Translations under genes and position numbers: made by a program
Shown: positions 1 through 64,000 of the stretch, piece by piece
Numbering within the stretch: the first letter of the stretch is position 1
Layout of the letters: every line of letters begins with the position of its first letter
The notes under the pieces: generated by a model
Databases searched by the model: none
Told to the model about the DNA's origin: nothing
The model's input: the letters and a program-made list of their open reading frames with translations, nothing else
Origin: Alphaproteobacteria bacterium
Lineage (GTDB): Bacteria; Pseudomonadota; Alphaproteobacteria; Micropepsales; Micropepsaceae
DNA: 64,000 bases
Reading direction: 5' to 3'
NCBI GenBank assembly: GCA_016124635.1
Contig: WGNJ01000018.1
Coordinates: 62,001 to 126,000 of the forward strand

Positions 1-228
1 GCCGACGGCTCTCTGGTGCAGAAGAACGGTGCCGGCGAGCTCTTCAAAGTCTTCGGACCGACCTGCGACACGCTCGATGTTCTGCATTACGAAATCGAAA
101 TCCCCGGTGATGTCAGCGCCGGCGATTGGATCGTTTTCGACAAGCTCGGCGCCTACTCGTGTGCTTTGCGCACCGCCTTCAACGGCTTTTTCCCCGATAC
201 ATTCGTCGAAGTGGACGCGGCGTTATAG
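1..228 (+). CDS. C-terminal fragment of a PLP-dependent ornithine/lysine-type decarboxylase
   Basis: The open frame enters from the window edge, so only about 75 C-terminal residues are present. They read as the end of the beta-barrel domain of fold-type III (alanine-racemase-like) basic amino-acid decarboxylases. FGPTCDTLD matches the family CDSLD segment, whose Cys lies in the active site contributed by the partner subunit. GDWIVFDKLGAY and FNGFF match the later segment of the barrel. These enzymes decarboxylate ornithine, lysine or arginine to polyamines or their precursors in the cytoplasm as homodimers. Substrate choice cannot be judged from this fragment; ornithine is the commonest alphaproteobacterial assignment. 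The stop is TAG at 226-228, and the next gene follows after about 60 bases on the same strand. Confidence 0.85.
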   Translation, partial: ADGSLVQKNGAGELFKVFGPTCDTLDVLHYEIEIPGDVSAGDWIVFDKLGAYSCALRTAFNGFFPDTFVEVDAAL

Positions 229-286
229 ACCTCCGTCAGGGGTTGTTAGCCATTTCTCCTGACCGAACGTTAAGACATCGGCAGCC

Positions 287-1450
287 ATGATCGGCGGGCG
301 TCTTCACGGGCCCGTCGACCGCATGTCTCAGAACCACGAAAATCTGCGTCGTGTGCTGCAACTCGCCAAGACTCCGTCCAGCGAGAAACGTCGCGAATTG
401 CTGCGCGAGGTCACCGACCTTTTCCTGGCGGACGACGAAGCCTACTCGGACGTCGAGCGCGAACACTTCGGCGCCATTATGGGCCGCATCGCCAAGGACA
501 TGGAGATGGCCGTCCGTGCCGACCTGGCGCAAACGCTCGGGAGCCTGCCGACCGCGCCGCATGCGCTGATCCAACAGCTGGCGCATGACGAATTCCCGGT
601 TGCGCATGAAGTGATCAGCAAGAGCCCGGTGCTCGAAGACGCCGATCTGGTCGAGATCGCCAATTCGAAGGGTCAAGAATATCTCGAGGCGATCGCCGTA
701 CGCCCGACCGTTTCCCAAGTCGTCTCCGAGGCGCTGGTCGATCGCGGCAACGACAACGTGCTCGTTAAGCTCGTCTCCAATGTCGGCGCCATTCTGTCGC
801 GCAACGCCATCGAGAAGGTCGTGGAACGTTCCGAAGGCAATGAGGCGCTGCAGACCCCACTGATCGCCAGGCAGGACCTGCCGGTCGATCTGCTGAACGA
901 GATGTTCTCGTTCGTGTCGTCGAATTTGCGCACGCAAATCATCCAGAAGATGGATGGATTGCCGCAAGACATGCTCGACAATGCTTTGAGCCATACGCGC
1001 GATCGGTTCTCCAAGGAAGTACGCCAGATCAAAGAGGCGGACCGCAGGGCGCGCGTGTTCGTTTCAGAAGCGGCGCGCAAGCGGGAACTCAACGAGTCGC
1101 TGCTGGTTCAGCTCATGCGCTCGGGACAAACGGTGGAGTTCACGCACGCCTTCGCGCGCCTCGGCGACATCGACGTCAAGACGGCACAGCGCATCGTCCA
1201 GACGCGCAACACCGAAGGCATCGCAATCGTTTGCCGTTCGGCCCGCTTCGACCGCGCGACGTTCTCCGCGCTGGCGCTGTTGATCGATGCATCGCCCACA
1301 CGGTCCAGTGAGGCGACGCAGGAGTTGCTCGGGCTCTACGACCAGGTGACGCCGGAGGCTGCCCAGCGCGTCATGCGCTTCTGGAAGGTGCGGCGTGACG
1401 CCACTGCGCAGATTAGCGCCGGCGCGGAAGCCGCTGCCGCCGCGCACTAG
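287..1450 (+). CDS. DUF2336 domain protein
   Basis: A 387-residue soluble, helix-rich protein of the DUF2336 family, which is largely alphaproteobacterial and has no established biochemical role. The helices are Leu/Ala-rich with repeated charged turns, from about residue 18 to 360, with no membrane segment or signal peptide. Segments such as KSPVLEDADLVEIA and TPLIARQDLPVDLL recur in HEAT-like fashion through the middle, and similar segments occur in the second DUF2336 gene near 31 kb. Two starts are possible: ATG at 287, or ATG at 323 (MSQNHENL), which would remove 12 rather basic residues; neither has a strong ribosome site. No close operon partner: the decarboxylase ends about 60 bases upstream and the next gene starts 200 bases downstream. 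Function unknown. Confidence 0.8.
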   Translation: MIGGRLHGPVDRMSQNHENLRRVLQLAKTPSSEKRRELLREVTDLFLADDEAYSDVEREHFGAIMGRIAKDMEMAVRADLAQTLGSLPTAPHALIQQLAHDEFPVAHEVISKSPVLEDADLVEIANSKGQEYLEAIAVRPTVSQVVSEALVDRGNDNVLVKLVSNVGAILSRNAIEKVVERSEGNEALQTPLIARQDLPVDLLNEMFSFVSSNLRTQIIQKMDGLPQDMLDNALSHTRDRFSKEVRQIKEADRRARVFVSEAARKRELNESLLVQLMRSGQTVEFTHAFARLGDIDVKTAQRIVQTRNTEGIAIVCRSARFDRATFSALALLIDASPTRSSEATQELLGLYDQVTPEAAQRVMRFWKVRRDATAQISAGAEAAAAAH

Positions 1451-1650
1451 CCGCCGACACATCCTGTCTGCAAAGTCATGTGACATTCGTCGCGCGTTCT
1501 ATCTGCATGCGTGCAACCGGTGGGCGAAGACATCACCAGCCACCAACGGCAATGTGGCTGATTTTTCGGCACATCGCTCACGACATTTTCGAATGACTCC
1601 GCCGACCGAGATGCGCGATCATCCGCGCCTTCCCGAGGGGGCTAGTCACA

Positions 1651-2430
1651 GTGTCCGGTGCCGACCAAATCATGCCGTGGGTCAGCGACCCAACGAATCT
1701 CACCTTCGTCCTGGCGGCGTTGATCGGCGCTGCATTCCTGCTTCTGGCCCTGCGGCCGCGCCGACAATTCGCCGAGGGGACCGTCGTCGCGGGCGGCGTC
1801 GACGAGTCCATCACAGAGCCGCCACCACCGCCTCCTCCACCGCCGACGGCCTTCGAATTCTTGACGGCGCACGGTGTCGAGAAGTGGAACGCGGCGCGGC
1901 TTGAAGGCAAGTACGTCAACGCCGACTTCAGCGACGTCGGCGAGGCCTTTCAGGCGAAAGCCGAAGGATCGAAGATTTGGGGCGTGCCGGTCGAGTTCCA
2001 CAATTCGAAGCCGCGGCTCATGTTGCGCGGCATCGATCTCGCCGGGGCCAATCTCGCCGGCTGCGATTTACATTATGCCGACCTGCGCAACGCGGACCTC
2101 ACCGAGGCGTCGCTCGTGAAGGCGCGGCTCGACAACGCGCTGATGCCGAACGTGCGGCTGAACGACGCCGATCTGCGCGGCGCCAAACTCGACAACGCCA
2201 TCCTGTCGAACGCGAACATGCAGGGCGCCAATCTCGAAGACGCAAGCGTCGACGGCGCGACGTTCTCTTGGGCCGACATGCGCGGCGCCAAAGGCAATCG
2301 CAAGCAGCTCGAAAGGGTCGCCGATCTCGTCGGCGCCCGGCTCGCCAATGCGTCGTTCGACGGCGCGAAGGCGCGGTTCCAAATCGCCGGGCGAAATCTG
2401 CTGTCGAAGCGGCCGATCGTCTGGCGCTAG
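1651..2430 (+). CDS. Membrane-anchored pentapeptide-repeat protein
   Basis: A 259-residue protein starting at GTG 1651. An N-terminal hydrophobic segment at about residues 17-35 is followed by a Pro-rich linker with a run of nine prolines near residues 57-65, then a charged region. Residues about 120-215 carry tandem A(D/N)LXX repeats (GANLAGC, YADLRNADLTEASL, DADLRGAKLDNAIL, GANLEDA) that predict a right-handed quadrilateral beta-helix. Pentapeptide proteins have varied roles, including gyrase protection and membrane targeting; nothing here decides between them. The tail SFDGAKARF resumes the repeat after a break of about 25 residues. The last four bases overlap the stop of the convergent prfC gene. 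Confidence 0.85.
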   Translation: MSGADQIMPWVSDPTNLTFVLAALIGAAFLLLALRPRRQFAEGTVVAGGVDESITEPPPPPPPPPTAFEFLTAHGVEKWNAARLEGKYVNADFSDVGEAFQAKAEGSKIWGVPVEFHNSKPRLMLRGIDLAGANLAGCDLHYADLRNADLTEASLVKARLDNALMPNVRLNDADLRGAKLDNAILSNANMQGANLEDASVDGATFSWADMRGAKGNRKQLERVADLVGARLANASFDGAKARFQIAGRNLLSKRPIVWR

Positions 2431-4031
2431 GCGGCGTGGTGGCGCCGCTCTTTGGTGGCGGTGAACTTGATCTTCGGATTGCGCTCGGCGACGTAGCGCA
2501 GCTCCCACGCACTCTTGGCCATGAAGACGGGGGCGCCGTCGCGATCTTCGGCGAGCTGGCCCTGATTGGCGTCGACGAACTTCTTGAGCTCGGCCGGATC
2601 GTCGCTCGATACCCAGCGCGCGGTTTCGAAGAGGGCCGTTTCGAATCCGACGTCGAGATCGTATTCGGCGGCGATGCGGCTTCGCAGCACGTCGAGCTGC
2701 AGCTGGCCGACGACGCCGACATACCATTGCGCGCCGATCTTCGGGCGGAAGACTTGGGTCACGCCCTCCTCCGCCAGCGCCTCGAGCGCACGCTGCAAGT
2801 GCTTGGCCTTCATCGGATCGGCGAGGCGCACGCGGCGCAGGATTTCGGGCGCGAAGTTCGGGATGCCGGTGAAGACCAGATCCTCGCCCTCGGTCAGCGT
2901 GTCGCCGACGCGCAGGACGCCGTGATTGGGGATGCCGATAATGTCGCCGGGCCAGGCTTCGTCGACGGTCGCGCGCGACTGAGCGAAGAACAGGATCGGG
3001 TTGTGAACGCTGATCGTCTTGCCGGAGCCCGCCTGCTTCAACTTCATGCCGCGCTCGAAATGGCCGGAGCACACGCGCATGAAGGCGACGCGGTCGCGAT
3101 GGTTCGGATCCATGTTGGCCTGCACCTTGAACACAAACCCGGTGACCTTGTCTTCCGAGGGCGAGACCGTGCGTTGCTCCGCAGGCTGCGGGCGCGGCGT
3201 CGGCGCGTTCCTCGACAGACCCTCGATCAGCTCCTTGACCGCAAAGTTCTTCAACGCGGCGCCGAAATAGACCGGCGTCAGATGACCCTCGCGATAGGTT
3301 TGCAGATCGAACTGCGGATAGCCGCCGCGGGCCAAGGCGCTTTCTTCGGCGAGATGCGCCTGCTCCTCTGCCGACAGAACCTCGGCCAGGCGATTGTGTC
3401 CGATCGGCGCCGCGCCATCGCGTCCGAATGGCAAGAACATGTCGGTCGCAAAATCCATCACGCCGCGAAAGTTGAGCCCCGAGCCGACGGGCCACATCGC
3501 CGGCGTCACGTGCAGCTGCAGCGTGTCGGCGATCTCGTCCATCAGCGAGAAGGGATCGCGCGCCTCGCGGTCCATCTTGTTGACGAAGGTGATGATCGGG
3601 ATGTCGCGCAGGCGGCAAACCTCGAAGAGCTTGCGCGTCTGCGCCTCGATGCCTTTCGCCGCGTCGATGACCATGATGGCGCTGTCGGCGGCGGTCAGCG
3701 TGCGATAGGTGTCCTCGCTGAAATCCTCGTGGCCCGGCGTGTCGAGCAGATTGAAGACGACGCCGCCATATTCGAACGTCATCACCGCCGTGGTGACGGA
3801 GATGCCGCGCTCCTGCTCGATCTTCATCCAGTCGGAACGCGCGCGGCGGCGGTCGCGCTTGGCCTTGACCTCGCCCGCCATGTGGATGGCGCCGCCCATC
3901 AACAGAAGATGCTCGGTCAGCGTCGTTTTGCCGGCGTCCGGGTGAGAAATAATGGCGAACGTGCGCCGCCGCGCCGCGGCGTCCGCGGGCGTGCGATCAA
4001 CGATTTCCTGCACTTCTGCCATCTCAGCCAT
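2427..4031 (-). CDS. prfC: Peptide chain release factor 3 (RF3)
   Basis: A 534-residue translational GTPase, close to the length of E. coli RF3 (529). RF3 recycles RF1 and RF2 from the ribosome after peptide release. The G1 loop is SHPDAGKT near residues 29-36, the switch/G2 region contains QERGISVTTAVM, G3 is DTPGHEDF and G4 is NKMD. After the G domain come the EF-Tu-like barrel (VFKVQANMDPNHRDRVAFMR) and the RF3-specific C-terminal domain (GVVGQLQLDVL). The tail is short and basic. ATG at 4031 is used; an in-frame ATG three codons later is equally possible. Upstream lies the REP-like repeat cluster rather than another gene. The stop overlaps the convergent pentapeptide gene by four bases. 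Confidence 0.96.
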   Translation of the reverse strand: MAEMAEVQEIVDRTPADAAARRRTFAIISHPDAGKTTLTEHLLLMGGAIHMAGEVKAKRDRRRARSDWMKIEQERGISVTTAVMTFEYGGVVFNLLDTPGHEDFSEDTYRTLTAADSAIMVIDAAKGIEAQTRKLFEVCRLRDIPIITFVNKMDREARDPFSLMDEIADTLQLHVTPAMWPVGSGLNFRGVMDFATDMFLPFGRDGAAPIGHNRLAEVLSAEEQAHLAEESALARGGYPQFDLQTYREGHLTPVYFGAALKNFAVKELIEGLSRNAPTPRPQPAEQRTVSPSEDKVTGFVFKVQANMDPNHRDRVAFMRVCSGHFERGMKLKQAGSGKTISVHNPILFFAQSRATVDEAWPGDIIGIPNHGVLRVGDTLTEGEDLVFTGIPNFAPEILRRVRLADPMKAKHLQRALEALAEEGVTQVFRPKIGAQWYVGVVGQLQLDVLRSRIAAEYDLDVGFETALFETARWVSSDDPAELKKFVDANQGQLAEDRDGAPVFMAKSAWELRYVAERNPKIKFTATKERRHHAA

Positions 4032-4157
4032 CCAAACGAGGCGCGCCTTGTAGCGGATTAGGCTCCCGCGTCAAAGTATCGGCCGCGTTGTGGCTTCCGC
4101 GGGAACCTAGGCGTTCGTCCACATTTTTGAAGCAGGCAGGAGTGCCAGCTCTCGTTT

Positions 4158-5038
4158 CCTCCCCTGCCCCGCGGGGGAGGTGGATCCGCCTTAAGCGAAG
4201 CGTAGGCGGAGACGGAGGGGGTGGCTCGCCGCACGTCAACTGTCACTGGCAAACGCTCAGCTTCGGCACACCCCCTCCGTCTCGCCACCATCGCTGATGC
4301 TTCTTGTCGACGCCGAGCAGGCTCGCCACCTCCGCCCGCACGCGCGTCCCGCGCGCGCAGGGGAGGAAAGTGGGAGCAAGAGTGCCAGGATTATTTTCCT
4401 CCCCTGCCCCGCGGGGGAGGTGGATCCAGAAGCGTAGGCGGAGACGGAGGGGGTGGTTGCGTTGAACGCTCGCCGCTTCAGCACACCCCCTCCGTCTCGC
4501 CACAGTCGCTGATCCTTCTGGTTGATGCAGAGCAGGCTCGCCACCTCCGCCCGCACGCGCGTTCCGCGCGCGCAGGGGAGGAAAGACTGGGCATGCATTT
4601 CGTTCTTCAGGCAGGCAGGAGTGCCAGCTCTAGTTTCCTTCCCTGCCCCGAAGAGTGCGGGGGATTTCGGCTTAGCGCAAAGTGCCAGGATTGTTTTCCT
4701 CCCCTGCCCCGCGGGGGAGGTGGATCCGCCGTAGCGAAGCGTAGGCGGAGACGGAGGGGGTGGCTCGCCGCACGTAATTTCTCACGTCAAGCGCTCGGCG
4801 TTTCAGCACACCCCCTCCGTCTCGCCACCATCGCTGATGCTTCTTGTCGACGCTGAGCAGGCTCGCCACCTCCGCCCGCACGCGCGTCCCGCGCGCGCAG
4901 GGGAGGAAAGACTGGGCGTGCACTTCGCGCGCGCAGGGGAGGAAAAAGTCGGCGCGGCGCGCAGAATTGTTTTCCTCCCCTGCTCCGCGGGGGAGGTGGA
5001 TCCGCCGCAGCGAAGCGTAGGCGGAGACGGAGGGGGTG
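4158..5038. repeat. Cluster of REP/BIME-like palindromic repeats in alternating orientation
   Basis: The 1.1-kb gap between prfC and the TraB-like gene holds no convincing gene but at least eight related units. Plus-type units (a hairpin with arms CCTCCCC and GGGGGAGG, then GTGGATCC, GCGTAGGCGGAGACGG and a G-run) lie at 4158-4224, 4398-4456, 4698-4763 and 4974-5038, with a degenerate one at 4637-4665. Minus-type units (CACCCCCTCCGTCTCGCC, then GAGCAGGCTCGCCACC, a GC-rich stem and GGGGAGGAAAG) lie at 4267-4370, 4482-4585 and 4807-4910. A stub of the minus-type 3' end recurs at 4927-4947. The phrase AGTGCCAG precedes several plus units. Alternating orientation is the hallmark of BIMEs, which arise through REP-associated transposases and can act as transcription attenuators. 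A single related unit occurs at 12.76 kb. Confidence 0.85.
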
Positions 5039-5142
5039 CGGAGGGGAGAAAATTGTGGGCGTGTGACAAAAGAAATTGGCTTGATTTGGGCGCGGCGAAG
5101 CGTGCTCTAGTGCGCCTGGAGAAAGACACAAGGAGAGAGGCA

Positions 5143-6087
5143 ATGATGCGCAAGTGGATCCTTGGGCTAGGGGCCGCCTTCATTGCCGCGTCCGCGCTTG
5201 CATTCGTGGCTCTCCTGCCGACGCGCGCGGCCGACACGACGGCACCCTCGCCCGCGATTTGGAAGATCGACGGGCCCAACGGCCGCGTCTTCCTGTTCGG
5301 CTCGATCCACATTTTGCCGAGCGGCTTTACCTGGCGCACGCCCGCGCTCGAGGCCGCGATGAATTCGGCGCAGCACATGGTCTTCGAGATCAATATCGAC
5401 GAGGTGAAGAACCCGCTTTACATGATGGCGATGACGGCGCGGTTCGGCATGCTGCCGAAGGGCGAGAGCCTGCATCGTCTGCTCTCCCCCGAACGGCGCA
5501 AGCAATTCGACGAGGTCGTGACGTCGCTCGGCCTCAGCCCCACGCGGCTCGATCGCATGACGCCGTGGCTGGCCGCGATGACGATCTCGTCGATCTCGGC
5601 GGCGAAGCAAAGTCTGAAGCCCGGCCAGACGCTCAAGGCCGACGAAAACGTCAGGATGGTGCCGGGCGTCGACGATCAGCTTTGGACGTGGGCCAAGAGC
5701 GCCAACAAGGAGCGCGGCGCGTTGGAGACGATCGAGATTCAGCTGCGCGTCTTTGCCGATCTCACACCCGACGAACAGGCGGGGCTTCTGGTCGTGACGC
5801 TCGACGACGTGACCAAGCCGCGCGAGCGCGTTTCACACATGATGGATGCCTGGCGCAGCGGAAACACGGCGCAGCTGGAGCAGGAGCTCAATTCGGGCAT
5901 GGACCGCTTCCCGTCGCTCCGCCGTGCGATCCTGCACAACCGGCACGTCCGCTGGGTGCCGCAGATCGAGCAGATGCTCAACGACGGGCGCACGCACTTG
6001 GTGATCGCGGGCGCCGCGCACATGGTCGGCCCGGACAGCGTCGTCGCGATGTTGCGGGCGAAGGGCTACCACGTCGAAGGGCCGTAA
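5143..6087 (+). CDS. Exported TraB/GumN-family protein (TIKI-like putative metalloprotease)
   Basis: A 314-residue protein with a typical signal peptide (residues 1-29, basic start, long hydrophobic core, cleavage after TRAA), so periplasmic or surface-exposed. FLFGSIHIL near residues 50-58 is the GxxH motif of the TraB/PrgY/GumN/TIKI superfamily. The second conserved element, IAGAAHMVGPDSV, lies near the C terminus with the expected GxxH arrangement. TIKI members are metal-dependent proteases; bacterial GumN-like proteins are mostly uncharacterised. ATG 5143 was chosen over upstream in-frame codons because AGGAGAGAGG precedes it at good spacing and the signal peptide begins exactly there; the longer frame runs into REP repeats. 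The ABC1 kinase gene follows after 45 bases and may be co-transcribed. Confidence 0.88.
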   Translation: MMRKWILGLGAAFIAASALAFVALLPTRAADTTAPSPAIWKIDGPNGRVFLFGSIHILPSGFTWRTPALEAAMNSAQHMVFEINIDEVKNPLYMMAMTARFGMLPKGESLHRLLSPERRKQFDEVVTSLGLSPTRLDRMTPWLAAMTISSISAAKQSLKPGQTLKADENVRMVPGVDDQLWTWAKSANKERGALETIEIQLRVFADLTPDEQAGLLVVTLDDVTKPRERVSHMMDAWRSGNTAQLEQELNSGMDRFPSLRRAILHNRHVRWVPQIEQMLNDGRTHLVIAGAAHMVGPDSVVAMLRAKGYHVEGP

Positions 6088-6132
6088 CGCTTCGCCGTTG
6101 CGCGTGCCGTCGGGCGCGCGCATGGTCCCGCG

Positions 6133-7500
6133 ATGACTGACGACAAAGACGATGAGCGGTCGACGTTCGGCGGCCGGCTGCGCCGTTACGCAAGAACGAC
6201 GGCGGGCGTCGGCAGCGTCGCCGCGCGCACGGGCGCGCGCTTTCTTTTCGGCCGCGCCCTGACCGACATCGCGAACGCCGCCGATGCGGCGCGAATACTG
6301 GGGCAACTGCGCGGACCCGTCATGAAGATCGCGCAAGTCGCCGGAAGCCTGCCCGACGTCTTTCCGCCCGAGTTCGCGGCCGAGCTCGCCAAGCTGCAGA
6401 CGAGCGCGCCGCCGATGGGGCCAGCCTTCGTGCGGCGCCGGATGGCGGCGGAGCTCGGGCCCGACTGGCAGAGCAAATTCAAATCCTTCGACATGACGCC
6501 CGCGGCGGCCGCGTCGCTCGGCCAAGTCCATCGCGCGACGACCAAGGACGGGCGCGCCGTCGCCTGCAAGCTGCAATATCCGGACATGCAGTCCGCCGTC
6601 GACGCCGACATCGCGCAGGTTCAAACGATCTTGTCGCTGCAGCGCGCGGCCGTGCGCACGCTCGACACCAGCGAGATCGCCGCCGAGGCCGCCGACCGCG
6701 TGCGCGAGGAGCTGGACTACGAACGCGAGGCCGCGAACATGCGCCTCTTCGGCGAAATGCTGCGCGCGACGGCCAACGTCTCGGTGCCCGAGCCGATCGA
6801 AGCGCTATCGACGCACCGCCTGTTGACGATGACCTGGCTCGACGGCGCGCCCTTTCTGCCGAGCGTCGCGGGCGCCCCCCAAGAAAGGCGGGACGCAATC
6901 GGCCGCGCGCTCCACGCCGCGTGGTGGGGACCGCTCTGCCGCTACGCCGTCATCCACGGCGACGCGCATCTCGGCAATTACACGGTGCGCGCCGACGACG
7001 GCATCAATCTGCTCGACTTCGGATGCACGCGCGTCTACGAGCCGGCGGCGGTCGGCGGGTTCGTCGATCTCTATCGCGCGCTCAAGTCGAAAGACGACGC
7101 CGCCACGATCCAAGCGTATGAGCGCTGGGGCTTTCGCGGCGCGGACCAAGCGCTCGTCGAGAAGCTCCGCGAATGGGCGAAGATCGTGTTCGAGCCGGTG
7201 CTCGACGACCGCGAGCGATTCCTCATCGAGAGCGACAGTCCGTTCGATGCGTCGCCCGAGCGCATCTGGGCGCTCAAGCGGCAGCTGCAATTCGGCTCGA
7301 CGGTCCGGCCGCCGCGCTCGTTCGTGTTCATCAGCCGCGCGCTGGTCGGGCTCGGCGCGGCGCTCGTGCATTTGAAAGCGCGTCTCAACTGGCACCGCAT
7401 GTTCGAGGCGCTGATCGCCGATTTCTCGATCGAGGCCGTGGCGCAGCGGCAGAGCGCAGCGCTTGCCTTGGCGCGCGTGCCTGATCCCTTGCGGTCTTGA
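6133..7500 (+). CDS. ABC1/ADCK/UbiB-family protein kinase-like ATPase
   Basis: A 455-residue member of the ABC1 (UbiB/ADCK) atypical kinase family. Seen directly: MKIAQ near residues 64-68, corresponding to the family KxGQ signature with A in place of G; the Ala-rich nucleotide loop AAAASLGQVHRA (124-135); the Lys of VACKLQYP (146); HGDAHLGN (275-282); and DFGCT (295-299), replacing the kinase HRD and DFG motifs. UbiB-type proteins support ubiquinone biosynthesis through an ATPase activity on membrane lipids. This protein lacks the C-terminal transmembrane pair of UbiB itself and is nearer the shorter ABC1 proteins. It lies 45 bases after the TraB-like gene and is the last high-GC gene before the AT-richer island. 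Confidence 0.92.
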   Translation: MTDDKDDERSTFGGRLRRYARTTAGVGSVAARTGARFLFGRALTDIANAADAARILGQLRGPVMKIAQVAGSLPDVFPPEFAAELAKLQTSAPPMGPAFVRRRMAAELGPDWQSKFKSFDMTPAAAASLGQVHRATTKDGRAVACKLQYPDMQSAVDADIAQVQTILSLQRAAVRTLDTSEIAAEAADRVREELDYEREAANMRLFGEMLRATANVSVPEPIEALSTHRLLTMTWLDGAPFLPSVAGAPQERRDAIGRALHAAWWGPLCRYAVIHGDAHLGNYTVRADDGINLLDFGCTRVYEPAAVGGFVDLYRALKSKDDAATIQAYERWGFRGADQALVEKLREWAKIVFEPVLDDRERFLIESDSPFDASPERIWALKRQLQFGSTVRPPRSFVFISRALVGLGAALVHLKARLNWHRMFEALIADFSIEAVAQRQSAALALARVPDPLRS

Positions 7501-7585
7501 GGCGAGCCCGCCAAGCTTTGATCCACTGCGATTACATTTCACACTTGAGGAAAGATCATATGCGCCCATTGTGCATTGATCAGGT

Positions 7586-7600
7586 CACAATTTGGTTGTG
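7586..7600. promoter_or_regulatory. Imperfectly supported inverted repeat upstream of the Avs4-like gene
   Basis: CACAA-N5-TTGTG lies about 40 bases upstream of the chosen start of the large NTPase gene, in an AT-rich 140-base leader that contrasts with the GC-rich neighbouring genes. An overlapping imperfect dyad (GATCA...TGATC) is just upstream, around 7555-7581. A dyad here could be an operator or a chance match in AT-rich DNA. No promoter boxes could be assigned. Confidence 0.25.
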
Positions 7601-7640
7601 CTAAGTTCAGATCTTGGTGAGCGTGACGTTAGGTTCAGCG

Positions 7641-10600
7641 ATGCAAAAACCAACTCTGGATTGGAACTCTATCCGCCCCCTAAACGGTGGGCGAGACAAG
7701 GGTTTCGAAGAGCTCTGCGCTCAAATTGCCCGCACTGAACGACCAAACAATTCTCAATTTGTTCGAAAGGGTACGCCAGACGCCGGCGTGGAATGTTACG
7801 CAGTTATGGACGATGGGTCCGAGTGGGGGTGGCAAGCAAAATACTTCGATACGGTTGGTGACCCGCAATGGGCACAAATCGACAAATCGGTCACGGCCGC
7901 AATTGCCAAGCATCCGCGTCTGACAAAGTACTTCATCTGCCTACCGCTTGACCTGCCAGACGCTCGCATCCAAGGGCAAATGTCTGCCAAGGAGCGTTGG
8001 GATGCTCGCGTCGAGAAGTGGAGCAATCAAGCGGCTGGAGCAGGACGAGAAATCGAGTTCATCTGTTGGGGCAGTCACGAATTACTGCAAATCCTGTCAA
8101 AACCTTCCAATGTTGGTCGCATACGGTTTTGGTTTGATGCGACGCGTTTTGATGAGGCATGGTTCGACGCGCGGCGTGACGAAGCTCTGACGACTGCAGG
8201 ACCAAGATACACCCCGGAAGTTCATGTCGATTTGCCAATCGCAACTGAGTTTGACGCGATAGGCCGAACGCCTCAATTTTTTGATCGACTGCGGACGTTA
8301 GCTCGAGGAATTCGCCAAAAGAAACGATGGGTACCATTCTCCGAGCTTCGGTCATTGAACGATGCTGTAGCAAGCTCGGCAAAGACAGCAGATTCCACCG
8401 TCGAGGAGGTGCTGGAACGGATAGCTAGCATTGAAGATCAGCCGACCGGCGACCTACACCTCAACGCCATACTTGAAGTTGGGCGAGCAGCGGAAGAGGC
8501 AGTAGATTCGCTTGGTTCGATATTTGATGAGTTTCAACGAAACCAAACCAAGGTCGAAGATACGAAGAAGAGGACCGCTACCGGTCACGATCCGTTGAGA
8601 GATGCCTGGTACGGGATAAGCCGACTATCAAGTGAGCTGCGCTCCGCGAACGAAGCGCTTGACCACGCGACGAAAACCATTGCCGCACCTATTGTCGCTC
8701 TACGCGGTCGAGCGGGCACAGGCAAAACGCACCTGCTTTGCGATGTTGCAAAACGTCGATTGTCGCGAGGCCTCCCCACCATCCTGCTAATGGGGCAGCG
8801 TTTCATCAGCGCTGACGCACCGTGGACGCAGGCGATGCAGCAACTAGACCTGCCAGGAATTTCTGCCGATGAATTCGTAGGGGCGCTGGAAGCGGCCGCG
8901 CAAGCAGTGAACTCGCGCGCGATCCTAATTGTCGACGCAATAAATGAAGGTAATGGTCGAAACGTTTGGCCGGCGCATCTCGGAGCTTTTCTCACACAAC
9001 TTGAACGGTCAGACTGGATCTCGACGGTTTTGTCCATTCGTTCATCGTACGAGGACGTGATCATTCCGGAAGAAATACGCTCGCGCATCGTATCAATTAC
9101 TCATCAAGGGTTCGCGGACCACGAATACGACGCCACGAAGATCTTCTTTGCCCACTACGGACTTGAGTTGCCCTCAACGCCGCTCCTTGCTCCGGAATTT
9201 CGGAATCCGCTGTTCCTAAAGGCACTTTGCTCAGGTCTCTCCGCAGTTGGCGAGCGGCGGCTACCGCGAGGAATGCACGGCACGACGGCAATCTTGGATA
9301 TCTTTCTTCGTGCGGTGAATAAGAAGCTAGCCGTTGATCTGGGCTACGACCCCAAATCGGAGTTGGTACAAAAAGCCCTCCAAAGGATCGCTGAAGAGTT
9401 TGCTCAAACGCGCAAACGATGGCTGACCTTGGATCACGCAAAATCTTTAGTCGACACGCTTCTTGCTGGCAGAGAGTACGAGCGGAGCCTCTATCGTGGA
9501 CTGATCGTCGAAGGCATCTTGGCAGAAGACAGATACCGACATGAGGGTCGCGCACGCGATATGGTGTTTGTCAGCTATGAGCGGTTTGCAGACTACGCGG
9601 TCGCCAAGGTTTTGCTCGATGCACACCTCGATCTGAAGGAGCCTGCGGCATCATTTGCGAAGGGCGGACCGTTAGCTTTCCTTCAGGACAAGTCTTCGGA
9701 CACAGCGCCGGGACTAATTGAAGCTCTGTGCGTCTATGTTCCTGAACGCACAGGCTTAGAGTTCGCCGATCTCGCCCCGAATGTGCCCGATCGCTGGGTG
9801 TTAAAAGAAGGCTTCCGGCAGAGCCTAGTTTGGCGCTCATACAAAGCGTTTAGCGATGCTACGACAGCGGCAATGAGCCGCCTAGAAGAAGACGAAGACG
9901 ATCAGCGAGCTACTCTTGAAGTCCTGGTGACCGTCGCAACTCTTCCCGAGCACCCGTTGAATGCGAACTTTCTAGATTTAACCCTGCGCAAAAGCGCCAT
10001 GCCAGAGCGTGATGCGTGGTGGAGCATTTGCATCTTCAAAGCTTGGGATACTAACAGTGCGGTCGATCGATTGGTGGATTGGGCAATCAATATTAACAGC
10101 GAAACCACGATCGCCGCTGAGGTGGTTATTCTTGCCGCCACTGCCTTGTCGTGGTTTCTAACAACGTCACATCGTTTCCTGAGAGATCGGGCTACCAAAG
10201 CCGTTGTGAATCTGCTCACGGGTCGGCTGGACGCTGCGAGGGCAATTGTCGAGCGTTTTGCCAGCGTAGACGACCCATACGTCTTGGAGCGAGTTTACGC
10301 TGCAGCCTACGGCGTCTCCCTCAGAAGTCGGGATAAGCAAGCTGTGGGCGCGCTTGCGACGTCCGTATTCAATCATGTGTTTCGAGCAGGCCGGCCGCCG
10401 GCCCACATTCTCCTTCGCGACTACGCAAGGGGTGTCATTGAGAGGGCAGTTGTCCTGGGCAATACGGTCACAACGGATTTGGCCGCCATCCGCCCGCCAT
10501 ACCAAAGCACGTGGCCGAAAATTCCTAGCGAAGACGAAATCAAGTCGCTCACCCCAGATTGGTCGACGCTCAAGAAGGGCAGCCCTGAGTGGGCGCGCCA

Positions 10601-12287
10601 CTCAATTTCGAACTCCGTTTTGAACGATGATTTTGCAAGCTACGTGATAGGAACCAACTCCAGTCGCACGCACTGGCTATCGGTTGAGCTTAGCGAACCG
10701 CCCTGGCGACCGGAACCAAGCCCTCAGCAACAACTTGATAGCTTTGGCACGCAAGTAACTGCTGCCGAGTTGCCTGCGTGGCGCGCCTTCGAGGAGGCCG
10801 ACCGCGAGCTTCAAGCCATACCATCTGAATTGATTACCGATTGGGAAGACGCCATCGATGGCAGTGACGATACTCAGAGCAAAAGAAAAAAGCTGAGTTT
10901 TTGGTTCGAAAAAAGGTCACCAAGGCTTAAAGAAATAGAAGGCCGAAGAACAACGGCGCTCGCAAACTATTACGCAGTCGCAACGGAGGAGCATCAGAAG
11001 CGCCTCGCCGCTCTTTTGTCCGCCAGGGAGACATACCATAAGCCACTTCCACCCCGCTTCGATCTGAAGGTAGTACAACGATATATTTTGTGGCGCGTGT
11101 TCGATTTGGGGTGGACCGTCGAGCGCTTCGGATACTTTGATCGGCATTATGCAGACCGTTATTCGCACGGCCGCGCTGCTAAGAAGCCGGAACGCATTGG
11201 TAAGAAATACCAGTGGATTGCGTACCATGAGATTTCCGCGCTGATCGCAGATCACTTTCAATACCGCGAGGAATTTGGCAACGACGTCGATGGAGACCAT
11301 CAATACGAAGGCCCATGGCAGGACAGCTTTCGAGACATCGATCCGTCATGCACCCTTCGCTCCCTTCCAGGCGGCACCTCCTGGGAAGGCCACTCTTCCT
11401 CTTGGTGGGGCCCTTTGGATTTCACTGACTGGGGTGATCCGGCCGATCCAGCTGAATGGGCACTGAAGCATTCGAACCTTCCGAGAGTTGATCAGCTCCT
11501 GTTGGTCACCAATCCGACCGACAATACTCGCTGGCTCAATTGCGCGGGATATTTTAGTTGGCACCAGAAGGCTCCCGCTGATCGGGAAACGAGTGACGTG
11601 GAGCGACGTCAACTTTGGTATCTCTCATATGGATACCTATTGCGTGCTCAGGATACCGCCGCCTTCCTTGATTGGGCGATGGCAACTGATTTTTGGGGCC
11701 GGTGGATGCCAGAACCGCCCGAGGTCTACCGGATGTTCTTGGGCGAGTATCCGTGGGCACCTGCCGCAACCCACTTTCGTAGACCTTACTACGGCGACCA
11801 CGGTTGGACCCAGCCGAACAACGACTGTCCGGTCAAATTGCGAACACTTGCGTTCGAGTACGCCAAAGAGTCGAATAGTTTTGATTGTTCAGTCGACGAC
11901 TCCTATACGTTGAGGCTTCCGGCGTCGGAAATTATTAGTAGCTTGCAGTTGCAATGGACCGGAAACGGCGCCGACTTCGTCGATGCAACGGGAACGCTAG
12001 TATCGACTGACCCAACAGCCCACTCGGTAGGGCCGAACGCGCTACTATTTCGGGAGGACGAGATCCTGAAGTTTCTTGATCAGCAGTCACTGGGGATTTG
12101 TTGGACAGTAATTGGTGAGAAGATGGTCGTCCCGAGAGGGCTCAGTGGCGGACCTTATATTCCGAGGCTCCGGACGATTGGCGCTTACAGTTACTCCAAC
12201 GGAGTTCTCGCCGGCTTTATTAAATACCTTCGTGACGAGCCACGCACACCCAATCACAACAATGTTCTGCACATTTCGCGACTCTAA
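7641..12287 (+). CDS. Avs4-like anti-phage STAND NTPase with N-terminal Mrr-like nuclease
   Basis: A 1548-residue single-gene defence candidate. The head (residues 1-150) has FEELC near 22-26, then Asp47, Glu51 and the QAK triad at 65-67, the D/E...QxK pattern of Mrr-type PD-(D/E)xK nucleases. A linker with predicted helices leads to a P-loop NTPase with Walker A GRAGTGKTH (356-364) and Walker B ILIVDAINEG (about 428-437, Asp432). FVSYERFADYAVAK near 642 resembles the winged-helix end of STAND modules. The remaining roughly 850 residues contain ERIGKKYQWIAYHE (about 1184) and a Trp-rich region near 1250-1400. Domain order and length fit Avs4, whose C-terminal half senses the phage portal protein and whose nuclease then degrades DNA (recalled family knowledge, not searched). 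ATG 7641 was preferred to TTG 7614 because the family-like start follows it. GC is visibly lower than in both neighbours, suggesting transfer. No partner gene was seen. Confidence 0.75.
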   Translation: MQKPTLDWNSIRPLNGGRDKGFEELCAQIARTERPNNSQFVRKGTPDAGVECYAVMDDGSEWGWQAKYFDTVGDPQWAQIDKSVTAAIAKHPRLTKYFICLPLDLPDARIQGQMSAKERWDARVEKWSNQAAGAGREIEFICWGSHELLQILSKPSNVGRIRFWFDATRFDEAWFDARRDEALTTAGPRYTPEVHVDLPIATEFDAIGRTPQFFDRLRTLARGIRQKKRWVPFSELRSLNDAVASSAKTADSTVEEVLERIASIEDQPTGDLHLNAILEVGRAAEEAVDSLGSIFDEFQRNQTKVEDTKKRTATGHDPLRDAWYGISRLSSELRSANEALDHATKTIAAPIVALRGRAGTGKTHLLCDVAKRRLSRGLPTILLMGQRFISADAPWTQAMQQLDLPGISADEFVGALEAAAQAVNSRAILIVDAINEGNGRNVWPAHLGAFLTQLERSDWISTVLSIRSSYEDVIIPEEIRSRIVSITHQGFADHEYDATKIFFAHYGLELPSTPLLAPEFRNPLFLKALCSGLSAVGERRLPRGMHGTTAILDIFLRAVNKKLAVDLGYDPKSELVQKALQRIAEEFAQTRKRWLTLDHAKSLVDTLLAGREYERSLYRGLIVEGILAEDRYRHEGRARDMVFVSYERFADYAVAKVLLDAHLDLKEPAASFAKGGPLAFLQDKSSDTAPGLIEALCVYVPERTGLEFADLAPNVPDRWVLKEGFRQSLVWRSYKAFSDATTAAMSRLEEDEDDQRATLEVLVTVATLPEHPLNANFLDLTLRKSAMPERDAWWSICIFKAWDTNSAVDRLVDWAININSETTIAAEVVILAATALSWFLTTSHRFLRDRATKAVVNLLTGRLDAARAIVERFASVDDPYVLERVYAAAYGVSLRSRDKQAVGALATSVFNHVFRAGRPPAHILLRDYARGVIERAVVLGNTVTTDLAAIRPPYQSTWPKIPSEDEIKSLTPDWSTLKKGSPEWARHSISNSVLNDDFASYVIGTNSSRTHWLSVELSEPPWRPEPSPQQQLDSFGTQVTAAELPAWRAFEEADRELQAIPSELITDWEDAIDGSDDTQSKRKKLSFWFEKRSPRLKEIEGRRTTALANYYAVATEEHQKRLAALLSARETYHKPLPPRFDLKVVQRYILWRVFDLGWTVERFGYFDRHYADRYSHGRAAKKPERIGKKYQWIAYHEISALIADHFQYREEFGNDVDGDHQYEGPWQDSFRDIDPSCTLRSLPGGTSWEGHSSSWWGPLDFTDWGDPADPAEWALKHSNLPRVDQLLLVTNPTDNTRWLNCAGYFSWHQKAPADRETSDVERRQLWYLSYGYLLRAQDTAAFLDWAMATDFWGRWMPEPPEVYRMFLGEYPWAPAATHFRRPYYGDHGWTQPNNDCPVKLRTLAFEYAKESNSFDCSVDDSYTLRLPASEIISSLQLQWTGNGADFVDATGTLVSTDPTAHSVGPNALLFREDEILKFLDQQSLGICWTVIGEKMVVPRGLSGGPYIPRLRTIGAYSYSNGVLAGFIKYLRDEPRTPNHNNVLHISRL

Positions 12288-12479
12288 TTCGGCTTTACGA
12301 TGAAATTGACAAATCCGCAACCTTGTATATAATTTTGAATTGTCGCTTTACGAAGCGTCTGCTCTTTGACAAGTGAATAGGTGCCGGTGAACCCGCTCGA
12401 GGCTTTGCCTCCCGCGTACGGGAATGCGGATGGTTTTGCTAGTTCTGTCGGTGTTTTCGGGACGCCCGGTCACGCCATC

Positions 12480-12547
12480 CCTGTGCATACACATGTGTGA
12501 GGATATGTAGCGGATGAAATGGCGGAAGACCGCCAATGTAGCGGATA
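12480..12547 (-). repeat. Dispersed intergenic element, copy 1
   Basis: Read on the minus strand, this block starts TATCCGCTACAT, passes through CCGCC and a second ATCCGCTACAT, and ends with a 25-base stretch (12480-12504) identical to 46402-46426. That stretch contains the dyad ACACATGTGT and ends TATGCACAGG. Overall the two blocks (68 and 69 bases) are about 80 percent identical by hand alignment, and both are preceded by a pyrimidine-rich run containing seven (here) or six consecutive Cs. It does not resemble the REP units. Its role is unknown; it may be a small non-autonomous repeat or a regulatory site. Confidence 0.75.
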
Positions 12548-12720
12548 AACGGGGGGGTTGGTGCGAAAATCGCAACTCGTGCGTGTGTGTGGTGGCGTGG
12601 CGGCGGCCGTGATGCGGCTTGAAACGCGCGGATGTGGCGTTTGTGAGAGCTTCATCCGTCACGCGTGCGAGCTTTGTGACGGCGATTGCTCAGCGATTTC
12701 AATGACGTGACGCTGTGTGA

Positions 12721-13902
<1,182 letters not shown>

Positions 13903-13947
13903 CGCGGTGGCTTAGCGGCGTTTGCGTTCGTCTCGATAGAGAGCTGG

Positions 13948-14093
13948 TACCGCCCCCGCTGCTTGTCATCCCGGATCTAGGCGAGCCCGAACGCTTCTTT
14001 GCGTTCGGCGCGCTCGGGGGGGTCTGTTACCGCCCCCGCTGCTTGTCATCCCGGATCTAGGCGAGCCCGAACGCATCTTTGCGTTCGGCGCGC
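13948..14093. repeat. Two tandem 66-bp direct repeats (80-bp period)
   Basis: Copies at 13948-14013 and 14028-14093 begin TACCGCCCCCGCTGC and end GCGTTCGGCGCGC; they differ at one base (TTC versus ATC) by eye. Each contains GTCATCCCGG and a hairpin GAACGC-TTCTTT-GCGTTC (ATCTTT in the second copy), which could act as weak bidirectional terminators after the monooxygenase gene. The 14-base spacer differs from the repeat. Confidence 0.9.
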
Positions 14094-14262
14094 GAGCCTT
14101 GAGTCCGGGACCTAGGGATCGAATGACGCCGAGCCCGATGCTCCCTGGGTCCCGGCTCTAAGCGTCGCTCTCCGATTGCTGCACAATCGGGCTCCGCTAA
14201 GGCCGGGATGACGATTGTGGGGCGCAATCGGGTGTCGCTAAGGCCGGGATGACAGGCGTGGC
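14094..14262. repeat. Short GGCCGGGATGAC-type repeats downstream of the tandem repeat
   Basis: An 18-base sequence, CGCTAAGGCCGGGATGAC, occurs at 14195-14212 and again at 14236-14253. Its core CCGGGATGAC is the reverse complement of GTCATCCCGG in the tandem repeats just upstream, so the two sets form inverted pairs. Such GTCATCCCGG sequences are a familiar intergenic repeat class in Hyphomicrobiales. No gene is seen between the monooxygenase stop (13902) and the DUF1491 stop (14263) other than these repeats. Confidence 0.7.
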
Positions 14263-14601
14263 TCAGTCGGTCGGTTCGGTCAGAAAATCCCGGCCCTCAC
14301 GGTCCTCGATCTCGACGACCCAGAGATCGGTGTCGCGCGTCCTGGCGCGGGCGATGTAGGCGTCCGCGTCGATCTCCGGCACCAAGTCGGCGCCGGTCGC
14401 CTTGATCCAACGGCGATGACCGTCGCCGCCATAGGCCGACGACCAAACGCGCGCGCGACCGTCGAGCAGCGCGACCTTGATCAGCACGGCGCCGGCGTCG
14501 GCTTCGCCCTTGTGCGCGACGAACGCCGCAGCGCCGTCAAGCTCCACCCGGCGGATCAAAGCGGCGACCCAGATCGATGTCTTGAGACGAGGTTCCATCA
14601 T
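14263..14601 (-). CDS. DUF1491 family protein
   Basis: A 112-residue protein with the typical DUF1491 layout: a start of the form RLKTSIWVAALIRRVE, then HKGEADAGAVLIKVALLDG, a variable middle, and the acidic end of the domain (DLWVVEIEDREGRDFL). The family is alphaproteobacterial, cytoplasmic and of unknown function. Two adjacent ATG codons (14601 and 14598) could serve as start. The longer upstream open frame is a composition artefact that runs into the divergent glycosyltransferase-like gene. About 115 bases separate it from that gene's likely start, room for two promoters. Confidence 0.85.
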   Translation of the reverse strand: MMEPRLKTSIWVAALIRRVELDGAAAFVAHKGEADAGAVLIKVALLDGRARVWSSAYGGDGHRRWIKATGADLVPEIDADAYIARARTRDTDLWVVEIEDREGRDFLTEPTD

Positions 14602-14716
14602 GCGAGCGGGAGAATGTACCCGTCTGAGTCCTTTTTGCCACTCGCCGCGCGACTCAACTTGCGATTCCTTAGACGTATCGATTCGTGCATCGCTTGGTTT
14701 TATTGGGGGTGGTTCG

Positions 14717-16717
14717 TTGGTAGGTCGTGGTATTGCGTCTGAGATATCGTCCGCGCGTAACAATTTCGTACCCTTGAAACGGGCGCTCGCCCTCGGCCTC
14801 GGTGCCGGCCTTCTCGTGATCCACCTGATGTGGCGGGTGGACGTAACGCTCGCGGGTCTCCCGCTCTCCGGCCTGACGCTTTCGGTGCTGCTGTTCGCGG
14901 CCGAAAGCTTGGTGACGATCGCGCTCATCGCGGCCGCCCTCGCCGAGATCTTGCCGGCGTCGGTGCGGCCCTTCGGCGTCATACTCGACGAAGACGAATG
15001 GCCGACGGCCGACGTCTTCATTCTCGTGTCGCGGCAGAGCCAAGCGCCGAAGGCGACCTACTCTCTCGCGGCGGCAGCGCAGCTGAACTATCCCAAAGAG
15101 TGCTTGCGTTTGCATCTCGTCGGCATCGACGACGCGGCCGACGGCGTGCCGAGCTTGGTCGCCTTGGCGCAGCGCATGAAGGCGTCATGGCTCGCGGCAT
15201 CACCTGAAGCCACACCCGGCCAAGCGTTGACGGCAGCTCTATCGCGCACCGCCGGCAATCTCGTGCTGGTGCTGAATGCCGGCGAAGCGCCGACGCCCGA
15301 TCTCTTGCGGCGCCTGGCCGGTGAATTCGTCGCCGATCCACGGCTTGCCTTCATCGACGTGCCAACCTTTGCGATCGACGGCGATCCGGTGCTCGCCGAC
15401 ATCGAGGTGTCGCGCCGCGTGCCCGGCGATCCCGGCCACTTCTTCAAATCGTGCCTGAAAGCGATCGGCGTCTTCACCGGCTCATTCGGCACGAGCCGCC
15501 GCACCGTCTGGCAACGCGCGGCGCTTACCGCTTGCGGCAGCTTCTCGCGCTGGGGTCTCGCGCCGGACGCGCTGACGCGCATGCGCGCGGCGGAGACCGG
15601 CTGGCGGCGCGCAGCGACGTCGCGACCGATGATCGCCGCGTTGGCGCCTGAAACCGTTCGCGACTACCTGGCGCAGCGCATGACGCAGCGCGCCAGCATG
15701 GTGGAAGCGGCGCTGGCGCGCGACCCGCTTACGGGTAGCCTGTCATTGCGCGAGCGGCTGGCCTGGCTGCCGTCGCTGTTTGCGGCGGGCCTGCCTGTCG
15801 CGTGGACGCTCATTCTTGCTCTGCCCCCGCTCGCCCTTCTCTTGCAGGTGCCGCTAATTCACGGCGCCAGTCCGCTCGAGGGCGCCGCGATGACGGTCGC
15901 GGGTCTCGTCGTGGCGCTCGGTCTTTCCGGCGCGCTGCATGCGGGGCTCGGCGGCGGCTTCATCGCGATGTGGGCCGAGCTTCTTGAATCGTTGCTCTCG
16001 ATGCCAAGCGTCATTGCGTTGCTCTTAGGCCGGCGCGAAGCGTTGACGCAGAAGCTGAACGTCGATCACGCGAGCAGCCTGCTGATCGTATTGTTTGCGA
16101 TCGGACTTGCGGGAACGACTGCGGGGACCGCCGCCTGGTTCTTGAAGCCGGAGCTGCAGGCGCAAATCGCGCCGCAACTCGCCGCAACGATCCTCTCAGC
16201 CTGCATCCTGGCGCTGCTGCTTGGCGCAATCTCCGAACAGCGCCAACGGCGGCTGTCGCCGCGCGTGTCACGGAAGTTCGAAGCGGAGCTCTTGCTCGGC
16301 GGCCAGCGCTATCGCGGGCACCTTGCCGACATCTCGGTGCACGGCGCGCAGTTCGTCGCTCATGGTCCGATCGACGCGTCCGTCCGCGCCTTCACCGGCA
16401 AGCTGACGCTGACGACCGAAGACAACGTCACCGAGCTTCCGGTGCAGTTGTCGCGCCAGGCCGAGTGCCACGGCAGCTCGGCGTTTGGTCTGTCCTTCAC
16501 CGGCCGTACGGTCGGCGAGTTCGCAACCGTCGTACGGCTCGCGCATCGCTCGACTTCGCGCTACGCCGATTTGTGCGACCGGCGCTCGCGTCCGACCGGC
16601 GCGGCGCGGCTCTTCGCATTGCTGACACTGCGTGGGATCGCCGACCTGTTCCGGAAGCTGAGCGTCCAACCGCGTCAGCGGCTGGCGCCTGCTCCCGCGC
16701 GGAAGCGCTCCGGGTAG
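14717..16717 (+). CDS. BcsA-like membrane protein with degenerate GT2 active site and C-terminal PilZ domain
   Basis: About 666 residues. Two transmembrane segments open the protein (about 20-75), followed by a GT2-like region, four or more membrane helices (about 355-505) and a PilZ-like domain (about 516-615: RVSRKFEAEL...ADISVHGAQF), as in cellulose synthase BcsA. The catalytic motifs are poor. The first Asp pair survives (GIDDAAD, about 138), but the DxD-like motif reads LNAGEAP near 186-191, the TED motif reads APD near 282-284, and QxxRW is replaced by QRMTQ near 320. So it may bind cyclic-di-GMP without making polymer, or be an inactive partner. PilZ usually needs RxxxR; only a partial form (RVSRK) is visible. 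Start uncertain: TTG 14717 after GGGGGTGG is preferred; ATG 14600 would overlap the divergent gene's start. The end overlaps the convergent kinase gene by 43 bases. Confidence 0.7.
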   Translation: MVGRGIASEISSARNNFVPLKRALALGLGAGLLVIHLMWRVDVTLAGLPLSGLTLSVLLFAAESLVTIALIAAALAEILPASVRPFGVILDEDEWPTADVFILVSRQSQAPKATYSLAAAAQLNYPKECLRLHLVGIDDAADGVPSLVALAQRMKASWLAASPEATPGQALTAALSRTAGNLVLVLNAGEAPTPDLLRRLAGEFVADPRLAFIDVPTFAIDGDPVLADIEVSRRVPGDPGHFFKSCLKAIGVFTGSFGTSRRTVWQRAALTACGSFSRWGLAPDALTRMRAAETGWRRAATSRPMIAALAPETVRDYLAQRMTQRASMVEAALARDPLTGSLSLRERLAWLPSLFAAGLPVAWTLILALPPLALLLQVPLIHGASPLEGAAMTVAGLVVALGLSGALHAGLGGGFIAMWAELLESLLSMPSVIALLLGRREALTQKLNVDHASSLLIVLFAIGLAGTTAGTAAWFLKPELQAQIAPQLAATILSACILALLLGAISEQRQRRLSPRVSRKFEAELLLGGQRYRGHLADISVHGAQFVAHGPIDASVRAFTGKLTLTTEDNVTELPVQLSRQAECHGSSAFGLSFTGRTVGEFATVVRLAHRSTSRYADLCDRRSRPTGAARLFALLTLRGIADLFRKLSVQPRQRLAPAPARKRSG

Positions 16718-18438
16718 ACGACGTCGCTCGCGGACGCCTTCGCCTTCAACGGCAGGCGCAGCGATACCGTGGTTCCGTCGCCCAAGGCGCTGTCGATCCG
16801 CATCGCGCCGCCGTGAAGCTCGGCGAGCGCTTTGACGAGCGACAAGCCGAGCCCGGTGCCTTTGTGCATGCGCTGCAGCTCGCCCTCGACTTGCTCGAAC
16901 GGCTTGCCGATACGCACGAGATCCTTCTCGGGGATGCCGACGCCGGTGTCCTTCACCTGCAGCAGGAGCGCATCGCCGTCATTGTGCGCGGCGACCGTCA
17001 CACGGCCCTCGGCCGGCGTGAACTTGATCGCGTTCGACAAGAGATTGATGAGGCTCTGCTTGAGCGCACGCCGATCGGCGATGAGCTGCGGCAACTCTTC
17101 GGCGAGATCGCGGTCGAGCACGACGCCGGCACTGTCCGCCGTCACGCGCACCATGTTCATGCACTCTTCGATCAGAGTGCCCAGCTCAAATGGCTTGGCG
17201 TCGATCACGAACTTGCCCGCTTCGATCTTCGACATGTCGAGCAGATCGGAGATCAAATCGACGAGGTGCTGGCCGCTGTCGCGTATGAGACCCGCATATT
17301 CGCGATAACGCTCGCTGCCGATGGGACCCAGGATCTCCTGACGCATGATGTCGGAGAAACCGATGATGGCGTTGAGCGGCGTGCGAAGTTCGTGGCTCAT
17401 ATTGGCAAGGAAGCGCGACTTGGCACGGCTCGCCTCCTCGGCCGCATCGCGTGCGGCTTTGAGTTCGACCTCGACTTCCTTCAAGGCGCTGATGTCGCGC
17501 GTGACGGCAATGATGCCGCCCTCGACCGGCTGGCAGCGCATTTCGACGACGAGATAGGAACCATCCTTGTGGCGCAGCCGGAACTGAACGCTCTGAGGGT
17601 CACCATTCGCCGCAAGAGAGAGCGCACGCTGGACCTCGGCGAGATCCTGGATGTGAACGAACATTGCCGGGCTCAGACCCGCAAGTTCGCTCGGCGCTGC
17701 GCCCATCAGGCTCATGGACGCCGGCGATGCGTAAAGGATCGTTCCGTCCTCGCGGTGGCGCGTGATCAGGTCGCTCGCGTGATCGGTCAACAATTGGTAA
17801 AGCGCGCCGCTGTCGCGTAGCGCGTCCTGAGCTTGCTCCTGGCGCCGCTGAATGGCGCGTACCGAGAGCGCGACGGCGCAGAGCGCCGCAATCATCGCGA
17901 CCGCACCAACCGTCGGCGCCATGTCCGGCGTGAGGCGGGACGCAGGCATGATGCCGGCGAAGGCGATCGCCGCGAGGATGAGCAGCCCTACACCGCTGAT
18001 GCCCGATGCAATCAGCATGGGCGCGCGGCGACCGGGGACAGCTGCTTCCATCGGCGCGACGAGCAGCCAGGGCAAGACTGGCGAGGTCAAACCGCCGGTA
18101 AACGCCGCGATATAGATAACAAGACCTGAAAGGCAGAATGCGGATCCCGCTTCCGCGATCGCCAGGTCCACGTCGAAAAGATCGACGAGCGCCCACAACG
18201 CCCACGGCATCAGCAGCCAGAAAAACGCACCGCTGACGGCGGGGTCGCTGGGCTCCCCAATCAGCGTCCAATGCGCGAGCCACAGAACGAGGCCAACGCA
18301 GCCGGCCAGGATGTGCGCCGCCGCGAACGCCGCTCTCCGGTCCGCGGGCGCCGATTTTTCACCACCCACCACGCCGGAGAAGGCGTCGGCGAAGAACCCG
18401 GACATGCGCGGCGCGGCGGCAATGTTGATGGCAGCCAT
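16675..18438 (-). CDS. Membrane PAS sensor histidine kinase, DivJ/PleC-like
   Basis: 587 residues. About six hydrophobic segments (residues 40-195), then a PAS domain (about 212-320), a HisKA dimerisation helix with the phospho-acceptor in NMSHELRTPLNAIIGFSD (His349), and a HATPase_c domain with NLLSNAIKF, DTGVGIPEKD and GTGLGLSLVKALAELHGG. The HisKA sequence and the stretch LVRIGKPFEQVE...HKGTGLGL are close to the alphaproteobacterial DivJ/PleC group that phosphorylates or dephosphorylates DivK and thereby controls CtrA and cell-cycle asymmetry. C. crescentus DivJ has almost the same length (597). Assignment to DivJ rather than PleC or CbrA is inference. No receiver domain is attached and no response regulator gene is adjacent. 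Four GANTC sites lie in the first 136 bases upstream. Confidence 0.88.
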   Translation of the reverse strand: MAAINIAAAPRMSGFFADAFSGVVGGEKSAPADRRAAFAAAHILAGCVGLVLWLAHWTLIGEPSDPAVSGAFFWLLMPWALWALVDLFDVDLAIAEAGSAFCLSGLVIYIAAFTGGLTSPVLPWLLVAPMEAAVPGRRAPMLIASGISGVGLLILAAIAFAGIMPASRLTPDMAPTVGAVAMIAALCAVALSVRAIQRRQEQAQDALRDSGALYQLLTDHASDLITRHREDGTILYASPASMSLMGAAPSELAGLSPAMFVHIQDLAEVQRALSLAANGDPQSVQFRLRHKDGSYLVVEMRCQPVEGGIIAVTRDISALKEVEVELKAARDAAEEASRAKSRFLANMSHELRTPLNAIIGFSDIMRQEILGPIGSERYREYAGLIRDSGQHLVDLISDLLDMSKIEAGKFVIDAKPFELGTLIEECMNMVRVTADSAGVVLDRDLAEELPQLIADRRALKQSLINLLSNAIKFTPAEGRVTVAAHNDGDALLLQVKDTGVGIPEKDLVRIGKPFEQVEGELQRMHKGTGLGLSLVKALAELHGGAMRIDSALGDGTTVSLRLPLKAKASASDVVYPERFRAGAGASR

Positions 18439-18441
18439 GGC

Positions 18442-18574
18442 GACTCAAATCCCATTGGTTAACGCCATGCTTTGCTGCAATCGTTAATGAAATCTGAATC
18501 CGCGAAATTGCGCGGCCATACTGCAGAGTCGAGGCGGTATCCCGCGCGTCACGTGAAACGTGTTGGTTCGACTC
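18442..18574. promoter_or_regulatory. Cluster of four GANTC (CcrM) methylation sites upstream of the histidine kinase
   Basis: GANTC occurs at 18442-18446, 18496-18500, 18526-18530 and 18570-18574, all within 136 bases of the kinase start. A random site is expected about every 256 bases. GANTC clusters mark CcrM/GcrA-controlled cell-cycle promoters in Alphaproteobacteria. Two TTAA half-sites at 18459 and 18484 resemble CtrA half-boxes but their spacing is wrong for a full site. The remaining gap to 18798 is AT-rich and shows no gene; it must also hold the promoter of the divergent DUF5330 gene. Confidence 0.5.
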
Positions 18575-18798
18575 ACTCAGGGTTGCAGAGAGTTTGAGAT
18601 AAATTTTGCGAAATACTACCTCTCATTCGACACGAGATTTCTTCAAACGTCAGCGGATTTCTCTGTGCAGTATTTCACATACTTTGCATTCGGGCAGTTC
18701 CAGCGCCAATTGTCTTCAATTTTGCCTTTGATTTTCAGTCCGCCACAACAGCCGGGGGCGCACTTTGCGCGCGCCGAAAGGGCCGTCGAGGGCGCGCA

Positions 18799-19155
18799 AT
18801 GGGATTCATTCTGCGATCTGTGTTCTGGCTGACGCTGGCGTCGATCATCGTGCCGGCCGAGGCGAGGTTCGGCTACGACGCCAACGATGCGTCCGGCAAG
18901 GAAGTTCCGATATCAGAGCAGATGCACGATACCGCCTACGCGGCCTGGGGGTTCGCCGTGCAGGTCGGTAAGACCTGCGACAGCAATCCGGCGCTGTGCG
19001 AGGCCGGGCAAAACCTGATCTCTACGGTTACGAACACAGGGTCCTCGTTGCTCGAGGAAGCCCAGGCCTATTTCGTCGAGCCGCAAGACGCGCATGTTGC
19101 GGATGCGTCCACGCACGCGCAGCAACACAAAAAATTTCAAGATCGTATTGAGTGA
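18799..19155 (+). CDS. DUF5330 family small exported or membrane-anchored protein
   Basis: 118 residues with an N-terminal hydrophobic segment (ILRSVFWLTLASIIVPAEA, about 4-22) that may be a signal peptide. Two cysteines frame CDSNPALC near residues 59-66, a pair spaced as in DUF5330 proteins of Hyphomicrobiales, followed by an amphipathic helix. The function of the family is unknown; a small periplasmic protein is the simplest reading. GAGG lies ten bases before ATG 18799. It is divergent from the kinase gene and followed after 68 bases by a GNAT gene. Confidence 0.75.
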   Translation: MGFILRSVFWLTLASIIVPAEARFGYDANDASGKEVPISEQMHDTAYAAWGFAVQVGKTCDSNPALCEAGQNLISTVTNTGSSLLEEAQAYFVEPQDAHVADASTHAQQHKKFQDRIE

Positions 19156-19223
19156 CAGTGACGGCGTACGTACCTATTCTCCGCACCCACAACCAAACGG
19201 TTGGCATTCGGGGATAACAAAAT

Positions 19224-19745
19224 ATGCCGGCTCTTGCCACCGCAGTGCCTCTGCAATTGTCCACGTCCGTAACAGTCCGCGAAGCGAAACCTGACGATGC
19301 CGAAGCAATGCTTCGCATGGTCCAGGCGCTTGCCGAGTATCAAGGTATCCGCCAGCGCGTGAGCGTCACGGCGGACGACTTTCGTCGCGACGGCTTCGGC
19401 CCCGAGCGCAAGTTCGAAGCGTTGATAGCTGACCGGAAGGGGCAGCCGGTCGGGCTCGCACTCTTCCAAACATTTTACGAGAGTTGGGAAGGCGCGACCG
19501 CGCTGCAGATCACCGACCTCTTCGTCGACGAGGCGGTGCGCGGCACCGGCGTCGGCTTCAGGCTGGTTCGCGAGGTCGGCCGCGTCGCTAAGAACCGTGG
19601 CTGTGCGAGCTTGCAACTCAATGTCGTGCACGCGAACCCCTCGCGGGCCTCGTTCGACCGCATCGGTTTCGTGCATCAAGACGACTTGTTGCACTACAGG
19701 CTCGACGCACAAGGCCTGCGGGAGTTGGCCGAAATAGACCGCTAG
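19224..19745 (+). CDS. GNAT family N-acetyltransferase
   Basis: 173 residues with the GNAT fold in order: VREAKPDDAEAMLRMVQAL at the start, KFEALIADRKGQPVGLALF as strands 2-3, LQITDLFVDEAVRGTGVGFRLV with the acetyl-CoA pyrophosphate loop (R/Q-x-x-G-x-G/A form, RGTGVG), and NPSRASFDRIGF as the closing motif. The EAVRGTGVG region and the central TFYESWEGATALQITDLF resemble spermidine/diamine-type acetyltransferases, but the substrate cannot be assigned. Cytoplasmic. SufE follows after 87 bases on the same strand. Confidence 0.9.
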   Translation: MPALATAVPLQLSTSVTVREAKPDDAEAMLRMVQALAEYQGIRQRVSVTADDFRRDGFGPERKFEALIADRKGQPVGLALFQTFYESWEGATALQITDLFVDEAVRGTGVGFRLVREVGRVAKNRGCASLQLNVVHANPSRASFDRIGFVHQDDLLHYRLDAQGLRELAEIDR

Positions 19746-19832
19746 ACGCCGTTCTGTGCGCTTGTCCGCGGACGCCGCGACCGTTATTTCCTAGGCTTCG
19801 AGGCGGGTCGTCTTGAGGCGGGACAATAGCGT

Positions 19833-20261
19833 TTGAGCATCGAACAGATCATCGACGATTTTAGTGTTCTCGACGATTGGGACGAACGCTATCGCTACAT
19901 CATCGAGCTCGGCCGCCAGATGGCGCCCTTGCCGGAGGCGTCGAAAACCGACCTCACGAAAGTGAGGGGCTGCGTCAGCCAGGTGTGGCTGACATCGCGC
20001 ATCGAGAAAGGCGCGAGCGGTCAGGACGTCATCGTTTTCGAGGGCGAGAGCGACGCGATGATCGTTCGCGGCCTGATCGCTATTCTGCTGCGTCTTTATT
20101 CCGGAAAGACCGCCGACGAGATTCTGGCGATTGACGCTAAAAAGACCTTAGGTGAACTCGGACTCGATACGCATCTGAGTCAACAGCGATCGAACGGGTT
20201 GTTTGCCATGGTCGAGCGCATACGCTCGGATGCCCGCAAGTTTACGAAAGCCCGCGCATGA
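19833..20261 (+). CDS. sufE: SufE cysteine desulfuration protein
   Basis: 142 residues. SufE accepts the persulfide sulfur from SufS and stimulates it during Fe-S cluster assembly. The active-site loop VRGCVSQVWL carries Cys47, and DLTKVRGC, SDAMIVRGLIAILLRLYSGKT and LGLDTHLSQQRSNGLFAMVERI match the family closely. The start is TTG 19833; the preceding GAGGCGGGACAA supplies a ribosome site, and the family N-terminus begins here (SIEQIIDDF). It is not in a suf operon: no sufS, sufB or sufC is nearby. Its stop overlaps the start of the TPR gene (ATGA), so the two are translationally coupled. Confidence 0.95.
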   Translation: MSIEQIIDDFSVLDDWDERYRYIIELGRQMAPLPEASKTDLTKVRGCVSQVWLTSRIEKGASGQDVIVFEGESDAMIVRGLIAILLRLYSGKTADEILAIDAKKTLGELGLDTHLSQQRSNGLFAMVERIRSDARKFTKARA

Positions 20262-22774
20262 GCTCGCCCCCGCCCCAACCGACCGAACAGCTGCAAGAAG
20301 CTCTGAAGCATCACCAAGCCGGACAATTGATGCAGGCCGAGACCATCTATCGGCAGATTCTGTCCGCCCATCCGCGAAGCTTCGATGCGCTCCGCCTGTT
20401 GGGCGTGGTGCATGCGCAGCGCAAGGAACTCGAGCCGGCCGCGCGCGCTCTACGCGAAGCGATCGCAATCGAGCCGCGACACCCCGTTGCACATTTCAAT
20501 TACGGCAACGTGATGCGCGACCTCGGCCGTTATGAGGAAGCAGTCGCGAGCTATGATCGCGCCTTGTCGTTGAAGCCCGATTATCTCGATGTGCTCAACA
20601 ATCGCGGCAACCTCCTGCTCGACCTCAAGAGGTTTCGGGACGCCTTGGCGAGCTATGACAGGGCCCTCAACATAAGGGCCGACCATCACGGCCTACTCAA
20701 CAATCGCGGCAACGCGCTGAAGGCTCTCGGACGTTTCGAAGAGGCGCTCGATGCCTTCGCGCGCGCTCTCGAACTACAGCCGAACTATGTGGAGGCTGCA
20801 TACAACAGAGCCAACCTACTGACAGCCATGCAGCGCTATGACGACGCGGTCCTTGCCTATGACAAGGTCCTCGCGATGAAGGCGGATCATGTCGACGCGC
20901 TCAACAACCGCGGCGCCGCGCTGACCAAGGCACTGCGCTTCGATGAGGCTCTTGCCAATTTCGATCGGCTCTTGGTCATGCGGCCGAACAATGCAGTCGC
21001 CTTCAACAACCGCGGACGCGTGCTCTTCAACCTCAAGCGCTTGGATGAAGCACTGACGGCCTATGAGCGTGCGATTGCAGCGCGCGGCGACTATGCGGAA
21101 GCTTGGAGCAACCGCGGGCAGGCGCTGCTGGCGCTCGAGCGGTACGCCATGGCCCTGCACTCGCTTGATCGGGCGCTCGAACTCGAACCAGGCTCGATGG
21201 AAGCGATGATCAATCGCGCCAACGCGCTCAAGCACCTCGGCCGAACGGATGAAGCAATCGAAGCTCTCAACAAGGCGCAGGCCTCCGACCCCGCCAACGC
21301 CGGCGTTCACTATCACCGCGGCAATCTGTTGGCGCAGATGGGCCGGCACGAGGATGCCGTCGCGAGCTTCGATCGCGCGCTCGTGGCACAACCGGATCTG
21401 GTCGTTGCGCTCAACAATCGGGCGAACTCGTTGATCGAGCTCCAGCGGTATGACGAAGCGGTGGCCACCTTCGGTCGCGCGCTCGACGTCGGCAGAGGCC
21501 GCGAAGAGGCGAAGCCCAATTACATCGAGGCCCTCAATAACCTCGGCGCTTTTCTACGGGATTCGGGCCGGTTTGAAGAGGCGCTCGCGCGCTTCGACGA
21601 AGTGCTGTCGTTGACGCCCGAACGCGCGAGCGCCTGGAGCAACCGCGGCCTGACGCTCGTCGATCTCAACCGCCACGACGAGGCGCTCAAGGATTTTGAG
21701 CGAGCCTTGGAGATCGATCCCAATCACGCGGAGAGCTGGAACAATCGCGGCATCGCGCTCACCGATCTGGCGCGCAATGAGGAAGCGCTTGTTGCCTATG
21801 CGAGGGCGCTGGAGTTGCGGCCGAACTATGCTCGAGCGCACTTCAATCGCGGGTTCTCCTGTCTGACGCTCGGCGACTTTGCGCATGGCTGGGAAGAATT
21901 CGAGTGGCGTCTGCGCGGTGCCTTTCCCCAAGTCCGACCGGATTCTTATTTTGCAACCGAGTGGAATGGCACAGACCCGCTCGACGGCAAAACACTCTAT
22001 CTAAGGACCGAGCAGGGCCTGGGTGACGTCGTTCAATTCGCGCGGTTCTTGCCGGTCCTTCGTGAACAGGGCGCACGCGTCGTTCTCGAAGCACCACCGA
22101 CGCTGATCCCGCTTCTGCGGACGATTGGCGAGTGGGTCGAATTTGTGCCGAAGGGCGAGGATTTCGAAGGCTTCGACTATCAGTGCGATTTGTTGACCCT
22201 CGGACATCGCCTCAAACTTGATGCGAACGCACTGCCCGGACAGGTGCCTTATCTTCGCGCCGACGACGACAGGCGCGCGACTTGGCGTTCGCGACTTGCC
22301 GGATCCAATCTCAAAGTGGGCATCAATTGGTCCGGCAACCCGGGGCACCGCAAAGATCACAATCGTTCGCTGCTTCTCACGGAACTGGCACCGTTGCTCG
22401 CGGTCAAGGACGTCAGCCTTGTCAGCCTACAGGTGGAAGTGCGGGACGTGGACAGACCCACGCTCGAGTCGCTGCCGCAGATCGTTCGAGCCGCCGAAGA
22501 CATTCGAGATTTCGCGGACACGGCCGCGCTCTTGTCGGAACTCGATGTCGTTGTATCTTGCGATTCAGCGGTCCTTCACGTCGCCGGTGCGCTCGGCGTC
22601 CGCGCGTGGGGCCTTATTCCGTTCGCCCCCGATTGGCGCTGGCTGCTCGAGCGCAGCGATACGCCTTGGTACCCGAGCGTGCGCCTGTTCCGTCAGTCGC
22701 GTATCGGCGACTGGTCCGATGTGCTGGGGCGGGTGCGAGAAGCCTTAGACGGACTGCAGCCAGAAGCGCGCTAA
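20258..22774 (+). CDS. TPR protein with C-terminal glycosyltransferase-like domain
   Basis: 838 residues. Residues 1 to about 545 are some 15 tandem 34-residue TPRs, seen in the repeated YDRALSLKPDYLDVLNNRGN-like pattern with alternating A..L..P....A..N.R signatures. The rest resembles the GT-B C-terminal half found behind TPRs in bacterial O-linked transferase-like and GT9-like proteins: a nucleotide-sugar segment GINWSGNPGHRKDHNRSL, then VSCDSAVLHVAGALGV and FAPDWRWLLERSDTPWYPS. Such proteins are suspected to glycosylate proteins or flagellin, but no activity is proven here. No signal peptide or membrane segment, so cytoplasmic. Start codon overlaps the sufE stop. Confidence 0.88.
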   Translation: MSSPPPQPTEQLQEALKHHQAGQLMQAETIYRQILSAHPRSFDALRLLGVVHAQRKELEPAARALREAIAIEPRHPVAHFNYGNVMRDLGRYEEAVASYDRALSLKPDYLDVLNNRGNLLLDLKRFRDALASYDRALNIRADHHGLLNNRGNALKALGRFEEALDAFARALELQPNYVEAAYNRANLLTAMQRYDDAVLAYDKVLAMKADHVDALNNRGAALTKALRFDEALANFDRLLVMRPNNAVAFNNRGRVLFNLKRLDEALTAYERAIAARGDYAEAWSNRGQALLALERYAMALHSLDRALELEPGSMEAMINRANALKHLGRTDEAIEALNKAQASDPANAGVHYHRGNLLAQMGRHEDAVASFDRALVAQPDLVVALNNRANSLIELQRYDEAVATFGRALDVGRGREEAKPNYIEALNNLGAFLRDSGRFEEALARFDEVLSLTPERASAWSNRGLTLVDLNRHDEALKDFERALEIDPNHAESWNNRGIALTDLARNEEALVAYARALELRPNYARAHFNRGFSCLTLGDFAHGWEEFEWRLRGAFPQVRPDSYFATEWNGTDPLDGKTLYLRTEQGLGDVVQFARFLPVLREQGARVVLEAPPTLIPLLRTIGEWVEFVPKGEDFEGFDYQCDLLTLGHRLKLDANALPGQVPYLRADDDRRATWRSRLAGSNLKVGINWSGNPGHRKDHNRSLLLTELAPLLAVKDVSLVSLQVEVRDVDRPTLESLPQIVRAAEDIRDFADTAALLSELDVVVSCDSAVLHVAGALGVRAWGLIPFAPDWRWLLERSDTPWYPSVRLFRQSRIGDWSDVLGRVREALDGLQPEAR

Positions 22775-22792
22775 CCGAAATCGGCAACGCTG

Positions 22793-24688
22793 TCAGTTGT
22801 GCGGCGCGGGTGTGCTCTGTGCCGGGGCTTGGTGTTGCGCGGGGCTAGGCGCCGCCACCGTCGGTGGCGCGTCGACCGGAGCGCCAAATTGCTGTGGACC
22901 ACCAACAAAGCTCATGCCATCCGAGGTGCCGTCCGGCACGAGCACACTGCGGACCTGGGAAGCTGCCGGATCGGCAGCCAAAACCTGCTCAGGCTTGTGA
23001 CGGGGCGAAGCACCGACGAAGCGCGCCATCGTCTGCGCGAGTTCAGCGCCCGGCGTCTGCGCACCAAACGGTGACGCAACTTCGGTTGGGGTTGCCGCAT
23101 TGGTCACCGCCTCAGCGGCGGCCGCCACGGCGGTCTGCGGCGAGATCGCATTCACGGCGGCACCCGTCGTCGGCGGCGCTAGCGCCTGAGCCACGTTGCG
23201 AGCGGCGCCCGGTGCGACAGTCGCCGCCTCGCGCAAATCTTGAGCGCGCCGGCAAACGCCTTCCGAGCGAAGAAGATCGAGCAGTTTCGGACGCCCGCCA
23301 TCGGCAACGGGCAAGACCCTTTGCGTACCAACATCGGTCACCGAAACGGCCGCGGTTTCCTCGCCGGTGCGCGGCAGCAACGCGTCGAGCGCGGCGGCTG
23401 CGGCAGACTGGACGGCCTTCGGATCATCGGAGTTCAAATGCGTTGCGGCTTGGTAGGCATCGCGACGGTCCGGAGCGCGACCGCAGGCCGAACGCATGCG
23501 GCAAAGATCCAGCATCGCCAGCGCCTCGCGGATGTGCTGGGCCGCGTCGGCTACCGACGCATCGCAGCCGCTGCCGGGCACAGGGGCATCCGCGCGCGCC
23601 CGATCCAACATGGCGTGGATCCGGGCGAGGTCGAGCAACGACCCGCCAAGTGATTGCGCCAAACGCTCCCAATTCACTCTGCCTTGCGCTTTGCCTGTCC
23701 CCGTCATGCGCTCGGCCTCTTGGCCGAACGCGGCGAGGTTGACGGCGAGCGACCGCAATCGCCACGCAGCTTCGGGCCGCAGGTCGCGAGATGCCGGCGT
23801 GATCGTCGCGGACTGCACCATCATCGACGCAAGCTGCGCCGCAGACACGGCGCGCTGATTGACCATCTCAGGCGCAAGCTTCGGCAATTGCATCCCGGCG
23901 GCGCGCGGCGCCGGCGATTTGTTGTCCAACAAGAACGGCGCCATCTTGATGACGTAGACCGATTCATCGCCAACACGCGAAAGCTCAGACTCGACGGTCG
24001 AGGCGCCGACGGCAAGCTGCGACGGCGGCGTTTGGCCGGGTGCCATTCGGACCGGACCGCCGAGCGAGACGAGGCTTGCATCAATGGCGGCGACATCACC
24101 TCGTAGGGCGGCGCTCTTGGCGCAATCGACGGCCGGGCAGCTTGCTGCCGCACACTTCTGTGCTGTCTTCTTCACCGCTGCCGCGACGAGAAGCGCTGCA
24201 GCTGTGTGGGCATCATCCTTAGACACGCAAGCCGCAGCTTTGAGGGGCTGCGGCTTGATGCGGCAAAAGTCCTCGTCGGCGCAACGTGCCGACCAACCAC
24301 GAAGAATCGCGGCGGCACTTTCGGCGCGCGTCGCGGCTTGGCGCGCGGTGTTGAGCTCCGCGACCCTTGCCGGCGTTCGTGCAGACTGTCCGTCGGCCGT
24401 TTCGCTCATTGCAGCCTGAAGGGCTTCGGCATGATGCCGTGCCGCTTCGCCGCGTCGCGCAAACGTGGCGCTCAGCTCGGCGATGTCCTCGCAATATTTG
24501 CAGTCGCCCGGATGCGCTTTGGCCGTGGGCCGCGGGCGATGGAAGCTCGCCGTGATCGTGGAAATGACGGGCGCCTCGCGCGCCCATTCGAAGGCAGCCG
24601 GCGTCGCTTCTGAGCTCAGGTAGGCCGCCGCCCCCCCAAGTCCCAACGCAAGCAAAATGACGCTTGCGACCGCCAGCAGATCACGCAT
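22793..24688 (-). CDS. Exported or membrane-anchored Ala-rich protein of unknown function
   Basis: 631 residues, not recognised. An N-terminal hydrophobic segment (about 5-25) could be a signal anchor. The remainder is Ala-rich and helical, with scattered cysteine pairs such as GDCKYCEDI near residue 62, CADEDFC and CAAASCPAVDC, plus CDAS and CRMRSAC further on, which fits disulfides in the periplasm. The C-terminal 120 residues are Ala/Pro-rich low complexity. Codon use resembles neighbouring genes, so this is probably a native gene. It is convergent with the TPR gene (18-base gap). The 273-base upstream gap to 24961 shows no gene; it contains several AT-rich stretches that may hold promoters. 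Confidence 0.65.
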   Translation of the reverse strand: MRDLLAVASVILLALGLGGAAAYLSSEATPAAFEWAREAPVISTITASFHRPRPTAKAHPGDCKYCEDIAELSATFARRGEAARHHAEALQAAMSETADGQSARTPARVAELNTARQAATRAESAAAILRGWSARCADEDFCRIKPQPLKAAACVSKDDAHTAAALLVAAAVKKTAQKCAAASCPAVDCAKSAALRGDVAAIDASLVSLGGPVRMAPGQTPPSQLAVGASTVESELSRVGDESVYVIKMAPFLLDNKSPAPRAAGMQLPKLAPEMVNQRAVSAAQLASMMVQSATITPASRDLRPEAAWRLRSLAVNLAAFGQEAERMTGTGKAQGRVNWERLAQSLGGSLLDLARIHAMLDRARADAPVPGSGCDASVADAAQHIREALAMLDLCRMRSACGRAPDRRDAYQAATHLNSDDPKAVQSAAAAALDALLPRTGEETAAVSVTDVGTQRVLPVADGGRPKLLDLLRSEGVCRRAQDLREAATVAPGAARNVAQALAPPTTGAAVNAISPQTAVAAAAEAVTNAATPTEVASPFGAQTPGAELAQTMARFVGASPRHKPEQVLAADPAASQVRSVLVPDGTSDGMSFVGGPQQFGAPVDAPPTVAAPSPAQHQAPAQSTPAPHN

Positions 24689-24961
24689 GAACGTACCACT
24701 TGTGGGAAAGTCGCCCCTGCGCCGTGTATGTGTTGGACCAGGGATACACAGCGCGCCCCTTGTTGCGCTGAAGCATCGCAGAATCGGTCCTGATTTTCAA
24801 TTTATTCAGGGTTGAAAAGTGAACCTATTTGTGGCGACGATTCGGTCAGTCCACTACATCCTGTGCGTATGGTTAAAATTTGTGCCGCATTAAGTGATTA
24901 GCGCTAACATCGTCTGAGCGAATCACTGTGGATAACCGGGCTCACAGCCAGAAGGGTCCCG

Positions 24962-25390
24962 ATGCAAGCGAATTCAACCGGTGCGGGTCGAATTGCCCCT
25001 CAAGCAGATAGTCACATTTGGCCACTGAGCCTCGTTGCTCCCGATGGACCGCGTGGCCTCGCCTTTCGGATTCAAGGTATCGGCGAGCGAGCGCCCCGCC
25101 GGCCAGGCATTTTCATTTATGCCAAGCTTTCCGCCGACGGCGTATGGCAGGCGCTCTATATCGGCGAAAGCGATAATCTGCGTGCCCGCCTGGCGTTCAA
25201 TGAAATTGCCGGCGACGCAATCCTTCTCGGTGCAAGTGACGTGCACATTCGAGAGCTCAGCGAGCCTGCCGCCATCCGCCGCGAGATCGTCGATCGGCTC
25301 ATCGCCACCAACGCACCTTTACTCAACAGCGACGACCGCGCTCGCTTCGCGGACGTCGCTAGAGCCGCGCCTAAGTCTCAAGTCGCGTAG
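24962..25390 (+). CDS. Small GIY-YIG-like nuclease-domain protein
   Basis: 142 residues with a single GIY-YIG-like domain in the C-terminal two thirds: GIFIYAK (49-55) for GIY, ALYIGES (64-70) for YIG, Asn72 and Arg74/Arg76 in SDNLRARL, Glu108 in RREIVDRLI, and the frequent closing PLLN (119-122). GIY-YIG enzymes cut DNA with the second motif's Tyr, an Arg and a Glu. The N-terminal 45 residues are not conserved-looking. Free-standing small members are often uncharacterised and may act in repair or RNA-linked functions. It ends eight bases from the convergent mucR stop. Confidence 0.7.
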   Translation: MQANSTGAGRIAPQADSHIWPLSLVAPDGPRGLAFRIQGIGERAPRRPGIFIYAKLSADGVWQALYIGESDNLRARLAFNEIAGDAILLGASDVHIRELSEPAAIRREIVDRLIATNAPLLNSDDRARFADVARAAPKSQVA

Positions 25391-25397
25391 TCGGCCG

Positions 25398-25823
25398 TTA
25401 GCGCCGCTTGCGCCTGGCGCTCGTCCGGCCAAGGCCAATCGCCTTCGCGAGTTTCGAGCGTTGTGCCGCATAATTGGGCGCGACCATCGGGTAGTCGGTC
25501 GGCAGGCCCCATTTTGCACGATATTGCTCCGGCGACAGGCTGTAGGACGTGCGCAGATGGCGCTTCAAGGATTTGAACTTCTTCCCGTCCTCAAGACAAA
25601 CGATGTAGTCGTCGGTCACGGAACGCTTGATTGAGACAGAGGGCTTGAGCGGCTCAGCCGCGCGCGCCGCGCCACCCCCGTTGACGCCGGCCACGGTCTC
25701 GTAAACCGCGGTTATCAGCGATGGGAGATCGGCCGCCATCATTCGATTGTTCGAAACGTAGGCCGTCACGATCTTCGCGGTCGTTTCGACCAGGGTCTCC
25801 TGGTCGGGCGGAGGGGGCGCCAT
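25398..25823 (-). CDS. mucR: MucR/Ros family transcriptional regulator
   Basis: 141 residues with the MucR/Ros zinc-finger region: Cys76 in DYIVCLEDGKKFKSLKRHL, His89, then LSPEQYRAKWGLPTDYPMVAP and the tail RSKLAKAIGLGR. MucR-type proteins are DNA-binding repressors of exopolysaccharide, motility, virulence and cell-cycle genes in alphaproteobacteria, and many bind their own promoter. The N-terminal region (TAKIVTAYVSNNRM) is the part used for higher-order oligomerisation. As is usual for MucR, the second cysteine of the Ros finger is replaced by Glu-Asp. The 228 bases upstream (25824-26051), up to the antiporter stop, hold no convincing gene and probably carry the mucR promoter. Confidence 0.93.
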   Translation of the reverse strand: MAPPPPDQETLVETTAKIVTAYVSNNRMMAADLPSLITAVYETVAGVNGGGAARAAEPLKPSVSIKRSVTDDYIVCLEDGKKFKSLKRHLRTSYSLSPEQYRAKWGLPTDYPMVAPNYAAQRSKLAKAIGLGRTSARRKRR

Positions 25824-26051
25824 TGCGATAGCTCTTGAGTCGAGGTCGTTCGCTAGACCCTAAGAACGCCTCATATCAGAATCAAGCAAATCGGGCGCGA
25901 AGACAGCAAAAAGAGAGCAGACAAGCGCACGTATTCTTGAAAACACAAGTGGTGCGCGAAACTTATCCTGCGGGCGAACTTAGTCGCGCAATCGGCTGCG
26001 AGCCTAAGAACCTACATGCCGCGCGGCTCAGCCAACCATCTCTTCGGTTGA

Positions 26052-27269
26052 TCACTCCGGAACCCAACCGAGTGTCCCGAGCATGGCAAAGAAGCCTGCG
26101 AGATATGCCGCAGGGAGAAACCAGCCTGTGCGTAGCCAGCCCAGCACCGATTTGGACTCCGGGAAGAGATTTGAGACCGCGACGCCGGCCGACGAGCCGA
26201 ACCAGACCATCGATCCGCCGAAGCCCACGGCATAGGCGAGGAAGCCCCAGTCGTAGCCACCCTGGTTCAGAGCCAAGGCTGTCAGCGGAATGTTGTCGAA
26301 CACCGCGGAGATGAAGCCCAGACTGAACGTCGTTTCCCAGGACGCGGGGGGCAGTGCTTCCACAGGCATAAGCGATGCGCACAGTACGAGGGAGAGCAGA
26401 AAGATCGTCCCCTTCACCGATTGAAAGAGGGCTCTGAAGTCCGGGAGCCGAATGACGGACGCTAGGATGATCATCCCCCATACCGCCATGCCGATGATCG
26501 GTAACTGATCCGCCATATGCGGCGCGACGATGTTTGTCGTGACGTTCGACGCGATCGCGGCGACGAGGATGGCGACGACGATCCAGATTCGCGTCCAATC
26601 GGCCTCGACTTGGCCGGGGCTATGTTTCCTGATCGGATGGAAACGCTGCTGCATGGCCGCGGCCGGAAGAGCGAACACAACGAAACAGACGGCAGCGCCT
26701 ACATACCCGTGCAAAACCTCCAGAGGGCTGTGACCGGCGATCCACATCATCGTCGTCGTCGTGTCGCCCACGACGCTGCCGGCACCTCCGGCGTTCGAGG
26801 AGGCAACGATCGCGGTCAGATATCCGAGACTGACGCGTCCGTTGTAGACGTGCCTCGCAACGGTCGCTCCGATGAGCGCGGCTGCGATGTTGTCCAAAAA
26901 GCCCGAGCCGATGAACACCAAGGCCAAGAGGGTCAGTCCGCCAAGCCACCCGTCGGGCAAAATGTTCGGCGCGAGATCCGGTAGGCGGCTCTGTTCGAAA
27001 TGGCGGGAGAGGATCGCGAAGCCGGTCAGCAGCAATCCGAGATTGGCGATGATGACCCATTCATGCCGAAGATGGCCGACCAAGCCGTCAATGCCTGTTC
27101 CGTCATGGAAGCCGACAACGAGAAACTTATAGGCAAGGATCGCCGTCAAACCAGTGAGCGCTACGAAAAGCGTTCGATGATGAAACAGCGCGATGCCCAA
27201 TAGCGTCGCCGCAAACAACACAAATTCGAGCGGCGCTCCGAACACCATAAATCCCGCGGCTTGATGCAT
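26052..27269 (-). CDS. Ion-transporter-superfamily (NhaD/ArsB/citrate-type) membrane antiporter
   Basis: 405 residues with about 11 transmembrane segments. The segment VASSNAGGAGSVVGDTTTTMMW is typical of the IT superfamily re-entrant loop (NhaD, ArsB, CitM). The paired element in the second half is FDNIPLTALALNQGGYDWG. NhaD-like proteins exchange Na+ for H+; citrate or arsenite alternatives cannot be ruled out. The chosen ATG at 27269 has a strong GGAGGG site and precedes the first hydrophobic segment directly. It lies 57 bases downstream of the lipoprotein hydrolase gene on the same strand and may be co-transcribed. Confidence 0.85.
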   Translation of the reverse strand: MHQAAGFMVFGAPLEFVLFAATLLGIALFHHRTLFVALTGLTAILAYKFLVVGFHDGTGIDGLVGHLRHEWVIIANLGLLLTGFAILSRHFEQSRLPDLAPNILPDGWLGGLTLLALVFIGSGFLDNIAAALIGATVARHVYNGRVSLGYLTAIVASSNAGGAGSVVGDTTTTMMWIAGHSPLEVLHGYVGAAVCFVVFALPAAAMQQRFHPIRKHSPGQVEADWTRIWIVVAILVAAIASNVTTNIVAPHMADQLPIIGMAVWGMIILASVIRLPDFRALFQSVKGTIFLLSLVLCASLMPVEALPPASWETTFSLGFISAVFDNIPLTALALNQGGYDWGFLAYAVGFGGSMVWFGSSAGVAVSNLFPESKSVLGWLRTGWFLPAAYLAGFFAMLGTLGWVPE

Positions 27270-27326
27270 GTTGCCCTCCGGGCCAGGTGCTTAGCCGGAA
27301 TGGCATCCACGTTCTAGCGCAAAAAA

Positions 27327-28367
27327 CTATTGCGAATCGGGCCGAGCCGTACGTGGTTCACCGGTCAGCAAATGCCGTCGCAAGAACTCGGCGGCCAAAG
27401 TTGCTGCCCGATGTGCTTGCGGTTCGGCGTAGATATCGAAGTGATCGCCGCCGACTTCTTCAAGCCGCGCGTTCGGATGTCTGTCCGCGAACGCCTTGAC
27501 GGCCGAAAACGGCGCGAAGCGATCGCCGCGCGAAGCGATAAGGAGAACGGGCGCTTTGATGTCGGCGGCTAAGACGGCGGGATTGTAGTCGTCGAAGGTG
27601 AAGATCGATCGTGCCGCGACCTGATTGCGATAGCGCGTGCCGCTGTGGACCAGCGACTTGAATGCGGCGAACGCCTTGTCGTCGACGATCATGCCGAAAC
27701 CGTCCGAAGGCGCAATCGCTGGGATCATTGAAGGATCGTCGCTGAACAGGCTTGCGATCAAATCACCCCAGCCGGCGAGCAAAAGTCGTGTGACCCAGAT
27801 GTAGCCTGGAAAGGTCGCTTCACCCTCGACCGTGGTGTCCACCATCGGCGCTTGAGCGACTGTGGCGTCGACATGGCCGTCTGCCGCGGCGGCGGCAAGC
27901 GCAAGCCCGCCGCCCATCGACGTGCCCCACAGTGCAAGGTGGCTGCCGTCGACTTGGGCGTTCGCGCGAACGAATTGAATCGCGGCCTTCCAATCGTCCA
28001 ATTGCTGCCAGGGATCGACCAATTGGCGCGGCGCGCCACCGCTGGCGCCGAAGTGGCGGTAGTCGAAAACGAACGCCGCAATTCCGCTTCGTGCGAACTC
28101 GGTTGCAAAATAAGGCAAAGCGACATCGCGCGTTCCGGCGAATCCGTGGGCCATCACGACGACCGGAGCCGGCGATCGACTTGCAGGTACGAACAGCCAA
28201 CCCGCACACTCGGTGTTGCCGCAGGGAAAGCGAATATCCAAGCGTTGGATGCCGTTCGCATCGACGACCGCCGGTTCGGCGGGCAATGCCGCGATCGGTG
28301 CGGGATCGCCGCATCCGGCGAGCAGCAGTGTCAGCGCAACTACGATTGCTTGCCTCACGATCGACAT
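27327..28367 (-). CDS. Alpha/beta-hydrolase lipoprotein
   Basis: 346 residues. Lipobox LLAGC puts the lipidated Cys at 19, so the protein is anchored to a cell-envelope membrane. The alpha/beta-hydrolase core shows the oxyanion segment VMAHGFAGTRD, nucleophile elbow GTSMGGG (Ser150), an Asp in RGDRFAPF (near 283) and the catalytic His in GGDHFDIY (near 312). The overall shape (ACGG.. cap, long insert with FSDDPSMIPAIAPSDGF) resembles BAAT/dienelactone-like esterases of the X-Pro dipeptidyl-peptidase/DLH type. Substrate unknown. A divergent TetR regulator 96 bases away probably controls it. Confidence 0.88.
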   Translation of the reverse strand: MSIVRQAIVVALTLLLAGCGDPAPIAALPAEPAVVDANGIQRLDIRFPCGNTECAGWLFVPASRSPAPVVVMAHGFAGTRDVALPYFATEFARSGIAAFVFDYRHFGASGGAPRQLVDPWQQLDDWKAAIQFVRANAQVDGSHLALWGTSMGGGLALAAAAADGHVDATVAQAPMVDTTVEGEATFPGYIWVTRLLLAGWGDLIASLFSDDPSMIPAIAPSDGFGMIVDDKAFAAFKSLVHSGTRYRNQVAARSIFTFDDYNPAVLAADIKAPVLLIASRGDRFAPFSAVKAFADRHPNARLEEVGGDHFDIYAEPQAHRAATLAAEFLRRHLLTGEPRTARPDSQ

Positions 28368-28375
28368 GTCTTCCG

Positions 28376-28385
28376 CTCAATTGAG
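28376..28385. promoter_or_regulatory. Short palindrome between the hydrolase and TetR genes
   Basis: CTCAATTGAG is a perfect 10-base dyad eight bases upstream of the hydrolase start. The position suits repression by the divergent TetR protein, but TetR operators are usually longer and no extended arms are visible. A second dyad, GACATGTC, overlaps the hydrolase start codon at 28363-28370. Offered only as a candidate. Confidence 0.25.
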
Positions 28386-28463
28386 TAGCCGCCCCAAGTT
28401 TGACGCCGCCTTGATCCGATGTCAGGCCGTCGTAAGCTCGCATTTTTGGGGACGCGACTCCGT

Positions 28464-29084
28464 ATGGCCAACGCATTGACGCAGCTTCGAAAAAAGCCCG
28501 CTCAGAAACGAGCGACGGTCACCTTCGATGCCATTCTCGACGCCGCCACTCAGATTCTCGAGGACAAAGGGGCGCGTGCGCTCACCACAAATCGGATCGC
28601 CGTGCGTGCCGGCGTCAGCGTCGGGTCGCTGTATCAGTACTTTCCGAACAAGGAGGCGATCGTTCGCGCGCTGATCGAACGCGAGCTGGCGCGTTCCGAG
28701 GCCTCGCGACCGGCAATCCTCGACGACGAGCACGCGTCACGTCGCCAAGTGATGAGCGCCGCGGTCGATTGGCATTTCGATGCTTACGGCATGGATTTGA
28801 GTGCGGCGGCCGCGCTGCGGAAGCTCGCCCGATCGCTGTTGCCGCTCGAGGAGCAAGATCGCGTTGCCAACCTGCGCCAGCAACGTTTGGCGCGCACCGT
28901 CGGACGTCTGACGCGGGCTCAGCCGACAAGATCGGCGCATGCAACGCTTCTTGTCGACGTGTGTCTCGATGCGATTTGCAAGGAAACGCTGCGCCGGCAC
29001 CCGGAGTGGCTCGCCTCCGAGACATTCCGGAAAGAGGTCAGCACACTGCTTTCGCGGTACCTGAGTCCCCTCTCGGCAGCGTGA
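28464..29084 (+). CDS. TetR/AcrR family transcriptional regulator
   Basis: About 206 residues. The N-terminal helix-turn-helix is classic TetR: ILDAATQILEDKGARALTTNRIAVRAGVSVGSLYQYFPNKEAIVRALI. The C-terminal ligand domain is helical and Leu-rich with no further motif. An in-frame ATG 15 codons upstream (28419) exists, but ATG 28464 gives the expected short lead before the DNA-binding helix and leaves a proper intergenic promoter. Divergent from the lipoprotein hydrolase gene, so that gene is the likely target; convergent with the RHH gene, ending six bases from its stop. Confidence 0.9.
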   Translation: MANALTQLRKKPAQKRATVTFDAILDAATQILEDKGARALTTNRIAVRAGVSVGSLYQYFPNKEAIVRALIERELARSEASRPAILDDEHASRRQVMSAAVDWHFDAYGMDLSAAAALRKLARSLLPLEEQDRVANLRQQRLARTVGRLTRAQPTRSAHATLLVDVCLDAICKETLRRHPEWLASETFRKEVSTLLSRYLSPLSAA

Positions 29085-29090
29085 CCCTAG

Positions 29091-29687
29091 CTAGTCTCCG
29101 CGAGCGTTGAGGCACGCACAATCGCCGAGTACGTCGGTCGGCACCGTTTCGAACCAAGCGTCGAGCGCCTCGTTGACGATCTCCTGAACCGGCTTGCGCA
29201 TCAAGGCCGAGGTCAGCTTCAAGCGAACGAACCGCGTGCGCTTCAAGCGAAGGTTCACGTGGTAGGTCTTGGTCGCGTCTTCCGGCGACGGGCCGGGGCA
29301 CGCGCCACAGCGCGGCTCTAGCGGTGTCTCGTGATGATATGCGTCCGCCGAGTGAACCAGCGTCGGCGTCATCAGCTGCACCGGCGCCGGAGGCGCCACT
29401 TCCACCGGCTCCTCATGATGCTCCGGCTCCGGATGGCGCAATTGATCCGGCTCCCGATGGTGCAAATGAAGCAGCTCCTCGGGCGTGCGCCGGCCGAACA
29501 CCGGCGGCGAGAAATGCGTGGGCTGCGGCCGCTCCGGGCCGTTCTGCATCATCGGACGCATATCGACCGCCGGTGCACCCACGCGCGTCAGCAACTGCTC
29601 TGCAAAAGGTGTCGCAGACGGTTCGGCCTCGCCTTTGCGCGCCAAGAGCCCCGCCGTCAGCGACGCGAATTTCACTTTGTTGGACAT
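29091..29687 (-). CDS. Ribbon-helix-helix-like protein downstream of a ParA ATPase
   Basis: 198 residues in two parts. The first 125 are low-complexity, Pro/His/Glu-rich and probably disordered, apart from an N-terminal KVKFASLTAGLLARKG element. The last part (141-182: TYHVNLRLKRTRFVRLKLTSA followed by RKPVQEIVNEALDAWFE) looks like a ribbon-helix-helix fold: one basic strand and two helices. It is flanked by Cys127/Cys130 (CGAC) and Cys190/Cys192 (CAC), which could bind metal. It lies 27 bases after the ParA-like gene, the arrangement of ParA with a small DNA-binding partner. The family was not recognised; DNA binding is inference. Confidence 0.65.
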   Translation of the reverse strand: MSNKVKFASLTAGLLARKGEAEPSATPFAEQLLTRVGAPAVDMRPMMQNGPERPQPTHFSPPVFGRRTPEELLHLHHREPDQLRHPEPEHHEEPVEVAPPAPVQLMTPTLVHSADAYHHETPLEPRCGACPGPSPEDATKTYHVNLRLKRTRFVRLKLTSALMRKPVQEIVNEALDAWFETVPTDVLGDCACLNARGD

Positions 29688-29714
29688 GGGAGTGATTCCC
29701 GTATCGCTGAATGA

Positions 29715-30461
29715 TTAGGAAACGGCGCGGCGACCGAAGATGGGCACTTCGCGTCCCAAGCTGTTGACGTTGCGGAACGCCGGTCCCGTGTGGATGACGG
29801 GCTCAGCGACCTCGGTCTGCACGGCGTCGAGACGCGCGAGACGCTGATCGATGTACTCCCACAGGCCCTTGACCTCCTCGGCCGACTTGCCGTTCGGATC
29901 GATTTCCATCACCGTGCGGCCGTCGATCATCGAGGCGGCAAAGTCGGTCCGATTGAAGATCGTGACCGGCGCGACGGTGCCGTGCTGCGAAAGGGCGACG
30001 GCGGCCTCCATCGTGATCTTGGCGCGCGGCGTCGCCGCATTCAGCGCGAAGATCATCGGCTTCTTGCGCGCTTCGACGATGTCGATCGTCGGCCCCACGG
30101 CGCGAAGGTCGTGCGGACTCGGGCGCGTCGGCAAGATCACGAGATCGGCAAAGCTCACGACCTCGGAGATTGCTTTGGTGACAGCCGGCGGCGTGTCGAT
30201 GACGACGAGCTTGAACCCGGCCGCGCGCGCCTCGTCGAGGTCGTGGACCAAATTCTGAAACATCGAATGAATGAAGGCGGGTTGCGGCGACTCGCGGCAG
30301 TTCCACCACTTCGCCAGCGAGCCTTGAGGGTCAGTGTCGATGAGCGCAACGGGCCCAGCGCCCGCGAGCTCCGCCATCACACCGACATGTCCCGCAAGCG
30401 TCGTCTTTCCCGAGCCGCCCTTCTGGGAGGCGAAGACGATAACGCGCATCGTATTCGACAC
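29715..30461 (-). CDS. ParA/MinD-family ATPase (orphan ParA-like)
   Basis: 248 residues. The deviant Walker A box KGGSGKTT lies at residues 14-21, the switch DTDPQGSLAKWW follows, and the Walker B-like VVIDTPP is present. Such ATPases position chromosomes, plasmids, chemoreceptor clusters or organelles by cycling on DNA or membrane. GTG 30461 was chosen because AAAGGAG sits seven bases upstream and the hydrophobic first strand follows; a longer frame reaches 30554 but starts with a basic, non-family stretch. The gene lacks a ParB with a CTPase domain next to it; the next gene encodes the RHH-like protein, and the one before encodes DUF2336. The three may form a transcription unit. Confidence 0.9.
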   Translation of the reverse strand: MSNTMRVIVFASQKGGSGKTTLAGHVGVMAELAGAGPVALIDTDPQGSLAKWWNCRESPQPAFIHSMFQNLVHDLDEARAAGFKLVVIDTPPAVTKAISEVVSFADLVILPTRPSPHDLRAVGPTIDIVEARKKPMIFALNAATPRAKITMEAAVALSQHGTVAPVTIFNRTDFAASMIDGRTVMEIDPNGKSAEEVKGLWEYIDQRLARLDAVQTEVAEPVIHTGPAFRNVNSLGREVPIFGRRAVS

Positions 30462-30638
30462 GGCGATACTCCTTTCGGCAACTCCGCTATCCGTTGAGCC
30501 TGAGCTCATGAGGACCGGAAGTTTTGCGTCTCGCCGTCTCCGGCGATTTGCCATTTCGAGGTCTAAGTCGAACTTCGCCCCCTTTGGGGCAAGGTCAGAA
30601 CCGACGGTACGGCCGCCGTATTAACCCGGAGTAAAATG

Positions 30639-30658
30639 CGCAATTTTCGAAAATTGCG
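30639..30658. promoter_or_regulatory. Perfect 20-base palindrome between DUF2336 and the ParA-like gene
   Basis: CGCAATTTTCGAAAATTGCG is its own reverse complement. It lies seven bases after the DUF2336 stop and 178 bases before the ParA-like start. A stem this AT-rich without a long U-run would make a weak terminator; an operator bound by the downstream RHH-like protein or another dimeric regulator is an alternative. The rest of the 203-base gap shows no gene. Confidence 0.55.
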
Positions 30659-30664
30659 GTTTGA

Positions 30665-31756
30665 CTAGGCGGCAGAAGCTACGATTTGCGCGTCCCAAAG
30701 CGCGACTGTTGCCTTCGCCCGGTCCAGTGAAACTGTGTCGTAGAGTTTCGCAATCGTCTCAATTTGCGCCAGCGGGCGAGCCTTGCCGTGGCGTTTGAAA
30801 TCAAGCTGCAAGAAGATCGAGGTGATCTGCGCGCGATCGGCGCCGATCGCCTTGGCCAGCAGCACCATCGGCTCGCCGCTCGGATCCGAAACCACACGCG
30901 CGGCGCTGTCGAGGGAGATGTTCGCGATCTTCGCGAGGCCTTCCGTGAAGCCTTTCACGTCGCCTTGCTTGAGCCTCGCAAGAATGGCGTTGAGCTCACC
31001 TTGGCGCCACTGAAATTCCGGAGCCGCGTTCAGGGCGCGTCTCATGCGCGTTTCATGCAGGATCGAACCCAAGATCGCGTCGAGCTCTTTGGCATCGATG
31101 GCAAACCTCTCAAGGATCACGTGACGCAGTGCAGCCGTGACCCACCAGAACATCTGATGCGCCAAATCCTTCGGCAAATCACCGCGAAGCAAGAGTGGCT
31201 TGCGGATCGATTCCACCGATTTGGAGAGCGCGACGAGGTCTTCGAAAACTTCCGCCGGTATGACGGCGCCCGCATTGGCGAGCAGCGCCTCCACGACTTT
31301 TGTCTCTTGTTTTGCCACAAGCGCGGCGCTGATCGATGCAGACAAGGCGCTGCGCTTGGCGATTGCCTGGCGATGCGCTGACGTCGCCTCGGCGATGATC
31401 GTCAAGAGATCGCGCTCGGTGAGCGCGGCGCTTTTTTCGAGAATTGGGCCGGCGACGGAGATCTCGTCGCTCGCGAGAAGCCTTGTGAGCGCCAGCGGCG
31501 GGGCGGTAAGCGCCGAAATACGTGCGGCGACCTTTTGACGAATTTGCTGCTCAACCTGCCCGATCAGGCCGACGAGTATCTCGTCGATCAGGGTGCGCAC
31601 CTCGGGCCTGAGTTCGCCCTCGCCCTCAAAAAGCAGCGACGAGACCCGCTCGAACAACGAGGAGCGAGCGAAGACGGCCCTGTTTTCGGCCAATACCTTA
31701 AGGCTCAGGAGCTCTTTGTTGTCCACGGCTTCGGCTCGCTGATCGGCGGCACTCAT
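30665..31756 (-). CDS. DUF2336 domain protein (second copy)
   Basis: 363 residues from ATG 31756, an all-helical, Ala/Leu-rich cytoplasmic protein of the DUF2336 family. The conserved-looking middle (PPLALTRLLASDEISVAGP, LTERDLLTIIAEATSAHRQAIAKR) corresponds to the same segments in the gene at 287-1450; this copy is more divergent. An upstream ATG at 31900 would add 48 residues of Ser/Arg-rich, non-family sequence, so the later start was preferred; no strong ribosome site supports either. It lies upstream of the ParA-like gene on the same strand. Function unknown. Confidence 0.8.
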   Translation of the reverse strand: MSAADQRAEAVDNKELLSLKVLAENRAVFARSSLFERVSSLLFEGEGELRPEVRTLIDEILVGLIGQVEQQIRQKVAARISALTAPPLALTRLLASDEISVAGPILEKSAALTERDLLTIIAEATSAHRQAIAKRSALSASISAALVAKQETKVVEALLANAGAVIPAEVFEDLVALSKSVESIRKPLLLRGDLPKDLAHQMFWWVTAALRHVILERFAIDAKELDAILGSILHETRMRRALNAAPEFQWRQGELNAILARLKQGDVKGFTEGLAKIANISLDSAARVVSDPSGEPMVLLAKAIGADRAQITSIFLQLDFKRHGKARPLAQIETIAKLYDTVSLDRAKATVALWDAQIVASAA

Positions 31757-31902
31757 GGGTCTGGGGTTCGCGATGGCTGACAGAGTGTCAGTTAGCGTCC
31801 AAACGGTTAAAATGACGTTGTCTTCATTTCGCCAGCGCTTGACGGCGGCCCTATCGGCGTGGCGTACAGATTGCCCCTGCCCCACCTGGAGAGAAGGCAC
31901 CC

Positions 31903-32196
31903 ATGCGTTTTGCCGCTATCGCCCTCGTTTTCGCCGCGAGCGCCCTCGTCGCGTGCGCCACAAACAAATATGAAAACGACCCGGACTACGATACGGGCTT
32001 CTCAGACGGCTGTTCGACCGGATCGGCGCGAACACCAGGAGCGCCAGTGACAAAGCCAACCCGCGACGACCGCTTGTGGCAGGACAGCGAAGCCTATCGA
32101 GCGGGCTGGAAGGGCGGATATGCGTCCTGCTCGCCCGGCTCACGGGGCGACACGCCCGGCGGCGATCGCGACATCGGCGGCCGCGGCGACCGTTGA
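31903..32196 (+). CDS. Small predicted lipoprotein
   Basis: 97 residues. A signal peptide with lipobox ALVAC places the lipidated Cys at 18. The mature part is short and polar, with a repeated pattern YDTGFSDGCSTG and YRAGWKGGYASC that suggests a small disulfide-linked hairpin, followed by a Gly/Asp/Arg-rich tail. Periplasmic or outer-membrane attached. Function unknown; it starts 146 bases from the divergent DUF2336 gene and is followed within ten bases by another small gene, so the two are probably one transcript. Confidence 0.7.
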   Translation: MRFAAIALVFAASALVACATNKYENDPDYDTGFSDGCSTGSARTPGAPVTKPTRDDRLWQDSEAYRAGWKGGYASCSPGSRGDTPGGDRDIGGRGDR

Positions 32197-32205
32197 GGTA
32201 GAAGA

Positions 32206-32460
32206 ATGCGCACGCTGGCGTTCATGATCGTATTGGCAGAGGTCTTGATCCTGGGACCTCTGATGTTGCTCTACGGACAGGTCGATCCTTGCCGTGCGCT
32301 CGCGGCCGAAATGGCGAACCGCGAGGGACCGACAAGCCTCGTGGGCGACATCATCAACGGCGATCCCGAAGTCGCGGCGCGGCGAGACATTGCCGATCTA
32401 TCGACCGGTCAATGCTACGTGCGCATCTATCAAAGCTGGATTCACCGCATCACCGGTTAG
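32206..32460 (+). CDS. Small hypothetical membrane-anchored or exported protein
   Basis: 84 residues with an N-terminal hydrophobic segment (AFMIVLAEVLILGPLMLLYG, residues 5-24) and a polar remainder carrying two cysteines (DPCRAL, GQCYVRIY) that could pair outside the cytoplasm. No family was recognised. Start ATG 32206 follows GAGGTAGAAGA; nine bases separate it from the lipoprotein gene, so it is likely co-transcribed. Coding potential is supported by normal composition and the signal-anchor-like start. Confidence 0.6.
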   Translation: MRTLAFMIVLAEVLILGPLMLLYGQVDPCRALAAEMANREGPTSLVGDIINGDPEVAARRDIADLSTGQCYVRIYQSWIHRITG

Positions 32461-32521
32461 CTTCAGGCGGCGCCCTACCGTCCACGATCGAGAGCCGCGG
32501 TCACGGCTCATCGATCTCTCC

Positions 32522-34987
32522 CTATTCGCCGGATACGGCGGCGGCGCTAATGTTCTGCGCTTCGCGCGCTTGTGCCACGCGCTCGATGTTCTGTTTCATA
32601 TCAGGATTTGCACGCAGCAGCGTCTCGAAATCGCGACGGCGCAGTTCCAACATATTCGTATAGCCGGCAGAGACGACGTCCGCGTTGCGTGGATTGTCGG
32701 TCAGAAGCGCCATCTCGCCGAAGAAATCACCGCTCTTCAGCCTCACCGGATTGGGCGCGACGAGAACGTCGACGACGCCGGAGGCGATGAAGTACATGCG
32801 GTCGCCCTTGTCGCCGGCGCGGATGATGCGCTCGCCGGGGAGGAAGAGTTCGGGCGTCAGCATCTGCGCGAGCCGCGCGATGTCCTTGCCTTTGATGCCG
32901 GCGAAGATCGGCACCTTTTCCAGCATCTCCGTCAGCTTGAGGCCGAGGTCGAGCGGCGGGCGCTTCTCGGCGACGCCGCGACGACGATGGCGATCCTCCT
33001 CGAGATCCTCGTAAACTTCGTCGGAGATCAAAGATTGATCGCGTTGGCCGCGATACTCGGCTTCCTCGAGGCCGATGCTCAGGCGCTCCAAGTAACGCGT
33101 GCGCATGGCGTTCGTGTAGTCGGGATATTGAAGATCGAGACCTTCGATCGCGCCGCTGATGGCCTGCATCCTGCCTTCGAGGGCTTCCTTCGCCGTCAGC
33201 GCGGCATGGTGACCGATCAAATCGGCGACCTTCGCGTCTGCAAACTCCAAGAGCTCGCGCAGCGTCAGCTGCTTGATGAGCAAAAGCTCAAAGCGATCGG
33301 CAATCTCCTCGGCGAGCAGAGTGGACCATCTGAAGCGGCGTTGAACCCAAAGGGCCAGCCGGAACCGCCAACTCGGTTTCTGATTTCCCAAAGCCGCCGC
33401 GAGATACTCACTTGCCCCGCCTTGTCGAACTGCATCGAGGACCCGGCCAGCATCGGCACGCATGCGCTCCGCGATGCGCCTGCCGACAAGACCGCGTTGC
33501 AAATATTCGAGGCTCAGCTCCGTCTCGCGATTGGCGAGCACGATCAGGCCGGCGCGCACCAAGTCATCCCGGCTCAAGACGCCCTGAACTTGGTTGGACG
33601 TTTCTGCGGCCTGGTGAATGGGCGCGGAGGTCGCCAAGCCGAGCATCTTGGCAATCTGTGACATGCTCTCGCGCACACGGCCGCGCGACAACGCCATCAC
33701 GCGATCACGTACGAGACGCTCTTCGGGCGTAAGTTTGTCGAGCTTCAAGGCCTTCATCAGCGGGCGCAGCGTGGGTGCCGCGATGAAGAGCGTCGCAAGC
33801 ACGAAACCGACCGCCCAGACGAATATCAGGCGCCCTTGGTCCTGGCTGACACCAGGCGTTTCGACCACGGTCAGTGCCAGCGCGGCGGTGACCGCGCCGC
33901 GCAAGCTTCCCCACGCCAGAACCGCTTTGTATTCGTTGCTGATGGGCTGAGACAGGCCAAAGTAGGTCAGCGCGGGCAGGACGCCCCAAAGCACGCTGGC
34001 ACGCGCGCCGAGCGCGGCGACAAAGATCACGGCGACGCCCAAGAGATCGGACCACTGAAGCTGGCCGATCATGCGGGGCGTCAACATCGCCGCCAGAACG
34101 AAAATCAATGATGTCGCCCAAAATTCGAGCTGGCGCCATGTCGTCAACAGTGTGTCCCAAGTACCCGGCGACAGGCGCGTGCGCCCGTCGGAAGCAAATA
34201 CTATCGCCGCCATAACCACCGCGATGATGCCCGAGACGCCGATGAACGCTTGGCCGATGACAAAGGTGAGATATGTCATCGCAACGGTCAGCGTAATCTC
34301 GGTTACCTGGGCGCCGCGGAATTGGCTGATCAGCCAACCGGTCACTTGTGCCGCGATCCACCCGAGGATCATGCCGCCGGCGAAGCCCCATCCGAACTCG
34401 ATCGCACCGTCGAGAAAACTCGCCTCGCTCTGATTGGTCAGAACGCCAAGGATCACGACGAACAAGGCGACGGCGGCCGCGTCGTTGAACAGGGATTCGC
34501 CTTCGACGATGACTTGCAGCCGGCTCGGTACGCCGATGTCTCTGAAAATGCCGAGGACAGCGGCCGTGTCGGTCGGTGCGACGATCGAGCCCAACATGAG
34601 GCACAAGATCAGCTCAACGCCCGTCGCGAGATGAAGCGCAATGCCGACTGTCGCCATGCACACCAAAACGGCGACGATCGCAAGCACCAGCACCGGCGTG
34701 ACGTCGTCCATCAGGCGGCGCACGTCGACGGTCAGCCCGCCGGCAAAAAGCAGCGGCGGTAGGAAGACATAGACGAAGCCTTCGGCCGGTATCCTCATCT
34801 CTTTGAGCGAGAGGACCAGATAATCCTGCGTCCCGCCCTCAAGCGCGGCGAAGCCCAGCACCGAACCAACGACGGCGAGCAACACCGTGAATGGCAGCGA
34901 TATGCGCCGCGCGATGGGCACCAAAAGGCTGACCAGCGCCAGCAGGACCGCAAATCCGAAAACAGCGAGTATTACAGGCGACAGCAT
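32522..34987 (-). CDS. CPA1-type Na+(K+)/H+ antiporter with C-terminal cyclic-nucleotide-binding domain
   Basis: 821 residues. The N-terminal 410 residues form about 12 transmembrane helices with the CPA1 signature EGESLFNDAAAVALFVVIL (the Asp is the ion-binding residue), and ATVGIALHLATGV and SIVAPTDTAAVLGIFRD upstream. A cytoplasmic region (about 420-690) with a helical middle follows, then a cyclic-nucleotide-binding fold (about 700-800): FLPGERIIRAGDKGDRMYFI, SGDFFGEMALLTDNPRNADVV. This arrangement resembles sperm-type NHE and plant SOS1-like exchangers; gating by cAMP is inference. The PRNADVV element aligns with the phosphate-binding cassette, with Asn for the usual Arg-Thr/Ser pair order. 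Stop lies 61 bases from the convergent small gene. Confidence 0.93.
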   Translation of the reverse strand: MLSPVILAVFGFAVLLALVSLLVPIARRISLPFTVLLAVVGSVLGFAALEGGTQDYLVLSLKEMRIPAEGFVYVFLPPLLFAGGLTVDVRRLMDDVTPVLVLAIVAVLVCMATVGIALHLATGVELILCLMLGSIVAPTDTAAVLGIFRDIGVPSRLQVIVEGESLFNDAAAVALFVVILGVLTNQSEASFLDGAIEFGWGFAGGMILGWIAAQVTGWLISQFRGAQVTEITLTVAMTYLTFVIGQAFIGVSGIIAVVMAAIVFASDGRTRLSPGTWDTLLTTWRQLEFWATSLIFVLAAMLTPRMIGQLQWSDLLGVAVIFVAALGARASVLWGVLPALTYFGLSQPISNEYKAVLAWGSLRGAVTAALALTVVETPGVSQDQGRLIFVWAVGFVLATLFIAAPTLRPLMKALKLDKLTPEERLVRDRVMALSRGRVRESMSQIAKMLGLATSAPIHQAAETSNQVQGVLSRDDLVRAGLIVLANRETELSLEYLQRGLVGRRIAERMRADAGRVLDAVRQGGASEYLAAALGNQKPSWRFRLALWVQRRFRWSTLLAEEIADRFELLLIKQLTLRELLEFADAKVADLIGHHAALTAKEALEGRMQAISGAIEGLDLQYPDYTNAMRTRYLERLSIGLEEAEYRGQRDQSLISDEVYEDLEEDRHRRRGVAEKRPPLDLGLKLTEMLEKVPIFAGIKGKDIARLAQMLTPELFLPGERIIRAGDKGDRMYFIASGVVDVLVAPNPVRLKSGDFFGEMALLTDNPRNADVVSAGYTNMLELRRRDFETLLRANPDMKQNIERVAQAREAQNISAAAVSGE

Positions 34988-35189
34988 ATGTTCCTGATAG
35001 CACGTACGGCGGGGAGCTTGGCCGGTATACTGTCGGGGGGCCGCGGCATGTGAAAGGGGTCAAGTGTCGTGAATGTGTCGGTTACCACGCCTGGGGACTG
35101 GGCCGCTATGGGCCGGTGTGACGCGCGTTGCACAGGCGCTGCCAGCCTTCGGTCATCTTAATTCGATTCGGCCGCAACAGAGGCAACCG

Positions 35190-36461
35190 ATGACTTCGCC
35201 TGAGCAAGCACTGGCCCTTCACCCCCGGACGCAGTTCAGATGGTATCTGTGCGGTGTCAGCGCCTGGTTCGCCTCATTTGGCATCCAAGCCGTCGTTGTC
35301 ACCTATTTGGTGACGACCGTGCTTCAGCTTCCGGCGAGCTGGATCGGAATCGCGCAAGCCGTGATGAACCTTCCGGCCGTTATGCTGCTTCTGGTCGGCG
35401 GCGCGGTCGCGGACCACCTGGACAATCGGTCCGTACTGATCACCCTTCACTCGCTGGCCGCAATCCCCGCCGTCCTCCTTGCCTCGGCCGTGGCGTTCGG
35501 CTGGCTGAGCCTCGAGTGGGTGATCGGTTACGGACTGGCGATGGGGACGATTACCGGCTTCATGATGCCGGCACGCGAAGCGATGCTCGCGCGCGTCATC
35601 GTTCACGATGGCGACGGCGCCGTTCAGCGCGCCGTGACCAACACGCTCGGCATCCAGTTCCTCAGCCAAATGGTGGGCATGGCGATCACGACCTTTGCGC
35701 GAGCGTTCGGCGTTGCGCCGCTGTTGCTTTTGCAGTCCGCCGCCCAGCTCTTCGGTGCCGTCGCCGCTTCGAATCTTGATCCCGCGCGCCGGTCCGGCGG
35801 CGCTCAGCAACACAGTCTTGCCGACCACGCGATGCGCATTGTGGATGGGATACGCGAGGTCGGCCAATCGCGCGCATTGTTGCCGGTGACGATCATCACC
35901 TTTGCAATCGGCATCCTGTTGATCGGTTCGTTCATGGTCGTGCTGCCCGTCATCGTGCGTGCAGAGTACGGCGGCACGGTCGTTCAGTTCGCACTGATGT
36001 CGCTCGCGTTTTGGAGCGGCTCCATCATCGCCTCGCTCAGCATCGCACGCTTGGGCAATATTCGCGAGCGCGGGCGGTTGATCGTGCTGTCGCTCGTCAT
36101 CGGCGGTATCGTCCTGATGACATTGAGCATCCCAACGTCAATCACCGTCTTCTATAGCCTCGTCTTCGCCTGGGGTACGGGTGCCGGGGTGATGATCTCG
36201 ATGGCGCGCACTGTCGTTCAGGAGAATGCGCCGCCAGGCCATCTCGCGCGGGTCATGTCCGTGTATCAACTTGGGTTCACCGGCGGCATGCCGATCGGTG
36301 CGTTCTTGCTCGGGTTCGTCGTTCACTCGGTCGGCGCGCGCGCGTCGGCCCTCGTGCCAGGCATCGGCATGTTGCTCGTGCTCGGCGTGTTGCTTGCCAC
36401 GACAGAACTTTGGCGGATCCGCTCGCCTGAACCGCAACCGCTTGCGGCGGCAGCCAACTGA
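35190..36461 (+). CDS. MFS transporter
   Basis: 423 residues with about 12 hydrophobic segments. The MFS loop signature after helix 2 reads GGAVADHLDNRSV, a relaxed form of G-x-x-x-D-R-x-G-R, and a parallel element lies in the second half (VQENAPPGHLARVMSVYQLGF). It resembles the EntS/TetA-like drug-efflux group (DUF894-like MFS) rather than a sugar porter. Substrate unknown. ATG 35190 follows CAGAGGCAACCG and precedes a normal cytoplasmic lead; an upstream ATG at 35073 adds 39 non-family residues. Its promoter shares about 200 bases with the divergent antiporter gene. Confidence 0.88.
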   Translation: MTSPEQALALHPRTQFRWYLCGVSAWFASFGIQAVVVTYLVTTVLQLPASWIGIAQAVMNLPAVMLLLVGGAVADHLDNRSVLITLHSLAAIPAVLLASAVAFGWLSLEWVIGYGLAMGTITGFMMPAREAMLARVIVHDGDGAVQRAVTNTLGIQFLSQMVGMAITTFARAFGVAPLLLLQSAAQLFGAVAASNLDPARRSGGAQQHSLADHAMRIVDGIREVGQSRALLPVTIITFAIGILLIGSFMVVLPVIVRAEYGGTVVQFALMSLAFWSGSIIASLSIARLGNIRERGRLIVLSLVIGGIVLMTLSIPTSITVFYSLVFAWGTGAGVMISMARTVVQENAPPGHLARVMSVYQLGFTGGMPIGAFLLGFVVHSVGARASALVPGIGMLLVLGVLLATTELWRIRSPEPQPLAAAAN

Positions 36462-36473
36462 TCCGAGCAGCGC

Positions 36474-36950
36474 TCAGTCGTACGAGCCGAAGCGGCCGTC
36501 GAGCGGATCGAGCTCGTACGTATTCCAATTCGTCTTGCGCGCGACGCGGTCGTAAAGATTGCGCGCCCGATAGTTGTCGTCGGCGGTCCACCAGCGCACG
36601 ACAGGCCATTGACGCGCCCGCGCAAATGCGGCGATGCCCTTGATCAACTGCATCGCCGCGCCGGAGCCGCGCATCGAGGGCTCGACGAAGAGATCATCGA
36701 GGAAGCCGCCTTCAATACCGAAGAGCGTGCGCGGCACAGCGCGCAAGTGCGCAAAGCCGATCAAGCGACCTTCGCTGCGGCAACCGAGGCCGCTCAGCGG
36801 GTAACTCTTGTCCATGAGCCAACGCCACGCGGTGGCGGTCTTCTCGGGCGTCGGCTCGACTTTGTAGAAGCGGCTATACGCTTCGAACAAAGGACGCCAC
36901 TCCGCCTCGTCCTGGGCGGTCAGTGGCGCGATGGTGAACGAGCCTGCCAT
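36474..36950 (-). CDS. GNAT family N-acetyltransferase
   Basis: 158 residues with the GNAT order: FTIAPLTAQDEAEW, then GRLIGFAHLRAVPRTLFGIEGGFLDDLFVEPSMRGSGAA for the strand and acetyl-CoA loop, and WWTADDNYRARNLYDRVA for the closing helix. FLDDLFVEPSMRG places the central Asp/Glu typical of polyamine or amino-group acetyltransferases; substrate unknown. Its start lies six bases after the crotonase stop, so it is likely translated from the same transcript as the enoyl-CoA hydratase. Confidence 0.87.
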   Translation of the reverse strand: MAGSFTIAPLTAQDEAEWRPLFEAYSRFYKVEPTPEKTATAWRWLMDKSYPLSGLGCRSEGRLIGFAHLRAVPRTLFGIEGGFLDDLFVEPSMRGSGAAMQLIKGIAAFARARQWPVVRWWTADDNYRARNLYDRVARKTNWNTYELDPLDGRFGSYD

Positions 36951-36956
36951 GTGTGT

Positions 36957-37856
36957 TCACGAATACTCGCGCGGCTTCCACCACGGGAAGTAGCTCGGCA
37001 TGTCGGTCGATACCTTGTTCGGGTAATGCGGTTGACGTTTCTCGAGGAACGACATCACGCCTTCCTTTGCATCTGCGGCCTGGCCGCGCGAATAGATGCC
37101 ACGGCTGTCGATCTTGTGGCCTTCCATCGGGTGGTCGGCGCCGAGCATGCGCCATAGCATCTGACGCGTCAGCGCGACCGACACCGGCGCGGTGTTGTCG
37201 GCGATCTCTCGCGCCAGCGCGTAGGCCGTCGGCAACAATTCCTCCGGCTTCACGACCTTCGAGACGAGGCCCGCTTCAAGCGCCTCCTTGGCGTCGAACA
37301 CCCGGCCAGTGGCGCACCATTCCATTGCCTTCGAAATGCCGACGATGCGCGGCAAGAACCAGCTCGAGCAAGCTTCGGGCACGATGCCGCGCCTGGCGAA
37401 GACGAAACCGAAGCGCGCCGTCTCGCTGGCGATGCGAATATCCATCGGTAGCTGCATGGTGATGCCGACGCCGACGGCCGGCCCGTTCACCGCCGCAATG
37501 ACGGGCTTCAAGCATTCGAAGATGCGCAGACTAACGAGGCCGCCGCCGTCACGGATGCGAGGATCGCTCCAGTTGATGTCCTTGCCGCGCCCGGCGCCGG
37601 CGCGATCCGGACGATCGCTGCGCGCGTCGTAATCGAATGTCTTGGCACCCGCCGAAAGGTCGGCGCCCGCGCAGAAGGCGCGACCCGCGCCGGTGACGAC
37701 GGCAACGCAAACGTCGTCGTCCGCGTCGATCTTGCCGAAGGCATCGATCAGCTCGTTCATCATCGTCGCCGTGAAGGCGTTGAGCTTGTCGGGCCGGTTC
37801 AGCGTGATCGTCGCGATCTTGTCGGCGACGGCGTATTGGATGTGCTCGTAGGACAT
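36957..37856 (-). CDS. Enoyl-CoA hydratase/isomerase (crotonase) family protein
   Basis: 299 residues. Crotonase fold: IATITLNRPDKLNAFTATM at the start, the first oxyanion segment GAGRAFCAGADLS, the second GPAVGVGITMQLPMDIRIAS, and the catalytic Glu in GIVPEACSS. The fifty residues after that (FLPRIVGISKAMEWCATGRVFDA) complete the CoA channel. It hydrates or isomerises enoyl-CoA in fatty-acid or aromatic acid breakdown; the exact substrate is not decided. Length is about 40 residues over the core because of an insert with AKTFDYDARSDRPD near 75-90. It is divergent from the two acyl-CoA synthetase genes across 148 bases. Confidence 0.92.
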   Translation of the reverse strand: MSYEHIQYAVADKIATITLNRPDKLNAFTATMMNELIDAFGKIDADDDVCVAVVTGAGRAFCAGADLSAGAKTFDYDARSDRPDRAGAGRGKDINWSDPRIRDGGGLVSLRIFECLKPVIAAVNGPAVGVGITMQLPMDIRIASETARFGFVFARRGIVPEACSSWFLPRIVGISKAMEWCATGRVFDAKEALEAGLVSKVVKPEELLPTAYALAREIADNTAPVSVALTRQMLWRMLGADHPMEGHKIDSRGIYSRGQAADAKEGVMSFLEKRQPHYPNKVSTDMPSYFPWWKPREYS

Positions 37857-38004
37857 CGGCGGGCTCCGTAGGAAAGTGGCGAGGTGGCGGAACCATAGAA
37901 AACAAAGGCTGCGCTGTCACCGTTGCCCAGCGCTGGACGGGAGCGGCGGTTGGCCATAATTCTTGGGATACCAAGCTACTCATAAGATCGAAGGAAACGC
38001 TTCC

Positions 38005-39543
38005 ATGCATCCATCCGTCCATGCGGGCACCCAAGCCGACAAGCCTGCCTTCATCATGGCGTCGACGGGCGAAACGGTCACCTACGGCGAGCTGGAGGAG
38101 AGTTCCAACCGCGGCGCTCAATTGTTCCGCAAGCTTGGGCTCAAGGTGGGCGACGGCATTGCGATCTTCATGGAGAACAACGTCCACTATCTCCCGATCT
38201 GCTGGGCGGCGCAGCGCGCGGGCCTCTACTACACGTGCATCTCGTCGCGGCTGACGGCCAGCGAGGTCGAATACATCGTGCGCGACTGCGGGGCGAAAGT
38301 GTTCATCACCTCCGTGGCGATGGGCACGGTCGCGAGCGAGCTGCCCGCCAAGCTCGGCGGTGTGAAACTCTACGTGCTCAATGGAGCGCTCTCCGGCTAC
38401 GAACGCTGGGAGGACGCCGTGCGCGACATGCCGGCCGAACGCATTGCCGACGAAACGCCCGGCTCCGACATGCTCTATTCATCGGGCACGACCGGCAGAC
38501 CGAAGGGTGTGAAAGGCGCGCTGTCGGGCGGCAAGCTCGACGATCCCAACCCGCTGCTCGGGCTGACGCAGATTCTCTACGGCATGGGGCCGGATACGAT
38601 CTATCTCTCGCCGGCACCGCTCTATCACGCGGCCCCGCTGCGCTACAACATGGCGGTGCACCGGCTCGGCGGCACGACAATCATCATGGAACACTTCGAC
38701 CCGGAGCAATATCTGGCGCTCATCCCGAAGTATCAGGTGACGCACAGCCAGCTCGTTCCGACGATGTTCGTCCGCATGCTGAAGCTGCCGGAAGAAGTGC
38801 GCTACAAATACGACGTCAGCTCGCTGACGCACGCGATCCACGCGGCCGCGCCCTGCCCTATTCCCGTGAAGAAACAGATGATCGAATGGTGGGGACCGGT
38901 GATCTTCGAGTACTACGCCGGCACGGAAGGCAACGGCTTCTGCGCGATCAACAGCCACGAATGGCTCGCGCATCCGGGCTCTGTCGGCAAAGCGCTGCTC
39001 GGCAAGCTGCACATCGTCGACGACGACGGCCATGAAGTGGAGCACGGCAAGCCGGGAACGATCTATTTCTCCGACGGTCCGGTCTTCGAATACCACAACG
39101 ATCCGAAGAAGACGGCCGAGAGCCGGAACGCGCAAGGTTGGTCGACGCTCGGCGACGTCGGTTATGTCGACGAAGAGGGCTACCTCTATCTCACGGATCG
39201 CAAGGCCTTCATGATCATCTCCGGCGGCGTGAACATCTACCCGCAGGAGGCCGAGAACGTCTTGATCACCCACCCGAAGGTCGCCGACGTCGCGGTAATC
39301 GGCGTTCCCAACGAAGATTTCGGCGAGGAGGTGAAAGCGGTCGTTCAACCGATGACCTGGGCCGATGTCTCGCCAAAGTTCGCCGACGAACTTCTGGCTT
39401 ACTGCCGGGAGCACCTTTCGCCGGTCAAATGCCCGCGAAGCGTCGATTTCGAGCGCGAGCTGCCGCGCCATCCAACCGGCAAGCTTTACAAGCGACTGAT
39501 CCGCGACCGCTATTGGGGCAACCGCGACTCTAAGATCGTCTAA
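38005..39543 (+). CDS. Acyl-CoA synthetase (AMP-forming), copy 1
   Basis: 512 residues of the adenylate-forming ligase (ANL) superfamily. The P-loop SSGTTGRPKG lies near residue 160, EYYAGTEGNGF holds the adenine-binding region, TLGDVGYVDEEGYLYLTDR is the hinge, and the catalytic Lys is in TGKLYKRLI at the end. These enzymes activate a fatty or other carboxylic acid to acyl-AMP and then acyl-CoA; the chain length is not apparent. Start ATG 38005 after AAGGAAAC was chosen because the paralogue begins identically (HPS.HA); the upstream in-frame ATG 37963 is in the promoter. The next gene is a close paralogue 18 bases away. Confidence 0.93.
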   Translation: MHPSVHAGTQADKPAFIMASTGETVTYGELEESSNRGAQLFRKLGLKVGDGIAIFMENNVHYLPICWAAQRAGLYYTCISSRLTASEVEYIVRDCGAKVFITSVAMGTVASELPAKLGGVKLYVLNGALSGYERWEDAVRDMPAERIADETPGSDMLYSSGTTGRPKGVKGALSGGKLDDPNPLLGLTQILYGMGPDTIYLSPAPLYHAAPLRYNMAVHRLGGTTIIMEHFDPEQYLALIPKYQVTHSQLVPTMFVRMLKLPEEVRYKYDVSSLTHAIHAAAPCPIPVKKQMIEWWGPVIFEYYAGTEGNGFCAINSHEWLAHPGSVGKALLGKLHIVDDDGHEVEHGKPGTIYFSDGPVFEYHNDPKKTAESRNAQGWSTLGDVGYVDEEGYLYLTDRKAFMIISGGVNIYPQEAENVLITHPKVADVAVIGVPNEDFGEEVKAVVQPMTWADVSPKFADELLAYCREHLSPVKCPRSVDFERELPRHPTGKLYKRLIRDRYWGNRDSKIV

Positions 39544-39561
39544 CGAGGTTTCGGAGGCGCC

Positions 39562-41100
39562 GTGCATCCATCGATCCACGCAAAAGAACGGCCTGACCAT
39601 CCCGCGATCATCATGGCTTCGACCGGCGCCACGATAACCTACCGAGAGCTCGACGCCTACTCGAACCAAGGCGCGCAGCTCTTCCGCAAGCACGGTCTCA
39701 ATCCCGGCAACGGCATCGCCATCTTCATGGAGAACAATGCGGAGTACCTGCCGCTGTGTTGGGCGGCGCAACGTTCCGGACTCTATTTTACCTGCATCTC
39801 GTCGCGGCTCACGGCCGGCGAGGTCGAATACATCGTCAAGAATTGCGGCGCGAAGGTCTTCATAACGTCGGACGTAATGCGGAGCGTCGCGGTCGAGCTC
39901 GCGGCGCTGCTGCCCGACGTCACGAAATACGCATTGCATGGCGACATCGCCGGCTACGAGCGCTTGGAGCCGGCGCTCGCCGCAATGTCGAGGACGCCGG
40001 TTGCGGATGAGACGCCCGGCCAGACACTTCTTTATTCCTCGGGTACGACGGGGCGACCGAAAGGCGTCAAGCGACCGCTGCTGGGCGGCGCGATCGGCGA
40101 GACGAATCCGGCGCTCGCACGTATTGCCACGCGCTACGCGTTCTCTCCGGAAGCGCGCTATCTCTCGCCGGCGCCGCTCTATCACGCGGCACCGCTCGGC
40201 TACAATCTTGCGGTCCAAACCTACGGCGGCACCAGCATCATCATGGAGCACTTCGACGCCGAGGAAGCGTTGCGCCTGATCGAGAAACACAAGGCGACGC
40301 ACAGCCAGTGGGTTCCGAGCATGTTCGTGCGCATGCACAAGCTGCCCGATGCCGTACAGCGCAAATACGATCTGAGCTCGATGAAGTACGCGATCCACGC
40401 CGCGGCACCCTGCCCGGTTCCGGTCAAGCAGAAGATGATCGAGTGGTGGGGTCCGGTCATCTACGAGTATTACGCCGGCACCGAACCGGTCGGCGGCTGC
40501 GCCATCACCCCGCAAGAGTGGCTGCAGCATCCGGGATCCGTCGGACGCGCGAGCTACGGCGAATTGCACATCATCGGCGACGACGGCAAGGAGTGCGAAC
40601 CCGGCACGCCGGGCACGATCTACTTCGCGGGCGGCGCGCCGTTCGCCTATCACAACGATCCGAAGAAGACCGCCGAGATGCGCAACGACAAGGGTTGGGC
40701 AACGCTCGGCGACGTCGGTTACGTCGATGAGGAGGGCTACCTCTATCTCACCGACCGCAAGGCCTTCATGATCATCTCCGGCGGCGTGAATATTTACCCG
40801 CAGGAGGCGGAGAATGTTTTGATCACGCATCCGAAGGTCGCCGACGTCGCGGTGATCGGGGTTCCCAACGAGGATTTCGGCGAGGAGGTGAAAGCGGTCG
40901 TCCAGCCCATGAATTGGGCAGATGCGGGACCCGCGTTCGGCGAGGAGCTTTTGGCCTATTGCCGCGCGCAGCTTTCACCGATCAAATGCCCGCGAACTGT
41001 GGATTTCGAGCGTGAGTTGCCGCGCCATCCGACCGGCAAGCTCTATAAGCGACTGATCCGCGACCGTTATTGGGGTAACCGTGAGTCAAGGATCGTCTGA
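39562..41100 (+). CDS. Acyl-CoA synthetase (AMP-forming), copy 2
   Basis: 512 residues, the same length as copy 1 and clearly a tandem duplicate, with about three quarters of positions shared by eye and long identical runs near the C-terminal hinge (for example MIISGGVNIYPQEAENVLIT). P-loop SSGTTGRPKGV, adenine region YYAGTEPVGGC, hinge DVGYVDEEGYL and the Lys of TGKLYKR are intact. The start is GTG 39562 after GGAGGCGCC. The copies differ most in the mid section that lines the acyl pocket (copy 2: ARIATRYAFSPEARYLS), so they may prefer different acids. Its end overlaps the ChaC-like gene by 20 bases. Confidence 0.92.
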   Translation: MHPSIHAKERPDHPAIIMASTGATITYRELDAYSNQGAQLFRKHGLNPGNGIAIFMENNAEYLPLCWAAQRSGLYFTCISSRLTAGEVEYIVKNCGAKVFITSDVMRSVAVELAALLPDVTKYALHGDIAGYERLEPALAAMSRTPVADETPGQTLLYSSGTTGRPKGVKRPLLGGAIGETNPALARIATRYAFSPEARYLSPAPLYHAAPLGYNLAVQTYGGTSIIMEHFDAEEALRLIEKHKATHSQWVPSMFVRMHKLPDAVQRKYDLSSMKYAIHAAAPCPVPVKQKMIEWWGPVIYEYYAGTEPVGGCAITPQEWLQHPGSVGRASYGELHIIGDDGKECEPGTPGTIYFAGGAPFAYHNDPKKTAEMRNDKGWATLGDVGYVDEEGYLYLTDRKAFMIISGGVNIYPQEAENVLITHPKVADVAVIGVPNEDFGEEVKAVVQPMNWADAGPAFGEELLAYCRAQLSPIKCPRTVDFERELPRHPTGKLYKRLIRDRYWGNRESRIV

Positions 41101-41836
41101 CTTCAAACCGCCGCCGCGCCCGACCGGCCCGGACGGTCTCTTGGCGCGCAAAGACTTCACGCCGGAACGGATCGCCTATTTCTCGCAGGTCGCGGAGAAA
41201 CTCGGCGAAGCGAAATTCCTCTCCGAGGAGGAGCGCGAAGCGTCGCGCAAAGTGATCCTCGCCGATCATATTCCGAACAGCGAGCTTTGGGTCTTCGGCT
41301 ACGGCTCGCTGATGTGGAATCCGGCGATCCATGTGAGCGAGAGTCTGCCGGCGCGGATCGAAGGTTTTAGCCGCAGCTTTTGCATGCGCTTGATGTTCGG
41401 GCGCGGAATGCCGGACAACCCGGGCCTGATGCTGTGTCTCGTCGCGGGCGGATCGTGCGCCGGGATCGCGCATCGCATCGCGCCCGAGCACGTCGAGAGT
41501 GAGAGCCGCATCCTGTGGATGCGCGAGATGCTCTCCGGCGCCTACATTCCGACGTGGGTCGACCTCGATCTCGGTGCGCGGCACGTGCGCGGCGTGACGT
41601 TCGTGATCAACACTGCGCATCCGCGCTACCTTCCGGGCCTCGCGCCCGAAGAGAAAGCGCGGCGCATCGCCAAGGCCGAAGGCCACCTCGGCACCAATCG
41701 CGACTATCTGTTCCGGACCGTCACCGCGCTGACGGATGCCGGCCTCAGCGACCCCTATCTCAACGACCTTCACGCCCGCGTGCGCGAGATCGTCACCGCG
41801 CCAGAACGGGCCGACACAACGAGCGGAGGAGCCTAG
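41081..41836 (+). CDS. ChaC-type gamma-glutamylcyclotransferase
   Basis: 251 residues. The AIG2/GGCT fold begins with the glycine-rich loop VFGYGSLMWNP near residues 71-81. The conserved Glu expected for ring closure is not certain here; ESRILWMREM supplies candidates. ChaC enzymes degrade glutathione to 5-oxoproline and Cys-Gly in the cytoplasm. The first 60 residues are extra (Pro-rich, then a charged helix). Start GTG 41081 overlaps the preceding acyl-CoA synthetase by 20 bases, which favours translational coupling. The next gene starts right after the stop. Confidence 0.85.
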   Translation: MSQGSSDFKPPPRPTGPDGLLARKDFTPERIAYFSQVAEKLGEAKFLSEEEREASRKVILADHIPNSELWVFGYGSLMWNPAIHVSESLPARIEGFSRSFCMRLMFGRGMPDNPGLMLCLVAGGSCAGIAHRIAPEHVESESRILWMREMLSGAYIPTWVDLDLGARHVRGVTFVINTAHPRYLPGLAPEEKARRIAKAEGHLGTNRDYLFRTVTALTDAGLSDPYLNDLHARVREIVTAPERADTTSGGA

Positions 41837-42289
41837 ATGAAGACGATCAAGTATGCGGACGTCGCCAAACATGTCGGCGAAGAGATCGGCGTGTCGGATT
41901 GGGTCACGGTCGACCAAGATCGCGTGAACAAATTCGCCGATGCGACCGGCGACCATCAGTGGATCCATATCGACGTCGAGCGCGCCAAGCGCGAGATGCC
42001 GACCAAGAACACGATCGCGCACGGCTATCTGACGCTGTCGCTGATCCCCATGTTGTCGTCGCAGATCATGCGCATCGACGGCGTCAGCCGCGGCATCAAC
42101 TACGGCTCGAACAAGGTGCGCTTCACGAACATGGTGCCGACGGGCTCGCGGGTGCGCGCGCGCCAGAAGCTCATTTCGGCCGAGCCCAAGGGCGGCGGGC
42201 TGCAGCTGACCAACGAGATCTCGATCGAGATCGAAGGCCAGGACCGCCCGGCCTGCGTGGCAGAAACGATAAGCCTCGTCTATCCGTGA
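41837..42289 (+). CDS. MaoC-like (R)-specific enoyl-CoA hydratase/dehydratase
   Basis: 150 residues, one hot-dog fold. Catalytic motif: FADATGDHQWIHID, where Asp and His sit in the form D-x4-H (overlapping ATGDHQWIH), followed by TIAHGYLTLSLIP with the AHG element. Typical for (R)-hydratases and acyl dehydratases that act on CoA or ACP thioesters. It begins immediately at the stop of the ChaC-like gene (TAG-ATG). With the crotonase and two acyl-CoA synthetases it forms a small acyl-CoA cluster. Confidence 0.92.
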   Translation: MKTIKYADVAKHVGEEIGVSDWVTVDQDRVNKFADATGDHQWIHIDVERAKREMPTKNTIAHGYLTLSLIPMLSSQIMRIDGVSRGINYGSNKVRFTNMVPTGSRVRARQKLISAEPKGGGLQLTNEISIEIEGQDRPACVAETISLVYP

Positions 42290-42379
42290 GGCGGCGGCTA
42301 TCGAAAGGATAGCTGCGCGCCCTATCTCCTTTCCCGTAGTCTCATGGCCGTTGGTGGCCGTGAGCAGAAGGGATGAGCA

Positions 42380-42775
42380 ATGGAGAAGATCCAAAAATCC
42401 GACGAGGAATGGCGGGCGGAGCTCTCGCCCGAGGCTTACAAGGTCCTGCGCAAGCACGGTACGGAGCGCGCCTTCACGGGCCCCAATTGGGATTCGAAGG
42501 AAAAAGGCACGTACATCTGCGCCGGCTGCGGGCTGCCCCTGTTCTCCTCCGACACCAAGTACGATTCCGGCACGGGCTGGCCGAGCTTCTATGCGCCGAT
42601 CGACAAAGAGAGCGTCGAGACCAAGGAAGACCGCAGCTTCTTCATGCGCCGCACCGAAGTTCACTGCGCGCGCTGCGAGGGGCATCTCGGACACGTCTTT
42701 ACCGACGGGCCGAAGCCCACGGGTCTGCGCTACTGCATGAACGGCGCGGCGATGAAACTCGAGAAGAAAGACTGA
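42380..42775 (+). CDS. msrB: Peptide-methionine (R)-S-oxide reductase
   Basis: 131 residues, the full MsrB fold. Two zinc-binding pairs, CAGC near 47-50 and CARC near 96-99, and the catalytic Cys in LRYCMN near the end. [20 protein letters not shown] and RTEVHC are conserved. It repairs the R-epimer of oxidised methionine, with thioredoxin as reductant. No signal peptide, so cytoplasmic. The gene lies 90 bases after the MaoC gene and ends eight bases from the convergent PcfJ gene. A short hairpin CTATC-GAAAG-GATAG at about 42299-42313 lies in the gap and could be a weak terminator. Confidence 0.96.
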
Positions 42776-42783
42776 GGGCGACA

Positions 42784-44268
42784 TCAAGCGGTTCCGAACA
42801 GGTGAGGTACTGGACGCAGGCCGGCCGCGCGCGCCCACGCGTCCAGAACGTTTTTCTCTTGCTGCGTGGGCCAGCGGTTCGAGTGACCGCGTGCCTGGAC
42901 CATGGCGCCTTTGGCATCGATCTCGATGGTGAGGACGCTCTCACCGCGCTCTTGGCCGTGTTCACGACAGTCGAGCGACCAGATCGAGCAGGCGCCGGCA
43001 GCGCAGCTCGACGCGTAAGATGCAACGCAATGGCGTAGGCGTCGACCGTTGTCGACAAGCTCCCTACCGCTGAGCAACTCTCGCGCAGTCCAAATCACCT
43101 GCTGCTCCGGGCGACCGCGAGGTCCGGTCGTCATTGTGAAACCGCGGACGCCGGACGAGCGCCAGAAGCGCTTCTCATTCTTCGACGCGACACGGAGCTC
43201 TCCGTGCCACTCTTCAACTTGCCGCAAGAGGCTTTCGGGCGTGCGCCGCGACATCGTGAGATTTGGCTGCGGCGGCAGCCGGCGTTCAACTTCGCCAGGT
43301 CCGATCAACACCTCCTGTGCCTCGAATTTCTGAAAATTCAGGAAGTCGACGATTGGGCCGGCGTGACGCAGGTCAAGCAGCGGATTTGCGATAAAGAAGC
43401 GATAGACAGAAAGCCAAAACGCCCGCTTCTGCGTGTCCGTCTCGACGCGATGCCCTAGCCGCGTTGCCATGAGCGCGTCCGCAAGGCGCGTACTGCCCCC
43501 GAGCGATTGGATATCGGCGAGCATCAGCGCACCTTCGATCGAAATATTGTCGGGCGCGTGCACGAAGTGATGCGCGATCATCTTAGTCATCGGATACGGC
43601 GTCTTTGCCGTGCGAATGTTCTTGCCGAGGCCGATGTGCACGAACCAGTTGCGGTAGCGAAACGCGCCGCGATCACTACGAAGCCATGCGGTGTCGAGGA
43701 ATACCGGAACATCGAAACGCGCGAAAAGGTGGCGTGCAAGGGAGGAGAACTGGCGCCGCGGGTTATGTGTCTTAGGCCGCCAGGTCTGTGGTTCGCGTAG
43801 CCACTGCCCTCTTCGTTCGTAAAGGCGTAGCAACCCCTGCAGATAGAGCATCGGTTGACGCGCGATCACCACCGCTTCGAAGACGAGGTCGCTGACTTTC
43901 TCCAAGTGAAGCAGGAACTCGGCCAGACCTTCGCGGTCCTTGGGTTTGACCTTGCAGGCCGAGATTGCCGCGGCAACTTCTTTCCAACCGGGCCTGTCGA
44001 TCGTCGCGGGATCAATTTTGCCAATGCAGGCGGCTTCGAGGAAACGGCGTGGATTACGCCCGATCTTGGCGCGCGCCTCGACGGCGGCGCGCCGCTCCAA
44101 CAGAATCTCGATCTCGCGCGCGCGCTCAACTGGCGATTTGTCTAACATCTCAGCGACGCCAACTCGGCGGCACCAATACAAGTAATCATGTCCGTTCGTC
44201 AGACCGAGCCGCCGAATGTGGCGCAGCATCCCTGGCGGCAGTTGTTCCGATACAACGCGTCGTGCCAT
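42784..44268 (-). CDS. PcfJ-like protein
   Basis: 494 residues. The C-terminal 120 residues match the PcfJ-like domain: NGRRLRHCVASYASSCAAG with the conserved H-C pair, then IWSL, SVLTIEI and GHSNRWPTQQEKNVLDAWA. PcfJ was named from a conjugative plasmid gene (pCF10); homologues occur on plasmids, phages and chromosomes, and their biochemical role is unknown. The N-terminal 370 residues are helical and charged, with no recognised fold, and mention-worthy basic clusters such as RRRFLEA and PRRQFSS. No conjugation gene is nearby. The start follows 13 bases after the GH5 stop on the same strand, so the two could be one transcript. Confidence 0.8.
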   Translation of the reverse strand: MARRVVSEQLPPGMLRHIRRLGLTNGHDYLYWCRRVGVAEMLDKSPVERAREIEILLERRAAVEARAKIGRNPRRFLEAACIGKIDPATIDRPGWKEVAAAISACKVKPKDREGLAEFLLHLEKVSDLVFEAVVIARQPMLYLQGLLRLYERRGQWLREPQTWRPKTHNPRRQFSSLARHLFARFDVPVFLDTAWLRSDRGAFRYRNWFVHIGLGKNIRTAKTPYPMTKMIAHHFVHAPDNISIEGALMLADIQSLGGSTRLADALMATRLGHRVETDTQKRAFWLSVYRFFIANPLLDLRHAGPIVDFLNFQKFEAQEVLIGPGEVERRLPPQPNLTMSRRTPESLLRQVEEWHGELRVASKNEKRFWRSSGVRGFTMTTGPRGRPEQQVIWTARELLSGRELVDNGRRLRHCVASYASSCAAGACSIWSLDCREHGQERGESVLTIEIDAKGAMVQARGHSNRWPTQQEKNVLDAWARAAGLRPVPHLFGTA

Positions 44269-44281
44269 TGCCGTTCGATGG

Positions 44282-46276
44282 TCACTCCGTCTTTGATGTC
44301 GCGGCCGCGGCGGGTTTGCGGGCGATGGTGATCGTCTGCTCGCCGGCCGCGCTGGCGGCGACGGTCACGAGCTGATTTTCAGCGTCGAGCTGGACGTCAC
44401 CGTTGGTGGTGACGCTAAAGCCGTCGGGGAATTGAAGTTTCGGGACGAAAATTTCGGTCGGCCCTTTGATTGCCGGATCGGCGTCGTAGACAAAGGTGAA
44501 TTCACCGCGCTCGCGGTCGAAGCGCATTTGCTTCGGCATGCCCTGCGTTGCGCGCACATAGGGGCGCACGAAGCCCGCAAGCGCACGACCGCCCGAGTTG
44601 ATGTCCTTCGGATCCGCTTGCTGATCGCGCGAAAAGGCCGAGAGGTCTTCTTGATTCCAGCCGTCGCCGGTGGCGGCGTCGTTCCTGTTGGAGGCCGTGT
44701 AATTCCACTGCGTCGAACTCATGAGATGCGCGTCGAGCGCGTTGTACATGAGATCGAGCGCGATGACGTGCTTCTCCCACGGCGCGGAAGAGTGGTCGGC
44801 ACGGTCCCACGCGGCATAGGCCGCGCCGCCGTCAAGATCGTAGGGAATACCGAATTCGCCCAGCAATGTCGGCGCGCCGCCGGAGACCGTGGCTGACGCC
44901 GCTTTGATGCGGCCGAGCTGCTTTGTGTAGGACTCTTCGATCTCGCCCGCGCCGTTCAGCGTGCGGCCGTTGAAGGGATTGATCGCCGTCGGATACATGA
45001 AGGTCTTCGTCGCCAGCGTGACGATGTCGTACCAATGGCTGGCGTTGACCATGCGTTCCGGCATGCCCTTCGGCATCCCTTCGCCGGTGAAGGCACGAAA
45101 CGGATCCGACTCGGTGAAGACCAGCCAATCCGGATTGATGCCGCGCGTCAGCTCGGCGACGCGGCGATAGAATGGCAGCATCGCGTCGCGCTCGCTGTCG
45201 ATCTTCTTGCCGCCGACGACCTGGAAGAAATCTTCGCGCAGCACCGTCCCGCCGGTCCCGCTCAAACGATAAGCGCCGGCTTCCGCGAACGGACAGGTTC
45301 TGCCATCGCGCCAAATGGAGATGCGCTTGGCGTTGACTTCGTTCTCACCGCGCACGGCGACTTTCATCTGCGAAGGGTCGAAGGCGAGCTCGGGAATCTT
45401 GCGCGTGACGCCGCGCGCCACGAGCAAGCCGTCGAACGGCGACCATGCAGGCCCCGGCCGCGCAGGTTCGGGATGTTGCGCGTTGCGCTCGAGGTGGCGG
45501 TACGACATCTCCTTGCCAATCCAGCCGGTCGAGGGCTCGTTCAGCGTGTCGAAACCGAGGACATGCGGCATGTCCTTCACACGCTGAGCGATCTCGCGCA
45601 TGCAGCCCAGATAATGACCTTGCAGGAAATCCTGCACGTTGCGCCCGTCGATCTTGAAACTCGGCGTGTACAGATTTCCGGCGAAGAACAGCGTCCACAT
45701 GATCGCGTTCGCCGGCATGCGATAGTTCGTCGACCACGTCATCATCGGATAGCGGTCTTCCTGGCGGCCGCCGCGCGCGTAATCGTATTTGTATTGCATC
45801 ACGTGGGCGGCACCCGACGTGTGAAACTTGGTGAAGTCCAGGCCGACGCTCTCGAACAGCCAGCCGGGCGCGCCGTCGCCGCCGGTCATCCGGCTCCAAA
45901 CGTCCTGATGAAAATCGACGAAGACATAGAGGCCGTGGTCGCCAGCCCGGCGCGTAACCTCGGCGAAGTAGTCGAGATACGCCTCGTCGTATTCACCCGG
46001 CCCCGCATGCTCGATCGCTTCCCAGGTGGTGAGCAATCGCACGCAATTGAATCCCCAGGCTTTCAGGCGGCCAAGATGCTCGTCGGCCTCGGCAAGCGGA
46101 AACGGGCGGCCGATGAAGCTGACCTTTCGATGATCTGAAAAATTCGTTCGATGGTTTGTGCCGCCGTCGGGATACGGCACCTTGCAATCGCCGCCGAGGT
46201 TGACGCCGCGCAAGATGACGCGGCGGCCCGAGGGTTCGATGAAATGTTCGCCGGCAGTCGCAAGTCGGGGGAGCAT
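44282..46276 (-). CDS. GH5-family glycoside hydrolase, glycosylceramidase/steryl-glucosidase-like
   Basis: 664 residues. A TIM-barrel glycosidase with the acid/base Glu247 in DTLNEPSTGW and the nucleophile Glu474 in LLGEFGIPYD. The start (FIEPSGRRVILRGVNLGGDCKVP) and the segment GFDTLNEP are typical of clan GH-A and resemble fungal EGCrP-type glucosylceramidase and steryl-glucosidase (GH5_12). A beta-sandwich-like tail follows (about 570-650: FVYDADPAIKGPTEIFVPKL). No signal peptide or lipobox, so the enzyme is predicted cytoplasmic, as the fungal proteins are. Length fits that group. Substrate assignment is inference. Upstream lies the dispersed element at 46358-46426. Confidence 0.8.
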   Translation of the reverse strand: MLPRLATAGEHFIEPSGRRVILRGVNLGGDCKVPYPDGGTNHRTNFSDHRKVSFIGRPFPLAEADEHLGRLKAWGFNCVRLLTTWEAIEHAGPGEYDEAYLDYFAEVTRRAGDHGLYVFVDFHQDVWSRMTGGDGAPGWLFESVGLDFTKFHTSGAAHVMQYKYDYARGGRQEDRYPMMTWSTNYRMPANAIMWTLFFAGNLYTPSFKIDGRNVQDFLQGHYLGCMREIAQRVKDMPHVLGFDTLNEPSTGWIGKEMSYRHLERNAQHPEPARPGPAWSPFDGLLVARGVTRKIPELAFDPSQMKVAVRGENEVNAKRISIWRDGRTCPFAEAGAYRLSGTGGTVLREDFFQVVGGKKIDSERDAMLPFYRRVAELTRGINPDWLVFTESDPFRAFTGEGMPKGMPERMVNASHWYDIVTLATKTFMYPTAINPFNGRTLNGAGEIEESYTKQLGRIKAASATVSGGAPTLLGEFGIPYDLDGGAAYAAWDRADHSSAPWEKHVIALDLMYNALDAHLMSSTQWNYTASNRNDAATGDGWNQEDLSAFSRDQQADPKDINSGGRALAGFVRPYVRATQGMPKQMRFDRERGEFTFVYDADPAIKGPTEIFVPKLQFPDGFSVTTNGDVQLDAENQLVTVAASAAGEQTITIARKPAAAATSKTE

Positions 46277-46357
46277 CAGGTCGCTTACTCCAAGTGATGG
46301 ATCGTTCTTCTATGTGTCCGATGGGGGTCGCGTGGGGAAATCACCCTACCCCCCTTC

Positions 46358-46426
46358 TATCCGCTACATCGGCTCAAATCCGCCGTTTTATCCTCACACA
46401 GATCCTCACACATGTGTATGCACAGG
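46358..46426 (+). repeat. Dispersed intergenic element, copy 2
   Basis: Begins TATCCGCTACAT and ends with a 25-base stretch (46402-46426) identical to the minus strand of 12480-12504. An extra ATCCTCACACA lies upstream at about 46390-46400, so the ATCCTCACACA word is doubled here where copy 1 has ATCCGCTACAT doubled. Located about 80 bases upstream of the GH5 gene, whose transcript runs the other way. The remaining gap 46277-46531 contains nothing else recognised. Confidence 0.75.
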
Positions 46427-46531
46427 CACTGCGATTGGGTCTCCAATTGGCAAAATACGATCAAACCAAACTCCGCCTAGCCTGAGGTACCAGAGTCCAA
46501 GCGTAGCGATATATTGCGAAATACGCAATGC

Positions 46532-47854
46532 TCAATTTTCCTGCTTCTCGCCGCCAAATACCCATTCGGCAAATAACGCCGAGAGGTTTCGATTGGTTGC
46601 GGCTTCGAACGCTTTTTGGAGGTCGATGGCGGTGACCACACTGTTCTTGTGCGCCCGCGTGTACGACTTGATCGCACGCCAGAACACCTTGTCGCCAAAG
46701 TCGGTGCGAAGCTTGTCGAGGAACACGACGGACTTGCCGTAGGCCATGGCGCGCTTCAGGCCAAGCGACGGGTATTTGCCCTTCCAGCTCAGCGGAACGT
46801 CGAAACCCTTCTCCTTTGCCTTTGCCCAGCGTTTGTTCGCCAGTTCGATCTCATGGTCATAGGCGGCGCGGCCCCAACGGTGCTCCTTCCAGGCCGCCGT
46901 CATGAAGACCGCAAAACCCTCGTTGAGCCAAAGCTCCGACCAATCGGCGCAGGTCAGTGAGTTGCCCCACCACTGATGCGACAGCTCGTGCGCGATCACC
47001 CAATCTTCCGTCGGGTCCTTGGGAACGGCACCGATCTCTTCGGCACCGATGATCGAGTGCCGGGCCGCTTCCTGCGCCTCGTCGCCGACGACGAGAACCT
47101 GGGTGTACGCGGCAGCGTCGTAGCGCACACCGGATTTTTCCTCGAAGAACTCCAGCGTGCGCCGCGTGTCGGCAAACATAGCCGCCGCCTGTTCGGCTCG
47201 CGCGCCCGCCAGTACGACAAGCCCTGGATTCCGGCCCGGTAGCGCGGTGCGTGCGAAACGCCCCGCGGCGAAGCCGATCAAATGCGGCGATGTCGGGCGG
47301 GGTTCGTGCCAGCGCCAGGTCACCGTCTCATGGTGACGCTCGCGACCTAGAAGCCGACCGGGCGCGACGACTTCCATCCCCGTGGGCACGATCACACGCA
47401 TATCGACCGGCGCTTTGTCTCCAGGACGATCCTCATCACAGATGACGGCATCGCATGTGAAATAATTCGCATACACAGTGTCGTCGCCGAAAACCAAGCC
47501 CTTCGGCGCAGGCCCTTTGAATGAGAGCGTCAATGTTTCTTCGCCGCCCTTCCGCAGCGGTTTTCCAAGGTGAATGAGGCGCCGACCATCGACAGTCTCG
47601 TTGGGGAGGATCGCGTCGCGTGACGACGCGGTCACGGCAAGCGAGTTCGCCGAGAACGAAACCATCGAGAGACCATCGGCCAAGCTCACGAAGCGAATTC
47701 GCTCAACACCGGAGACCGTTTTCGCCCCGAAGTCGGGACGCAACTCGATCTCATAGGCCAAGACGTGAAAGGCCCTTGTGTCGTCGCCGGCACGCGCTTG
47801 CGACGCCGACAGCAAGGCGACGACCGCGGCTGCGGCGAGTGTTTGACGACGCAT
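46532..47854 (-). CDS. Exported M1-family metallopeptidase, short form
   Basis: 440 residues from ATG 47854. A signal peptide (residues 1-22, ending ASQARA) exports it. The beta-saddle N domain is followed by the gluzincin catalytic domain with HELSHQWWG (His289, Glu290, His293) and the third ligand Glu312 in WLNEGFA, the HExxH-x18-E arrangement of M1. The usual GAMEN exopeptidase loop is replaced by SIIGAEEI (about 267-274), so exopeptidase activity is uncertain. The C-terminal helical domain of typical aminopeptidases is absent: the chain ends soon after [19 protein letters not shown] longer frame to 47890 runs into the neighbouring GDT1 gene; the chosen start is two bases from that gene's stop. 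Confidence 0.87.
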
Positions 47855-47856
47855 CA

Positions 47857-48144
47857 CTAGATCAATTTGAAATGTTCGCCGAGCGTCCACAGACCGATCG
47901 CGACGAAACCCAGACCGGCGATCAATTTGAGCGGCAAAATCACGAGATAACGCTCGGCAAAGGTGCCCAGCGCAACGGCGATTGCTGTCGAGACGACAAG
48001 CGCACCAGCAGCAGCGATGAAGATGCCAATCGGACTTGCTTTACCGTCGGTTGCAAAGAGCAACGTCGCGAGCTGTGTCTTATCACCAAGCTCGGCCAGA
48101 AAGACGGTCAGGAAAATGGGGAGAAGCTGTTGCACCAAGGACAT
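47857..48144 (-). CDS. Half-size GDT1/TMEM165 (UPF0016) family transporter
   Basis: 95 residues with three hydrophobic segments. The family motif E-x-G-D-K-(T/S) appears once, as AELGDKTQ near residues 18-25. Full-size GDT1 proteins contain two such motifs in two repeated halves and export Mn2+ or Ca2+; single-motif proteins like this must work as dimers. It is upstream of, and nearly touching, the M1 peptidase gene. No second half-gene was seen in this window. Confidence 0.85.
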
Positions 48145-48239
48145 CCTGGGTAATAGTGGCAGTGACGATGACTTAACGTAGCGCGGCGCTTTTGAATAGC
48201 GCGACGCGACGTCTGTCTTGCAGCTTGATGAGGTGAGCC

Positions 48240-49490
48240 TTGGAACGGATCTTCAACCGCCTGATTGCCCCCATCGTTCCGGCAGGCGTCACCTTCAATC
48301 GCGAGCAGACGCATGCGGTGATCGCGAGCTATTTGGGGTGGACGCTCGATGCGTTCGACTTCTTTCTCCTCGTCTTCGTGATGAAAGACGTGGCGAAGGA
48401 ATTCGACACCGATGTCAAAACCGTTGCGTGGGCCGTGACGCTGACGCTGGCGCTGCGGCCGGTCGGCGCCTTCATCTTCGGGCGCGCTGCCGACCGCTTT
48501 GGGCGGCGGCCTGTGTTGATCATCGACGTTCTTCTGTTCTCGCTCATCGGATTTTCGACGGGCTTTTCCCCCGACCTTACCGTGTTCTTGGTGTTGCGCG
48601 CCTTGTTCGGCATCGCGATGGGCGGCGAATGGGGCGTCGGTTCTTCGCTCGCCATGGAAACGATCGCACCGAACGCGCGCGGCTTCGTGTCGGGCTTGCT
48701 GCAGTCGGGCTATCCGACCGGATATTTATTCGCGTCTGTCGTGTTCGGCCTTCTCTACCCGATGATCGGCTGGCGCGGGATGTTCTTTGTCGGCGTTCTG
48801 CCCGCGCTGTTGGTGCTCTATATCCGGCGCTCGGTATCGGAGTCGCCGCACTGGCAAGCCGCGTCGCAAGGCCCACGCGTCTCGATCCTGAGCGTCCTGC
48901 GCGCCAATTGGCAACTAGCCGTCTACGCCGCGATTTTGATGACGGCGTTCAATTTCCTTTCGCACGGCACGCAGGATCTCTATCCGACGTTCCTGCAAGT
49001 TCAGCATCACTTCGAGCACGAGACGGTCGGCGTCATCGCCGTCATCTACAATATCGGCGCTATCCTCGGCGGCATTGCCTGCGGCGTGCTGTCGGAGCGC
49101 TATGGCCGGCGGCGCATCATGACGATCACGGCGCTTCTAGTGATACCGATTATTCCATTGTGGGCCTTCGGCTCGGGGCCCGTGCTGCTGGCGACCGGCG
49201 CATTCCTGATGCAGGTGATGGTGCAAGGCGCTTGGGGCGTCATTCCCGCGTATTTGAACGAGCTGTCGCCTGCGGCTGCGCGCGCCACCTTTCCGGGCTT
49301 CGTCTATCAGCTCGGCAATCTGATCGCATCGAGCAACGCCGTGATCCAAGCGACGTTGGCCGAGCAGTTCGGCAACAACTACGGCTTGGCTTTGGCGATC
49401 GTCGTTATCTGTGCGGCCGCCGCGATTGCGGGGCTCGCGCCTCTCGGGCGGGAGGCACGCGGGCTCAGTCTGGGAGAAGGCGCGCGCTGA
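48240..49490 (+). CDS. MFS metabolite:H+ symporter
   Basis: 416 residues, 12 predicted membrane segments. The first MFS loop is GRAADRFGRRPVLI and the second-half counterpart is GVLSERYGRRRIMT; FGIAMGGEWGVGSSLAMETI at helix 5 is characteristic of the carboxylate/aromatic acid symporter and sialic-acid-transporter type (also Jen1-like lactate permeases). Substrate unresolved, most likely an organic acid. TTG 48240 is used as start because GATGAGG lies eight bases upstream; no ATG gives a family-like N-terminus. It is divergent from the GDT1 gene across 95 bases. Confidence 0.9.
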   Translation: MERIFNRLIAPIVPAGVTFNREQTHAVIASYLGWTLDAFDFFLLVFVMKDVAKEFDTDVKTVAWAVTLTLALRPVGAFIFGRAADRFGRRPVLIIDVLLFSLIGFSTGFSPDLTVFLVLRALFGIAMGGEWGVGSSLAMETIAPNARGFVSGLLQSGYPTGYLFASVVFGLLYPMIGWRGMFFVGVLPALLVLYIRRSVSESPHWQAASQGPRVSILSVLRANWQLAVYAAILMTAFNFLSHGTQDLYPTFLQVQHHFEHETVGVIAVIYNIGAILGGIACGVLSERYGRRRIMTITALLVIPIIPLWAFGSGPVLLATGAFLMQVMVQGAWGVIPAYLNELSPAAARATFPGFVYQLGNLIASSNAVIQATLAEQFGNNYGLALAIVVICAAAAIAGLAPLGREARGLSLGEGAR

Positions 49491-49521
49491 CGCCGATCGC
49501 AGCAGCGCGCGCTCTTCGGTA

Positions 49522-49878
49522 TCAGCGGCCGGGAACCGGCATGATCTCCATCACTTCGACTGAGTCACCCGGGAAGATCGCAAAGTGCGGATGGTTTTCG
49601 AACATCTTCACGGCGGCTTCATGCGAATCCGCTTTGATGATGGTGAAGCCGGCCATGTTGTTCTTTGTGTCGGAAAGGCCGTGCGCCGAGGCCTTCTTCG
49701 TTTTGCCGAGCGGGCCGCCTTCAAAAACCGTCACGGCTTGGTGCTTGGCGGCAAATTCGTGCCAGGCTTTCATGCCCGCATCCATTCGCTTCTGACGCGT
49801 CGCGTCATCGAGCGAATCCCATTCGCGGCGTTGGCGCGAGTCTGGCGAGCCGAGATAGACCGCAAGAAAAGTTTTCAT
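49522..49878 (-). CDS. YciI-family protein
   Basis: 118 residues, the ferredoxin-like fold of the YCII/DGPF group: MKTFLAVYLG strand, KAWHEFAAKHQAVTVFEGGPLGKTKKAS, then NNMAGFTIIKADSHEAAVKMFENHP and the closing strand. The potential catalytic His-Asp dyad of YCII is only partly visible (HEF, DSHE). These small proteins have been linked to dehydrochlorination or detoxification, with little biochemical proof. It lies 43 bases downstream of the GST gene on the same strand, so the two are likely co-regulated by the nearby MarR protein. Confidence 0.87.
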   Translation of the reverse strand: MKTFLAVYLGSPDSRQRREWDSLDDATRQKRMDAGMKAWHEFAAKHQAVTVFEGGPLGKTKKASAHGLSDTKNNMAGFTIIKADSHEAAVKMFENHPHFAIFPGDSVEVMEIMPVPGR

Positions 49879-49921
49879 ATGATTGCTCCTATTTGAGACG
49901 GGACGAAAGGATCGCCGCTGC

Positions 49922-50596
49922 TCAGGCGGCGATGCCGGGATGTCGTTGGAACGCTGCCATTTGTGCTGCCAGTGCCGCTTTGAACGCCGGGCGCGCTTCG
50001 CAACGTGCCTGGTAGGCGGCCAGGTTCGGGAACTCGGCGACGAGGCTTGTATGGCGCAAGATACGCAGCATCGTCGTCATCATCAGATCGCCGACCGTAA
50101 AGCGCCCTTCTAGATAGTCGCGATCGCCAAGCCAAGCCGACAAGCGCGCGAGGCGCTGGCGAACGCGTTCCTCGGCCTCCGGACGGCGCAACTTCGCCCA
50201 CTCCGCCGAAGGATTGAAGATGTCGATGTCGATCAGATTGTTGAAGGCGGGTTCCACGCTGCTCAGGGCCGCGATCACCCAGCACTGGGTGCGGGCGCGG
50301 CCGACAGGATCGCGCGGCATCAACGCCTCAGACCGCTCGGCGACGTGAAGGACGATGGCGCCGGTCTCGAACATCGAGATGTCGCCTTCCTTGTAGATCG
50401 GCACCTGGCCGAACGGTTGCTCGAGCAGATATTCCGCCGGCCGTTCCTTCGTCGCGTCGAGGAACCGCTCGCGGTAGTTCAGTCCCGCTTCCTCGAGCGC
50501 CCAACGGACGCGCATGTCGCGCACGAGCCCTTGGGCGAAGTCGGGAACCCAGCTGAAAGCGCTCACTTCGATTTTGGCGTCAGGCTGAACAGGCAT
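49922..50596 (-). CDS. Glutathione S-transferase family protein
   Basis: 224 residues. Thioredoxin-fold N-terminal domain with the cis-Pro loop FGQVPIYKEGD and SMFETGAIVLHV (the Glu-Thr pair that holds the glutathione gamma-glutamyl part), then an all-helical C-terminal domain with the N-capping segment FTVGDLMMTTML. The N-terminal catalytic Ser/Tyr/Cys is not clear (WVPDFAQGLVRDMRVRWALEEAGL), so substrate class is open. First gene of a likely two-gene unit with yciI. Divergent from a MarR regulator; a palindrome lies in between. Confidence 0.9.
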   Translation of the reverse strand: MPVQPDAKIEVSAFSWVPDFAQGLVRDMRVRWALEEAGLNYRERFLDATKERPAEYLLEQPFGQVPIYKEGDISMFETGAIVLHVAERSEALMPRDPVGRARTQCWVIAALSSVEPAFNNLIDIDIFNPSAEWAKLRRPEAEERVRQRLARLSAWLGDRDYLEGRFTVGDLMMTTMLRILRHTSLVAEFPNLAAYQARCEARPAFKAALAAQMAAFQRHPGIAA

Positions 50597-50640
50597 CGGC
50601 GACCTCCCTGCCCCCGTTTGTTGGTGTTCTTGACATTTAT

Positions 50641-50652
50641 GTTGATATCAAC
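50641..50652. promoter_or_regulatory. Palindromic candidate operator between GST and MarR genes
   Basis: GTTGATATCAAC is a perfect 12-base dyad; the flanking bases (TA.../...TA) extend it imperfectly to 18. It sits 44 bases from the GST start and 12 bases from the MarR start. TTGATATCAA is close to the operators of several MarR-family proteins, and the divergent layout suggests self-repression and control of GST-yciI. No promoter boxes could be placed with confidence. Confidence 0.65.
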
Positions 50653-50664
50653 GTATAGAGAGAC

Positions 50665-51105
50665 ATGTCAAGCCGTAAGTCAGTTGCGCACGAAACGACG
50701 TGGCATGTGCGCGATCACTGTTTGTGTCTGGCGACGCAGCGCGCGGCGCGCGTCCTGTCCCGCCGTTTTGACGAAGCGTTCCGTCCACTTGGAATCACGA
50801 GCGGACAATTCTCGCTGTTGATGTCGCTCAATCGCGAGGCACCGCCGCCGCTCGGCGCGGTTGCGTCGCTCCTGGCGATGGATCGCACCACGCTCACGGC
50901 AAATCTGAAGCCGCTGGTCAAACGCGGTTTTGTCGTGGTCGAGGTCGATCCCCGCGACAAGCGCGGGCGGCTGTTGAAGCTGACGCCCAAGGGTATGACC
51001 GTGCTCACGGCCGCGGTTCCGATTTGGACCCGAACGCATCGCGAGGTCGAGCGGCCGTTGTCCGATGCCGACGAGCTTCGCGGCAGCTTGCGCGCACTAG
51101 TGTAG
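50665..51105 (+). CDS. MarR-family transcriptional regulator
   Basis: 146 residues with the winged helix-turn-helix of MarR: GITSGQFSLLMSLNREAPPPLGAVASLLAMDRTTLTANLKPLVKRGFVVVEVDPRDKRGRLLKLTPKG. The recognition helix is DRTTLTANLKPL, the wing is DPRDKRGRLLKL. N- and C-terminal helices form the dimer interface; CLCLATQRAARVLSRRF holds Cys residues that could be sites of redox control, as in OhrR-type members (speculative). Likely self-regulating through the palindrome 12 bases upstream. Its end overlaps the convergent NAD-kinase-like gene by nine bases. Confidence 0.92.
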   Translation: MSSRKSVAHETTWHVRDHCLCLATQRAARVLSRRFDEAFRPLGITSGQFSLLMSLNREAPPPLGAVASLLAMDRTTLTANLKPLVKRGFVVVEVDPRDKRGRLLKLTPKGMTVLTAAVPIWTRTHREVERPLSDADELRGSLRALV

Positions 51106-51975
51106 TAAGCGAACGCGCCGCGAAGCCGGGGTTATTGTCGCTGTGACGCCGGCATCGAAGCGCAAGGGGTCGGCCTCGATGCCGTCGGCGAAGATGACGC
51201 CTTCCATACGCGACTCGATGACGAGCGGATTTTCACGGGTGACCTCGCCTTCGAGGAGCGTCGCCGCGAAACCACGGCCGGGCCAAGCTTCTCGTACGAC
51301 GAAGTGGAGCTTGTCGGCAGCGGGATCGAACGGCGCCTTGTCGCCGATGAGCGAGCGGAGCCATCCGGTCGAGCCGGTGCCGGTCGAGACGATGAGACCG
51401 CTCGAGGATTGCAACTCCTGTTTTCCGACGTGCGAAATGCGATAGCGCGCGGATTGGTGACTCGGCACGCCGATAAAGATGTCGTTGAGGCCGCGCAGCG
51501 TTTGACGATCCGACGTTTGTGCGAGCGCCAGCGTCGCCTCGCGAACGGGACGATGATCGCGCAGAAGATCCGGTAAGGCATGGATAAACGTGTCGGCCGT
51601 GAACGGCAGCAGCGCGCCGTCGATCGTCGCGGGATCAGGATTGACGCCGGCGATCGGCTGGCCGTCGAGATATTTGCCGACGTTGGCGACGAGGCCGTCT
51701 TGGCCCACCGCGACGACAAGATCGTGCGGCTCGAAAAGGAACTGGGCGACCATGCCGCGATCGATCTCGGCGAGCTTGACGTCGTCGGGCAGCGCCCTGC
51801 GGATGGCGCTGACGGCCCGTGATTGCGCCGTGTCCTCGACGACCGCCTTCTCGAAATCGACGCGGCCGCGCACGGATTGCGCCATGGCAAAACGCGTTTG
51901 TCCTTCGCTGCCGTAGCGCTCGACGAGCGTGCGCTTGGCCGAGGGACGGGTCAGGATCACCAACCGCCGGCGCAT
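51097..51975 (-). CDS. NAD-kinase-like (diacylglycerol-kinase fold) protein
   Basis: 292 residues. The fold is recognised from VVAVGQDGLVANVGKYL, corresponding to the GGDG loop (here G-Q-D-G, with the catalytic Asp kept), GVNPDP, and STGTGSTGW where NAD kinases have STPTGSTAY. Both substitutions suggest a relative rather than a standard NAD kinase; a true nadK is expected elsewhere. The frame extends upstream of ATG 51975, but that codon overlaps the SPFH stop by one base (TGATG in mRNA sense), strong support for the start. Third gene of a PDZ-SPFH-kinase operon. Confidence 0.82.
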   Translation of the reverse strand: MRRRLVILTRPSAKRTLVERYGSEGQTRFAMAQSVRGRVDFEKAVVEDTAQSRAVSAIRRALPDDVKLAEIDRGMVAQFLFEPHDLVVAVGQDGLVANVGKYLDGQPIAGVNPDPATIDGALLPFTADTFIHALPDLLRDHRPVREATLALAQTSDRQTLRGLNDIFIGVPSHQSARYRISHVGKQELQSSSGLIVSTGTGSTGWLRSLIGDKAPFDPAADKLHFVVREAWPGRGFAATLLEGEVTRENPLVIESRMEGVIFADGIEADPLRFDAGVTATITPASRRVRLLH

Positions 51976-52889
51976 CAGCCCTTCTTGACGGCCATGGCGT
52001 CGGCGAGGCGATCGAGCGCATCGCCACCGACGGCAAGCGAGGTCAAACCTTCGTTGCGGTTGGCCCAATCCTTCACCGCCATCGCAGCAATGGTCTGCGG
52101 CGAGATCTCAGACCAAGGCTTCAAGCGCTCGCGCAACGCGGCGGCGTCGGCCTCAGCTTCGGCTTTCACCGTAATGGCCTTCGCATCGGCGAGCTTCTTG
52201 CGCTCGACTTCGAGCGCCTGCTGATTGGCGAGCTCCTTCTCGGCGATCTCGCGCTTGTTCTTCTCGTCGCGCAGCTTGATGTCGTGTTCGTCCGTGAGCG
52301 CGGCGCGACGCCGATCGAAGACCGCAGCATCGGCTTGGCGCAACAACTGCTCGCGCAACGTCGCTTCGAGAGCCTTGCGGATTTCCGGCGCGGGCTTCAC
52401 GGAAAGGACGAGCACGCGATCAACGGCGATACCGTCGGCGGCGAGCTTCTTGTCGGCGGCGATCGTCGAAATGATCGCAGCCGAAAGTTCATCGGCCTTG
52501 TTGAGCGCCGCATCCAAGGTCGAGCGAACCAGCGCGTCGCGGCAGGCCGTCTGCACAATCGCGCGCAGACGCTCGACGATCTGCTTCATCGGCTCGCCGG
52601 TGTGCTTGCCGGTGATGAGGTTGATCGAGAAATCCTGGCGCGTCGCGGCGAGGCGCGCATCCGTGACGCGATAGGTGAGCAGTCCCTGCACAGTCAGCGT
52701 CTGGTAGTCGGCGGTCAGCGCTTCGACGGCGAAAATTTCGTCGCGGGCATCGATGGGCACGGCGGCGGCGACGGTCGTCGGCGTAAAGACGAAGCCGCTC
52801 AAGCCCAGGCCTTGGCGATGGGGACTGCCGCCACGGAAGAGCACAACATAATCGGTCGGGCGGGACTTGAAGTAGCGAAAGCCGAACAT
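51975..52889 (-). CDS. SPFH/band 7 domain protein
   Basis: 304 residues. The SPFH (stomatin/prohibitin/flotillin/HflK) domain covers about 15-190: GLSGFVFTPTTVAAAVPIDARDEIF, TADYQTLTVQGLLTYRVTD and DGIAVDRVLVLSVKPAPEIRKALEATLREQLL. A long charged coiled-coil of roughly 70 residues follows (REKNKREIAEKELANQQ-like stretch), as in flotillins, then a short globular tail. No N-terminal membrane segment is obvious, so membrane association would be peripheral. SPFH proteins scaffold membrane microdomains or regulate proteases. One-base overlap with the kinase-like gene and 20 bases from the PDZ gene show a tight operon. Confidence 0.88.
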   Translation of the reverse strand: MFGFRYFKSRPTDYVVLFRGGSPHRQGLGLSGFVFTPTTVAAAVPIDARDEIFAVEALTADYQTLTVQGLLTYRVTDARLAATRQDFSINLITGKHTGEPMKQIVERLRAIVQTACRDALVRSTLDAALNKADELSAAIISTIAADKKLAADGIAVDRVLVLSVKPAPEIRKALEATLREQLLRQADAAVFDRRRAALTDEHDIKLRDEKNKREIAEKELANQQALEVERKKLADAKAITVKAEAEADAAALRERLKPWSEISPQTIAAMAVKDWANRNEGLTSLAVGGDALDRLADAMAVKKG

Positions 52890-52909
52890 GAGGCTCCTGT
52901 TGTTGTTCT

Positions 52910-53251
52910 TCAGGCTCTGATTTCGAGGACGGTTACGTCACGGCCGTTGCGCAAGACGACTAGCTCGACCTTCCACACGTGGAGACCTTCGACGACCTCC
53001 TTCAACTCCTTGGGCGACATGGATTTGGCGTAGATGTGGTCGGCGGCGAGGATGACGTCGCCATTCCTCAGGCCGTGCTCGTCGGCCTTCGACCCCTTCT
53101 CGACGGAAGTGAGAAGGAGACCTTCGTTGTTCAAGCGTCCGGTGATACCGAGCTTGAACGGCTCCGGCGGGGGCATGTTCGCGCTTGCGGGGATTGCGAT
53201 GAAGACAAGCGCGAAGGAAACGATCAATGCGAGGGCGGGTGTCGTGCGCAT
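52910..53251 (-). CDS. Small exported PDZ-domain protein
   Basis: 113 residues from ATG 53251. A signal peptide (1-24, ending IPASA) is followed by one PDZ-like domain: GLLLTSVEKGSKADEHGLRNGDVILAAD, then HIYAKSMSPKELKEVV and a closing strand LVVLRNGRDVTVL. PDZ domains bind C-terminal peptides and usually guide proteases; no protease is fused or adjacent. It lies upstream of the SPFH gene (20-base gap), so it may report periplasmic state to the SPFH scaffold. An upstream in-frame ATG at 53293 overlaps the divergent membrane gene and is rejected. Confidence 0.82.
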   Translation of the reverse strand: MRTTPALALIVSFALVFIAIPASANMPPPEPFKLGITGRLNNEGLLLTSVEKGSKADEHGLRNGDVILAADHIYAKSMSPKELKEVVEGLHVWKVELVVLRNGRDVTVLEIRA

Positions 53252-53287
53252 GGCCAGTGACCTTGGTGATCTGCTAGAGCCTCGGCC

Positions 53288-53629
53288 ATGCATCTAACAC
53301 AGCTCGAAGCATTCGGGCTAACACTGGCGGTTGAATCTGTAGCGGCGGTCGCGCTGGCGCCTGTGTTTCGGATTTCGCGCGGGCGCGCCGTGTTGTCGGC
53401 GGTGCTCGGCAGCTCGCTGACGCATCCGCTGCTCTGGTACAGCTTCTACAAGGTCTACCCGTTAACCGGTTCATTGACGACGCCCGTGCTCGAGGCGTTC
53501 GTCATCTTGGGCGAGGCGCCGTTCTATCGGGTGATTGCGAAAGCGCCGTGGGTCGAGGCCCTATTGCTTTCGCTCCTAATCAACGCGGCGTCGTGGGCGG
53601 CGGGCGAACTCATCTACGCGCTGCTGTGA
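53288..53629 (+). CDS. Small integral membrane protein
   Basis: 113 residues with about four hydrophobic segments (near 7-25, 36-52, 63-78 and 88-110). No family motif was recognised; sequences such as SSLTHPLLWYSFYKVYPL and SLLINAASWAAGELIYALL resemble other short alphaproteobacterial membrane proteins of unknown role. It faces the PDZ gene divergently and its last 20 bases overlap the convergent neighbouring gene. Codon use and composition fit a real gene. Confidence 0.75.
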   Translation: MHLTQLEAFGLTLAVESVAAVALAPVFRISRGRAVLSAVLGSSLTHPLLWYSFYKVYPLTGSLTTPVLEAFVILGEAPFYRVIAKAPWVEALLLSLLINAASWAAGELIYALL

Positions 53630-54611
53630 AGCCGCCGCCGAGCGCGAGCAGAAACACCGGCAGTTCGAGCCAAGCATGGATCGCGGCGGCGACGCCGTAG
53701 ACCGAACGCGCGCTCGAATAATCGACCGCGTAGACGACGAAGGCGGCGGCGGCGAGGCCCGCGATACCCCAAGCGAACATCGACCAGCGGCGCGGCCACG
53801 GCAGCAGGTGCGCCGAACCGGCGATGCTCGGCCGCTGCGTGATCAGGCGCGGCAGGAAAAGGATGACGGCCGTGTAGTGCATTGCCTGCGCGACGACGGC
53901 GGCTGAGAAAATGGCGACGTCGCTCCCGACCGTGGCGCCTGGCCAAAGAAAGGATCCAAGCGGCCTCGTCTCCGCGCCGAATGCCGACGGGCCGTTCGCG
54001 GCGCTGATGCCCGTCAACGCGAAAGCGAGCTGATGGAAGACGCCGGTCGCGACCAGTGCCGGAATAAGAAGAAAGAAGATTGAAAGCGTGAGGAGCAAGC
54101 GGCGACGTTCGTCGCCTTCGGTCGCTTCGGTAACAAAGCCGAGCGGCGTCAGGTTGTGAAGCCAAGCCCAGACGAGGAAGGTCGGGATCGGCGCGTAGAC
54201 GACGCCGACGCCGAACGCGAGCGCGACGGCGACGCCGGCGAGCTTCCACTTGCGCATGAACCAAGCGGCAGCGAGCGCCAGCACACCGCCGAGTGCGAGC
54301 TCGATCAGCATGGCGGTATAGGATGAAAGCGATGCAACGCTGGTCGCGATTCGAAGCGCTGCGATCGTGCCGACGAGCGCGCCGATAATTGCGATTGGCA
54401 GGATCGACGACCGGGCACTGAAACGTTCGTCGACGTAACGCAGCTCGCTAAGAACGTGCGGTAACCCAAATGCCGCAACCATAAGTACGTAAGTCGCAAG
54501 GGGAGCGAAGCATGTCGCTGCAATCGTTAACGCGGCGATCGCGCTCCAAACCCATAAAGGAAGTATCGCAGAGTTGTATCGCGTTGGTGACTGCACGCTC
54601 ACCTGAGTCAT
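53610..54611 (-). CDS. Polytopic membrane protein of unknown function
   Basis: 333 residues with about nine hydrophobic segments. Conserved-looking polar residues inside membranes include FGLPHVLSELRY near residue 50, VVAQAMHYTAVILFLPRL and AIHAWLELPVFLLALGG, that is, His in at least three helices. That pattern recalls membrane-bound oxygenases or carotenoid-cleavage Brp/Blh proteins, but the match is not strong enough to name. ATG 54611 has GAGG eight bases before it; a longer frame to 54677 adds 22 polar residues. Its stop overlaps the convergent small membrane gene by 20 bases. Confidence 0.7.
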   Translation of the reverse strand: MTQVSVQSPTRYNSAILPLWVWSAIAALTIAATCFAPLATYVLMVAAFGLPHVLSELRYVDERFSARSSILPIAIIGALVGTIAALRIATSVASLSSYTAMLIELALGGVLALAAAWFMRKWKLAGVAVALAFGVGVVYAPIPTFLVWAWLHNLTPLGFVTEATEGDERRRLLLTLSIFFLLIPALVATGVFHQLAFALTGISAANGPSAFGAETRPLGSFLWPGATVGSDVAIFSAAVVAQAMHYTAVILFLPRLITQRPSIAGSAHLLPWPRRWSMFAWGIAGLAAAAFVVYAVDYSSARSVYGVAAAIHAWLELPVFLLALGGGFTAARR

Positions 54612-54873
54612 TGGTGCCTCATCTGAAACCCAAACGACACTGAAACCGATTCGCTGTGGACGAGTGATGCGGATCACGACGAATCAGTTTTGCAAAATCA
54701 TGCTGCTGCTAGAGTCAGTGTTGAGAAGCGATTCTCTTCGCGCCCAGTGGCGGGATGCCCCCCTACCCAAGCACCCCCGCCGAACCCATCGCCTGGGCCG
54801 CGAACGCGGCGGATACTGCCCCCAACGGTATCCGCCGCTTCTTTTTTCCGGGTACGGATCAATCGCTCTCCAC
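54612..54873. other. Gene-free region between the membrane protein and the TPP enzyme
   Basis: This 262-base gap holds no ORF resembling a known family. It contains a Rho-independent-looking terminator at 54806-54847 read on the plus strand, where no annotated gene lies upstream, so an unannotated short plus-strand transcript is possible. Short plus-strand ORFs across it overlap the terminator or the TPP gene and were not called. Confidence 0.5.
54806..54847 (+). terminator. Strong intrinsic-terminator-like hairpin without an upstream plus-strand gene
   Basis: Arms GCGGCGGATAC (54806-54816) and GTATCCGCCGC (54828-54838) form a perfect 11-base stem with an 11-base loop, followed by TTCTTTTTT. 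The U-run follows only on the plus strand; on the minus strand the stem is preceded by A-residues and followed by GTTCGCGG, so it is not a good terminator for the TPP enzyme gene, which ends 27 bases away on that strand. It may close a small RNA that starts between 54612 and 54780. Confidence 0.75.
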
Positions 54874-56421
54874 TCACATCATGCATTCGATGAGATGCGG
54901 GCCTGGCTCCGCCACGGCGCGTTTAAAAGCGGTTTGGAAGACGTCGATATCGCTGGCGCGCACCGCTTGAACGCCGAAGCCCTTGGCGATCGAGGTGAAG
55001 TCGATCGCGGGACGATCGAGCGAGAGCAACGAGCGCGAGCGCTCGCTCTGCGCCGTCGCGCCGACGCGGTCGAGCTCCATGTTCAAAATCGCATAGGAGC
55101 GATTGTTGAAGAGCACCGTGATGGTGTGCAGGTTCTCGCGCGCCGCGGTCCAAAGACCCTGGATCGTGTAGCTCGCGCTGCCGTCGGCCTGGAGATTGAT
55201 CACCGGCCTGTCCGGACAGGCGACCGCCGCGCCGATCGAGACCGGGATGCCGTAACCGATCGCACCGCCGGTCAGCGTCAGCCAATCGTGCGGCGCCGCA
55301 CCTTCGGAGAAGATGAAGGCCCAAAGGCCGGCCGTCACGGCCTCGTCGGTAACGATCGCATTCTCAGGCAGCAGCGTTGCGAAAGCGTGACCGAAGTTTT
55401 CGGCGGTGATCGGGCCAGGCTTGATCACATGCTCCGACGGCGTCGCGAGCACGGCGTCGGCGGGCTTCGCGTCCAGTTCGGCGGCGAGCGCTTCGAGCAC
55501 GTCGGCGACGTCTTGGTCGGGCGACCACGGCTCGTAGACGGCACATTCGGGCGACAGGAAGGTCGACGGCTTTTCCGGATAGGCGAAGAACGCGACCGGC
55601 GCCTTGGTGCCGACGAGAACGCAGGTGCGGAAGTCCTTCATCTGCGCCAACGCCATTTCGCCAAGATAAGGCAGCCGGTCGATCTTGGCGCGGCCGCCGC
55701 CCCGTGCGGTGCGCGGCACGAACGTGTCGCCCATCAGCTTGGCGCCGGTCTTGGCGGCGATGGCGGAGGCGAGACGCATGTTGCGCTCGAGACCGACGCG
55801 GCCGCCGACGAAAAGCACGGCCGGCTTGCCCGAGGTCAACGCGCGCGCCGCGTCTTTGATCTTGGCGGCGTCAACCGGCGCCTTGGTGATCTTCACCGCC
55901 TTGTGCGCCGGCGCGCTTTGCATGGTCGTCCAGGCGATGTCGGCCGGCACGATCATGGTCGCGAGCCCGCCGTTCGGCCGCATCGCGATTTCGACCGCCT
56001 CGTGCGCGAGGCTCACCGCTTCCGCCGGCGTCGCCGGATCACCGATCCAATCGGAGACGGGTTTGGCGATCGAGTGGATGTCGCTCTGCAGCGGCGCGTC
56101 GTATTTGCGGTGATAGGTGGCGTGGTCGCCGACGATGTTGATAACGCGCGAATGCGCACGCTTCGCATTGTGGAGGTTGGCAAAGCCGTTGCCGAGACCG
56201 GGACCGAGATGAAGCAGCGTCGCCGCTGGCTTGTCCTTCATGCGCGCGTAGCCGTCGGCAGCGCCGGTGCAAACGCCTTCGAACAGGCCAAGGATCGGAC
56301 GCAGGCCCCCGACCCGATCAAAACTTGCAACGAGATGCATCTCGGAGGTGCCGGGGTTTGCGAAGCACGCTTCAACCCCTGAATCGACCAATTCGCGCAA
56401 TACGGCTTCGCTGACGTTCAT
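54874..56421 (-). CDS. Thiamine-pyrophosphate enzyme, acetolactate-synthase-large-subunit-like
   Basis: 515 residues, three-domain TPP decarboxylase/synthase fold. The catalytic Glu lies in LGLFEGVCTGAADGYARM, the TPP-binding motif is ADGSASYTIQGLWTAAREN...FNNRSYAIL, and the alpha-beta linkers fit (middle domain VLFVGGRVGLERN). It resembles IlvB-like proteins and benzoylformate decarboxylases, and the product is not decided. There is no regulatory small subunit or other branched-chain gene nearby, so a catabolic 2-keto-acid role is plausible. Start ATG 56421, with a 238-base upstream gap to the P-loop gene that shows no gene. Confidence 0.9.
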   Translation of the reverse strand: MNVSEAVLRELVDSGVEACFANPGTSEMHLVASFDRVGGLRPILGLFEGVCTGAADGYARMKDKPAATLLHLGPGLGNGFANLHNAKRAHSRVINIVGDHATYHRKYDAPLQSDIHSIAKPVSDWIGDPATPAEAVSLAHEAVEIAMRPNGGLATMIVPADIAWTTMQSAPAHKAVKITKAPVDAAKIKDAARALTSGKPAVLFVGGRVGLERNMRLASAIAAKTGAKLMGDTFVPRTARGGGRAKIDRLPYLGEMALAQMKDFRTCVLVGTKAPVAFFAYPEKPSTFLSPECAVYEPWSPDQDVADVLEALAAELDAKPADAVLATPSEHVIKPGPITAENFGHAFATLLPENAIVTDEAVTAGLWAFIFSEGAAPHDWLTLTGGAIGYGIPVSIGAAVACPDRPVINLQADGSASYTIQGLWTAARENLHTITVLFNNRSYAILNMELDRVGATAQSERSRSLLSLDRPAIDFTSIAKGFGVQAVRASDIDVFQTAFKRAVAEPGPHLIECMM

Positions 56422-56659
56422 GAGCGATGTTCCTCGGTTTTGCTCAGACGATAGTCGACGCCGATTTGAGGTGCCAGACGCTATTTCCTCTGCCCGCCCT
56501 CACGAACGGCGGAACAGGCTCGCTTATGAGACGGCGGCGCCTTCCATGGTGAGCTATCGCAATCGGCCCAAAGCGGACATTGCGACCAGGCCGACATTGG
56601 GTGAGTGTCACACCGCCGAATGGAAGCCAGAGGGTCGCAGACCCGAGTGTCAGGAGCGC

Positions 56660-57166
56660 ATGAACCGGATCGTCGTTGTCGGTTGTCCCGGATCCGGCAA
56701 GTCAACGCTCACGCGTGAGCTTGCATCGCGAACCCGCATTCCGGCATTTCATCTCGATCAGTTGTACTGGCAGCGTGGTTGGACGCCCCACCCGGATCCG
56801 GGGATGTTCCGCGAGGCGGTGGATGCCATCGTTGCGGGAGAGCGCTGGATTCTGGACGGCTGCTTCTTCGACAGCGCAGGCTCGGCGCGCTTTGAGCGTG
56901 CGGACACGCTGGTGACTTTGGATGTACCGACAAGCGTGTGTTTGTTTCGTGCGGTCAAACGCTGGTGGACCTATCGCGGCGAGGCGAGGCCAGATCTCCC
57001 GCCGGGATCTCCGGAGGAGTTCGACCTAGAATTCTATCGCTACATTCTAACGTATCGAGCGAAGCAAGCGCCGAAGCGCGATGTTTTGGTCGCTCAGCAT
57101 TTCAAGGGGCGGTCGATTCAAATCCGAAACCGCGCCGACAAAGCCGCCTTCCTGAACGAAATCTAG
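56660..57166 (+). CDS. Small P-loop kinase, adenylate-kinase-like
   Basis: 168 residues beginning MNRIVVVGCPGSGKSTLTRELA, a clear Walker A (GCPGSGKST). Next is FHLDQLYWQRGW, common in FlaR/DNA-topology-modulation-like kinases, and a Walker B-like VTLDVP near residue 95. A Trp-rich middle and KPKRDVLVAQHF-like tail complete a nucleotide-kinase fold. Substrate not known. ATG 56660 follows AGGAGCGC at ideal distance; a longer frame from 56267 includes the divergent gene's start region and is rejected. Confidence 0.85.
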   Translation: MNRIVVVGCPGSGKSTLTRELASRTRIPAFHLDQLYWQRGWTPHPDPGMFREAVDAIVAGERWILDGCFFDSAGSARFERADTLVTLDVPTSVCLFRAVKRWWTYRGEARPDLPPGSPEEFDLEFYRYILTYRAKQAPKRDVLVAQHFKGRSIQIRNRADKAAFLNEI

Positions 57167-57295
57167 GTCGACTTGCGCCTCGTTCGCGCGCCGACAATTC
57201 CTAGCAAACGATTGAGCTTCGACCGCAAACCAAAGCTGGCCTAGATTTCGTCACGATCGCGCTGTTTGATTGCCGAAGAGACCTTGGGGCAACGA

Positions 57296-57856
57296 ATGAC
57301 GGCGACTGCGCATCCACAACCGCAAAAACCGTTCTCATTGTTCTGGCCGGTGTACGGCCAAGCAACAGCAATGCTTGCGGCATTCTCGCTCTTGGTATTC
57401 TCAACTCACGTCTTTGACTTTGAATTGAAGGGTCTCTTTCGCGATGCGTTCGCGGCGTGGACGACACTCGTGCGCCCCTTCGTTGGGCATCCTACCCAGT
57501 GGCTCGTCGACCAATTGCCGGAAGCCTGGCGATTCGAAGTCCCATCTGTCGCCAAGGACTACTTCGCAACGGCGGGAGTCTTGATGCTGTCATGGGTCCG
57601 CGCAATAGCGCGCGAGCTCAGCAAGCCCGGATTTGCCGCTCGGCACCCACTCGACGCCGCCGCAGTACTGCAATTGCTTCGATTGCTGGTGCTGTGCCTT
57701 GCTCTGAGCCTTATGTGGCCGCTTACCATGCTCGCGATCTTGGACGCGGTTTTCGAACGGAACGCTGACTGGCCCGCCGCTAAGATCTTGATCTCGTGGA
57801 TTTGGCCTCTCGCGTATCTCGGTCTGCTCTTCGCAGCTAACGTCTGGCTTGCCTGA
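57296..57856 (+). CDS. Hypothetical membrane protein
   Basis: About 186 residues with hydrophobic segments near 20-38, 78-95, 119-140 and 160-185. Not recognised. A longer frame from TTG 57266 adds ten residues, and neither start has a clear ribosome site. The loops carry PFVGHPTQWLVDQLPEAW and RNADWPAAK, with no catalytic motif. It lies 129 bases after the P-loop gene and is followed by 213 bases without a convincing gene (57857-58069). Confidence 0.6.
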   Translation: MTATAHPQPQKPFSLFWPVYGQATAMLAAFSLLVFSTHVFDFELKGLFRDAFAAWTTLVRPFVGHPTQWLVDQLPEAWRFEVPSVAKDYFATAGVLMLSWVRAIARELSKPGFAARHPLDAAAVLQLLRLLVLCLALSLMWPLTMLAILDAVFERNADWPAAKILISWIWPLAYLGLLFAANVWLA

Positions 57857-58069
57857 CCAATGACTGGCGCGCTTGCGCGACGCAGCTCTCAAGCGCCGGC
57901 TGCAGGACGCTCCCTAGGGCACGCGCCGTCTTGAGCCAGGTTTCTTTTTTCCACTGATTGGCCCGACGCCAATGATGGTTACGAGCCCAAGGATGCCAGT
58001 CGACGCGCTGGTCGCGGGTCTGGTCGAATCGCCGTTGACATCCCGCGGTCACGATCGTCTCTGTCTCCG

Positions 58070-58645
58070 GTGGGTAGGATTGCGTCCCAATACGCGCTGA
58101 TCGCGGCCGGTGTGCTTGCTTGCATCAACGCCGCCTGCGCGACGACCGGGCCGGCGCCGATGTGCGCGGGTGCGCCGTTCCATGCCTTCGACTTCTGGCT
58201 TGGTGACTGGGACATCGAGCAAAGTATTGTCGAGGCGAACGGACGTTGGCTGACACTACCCGCGCACACCTCCGTTCGCCGGTCGCCGGACGGGTGCACC
58301 ATCACCGAACACTGGTCGGGAGAGGTCCAATTCTTCTGGGAGAATATGGAAGCGCCGGAGACGATCTGGGGTTACAGCGTTCGCCGCTTCGACCCGGCTC
58401 AAGGAACATGGTCCATCTATTGGATGGATCGGCGCCACCCTGATTTTGGCGCGCCATATGTCGGCAACTTCGACGGAGACCGAGGCCAATTCTTCCGCAA
58501 GGTGGAGACGCCGGCGGGCGCGCGCACGATGCGCATCACGTTCTCGCAACGCGGCGAGCGCCAGGTCGACTGGGAGCTTGCGTCATCTCCAGACGAAGGT
58601 GCGACATGGCGGCCGCTTTGGCTGATGGCCATGACCCGCCGCTGA
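58070..58645 (+). CDS. Exported DUF1579-like protein (possible lipoprotein)
   Basis: 191 residues. An N-terminal hydrophobic segment ends LACINAACATTG, with Cys23 in a lipobox-like but non-canonical context, so it may be lipidated or merely exported. The mature part opens FHAFDFWLGDWDIEQS, the phrase typical of DUF1579-type proteins, and then has alternating beta strands (SGEVQFFWENMEAPETIWG, RRFDPAQGTWSIYW) that suggest an eight-stranded barrel. Function unknown. Start GTG 58070 is the only one that keeps the signal segment. Ends 39 bases before the convergent mgtE stop. Confidence 0.75.
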   Translation: MGRIASQYALIAAGVLACINAACATTGPAPMCAGAPFHAFDFWLGDWDIEQSIVEANGRWLTLPAHTSVRRSPDGCTITEHWSGEVQFFWENMEAPETIWGYSVRRFDPAQGTWSIYWMDRRHPDFGAPYVGNFDGDRGQFFRKVETPAGARTMRITFSQRGERQVDWELASSPDEGATWRPLWLMAMTRR

Positions 58646-58683
58646 TTCGCTGGTCGCAGGTTTGGCGCCCTCACGCCATAAGT

Positions 58684-60045
58684 TTACGGAGCAAGTTGCG
58701 GCAGGGCCGCCGTCGCGAAACTGAGCACGAACAAGAAGCCGCACATATCCGTTACGGTGGTGAGGATGGGGCCCGATGCCAACGCCGGATCCAGACCCAG
58801 GCGCTTCAGTATCAGCGGAACCGAGCCACCGATCGAGACGGCGACCACTGTGTTCGCAGCCAATGCCCCACCTACAACAACGCCAAGATAAGGATTGCCT
58901 TTCCAAATCCACGCCACCGCGCCCAAAAGGCATCCCAAAACGATGCCGTTCAGCAGTCCCACCGACAGCTCTTTGCCCCAGACCCGCAAGACGTCGAACG
59001 GTCTGATGAAGCCAAGCGAAAGTTCGCGCAAGCTGACCGCGACTGCCTGATTTCCAGAGCATCCGCTCATGTCGGAGACGATCGGCAGGAAGACCGCAAG
59101 AGCGATCACCGCGCTCAATGTGCCTTGGTAGAATGCGATCACGCTGGCGGCGATGCCGTTGAGTACGATGTTGATACTCAACCAGACAAGCCGCCGCGCC
59201 GAGCGCTTGAGGGTCGGCGCCGTGCGAATTTCGTCGCCGCCGACGATCCCTTGAATCTTTCGCTGCATCTCCTCCGATTGCATTGCCTTGGCATGGTCAA
59301 CGGCTTCGCGCGTTACCACGCCGACAAGATGCCGGCGGTCGTCCACCACGGGGATGCTCGGTGATCGATCGTGGTCGAAGAAGGCCGCTAGATCGTGGAG
59401 CTCAGCGTCCGCCTTGGTCGGCCGCACAGCCGACATCAGATCGGCGAGACGTGTGCTGCCGCCGGCACCGACCATTTCGATGAGCGGCACCGCGCCGGCC
59501 AAGAGACCGTCGGGCGAAAGCGCATAAATCTGATCGATGTGGTAACCCTCATCGAGGTGCGCAACGCGCTTCAACTCTGCGGTTATTTGCTCGATCGTGG
59601 TGGCTTCGGGAAATGCCAGAAACTCTGTGATCATCAATCCGCCTGCGACGTCCGCCTCGTAGGCGAGCAGCAGGCGCGCATGCTCCGCCTCGGTCGGCGA
59701 CATCAAGGACAAGAACTGCTCGGCTTCCTCCCTTTCCATACTGCCAAGGATGTCGGCTTGGCTGTCGCTGTCCATCTCGTTCAGAACCGCGGCGCCATCC
59801 TGCGGCGCAAGGTCGTCGAGTATCTCCGCGGCAAGCTCGTTCGGGACGTCGCCGAGCATGCTCGCTGCCATCTTTGGTGGAAGCCTTGTCAGCAGCCTCG
59901 TCTGCTCGTCGCGATTAAGCCGAAACATGGCATGTAAGAGTTCATCGGAAGCGAGGCTGCGGGCATATCTCCCGAGCTCTTCCGACGTTCCGGTCTCAGC
60001 GAGCGACCGTAGTGTGATCCAAGCCCGCGGGCTTTCCGCCGCCAT
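58684..60045 (-). CDS. mgtE: MgtE-family magnesium transporter
   Basis: 453 residues in the MgtE layout: an N domain of helical repeats (about 30-130: LLTRLPPKMAASMLGDVPNELAAEILDDLAPQDGAAVLNEMD), two CBS domains (about 130-255) that bind Mg2+ and close the pore, a connecting helix (RKIQGIVGGDE) and five membrane segments. The TM region carries SGCSGNQAVAVSLRELSLG and the conserved Asp in TTVTDMCGFL, equivalent to the ion-selecting Asp of the T. thermophilus channel. It imports Mg2+ across the inner membrane. The 53-base gap to the FadE gene is too short to hold an M-box riboswitch. Confidence 0.95.
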   Translation of the reverse strand: MAAESPRAWITLRSLAETGTSEELGRYARSLASDELLHAMFRLNRDEQTRLLTRLPPKMAASMLGDVPNELAAEILDDLAPQDGAAVLNEMDSDSQADILGSMEREEAEQFLSLMSPTEAEHARLLLAYEADVAGGLMITEFLAFPEATTIEQITAELKRVAHLDEGYHIDQIYALSPDGLLAGAVPLIEMVGAGGSTRLADLMSAVRPTKADAELHDLAAFFDHDRSPSIPVVDDRRHLVGVVTREAVDHAKAMQSEEMQRKIQGIVGGDEIRTAPTLKRSARRLVWLSINIVLNGIAASVIAFYQGTLSAVIALAVFLPIVSDMSGCSGNQAVAVSLRELSLGFIRPFDVLRVWGKELSVGLLNGIVLGCLLGAVAWIWKGNPYLGVVVGGALAANTVVAVSIGGSVPLILKRLGLDPALASGPILTTVTDMCGFLFVLSFATAALPQLAP

Positions 60046-60098
60046 GTGTTGCGCCCCTCGATTCGATCCGCCGCGCGAGACTATCCGAGCCGGCGCCC

Positions 60099-62324
60099 TT
60101 AGTTCGAGGGTGTCGCCCGTCTCTGAAGCTGCTCTTTTGAGAAGTCGTCCACGCTGACGACGCTCGCCACGGCTTCTTTCATCGCCTGAATCTCCGCAGC
60201 CTCCCTTTCGTTGATCAAGCCCCGCTCAATTGCGACGCGCACATCCCGGGTGTGCCCATCGTGCATGCGCTTCCAAACGCCTTCGAGCCTGGCAACCTCT
60301 ACGAACGCGTGTTCGAGCCGTGAAATCGAATCTTGTCCGTTTCCAAGAAAGAGCCCCTCGGTCAGCCGATCGCGCGCATTTGACGGTTCAAGCAGGATGT
60401 TCGCGCAGCTTTGCTTCTGGAGATCCGACGGACCAAGTTGCCGCCTGCCGAAAGGCAACACGAATGCGCGAGCAACGGTCGCGACAGCGCGGTTCGGAAA
60501 ATTTGCAAAGATTTCAGCGAAGCGGGATTCGATCGCCGAAAAACCATACGCCAACGCGGCTTCTACAATTGGAAGATCGTCGGCGCAGCGGCCTTCGTCC
60601 TCCCACCGCTTAAGAACGGCCGATAAAAGATACAGCTCTGAGAAGATGTCGCCCAACCGCGCGGAAATCATTTCATGGCGCTTCAACGAGCCGCCAAGTG
60701 TCAGCAGCGCAAGATCGGAGGTTAGCGCGAAGCCGGCCGCATATCGGTTGAGCGCTTTGTAGAACGGTTTCGTCTCGCGCGGGGCCTGTACCCTAGGCGA
60801 ACCGCCGAACCAAGCGCGGCCGAACGCACGTGCAGCCGTCTTGAAGCTGTGACTGACGTGACGCCAAAACGCCTGATCGAATTTATCGAGCGCTTTTGCC
60901 GGATCGCTTTCAGTCAGGGAGAAAATCTCGTCCAATAGAAACGGATGGCACCGAATTGCGCCTTGACCGAAGATGATCAAGTTCCGCGTCATGATATTGG
61001 CGCCCTCGACGGTAATGGCGACCGGCACGGCGCGATAGAGATTTCCAAGATAGTTGCTCGGACCGTCGATCACCGCCTTACCCGCGTGCACGTCCATCGC
61101 GTCGTTCACGGTAGCTCGCATGCGCTCGGTCGCTTGCGATTTCATGATCGCCGAAATCACCGCCGCATGATGTCCAAGATCAATGCCGGTGCAGGTAAGA
61201 CGACACGCCGAATCGAGTACGTAAGCGGCCGTCGCGATGCGGCACAGGGATTGCTGAATCCCTTCGAACCTACCGATTGGAATGTCGAATTGCTCACGAA
61301 TTCTTGCATAGGCTCCCGTGGTGCGCGCGGCGAAGGCGGCGCCCGCGGCGGACAAAGACGGCAGCGAGATACCCCGGCCCGCAGCCAACGCACTCATCAA
61401 CATCTTCCAGCCCGCGCCCGCGGCCTCCGCCCCGCCGATGATGTTATCGAGGGGAATAAACACATCGCGGCCGACGGTCGGTCCGTTCTGAAAAAATTGG
61501 TAGGCGGGAATGTGACGGCGACCGATCTCGACTCCGGGCGTTTGCGTCGGAACAAGCGCCAATGTGATGCCGAGTTCTTCCCGATCTCCCAGCAAATGGT
61601 CGGGATCGAGAAGTTTGAAGGCAACGCCAAGCAACGTCGCAACGGGGCACAAGGTGATGTAGCGCTTGTTCCAATTAAGCCGGATTCCAAGAACCTCGGT
61701 GTCTTTGTACCGACCTCGGCAGATCACGCCCGTGTCGGTCATGGAAGAGGCGTCTGATCCCGCGTCCGGACTCGTGAGCGCAAAGCACGGAATCTCGCGC
61801 CCGTCGGCAAGACGCGGCAGCCAATAGTCGCGCTGCTGTTGTGTGCCGAACCGTAGCAACAATTCGCCGGGGCCTAGCGAGTTCGGCACCATCACCGTCA
61901 CTGCTGCAGCGAGGGAGCGCGTGGATATCTTTCGCACGACAGTCGAGTGGGCAAACGCGGAAAACGCGAGCCCGCCATATTCCTTTGGAATGATCATTCC
62001 AAAGAAGCGGTTGGTCCGGATGAAGTCCCACGCCTCCTTCGGAATGTCGTGCTGTTCCCAGTTGGTCCGCCAGTCATCCAGCATCGCGCAAAGCTCGTGG
62101 GTCGGGCCGTCGAGGAATGCGCGCTCGTCCTCGGTCAACGTCGGACGGGGATAGGCGTGCAGCTTCGACCAGTCGGGATCACCGGTAAAAAGCTCGGCAT
62201 CCCACCATACATCGCCTGCTTCGAGCGCCTCGCGCTCCGTGTCCGACAGGCGCGGCAAGGCGCCCCTTGCCCATTTGAATATCGCCCGTGAAATTGTGTC
62301 GCGGCGCCATGACCGAATGTTCAT
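60099..62324 (-). CDS. fadE: FadE-type acyl-CoA dehydrogenase
   Basis: 741 residues, close to the enterobacterial FadE size (about 814) and far larger than ordinary four-domain acyl-CoA dehydrogenases (about 380). The core starts near residue 95 with the substrate-binding helices, followed by the FAD domain (CFALTSPDAGSDASSMTDTG, IPCFAL) and the C-terminal helical bundle with FEGIQQSLCRIATAAYVLDSACRL. Residues after about 530 belong to the FadE-specific DUF1974 extension (for example RHEMISARLGDIFSELYLLSAVLKRWEDEG). It oxidises long-chain acyl-CoA in beta-oxidation and hands electrons to ETF. Divergent from the patatin gene across 70 bases, so shared control of lipid use is plausible. Confidence 0.94.
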   Translation of the reverse strand: MNIRSWRRDTISRAIFKWARGALPRLSDTEREALEAGDVWWDAELFTGDPDWSKLHAYPRPTLTEDERAFLDGPTHELCAMLDDWRTNWEQHDIPKEAWDFIRTNRFFGMIIPKEYGGLAFSAFAHSTVVRKISTRSLAAAVTVMVPNSLGPGELLLRFGTQQQRDYWLPRLADGREIPCFALTSPDAGSDASSMTDTGVICRGRYKDTEVLGIRLNWNKRYITLCPVATLLGVAFKLLDPDHLLGDREELGITLALVPTQTPGVEIGRRHIPAYQFFQNGPTVGRDVFIPLDNIIGGAEAAGAGWKMLMSALAAGRGISLPSLSAAGAAFAARTTGAYARIREQFDIPIGRFEGIQQSLCRIATAAYVLDSACRLTCTGIDLGHHAAVISAIMKSQATERMRATVNDAMDVHAGKAVIDGPSNYLGNLYRAVPVAITVEGANIMTRNLIIFGQGAIRCHPFLLDEIFSLTESDPAKALDKFDQAFWRHVSHSFKTAARAFGRAWFGGSPRVQAPRETKPFYKALNRYAAGFALTSDLALLTLGGSLKRHEMISARLGDIFSELYLLSAVLKRWEDEGRCADDLPIVEAALAYGFSAIESRFAEIFANFPNRAVATVARAFVLPFGRRQLGPSDLQKQSCANILLEPSNARDRLTEGLFLGNGQDSISRLEHAFVEVARLEGVWKRMHDGHTRDVRVAIERGLINEREAAEIQAMKEAVASVVSVDDFSKEQLQRRATPSN

Positions 62325-62394
62325 GCGGCCTCTCAGGAGTGCTTCGTCGATGCGCTATAGTAGTCCGAAATATGCCATGCTTTGAGGTTCTGGA

Positions 62395-63621
62395 TTGAGC
62401 ATTTCGGTCGACGACCCACTTGGCGCCAACGACAATGATGTGGCGCGCGCGCGGCATGCGAACGGTGATGTGCCATTGTTCGGTCTGGTGCTCGCGGGTG
62501 GCGGTGCGCGGGGCGCCTATCAGGTTGGAGTCGTAAAAGCCCTTGCTGAAATCTCCCCCGTCGCAATCCCATTTCCCGTGATAACCGGCGTTTCCGTCGG
62601 GGCCATCAATGCCGCGATGCTGGCATGTCATGGCGGGCAAATCGCGGCGGCTAGCGACTCGCTCGAGCGCCTTTGGTCGACTCTGCGATGCGAAAAGATC
62701 TATCGAACCGACTTTCCCAAAATCGCAGGAACGGCTCTGCAGTGGTTGGCGAGTCTGGTGTTCGGAGGGCTTGGCAGGGCAAATCCAACTTCGCTGTTGG
62801 ATGTAACGCCCCTCGAAGAGCTGCTTGCGAAGGCGTTGAATTTCGAATCTCTAGATCACGCGATCGTTCAAGACGCACTACGGGCGGTCGGTATCACCTC
62901 ATCCAGCTATGCCACCGGCCGCGCTGTAACATTTTTCCAAGGTCGCGACGATGTCGAAGAATGGCACCGCGCGCGGCGCGAGGGCGTCCGCAGGCAGATT
63001 GGCGTCGGGGACCTGATGGCCTCAGCGGCTCTTCCGTTCTTATTTCCGCCGCGACGGGTGGCTGATCAATTTTTTGGCGATGGATCGTTGCGCCTAAATG
63101 CGCCGCTGAGTCCAGCGATCCATCTGGGTGCAAACCGCATTTTTGTGATCGGCGTGCGCGGCGAGGAGCCCGCGCTGCAAACCTACCAGGGGAAGGTCGT
63201 CAGTCCGACTTTGGGCGCGATCGGTGGCTCGCTGTTGGACATCCTATTCAACGACAACCTAGAAGCCGACATCGAGCGGCTTCAGCGCATCAACTCCACA
63301 ATCTCACTGATCGCACCCGACGCGGCAAACGATACCGCTCTGCGCCCAATTTCGATATTCGTGCTGCGGCCGTCGCAAGAGATCGAAGATATCGCCTATC
63401 GTCACGTCCATCGTTTTCCCTGGACAATTCGTGCGCTGCTCAAAGGTATGCGCGCCGACGGGCCGCAGTCGCCCTTGTCGAGCTATCTACTCTTCGAAGC
63501 GGAATACTGCTCGGAGCTCATCGAGCTCGGTTACACAGACACGATGAAGCGCAAGGGCGAAATAATGAAATTTTGCGGGGCCATGGATAGAGCGCAGCAT
63601 CCGCACGCCGCTGGAAGTTAG
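62395..63621 (+). CDS. Patatin-like phospholipase
   Basis: 408 residues. The oxyanion hole glycine string is LAGGGARGAYQVG, the nucleophile Ser lies in GVSVGAIN, and the catalytic Asp is in FGDGSLRLNAPLSPAIHLGA, which together form the patatin Ser-Asp dyad. No signal peptide or lipobox was seen, so it is cytoplasmic or peripheral. It hydrolyses acyl esters of phospholipids or neutral lipids. TTG 62395 is the start, with GAGG about ten bases upstream. Its position opposite fadE suggests that released fatty acids feed into the same oxidation route (inference). Confidence 0.9.
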   Translation: MSISVDDPLGANDNDVARARHANGDVPLFGLVLAGGGARGAYQVGVVKALAEISPVAIPFPVITGVSVGAINAAMLACHGGQIAAASDSLERLWSTLRCEKIYRTDFPKIAGTALQWLASLVFGGLGRANPTSLLDVTPLEELLAKALNFESLDHAIVQDALRAVGITSSSYATGRAVTFFQGRDDVEEWHRARREGVRRQIGVGDLMASAALPFLFPPRRVADQFFGDGSLRLNAPLSPAIHLGANRIFVIGVRGEEPALQTYQGKVVSPTLGAIGGSLLDILFNDNLEADIERLQRINSTISLIAPDAANDTALRPISIFVLRPSQEIEDIAYRHVHRFPWTIRALLKGMRADGPQSPLSSYLLFEAEYCSELIELGYTDTMKRKGEIMKFCGAMDRAQHPHAAGS

Positions 63622-63690
63622 GTGCGTTCGATCCTTCCGTTCGCCTTCTCAGGCCGCCGCGCGCCGCGCTGCGGTTGAAGTAAGCACCCT

Positions 63691-64000
63691 CTAAAATAAG
63701 AAGATGGCGGCCAGATAAGCGAGATAAAGCAAAACCAGTAGGATTCCGCTGTCGCGCGAAAGGCCTCTCCGCGTGGCAGCGGCCGAAACCATGGCGAAGG
63801 CCGTCATACCTATGAGCCACAGGGAGCTGATGGTCACGGTTTGGGGAACTTCGAACTGACCATACACGAGGCTCGTAAGACAGATCCCTCCGAGAATATT
63901 GATCGTGTTGCTGTTCAACGTCTCACTGACCACGGCGACCCCACGACCATCGGTCGCCAGTTTGACGGCTGCAATAGCGTTTGGAATCGAGGTGACGACG
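63691..64000 (-). CDS. C-terminal part of a CaCA-type (Na+/Ca2+ exchanger-like) membrane protein
   Basis: The frame enters from the right edge of the window; about 103 residues are visible. They begin VVTSIPNAIAAVKLATDGRGVAVV and continue SETLNSNTINILGG, which is the second alpha-repeat of Ca2+:cation antiporters in relaxed form (family: A/G-T-S-x-P-E then G-S-N-x-x-N). Two or three more hydrophobic segments lead to the end (LLVLLYLAYLAAIFLF). The start lies outside the window. CaCA proteins exchange Ca2+ or other divalents for Na+ or H+ in the inner membrane. Confidence 0.75.
   Translation of the reverse strand, partial: VVTSIPNAIAAVKLATDGRGVAVVSETLNSNTINILGGICLTSLVYGQFEVPQTVTISSLWLIGMTAFAMVSAAATRRGLSRDSGILLVLLYLAYLAAIFLF

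Follow-up and report, generated by a model that had tools for sequence, protein, structure and literature searches.

The locus considered here raises the question of which family of Avs anti-phage proteins its single large gene belongs to, and which phage protein the gene product would sense. The window, that is, the whole stretch of 64,000 nt that was analysed, corresponds to positions 62,001-126,000 (forward strand) of contig WGNJ01000018.1 from an Alphaproteobacteria bacterium (Micropepsales; Micropepsaceae; assembly GCA_016124635.1, 35 contigs, 93% complete). The reading frame, referred to below as avs2, is uninterrupted over 1548 codons from the ATG at 7641, with an alternative upstream TTG start at 7614 giving a protein of 1557 aa (Table 1). 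The original prediction described one 1548-residue protein with a nuclease, a P-loop NTPase and a long C-terminal region, a description confirmed by the ORF and its motifs, and assigned it to Avs4 on the basis of domain order and length, with the phage portal protein as trigger.

The family assignment was addressed using curated profile models and searches against the PDB. The PADLOC Avs2 models (PDLC02164) matched residues 4-1535 at E=0 and 1662 bits, and the NCBIfam Avs2 equivalog NF041813, whose cut-off is 1000, scored 1377 bits over residues 184-1525. With the single sequence as query, the PDB yielded E. coli Avs2 (9o4e) at 9e-185, the match starting at residue 171, and a profile of residues 349-1548 retrieved the same entry at 1321 bits over its whole length (positions 1-1161), as the sole PDB match at E <= 0.01. 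The protein thus exceeds the curated Avs2 cut-off and has a STAND NTPase with Walker A and B motifs, a homologous C-terminal sensor and an N-terminal effector. The Avs4 equivalog NF041815, in contrast, reached 20.6 bits over residues 19-119 only, against a cut-off of 1500, and the PADLOC Avs4 model 11.4 bits over residues 17-117; an Mrr-like N-terminal nuclease is present, whereas an NTPase and C-terminal region of Avs4 type were not found. That the protein is an Avs4 member sensing the portal protein is exceedingly improbable: its N-terminal 100 residues do match Avs4 weakly by HMM and their predicted fold is nearest to Avs4 8dgf, but nothing matches past residue 119, and the NTPase and C-terminal profile finds Avs2 and not Avs4 in the PDB. 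Avs4 membership was rejected on these grounds, and the portal trigger lost its support together with it. Domain order and length do not separate Avs2 from Avs4, and the Avs4-like impression arose because only the N-terminal nuclease resembles Avs4, in sequence and in predicted fold. The comparison with HMMs proposed alongside the original prediction therefore upheld an Avs-family STAND protein, with Avs2 in place of Avs4. No sequence match to Avs3 was obtained in the PADLOC or NCBIfam models. The whole protein had no match above the Pfam cut-offs, so that Pfam alone would miss avs2. Judged from its sequence, the protein is an Avs2 core with an Avs4-like nuclease; it belongs to the known Avs2 family, its nuclease subtype already lies within the PADLOC Avs2 models, and it is not a new kind of system.

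Table 1. Coordinates of avs2, its domains and motifs, and the elements of the insertion, in window positions.
Feature	Position	Strand	Basis or remark
avs2 coding sequence, 1548 aa	7641..12287	+	ATG start; PADLOC and NCBIfam Avs2 matches
Mrr-like PD-(D/E)xK nuclease effector, residues 1-165	7641..8135	+	invariant motif; predicted fold; match to Avs4 N-terminus
Putative catalytic residues E23 (7707-7709), D47 (7779-7781), E51 (7791-7793), Q65-A66-K67 (7833-7841)	7707..7841	+	conservation
Walker A, G356-H364 (GRAGTGKTH)	8706..8732	+	G356, G359, K362, H364 invariant in 68 sequences
Walker B, A427-D432 (AILIVD, then AINEG)	8919..8936	+	D432, A433 invariant
Avs2-type C-terminal sensor region, about residues 650-1530	9588..12230	+	end-to-end alignment with 9o4e; borders approximate
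Insert absent from congener G002	7512..12880	.	flanking genes 103 bp apart in G002; borders +/- about 35 bp
Imperfect direct repeat, left copy, ends ..GCCAAGCTTTGATCCA	7488..7525	+	local score 16
Imperfect direct repeat, right copy, ends ..GCCAAGCTCGAACCA	12854..12890	+	local alignment with left copy
Dispersed non-coding repeat element, inside insert, 3' of avs2	12355..12824 (core 12481-12556)	+	genome-wide copies

The N-terminal domain carries the catalytic signature of a nuclease. Glu51 and the QAK at 65-67, both named in the original prediction, were found in place, E51 ending the local sequence PDAGVE and Q65-A66-K67 lying within WQAK. Across 49 aligned N-termini of the nuclease type, F22, E23, Q28, D47, G49, E51, Q65 and S83 never vary and K67 hardly does, a pattern of conserved residues that is the usual PD-(D/E)xK arrangement of Mrr-like enzymes; among the 68 full-length sequences, E51, Q65 and K67 are kept in about 50, the remainder having another N-terminus. 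A profile of residues 1-210 gave two real matches in the PDB, 9o4e over the linker (168-209) and Avs4 8dgf over residues 4-109, and no Pfam match to the nuclease domain was obtained at E <= 0.01. The AlphaFold2 model of residues 1-210 (pLDDT 86.6) is closest in fold to Avs4 8dgf (4e-5), with EcoO109I, HindIII and other restriction enzymes matching more weakly. Structure prediction, a further check proposed at the outset, thus agreed with Avs4 for the nuclease fold; for the body, the sequence profile of 349-1548 had no Avs4 match in the PDB at E <= 0.01. The nuclease shows no relationship in sequence to the N-terminus of E. coli-type Avs2 (hhalign probability 0.1%), and the action of the effector is consequently not transferable from that type.

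The Walker A (356-364) and Walker B (Asp432) motifs predicted for the NTPase were both recovered, their key residues being unchanged throughout the full-length alignment. The C-terminal region starts as helical repeats and continues as a mixed alpha/beta part, with approximate domain borders, and holds many residues that are invariant across homologues. The model of the body (residues 349-1548; pLDDT 88.3, pTM 0.87) matched Cdc6/ORC, Avs3 and a plant NLR resistosome via the NTPase, as would be expected of a modelled STAND NTPase. The structure 9o4e was not among the Foldseek matches of this model, and the fold library may not hold it, so the link to Avs2 rests on sequence profiles.

Relatives were collected from GTDB genomes, in which 124 candidate stretches encode them and 79 loci were retained. 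The closest of them reach 50-55% identity along the whole protein and belong to Bacillota, Cyanobacteriota, Gammaproteobacteria, Acidobacteriota, Verrucomicrobiota and Myxococcota, with methanogenic archaea at slightly lower identity; the Rhodothermus homologue (51% identity) is annotated as Avs2 in RefSeq. In a tree built by a quick method, the protein falls in a strongly supported mixed-phylum group of ten, and the copies from Nitratireductor, Novosphingobium and Erythrobacter form a separate branch of their own away from it. The alphaproteobacterial host, one element of the suggestion that a divergent Avs with its own trigger would extend the known range, brings no such extension, Avs2 being already present in these three genera, in Acetobacter plasmids and in two other genomes of the class. 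The combination of an Avs2 body with an Avs4-like nuclease occurs in about 50 of the 68 homologues, in bacteria and archaea. In Avs2 members without this nuclease, the N-terminus is helical, trypsin-like or of no identified type; that of the E. coli-type members is unrelated and looks mostly helical, and that of a Flavobacterium member is weakly trypsin-like, which makes the effector the exchangeable part. Among the Bacteroidota members, L073 and L075 have an extended N-terminus, weakly trypsin-like in L073 and reminiscent of Avs1-type effectors. Four homologues (L014, L049, L061 and L025) are each represented by two ORFs in their assemblies, through frameshift or assembly error. Known defence genes are only occasional beside homologues in the sampled loci: the Carboxydocella homologue (54%) is the next gene 3' of a PADLOC defence pair made up of a DUF1156 methyltransferase and a PLD-helicase, and eight other large neighbours across six sampled loci had no PADLOC match. 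Among 50,697 phage records, a single weak partial match was found.

The gene itself stands out from its surroundings in composition, with a GC content of 0.543 against 0.60-0.69 and a GC3 of 0.563 against 0.72-0.88 in 11 nearby ORFs. The predicted drop in GC relative to the flanking genes is therefore real, at 54% against about 65% for the genome, and lower GC3 accompanies it, "AT-rich" being a relative term at these values. In congener G002, the ABC1-type kinase (72% identical) adjoins the nitronate monooxygenase (91%) with a gap of 103 bp, compared with about 5.4 kb here, and the intergenic stretch of this empty site is similar to both edges of the insert. Among 61 genomes searched (the source genome, 10 congeners, 26 of the same family and 24 of the class), avs2 was found in the source genome only, and strong matches occurred in two others among 385 genomes of the class. 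The comparison with close relatives, proposed as a check, thus returned both a gene-free site in G002 and 60 relatives searched without the gene; with the low GC, it bears out the horizontal transfer that had been suggested, and a recent, horizontal gain of avs2 by insertion is supported. Misbinning is unlikely since avs2 is internal to a 354 kb contig and synteny is conserved to its left and right. An imperfect direct repeat of about 38 bp brackets the insert; of 3000 GC-matched segments of the window, 7 reached its local score of 16, as did none of 3000 shuffles, and the repeat may stem from a target duplication that has since decayed or from recombination. An ORF resembling an integrase or a transposase was not found in 12288-12880, and the flanking genes are ordinary. 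No defence island was recognised around the kinase and the nitronate monooxygenase, and a scan of large ORFs downstream, as far as 62 kb, revealed no defence system, its matches being a TPR protein and, in a Na+/H+ antiporter, the cyclic-nucleotide-binding domain. An acquired gene of this kind might be silent or decaying and give no protection in its present host, as its isolation as a single gene, its foreign codon use and the lack of a sigma-70-like promoter in 7380-7700 could suggest; this is nonetheless very unlikely, as all 1548 codons are open and the catalytic and NTPase motifs are all intact, and the promoter scan covers the sigma-70-like type only.

The 3' part of the insert contains a dispersed repeat that is lineage-specific, with 31 copies of its core in the source genome; of 10 congeners, a single one gave matches, two in number and both weak. 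The core, of about 75 bp, consists of two GTAGCGGAT boxes flanking a small GGCGG/CCGCC hairpin, with a G run at its end. A known RNA was considered for the 3' part of the insert and set aside, there being no Rfam match to this part or to the repeat and an unremarkable fold (z = -1.0). Two other long copies, of about 470 bp and 77-82% identical, are present in the same genome (L136:5029-5492 and L137:5157-5633) beside low-GC genes, namely a guanylate-cyclase-like ORF and a DUF2971 gene; low-GC DNA borders all three long copies. Elsewhere in the window, the intergenic stretch 4050-5060 is made up of short repeats present at dozens of genome sites, and long spurious ORFs run through it.

Given the family membership, domain order, catalytic and NTPase motifs, nuclease fold and insertion found here, the protein is very probably a single-gene AVAST type 2 (Avs2) sensor-effector, for which terminase sensing, NTPase oligomerisation, DNA cleavage and abortive infection are proposed in this order. 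The trigger, oligomerisation, DNA cleavage and defence phenotype would follow by analogy with studied Avs proteins. According to PMC12931631, the nuclease effectors of Avs1-Avs4 kill by cutting the DNA of phage and host once terminase or portal is recognised, and according to PMC12724215, the large terminase is the target of Avs1-3 and the portal that of Avs4; on the triggers, both are later papers citing previous studies. The C-terminal region would bind a conserved protein of the phage, for which the large terminase subunit is the likeliest candidate, allowing the STAND NTPase to bind nucleotide and oligomerise; oligomerisation would gather the N-terminal Mrr-like PD-(D/E)xK domains, whose cutting of both phage and host DNA would end phage production in the infected cell by abortive infection. 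It is Avs2 membership, taken with terminase sensing by Avs1-3, that makes the large terminase, and not the portal, the expected trigger. The trigger is the main uncertainty, because identity to E. coli-type Avs2 stands at only about 30% in the sensor and more than one trigger is suggested for Avs2 in PMC12931631; a literature search on Avs2 structures returned nothing further. A protein that is Avs2 by descent could, with so divergent a sensor and in a sub-clade covering many phyla and archaea, recognise a phage protein other than terminase (portal or other) and signal to the same nuclease. Such a change of ligand is unlikely in view of the end-to-end Avs2 profile match, the many invariant sensor residues and terminase sensing by all of Avs1, Avs2 and Avs3, as stated in PMC12724215. 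For the whole Avs2 clade with the Avs4-like nuclease, it is quite unlikely that a phage protein is sensed besides or instead of the large terminase, with effector type and trigger reshuffled between Avs2 and Avs4.

As the clade spans many phyla and some archaea, a terminase result for one member would speak for many. The locus illustrates cleanly the gain of a single-gene immune sensor by one bacterial lineage, a close relative keeping the empty site, and it also shows that effectors are exchanged between Avs families, the sensor body of Avs2 being joined here to a kind of nuclease known from Avs4. The find is an ordinary one, since such proteins already receive the name Avs2 from existing models; it adds a good instance of a known Avs2 system. 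E. coli Avs2 (9o4e) aligns with it end to end over the NTPase and C-terminal sensor but differs in a body identity of about 30% and an N-terminal effector unrelated in sequence. Avs4 (8dgf, NF041815) shares the Mrr-like nuclease effector by sequence profile and fold, whereas its NTPase and sensor have no match here and it senses the portal, as described in PMC12724215. Avs3 (8dgc) has in common the STAND NTPase, a nuclease effector and terminase sensing, the last expected here by analogy, with a weak fold match, but is without a sequence match in PADLOC or NCBIfam. The protein is also like those of the Mrr-type Avs2 clade, including Rhodothermus marinus, Carboxydocella, Moorella, Spirulina and Aquimonas, whose members share the full-length domain layout at 50-55% identity and the nuclease motif, and differ in belonging to other phyla and lying in other gene neighbourhoods.
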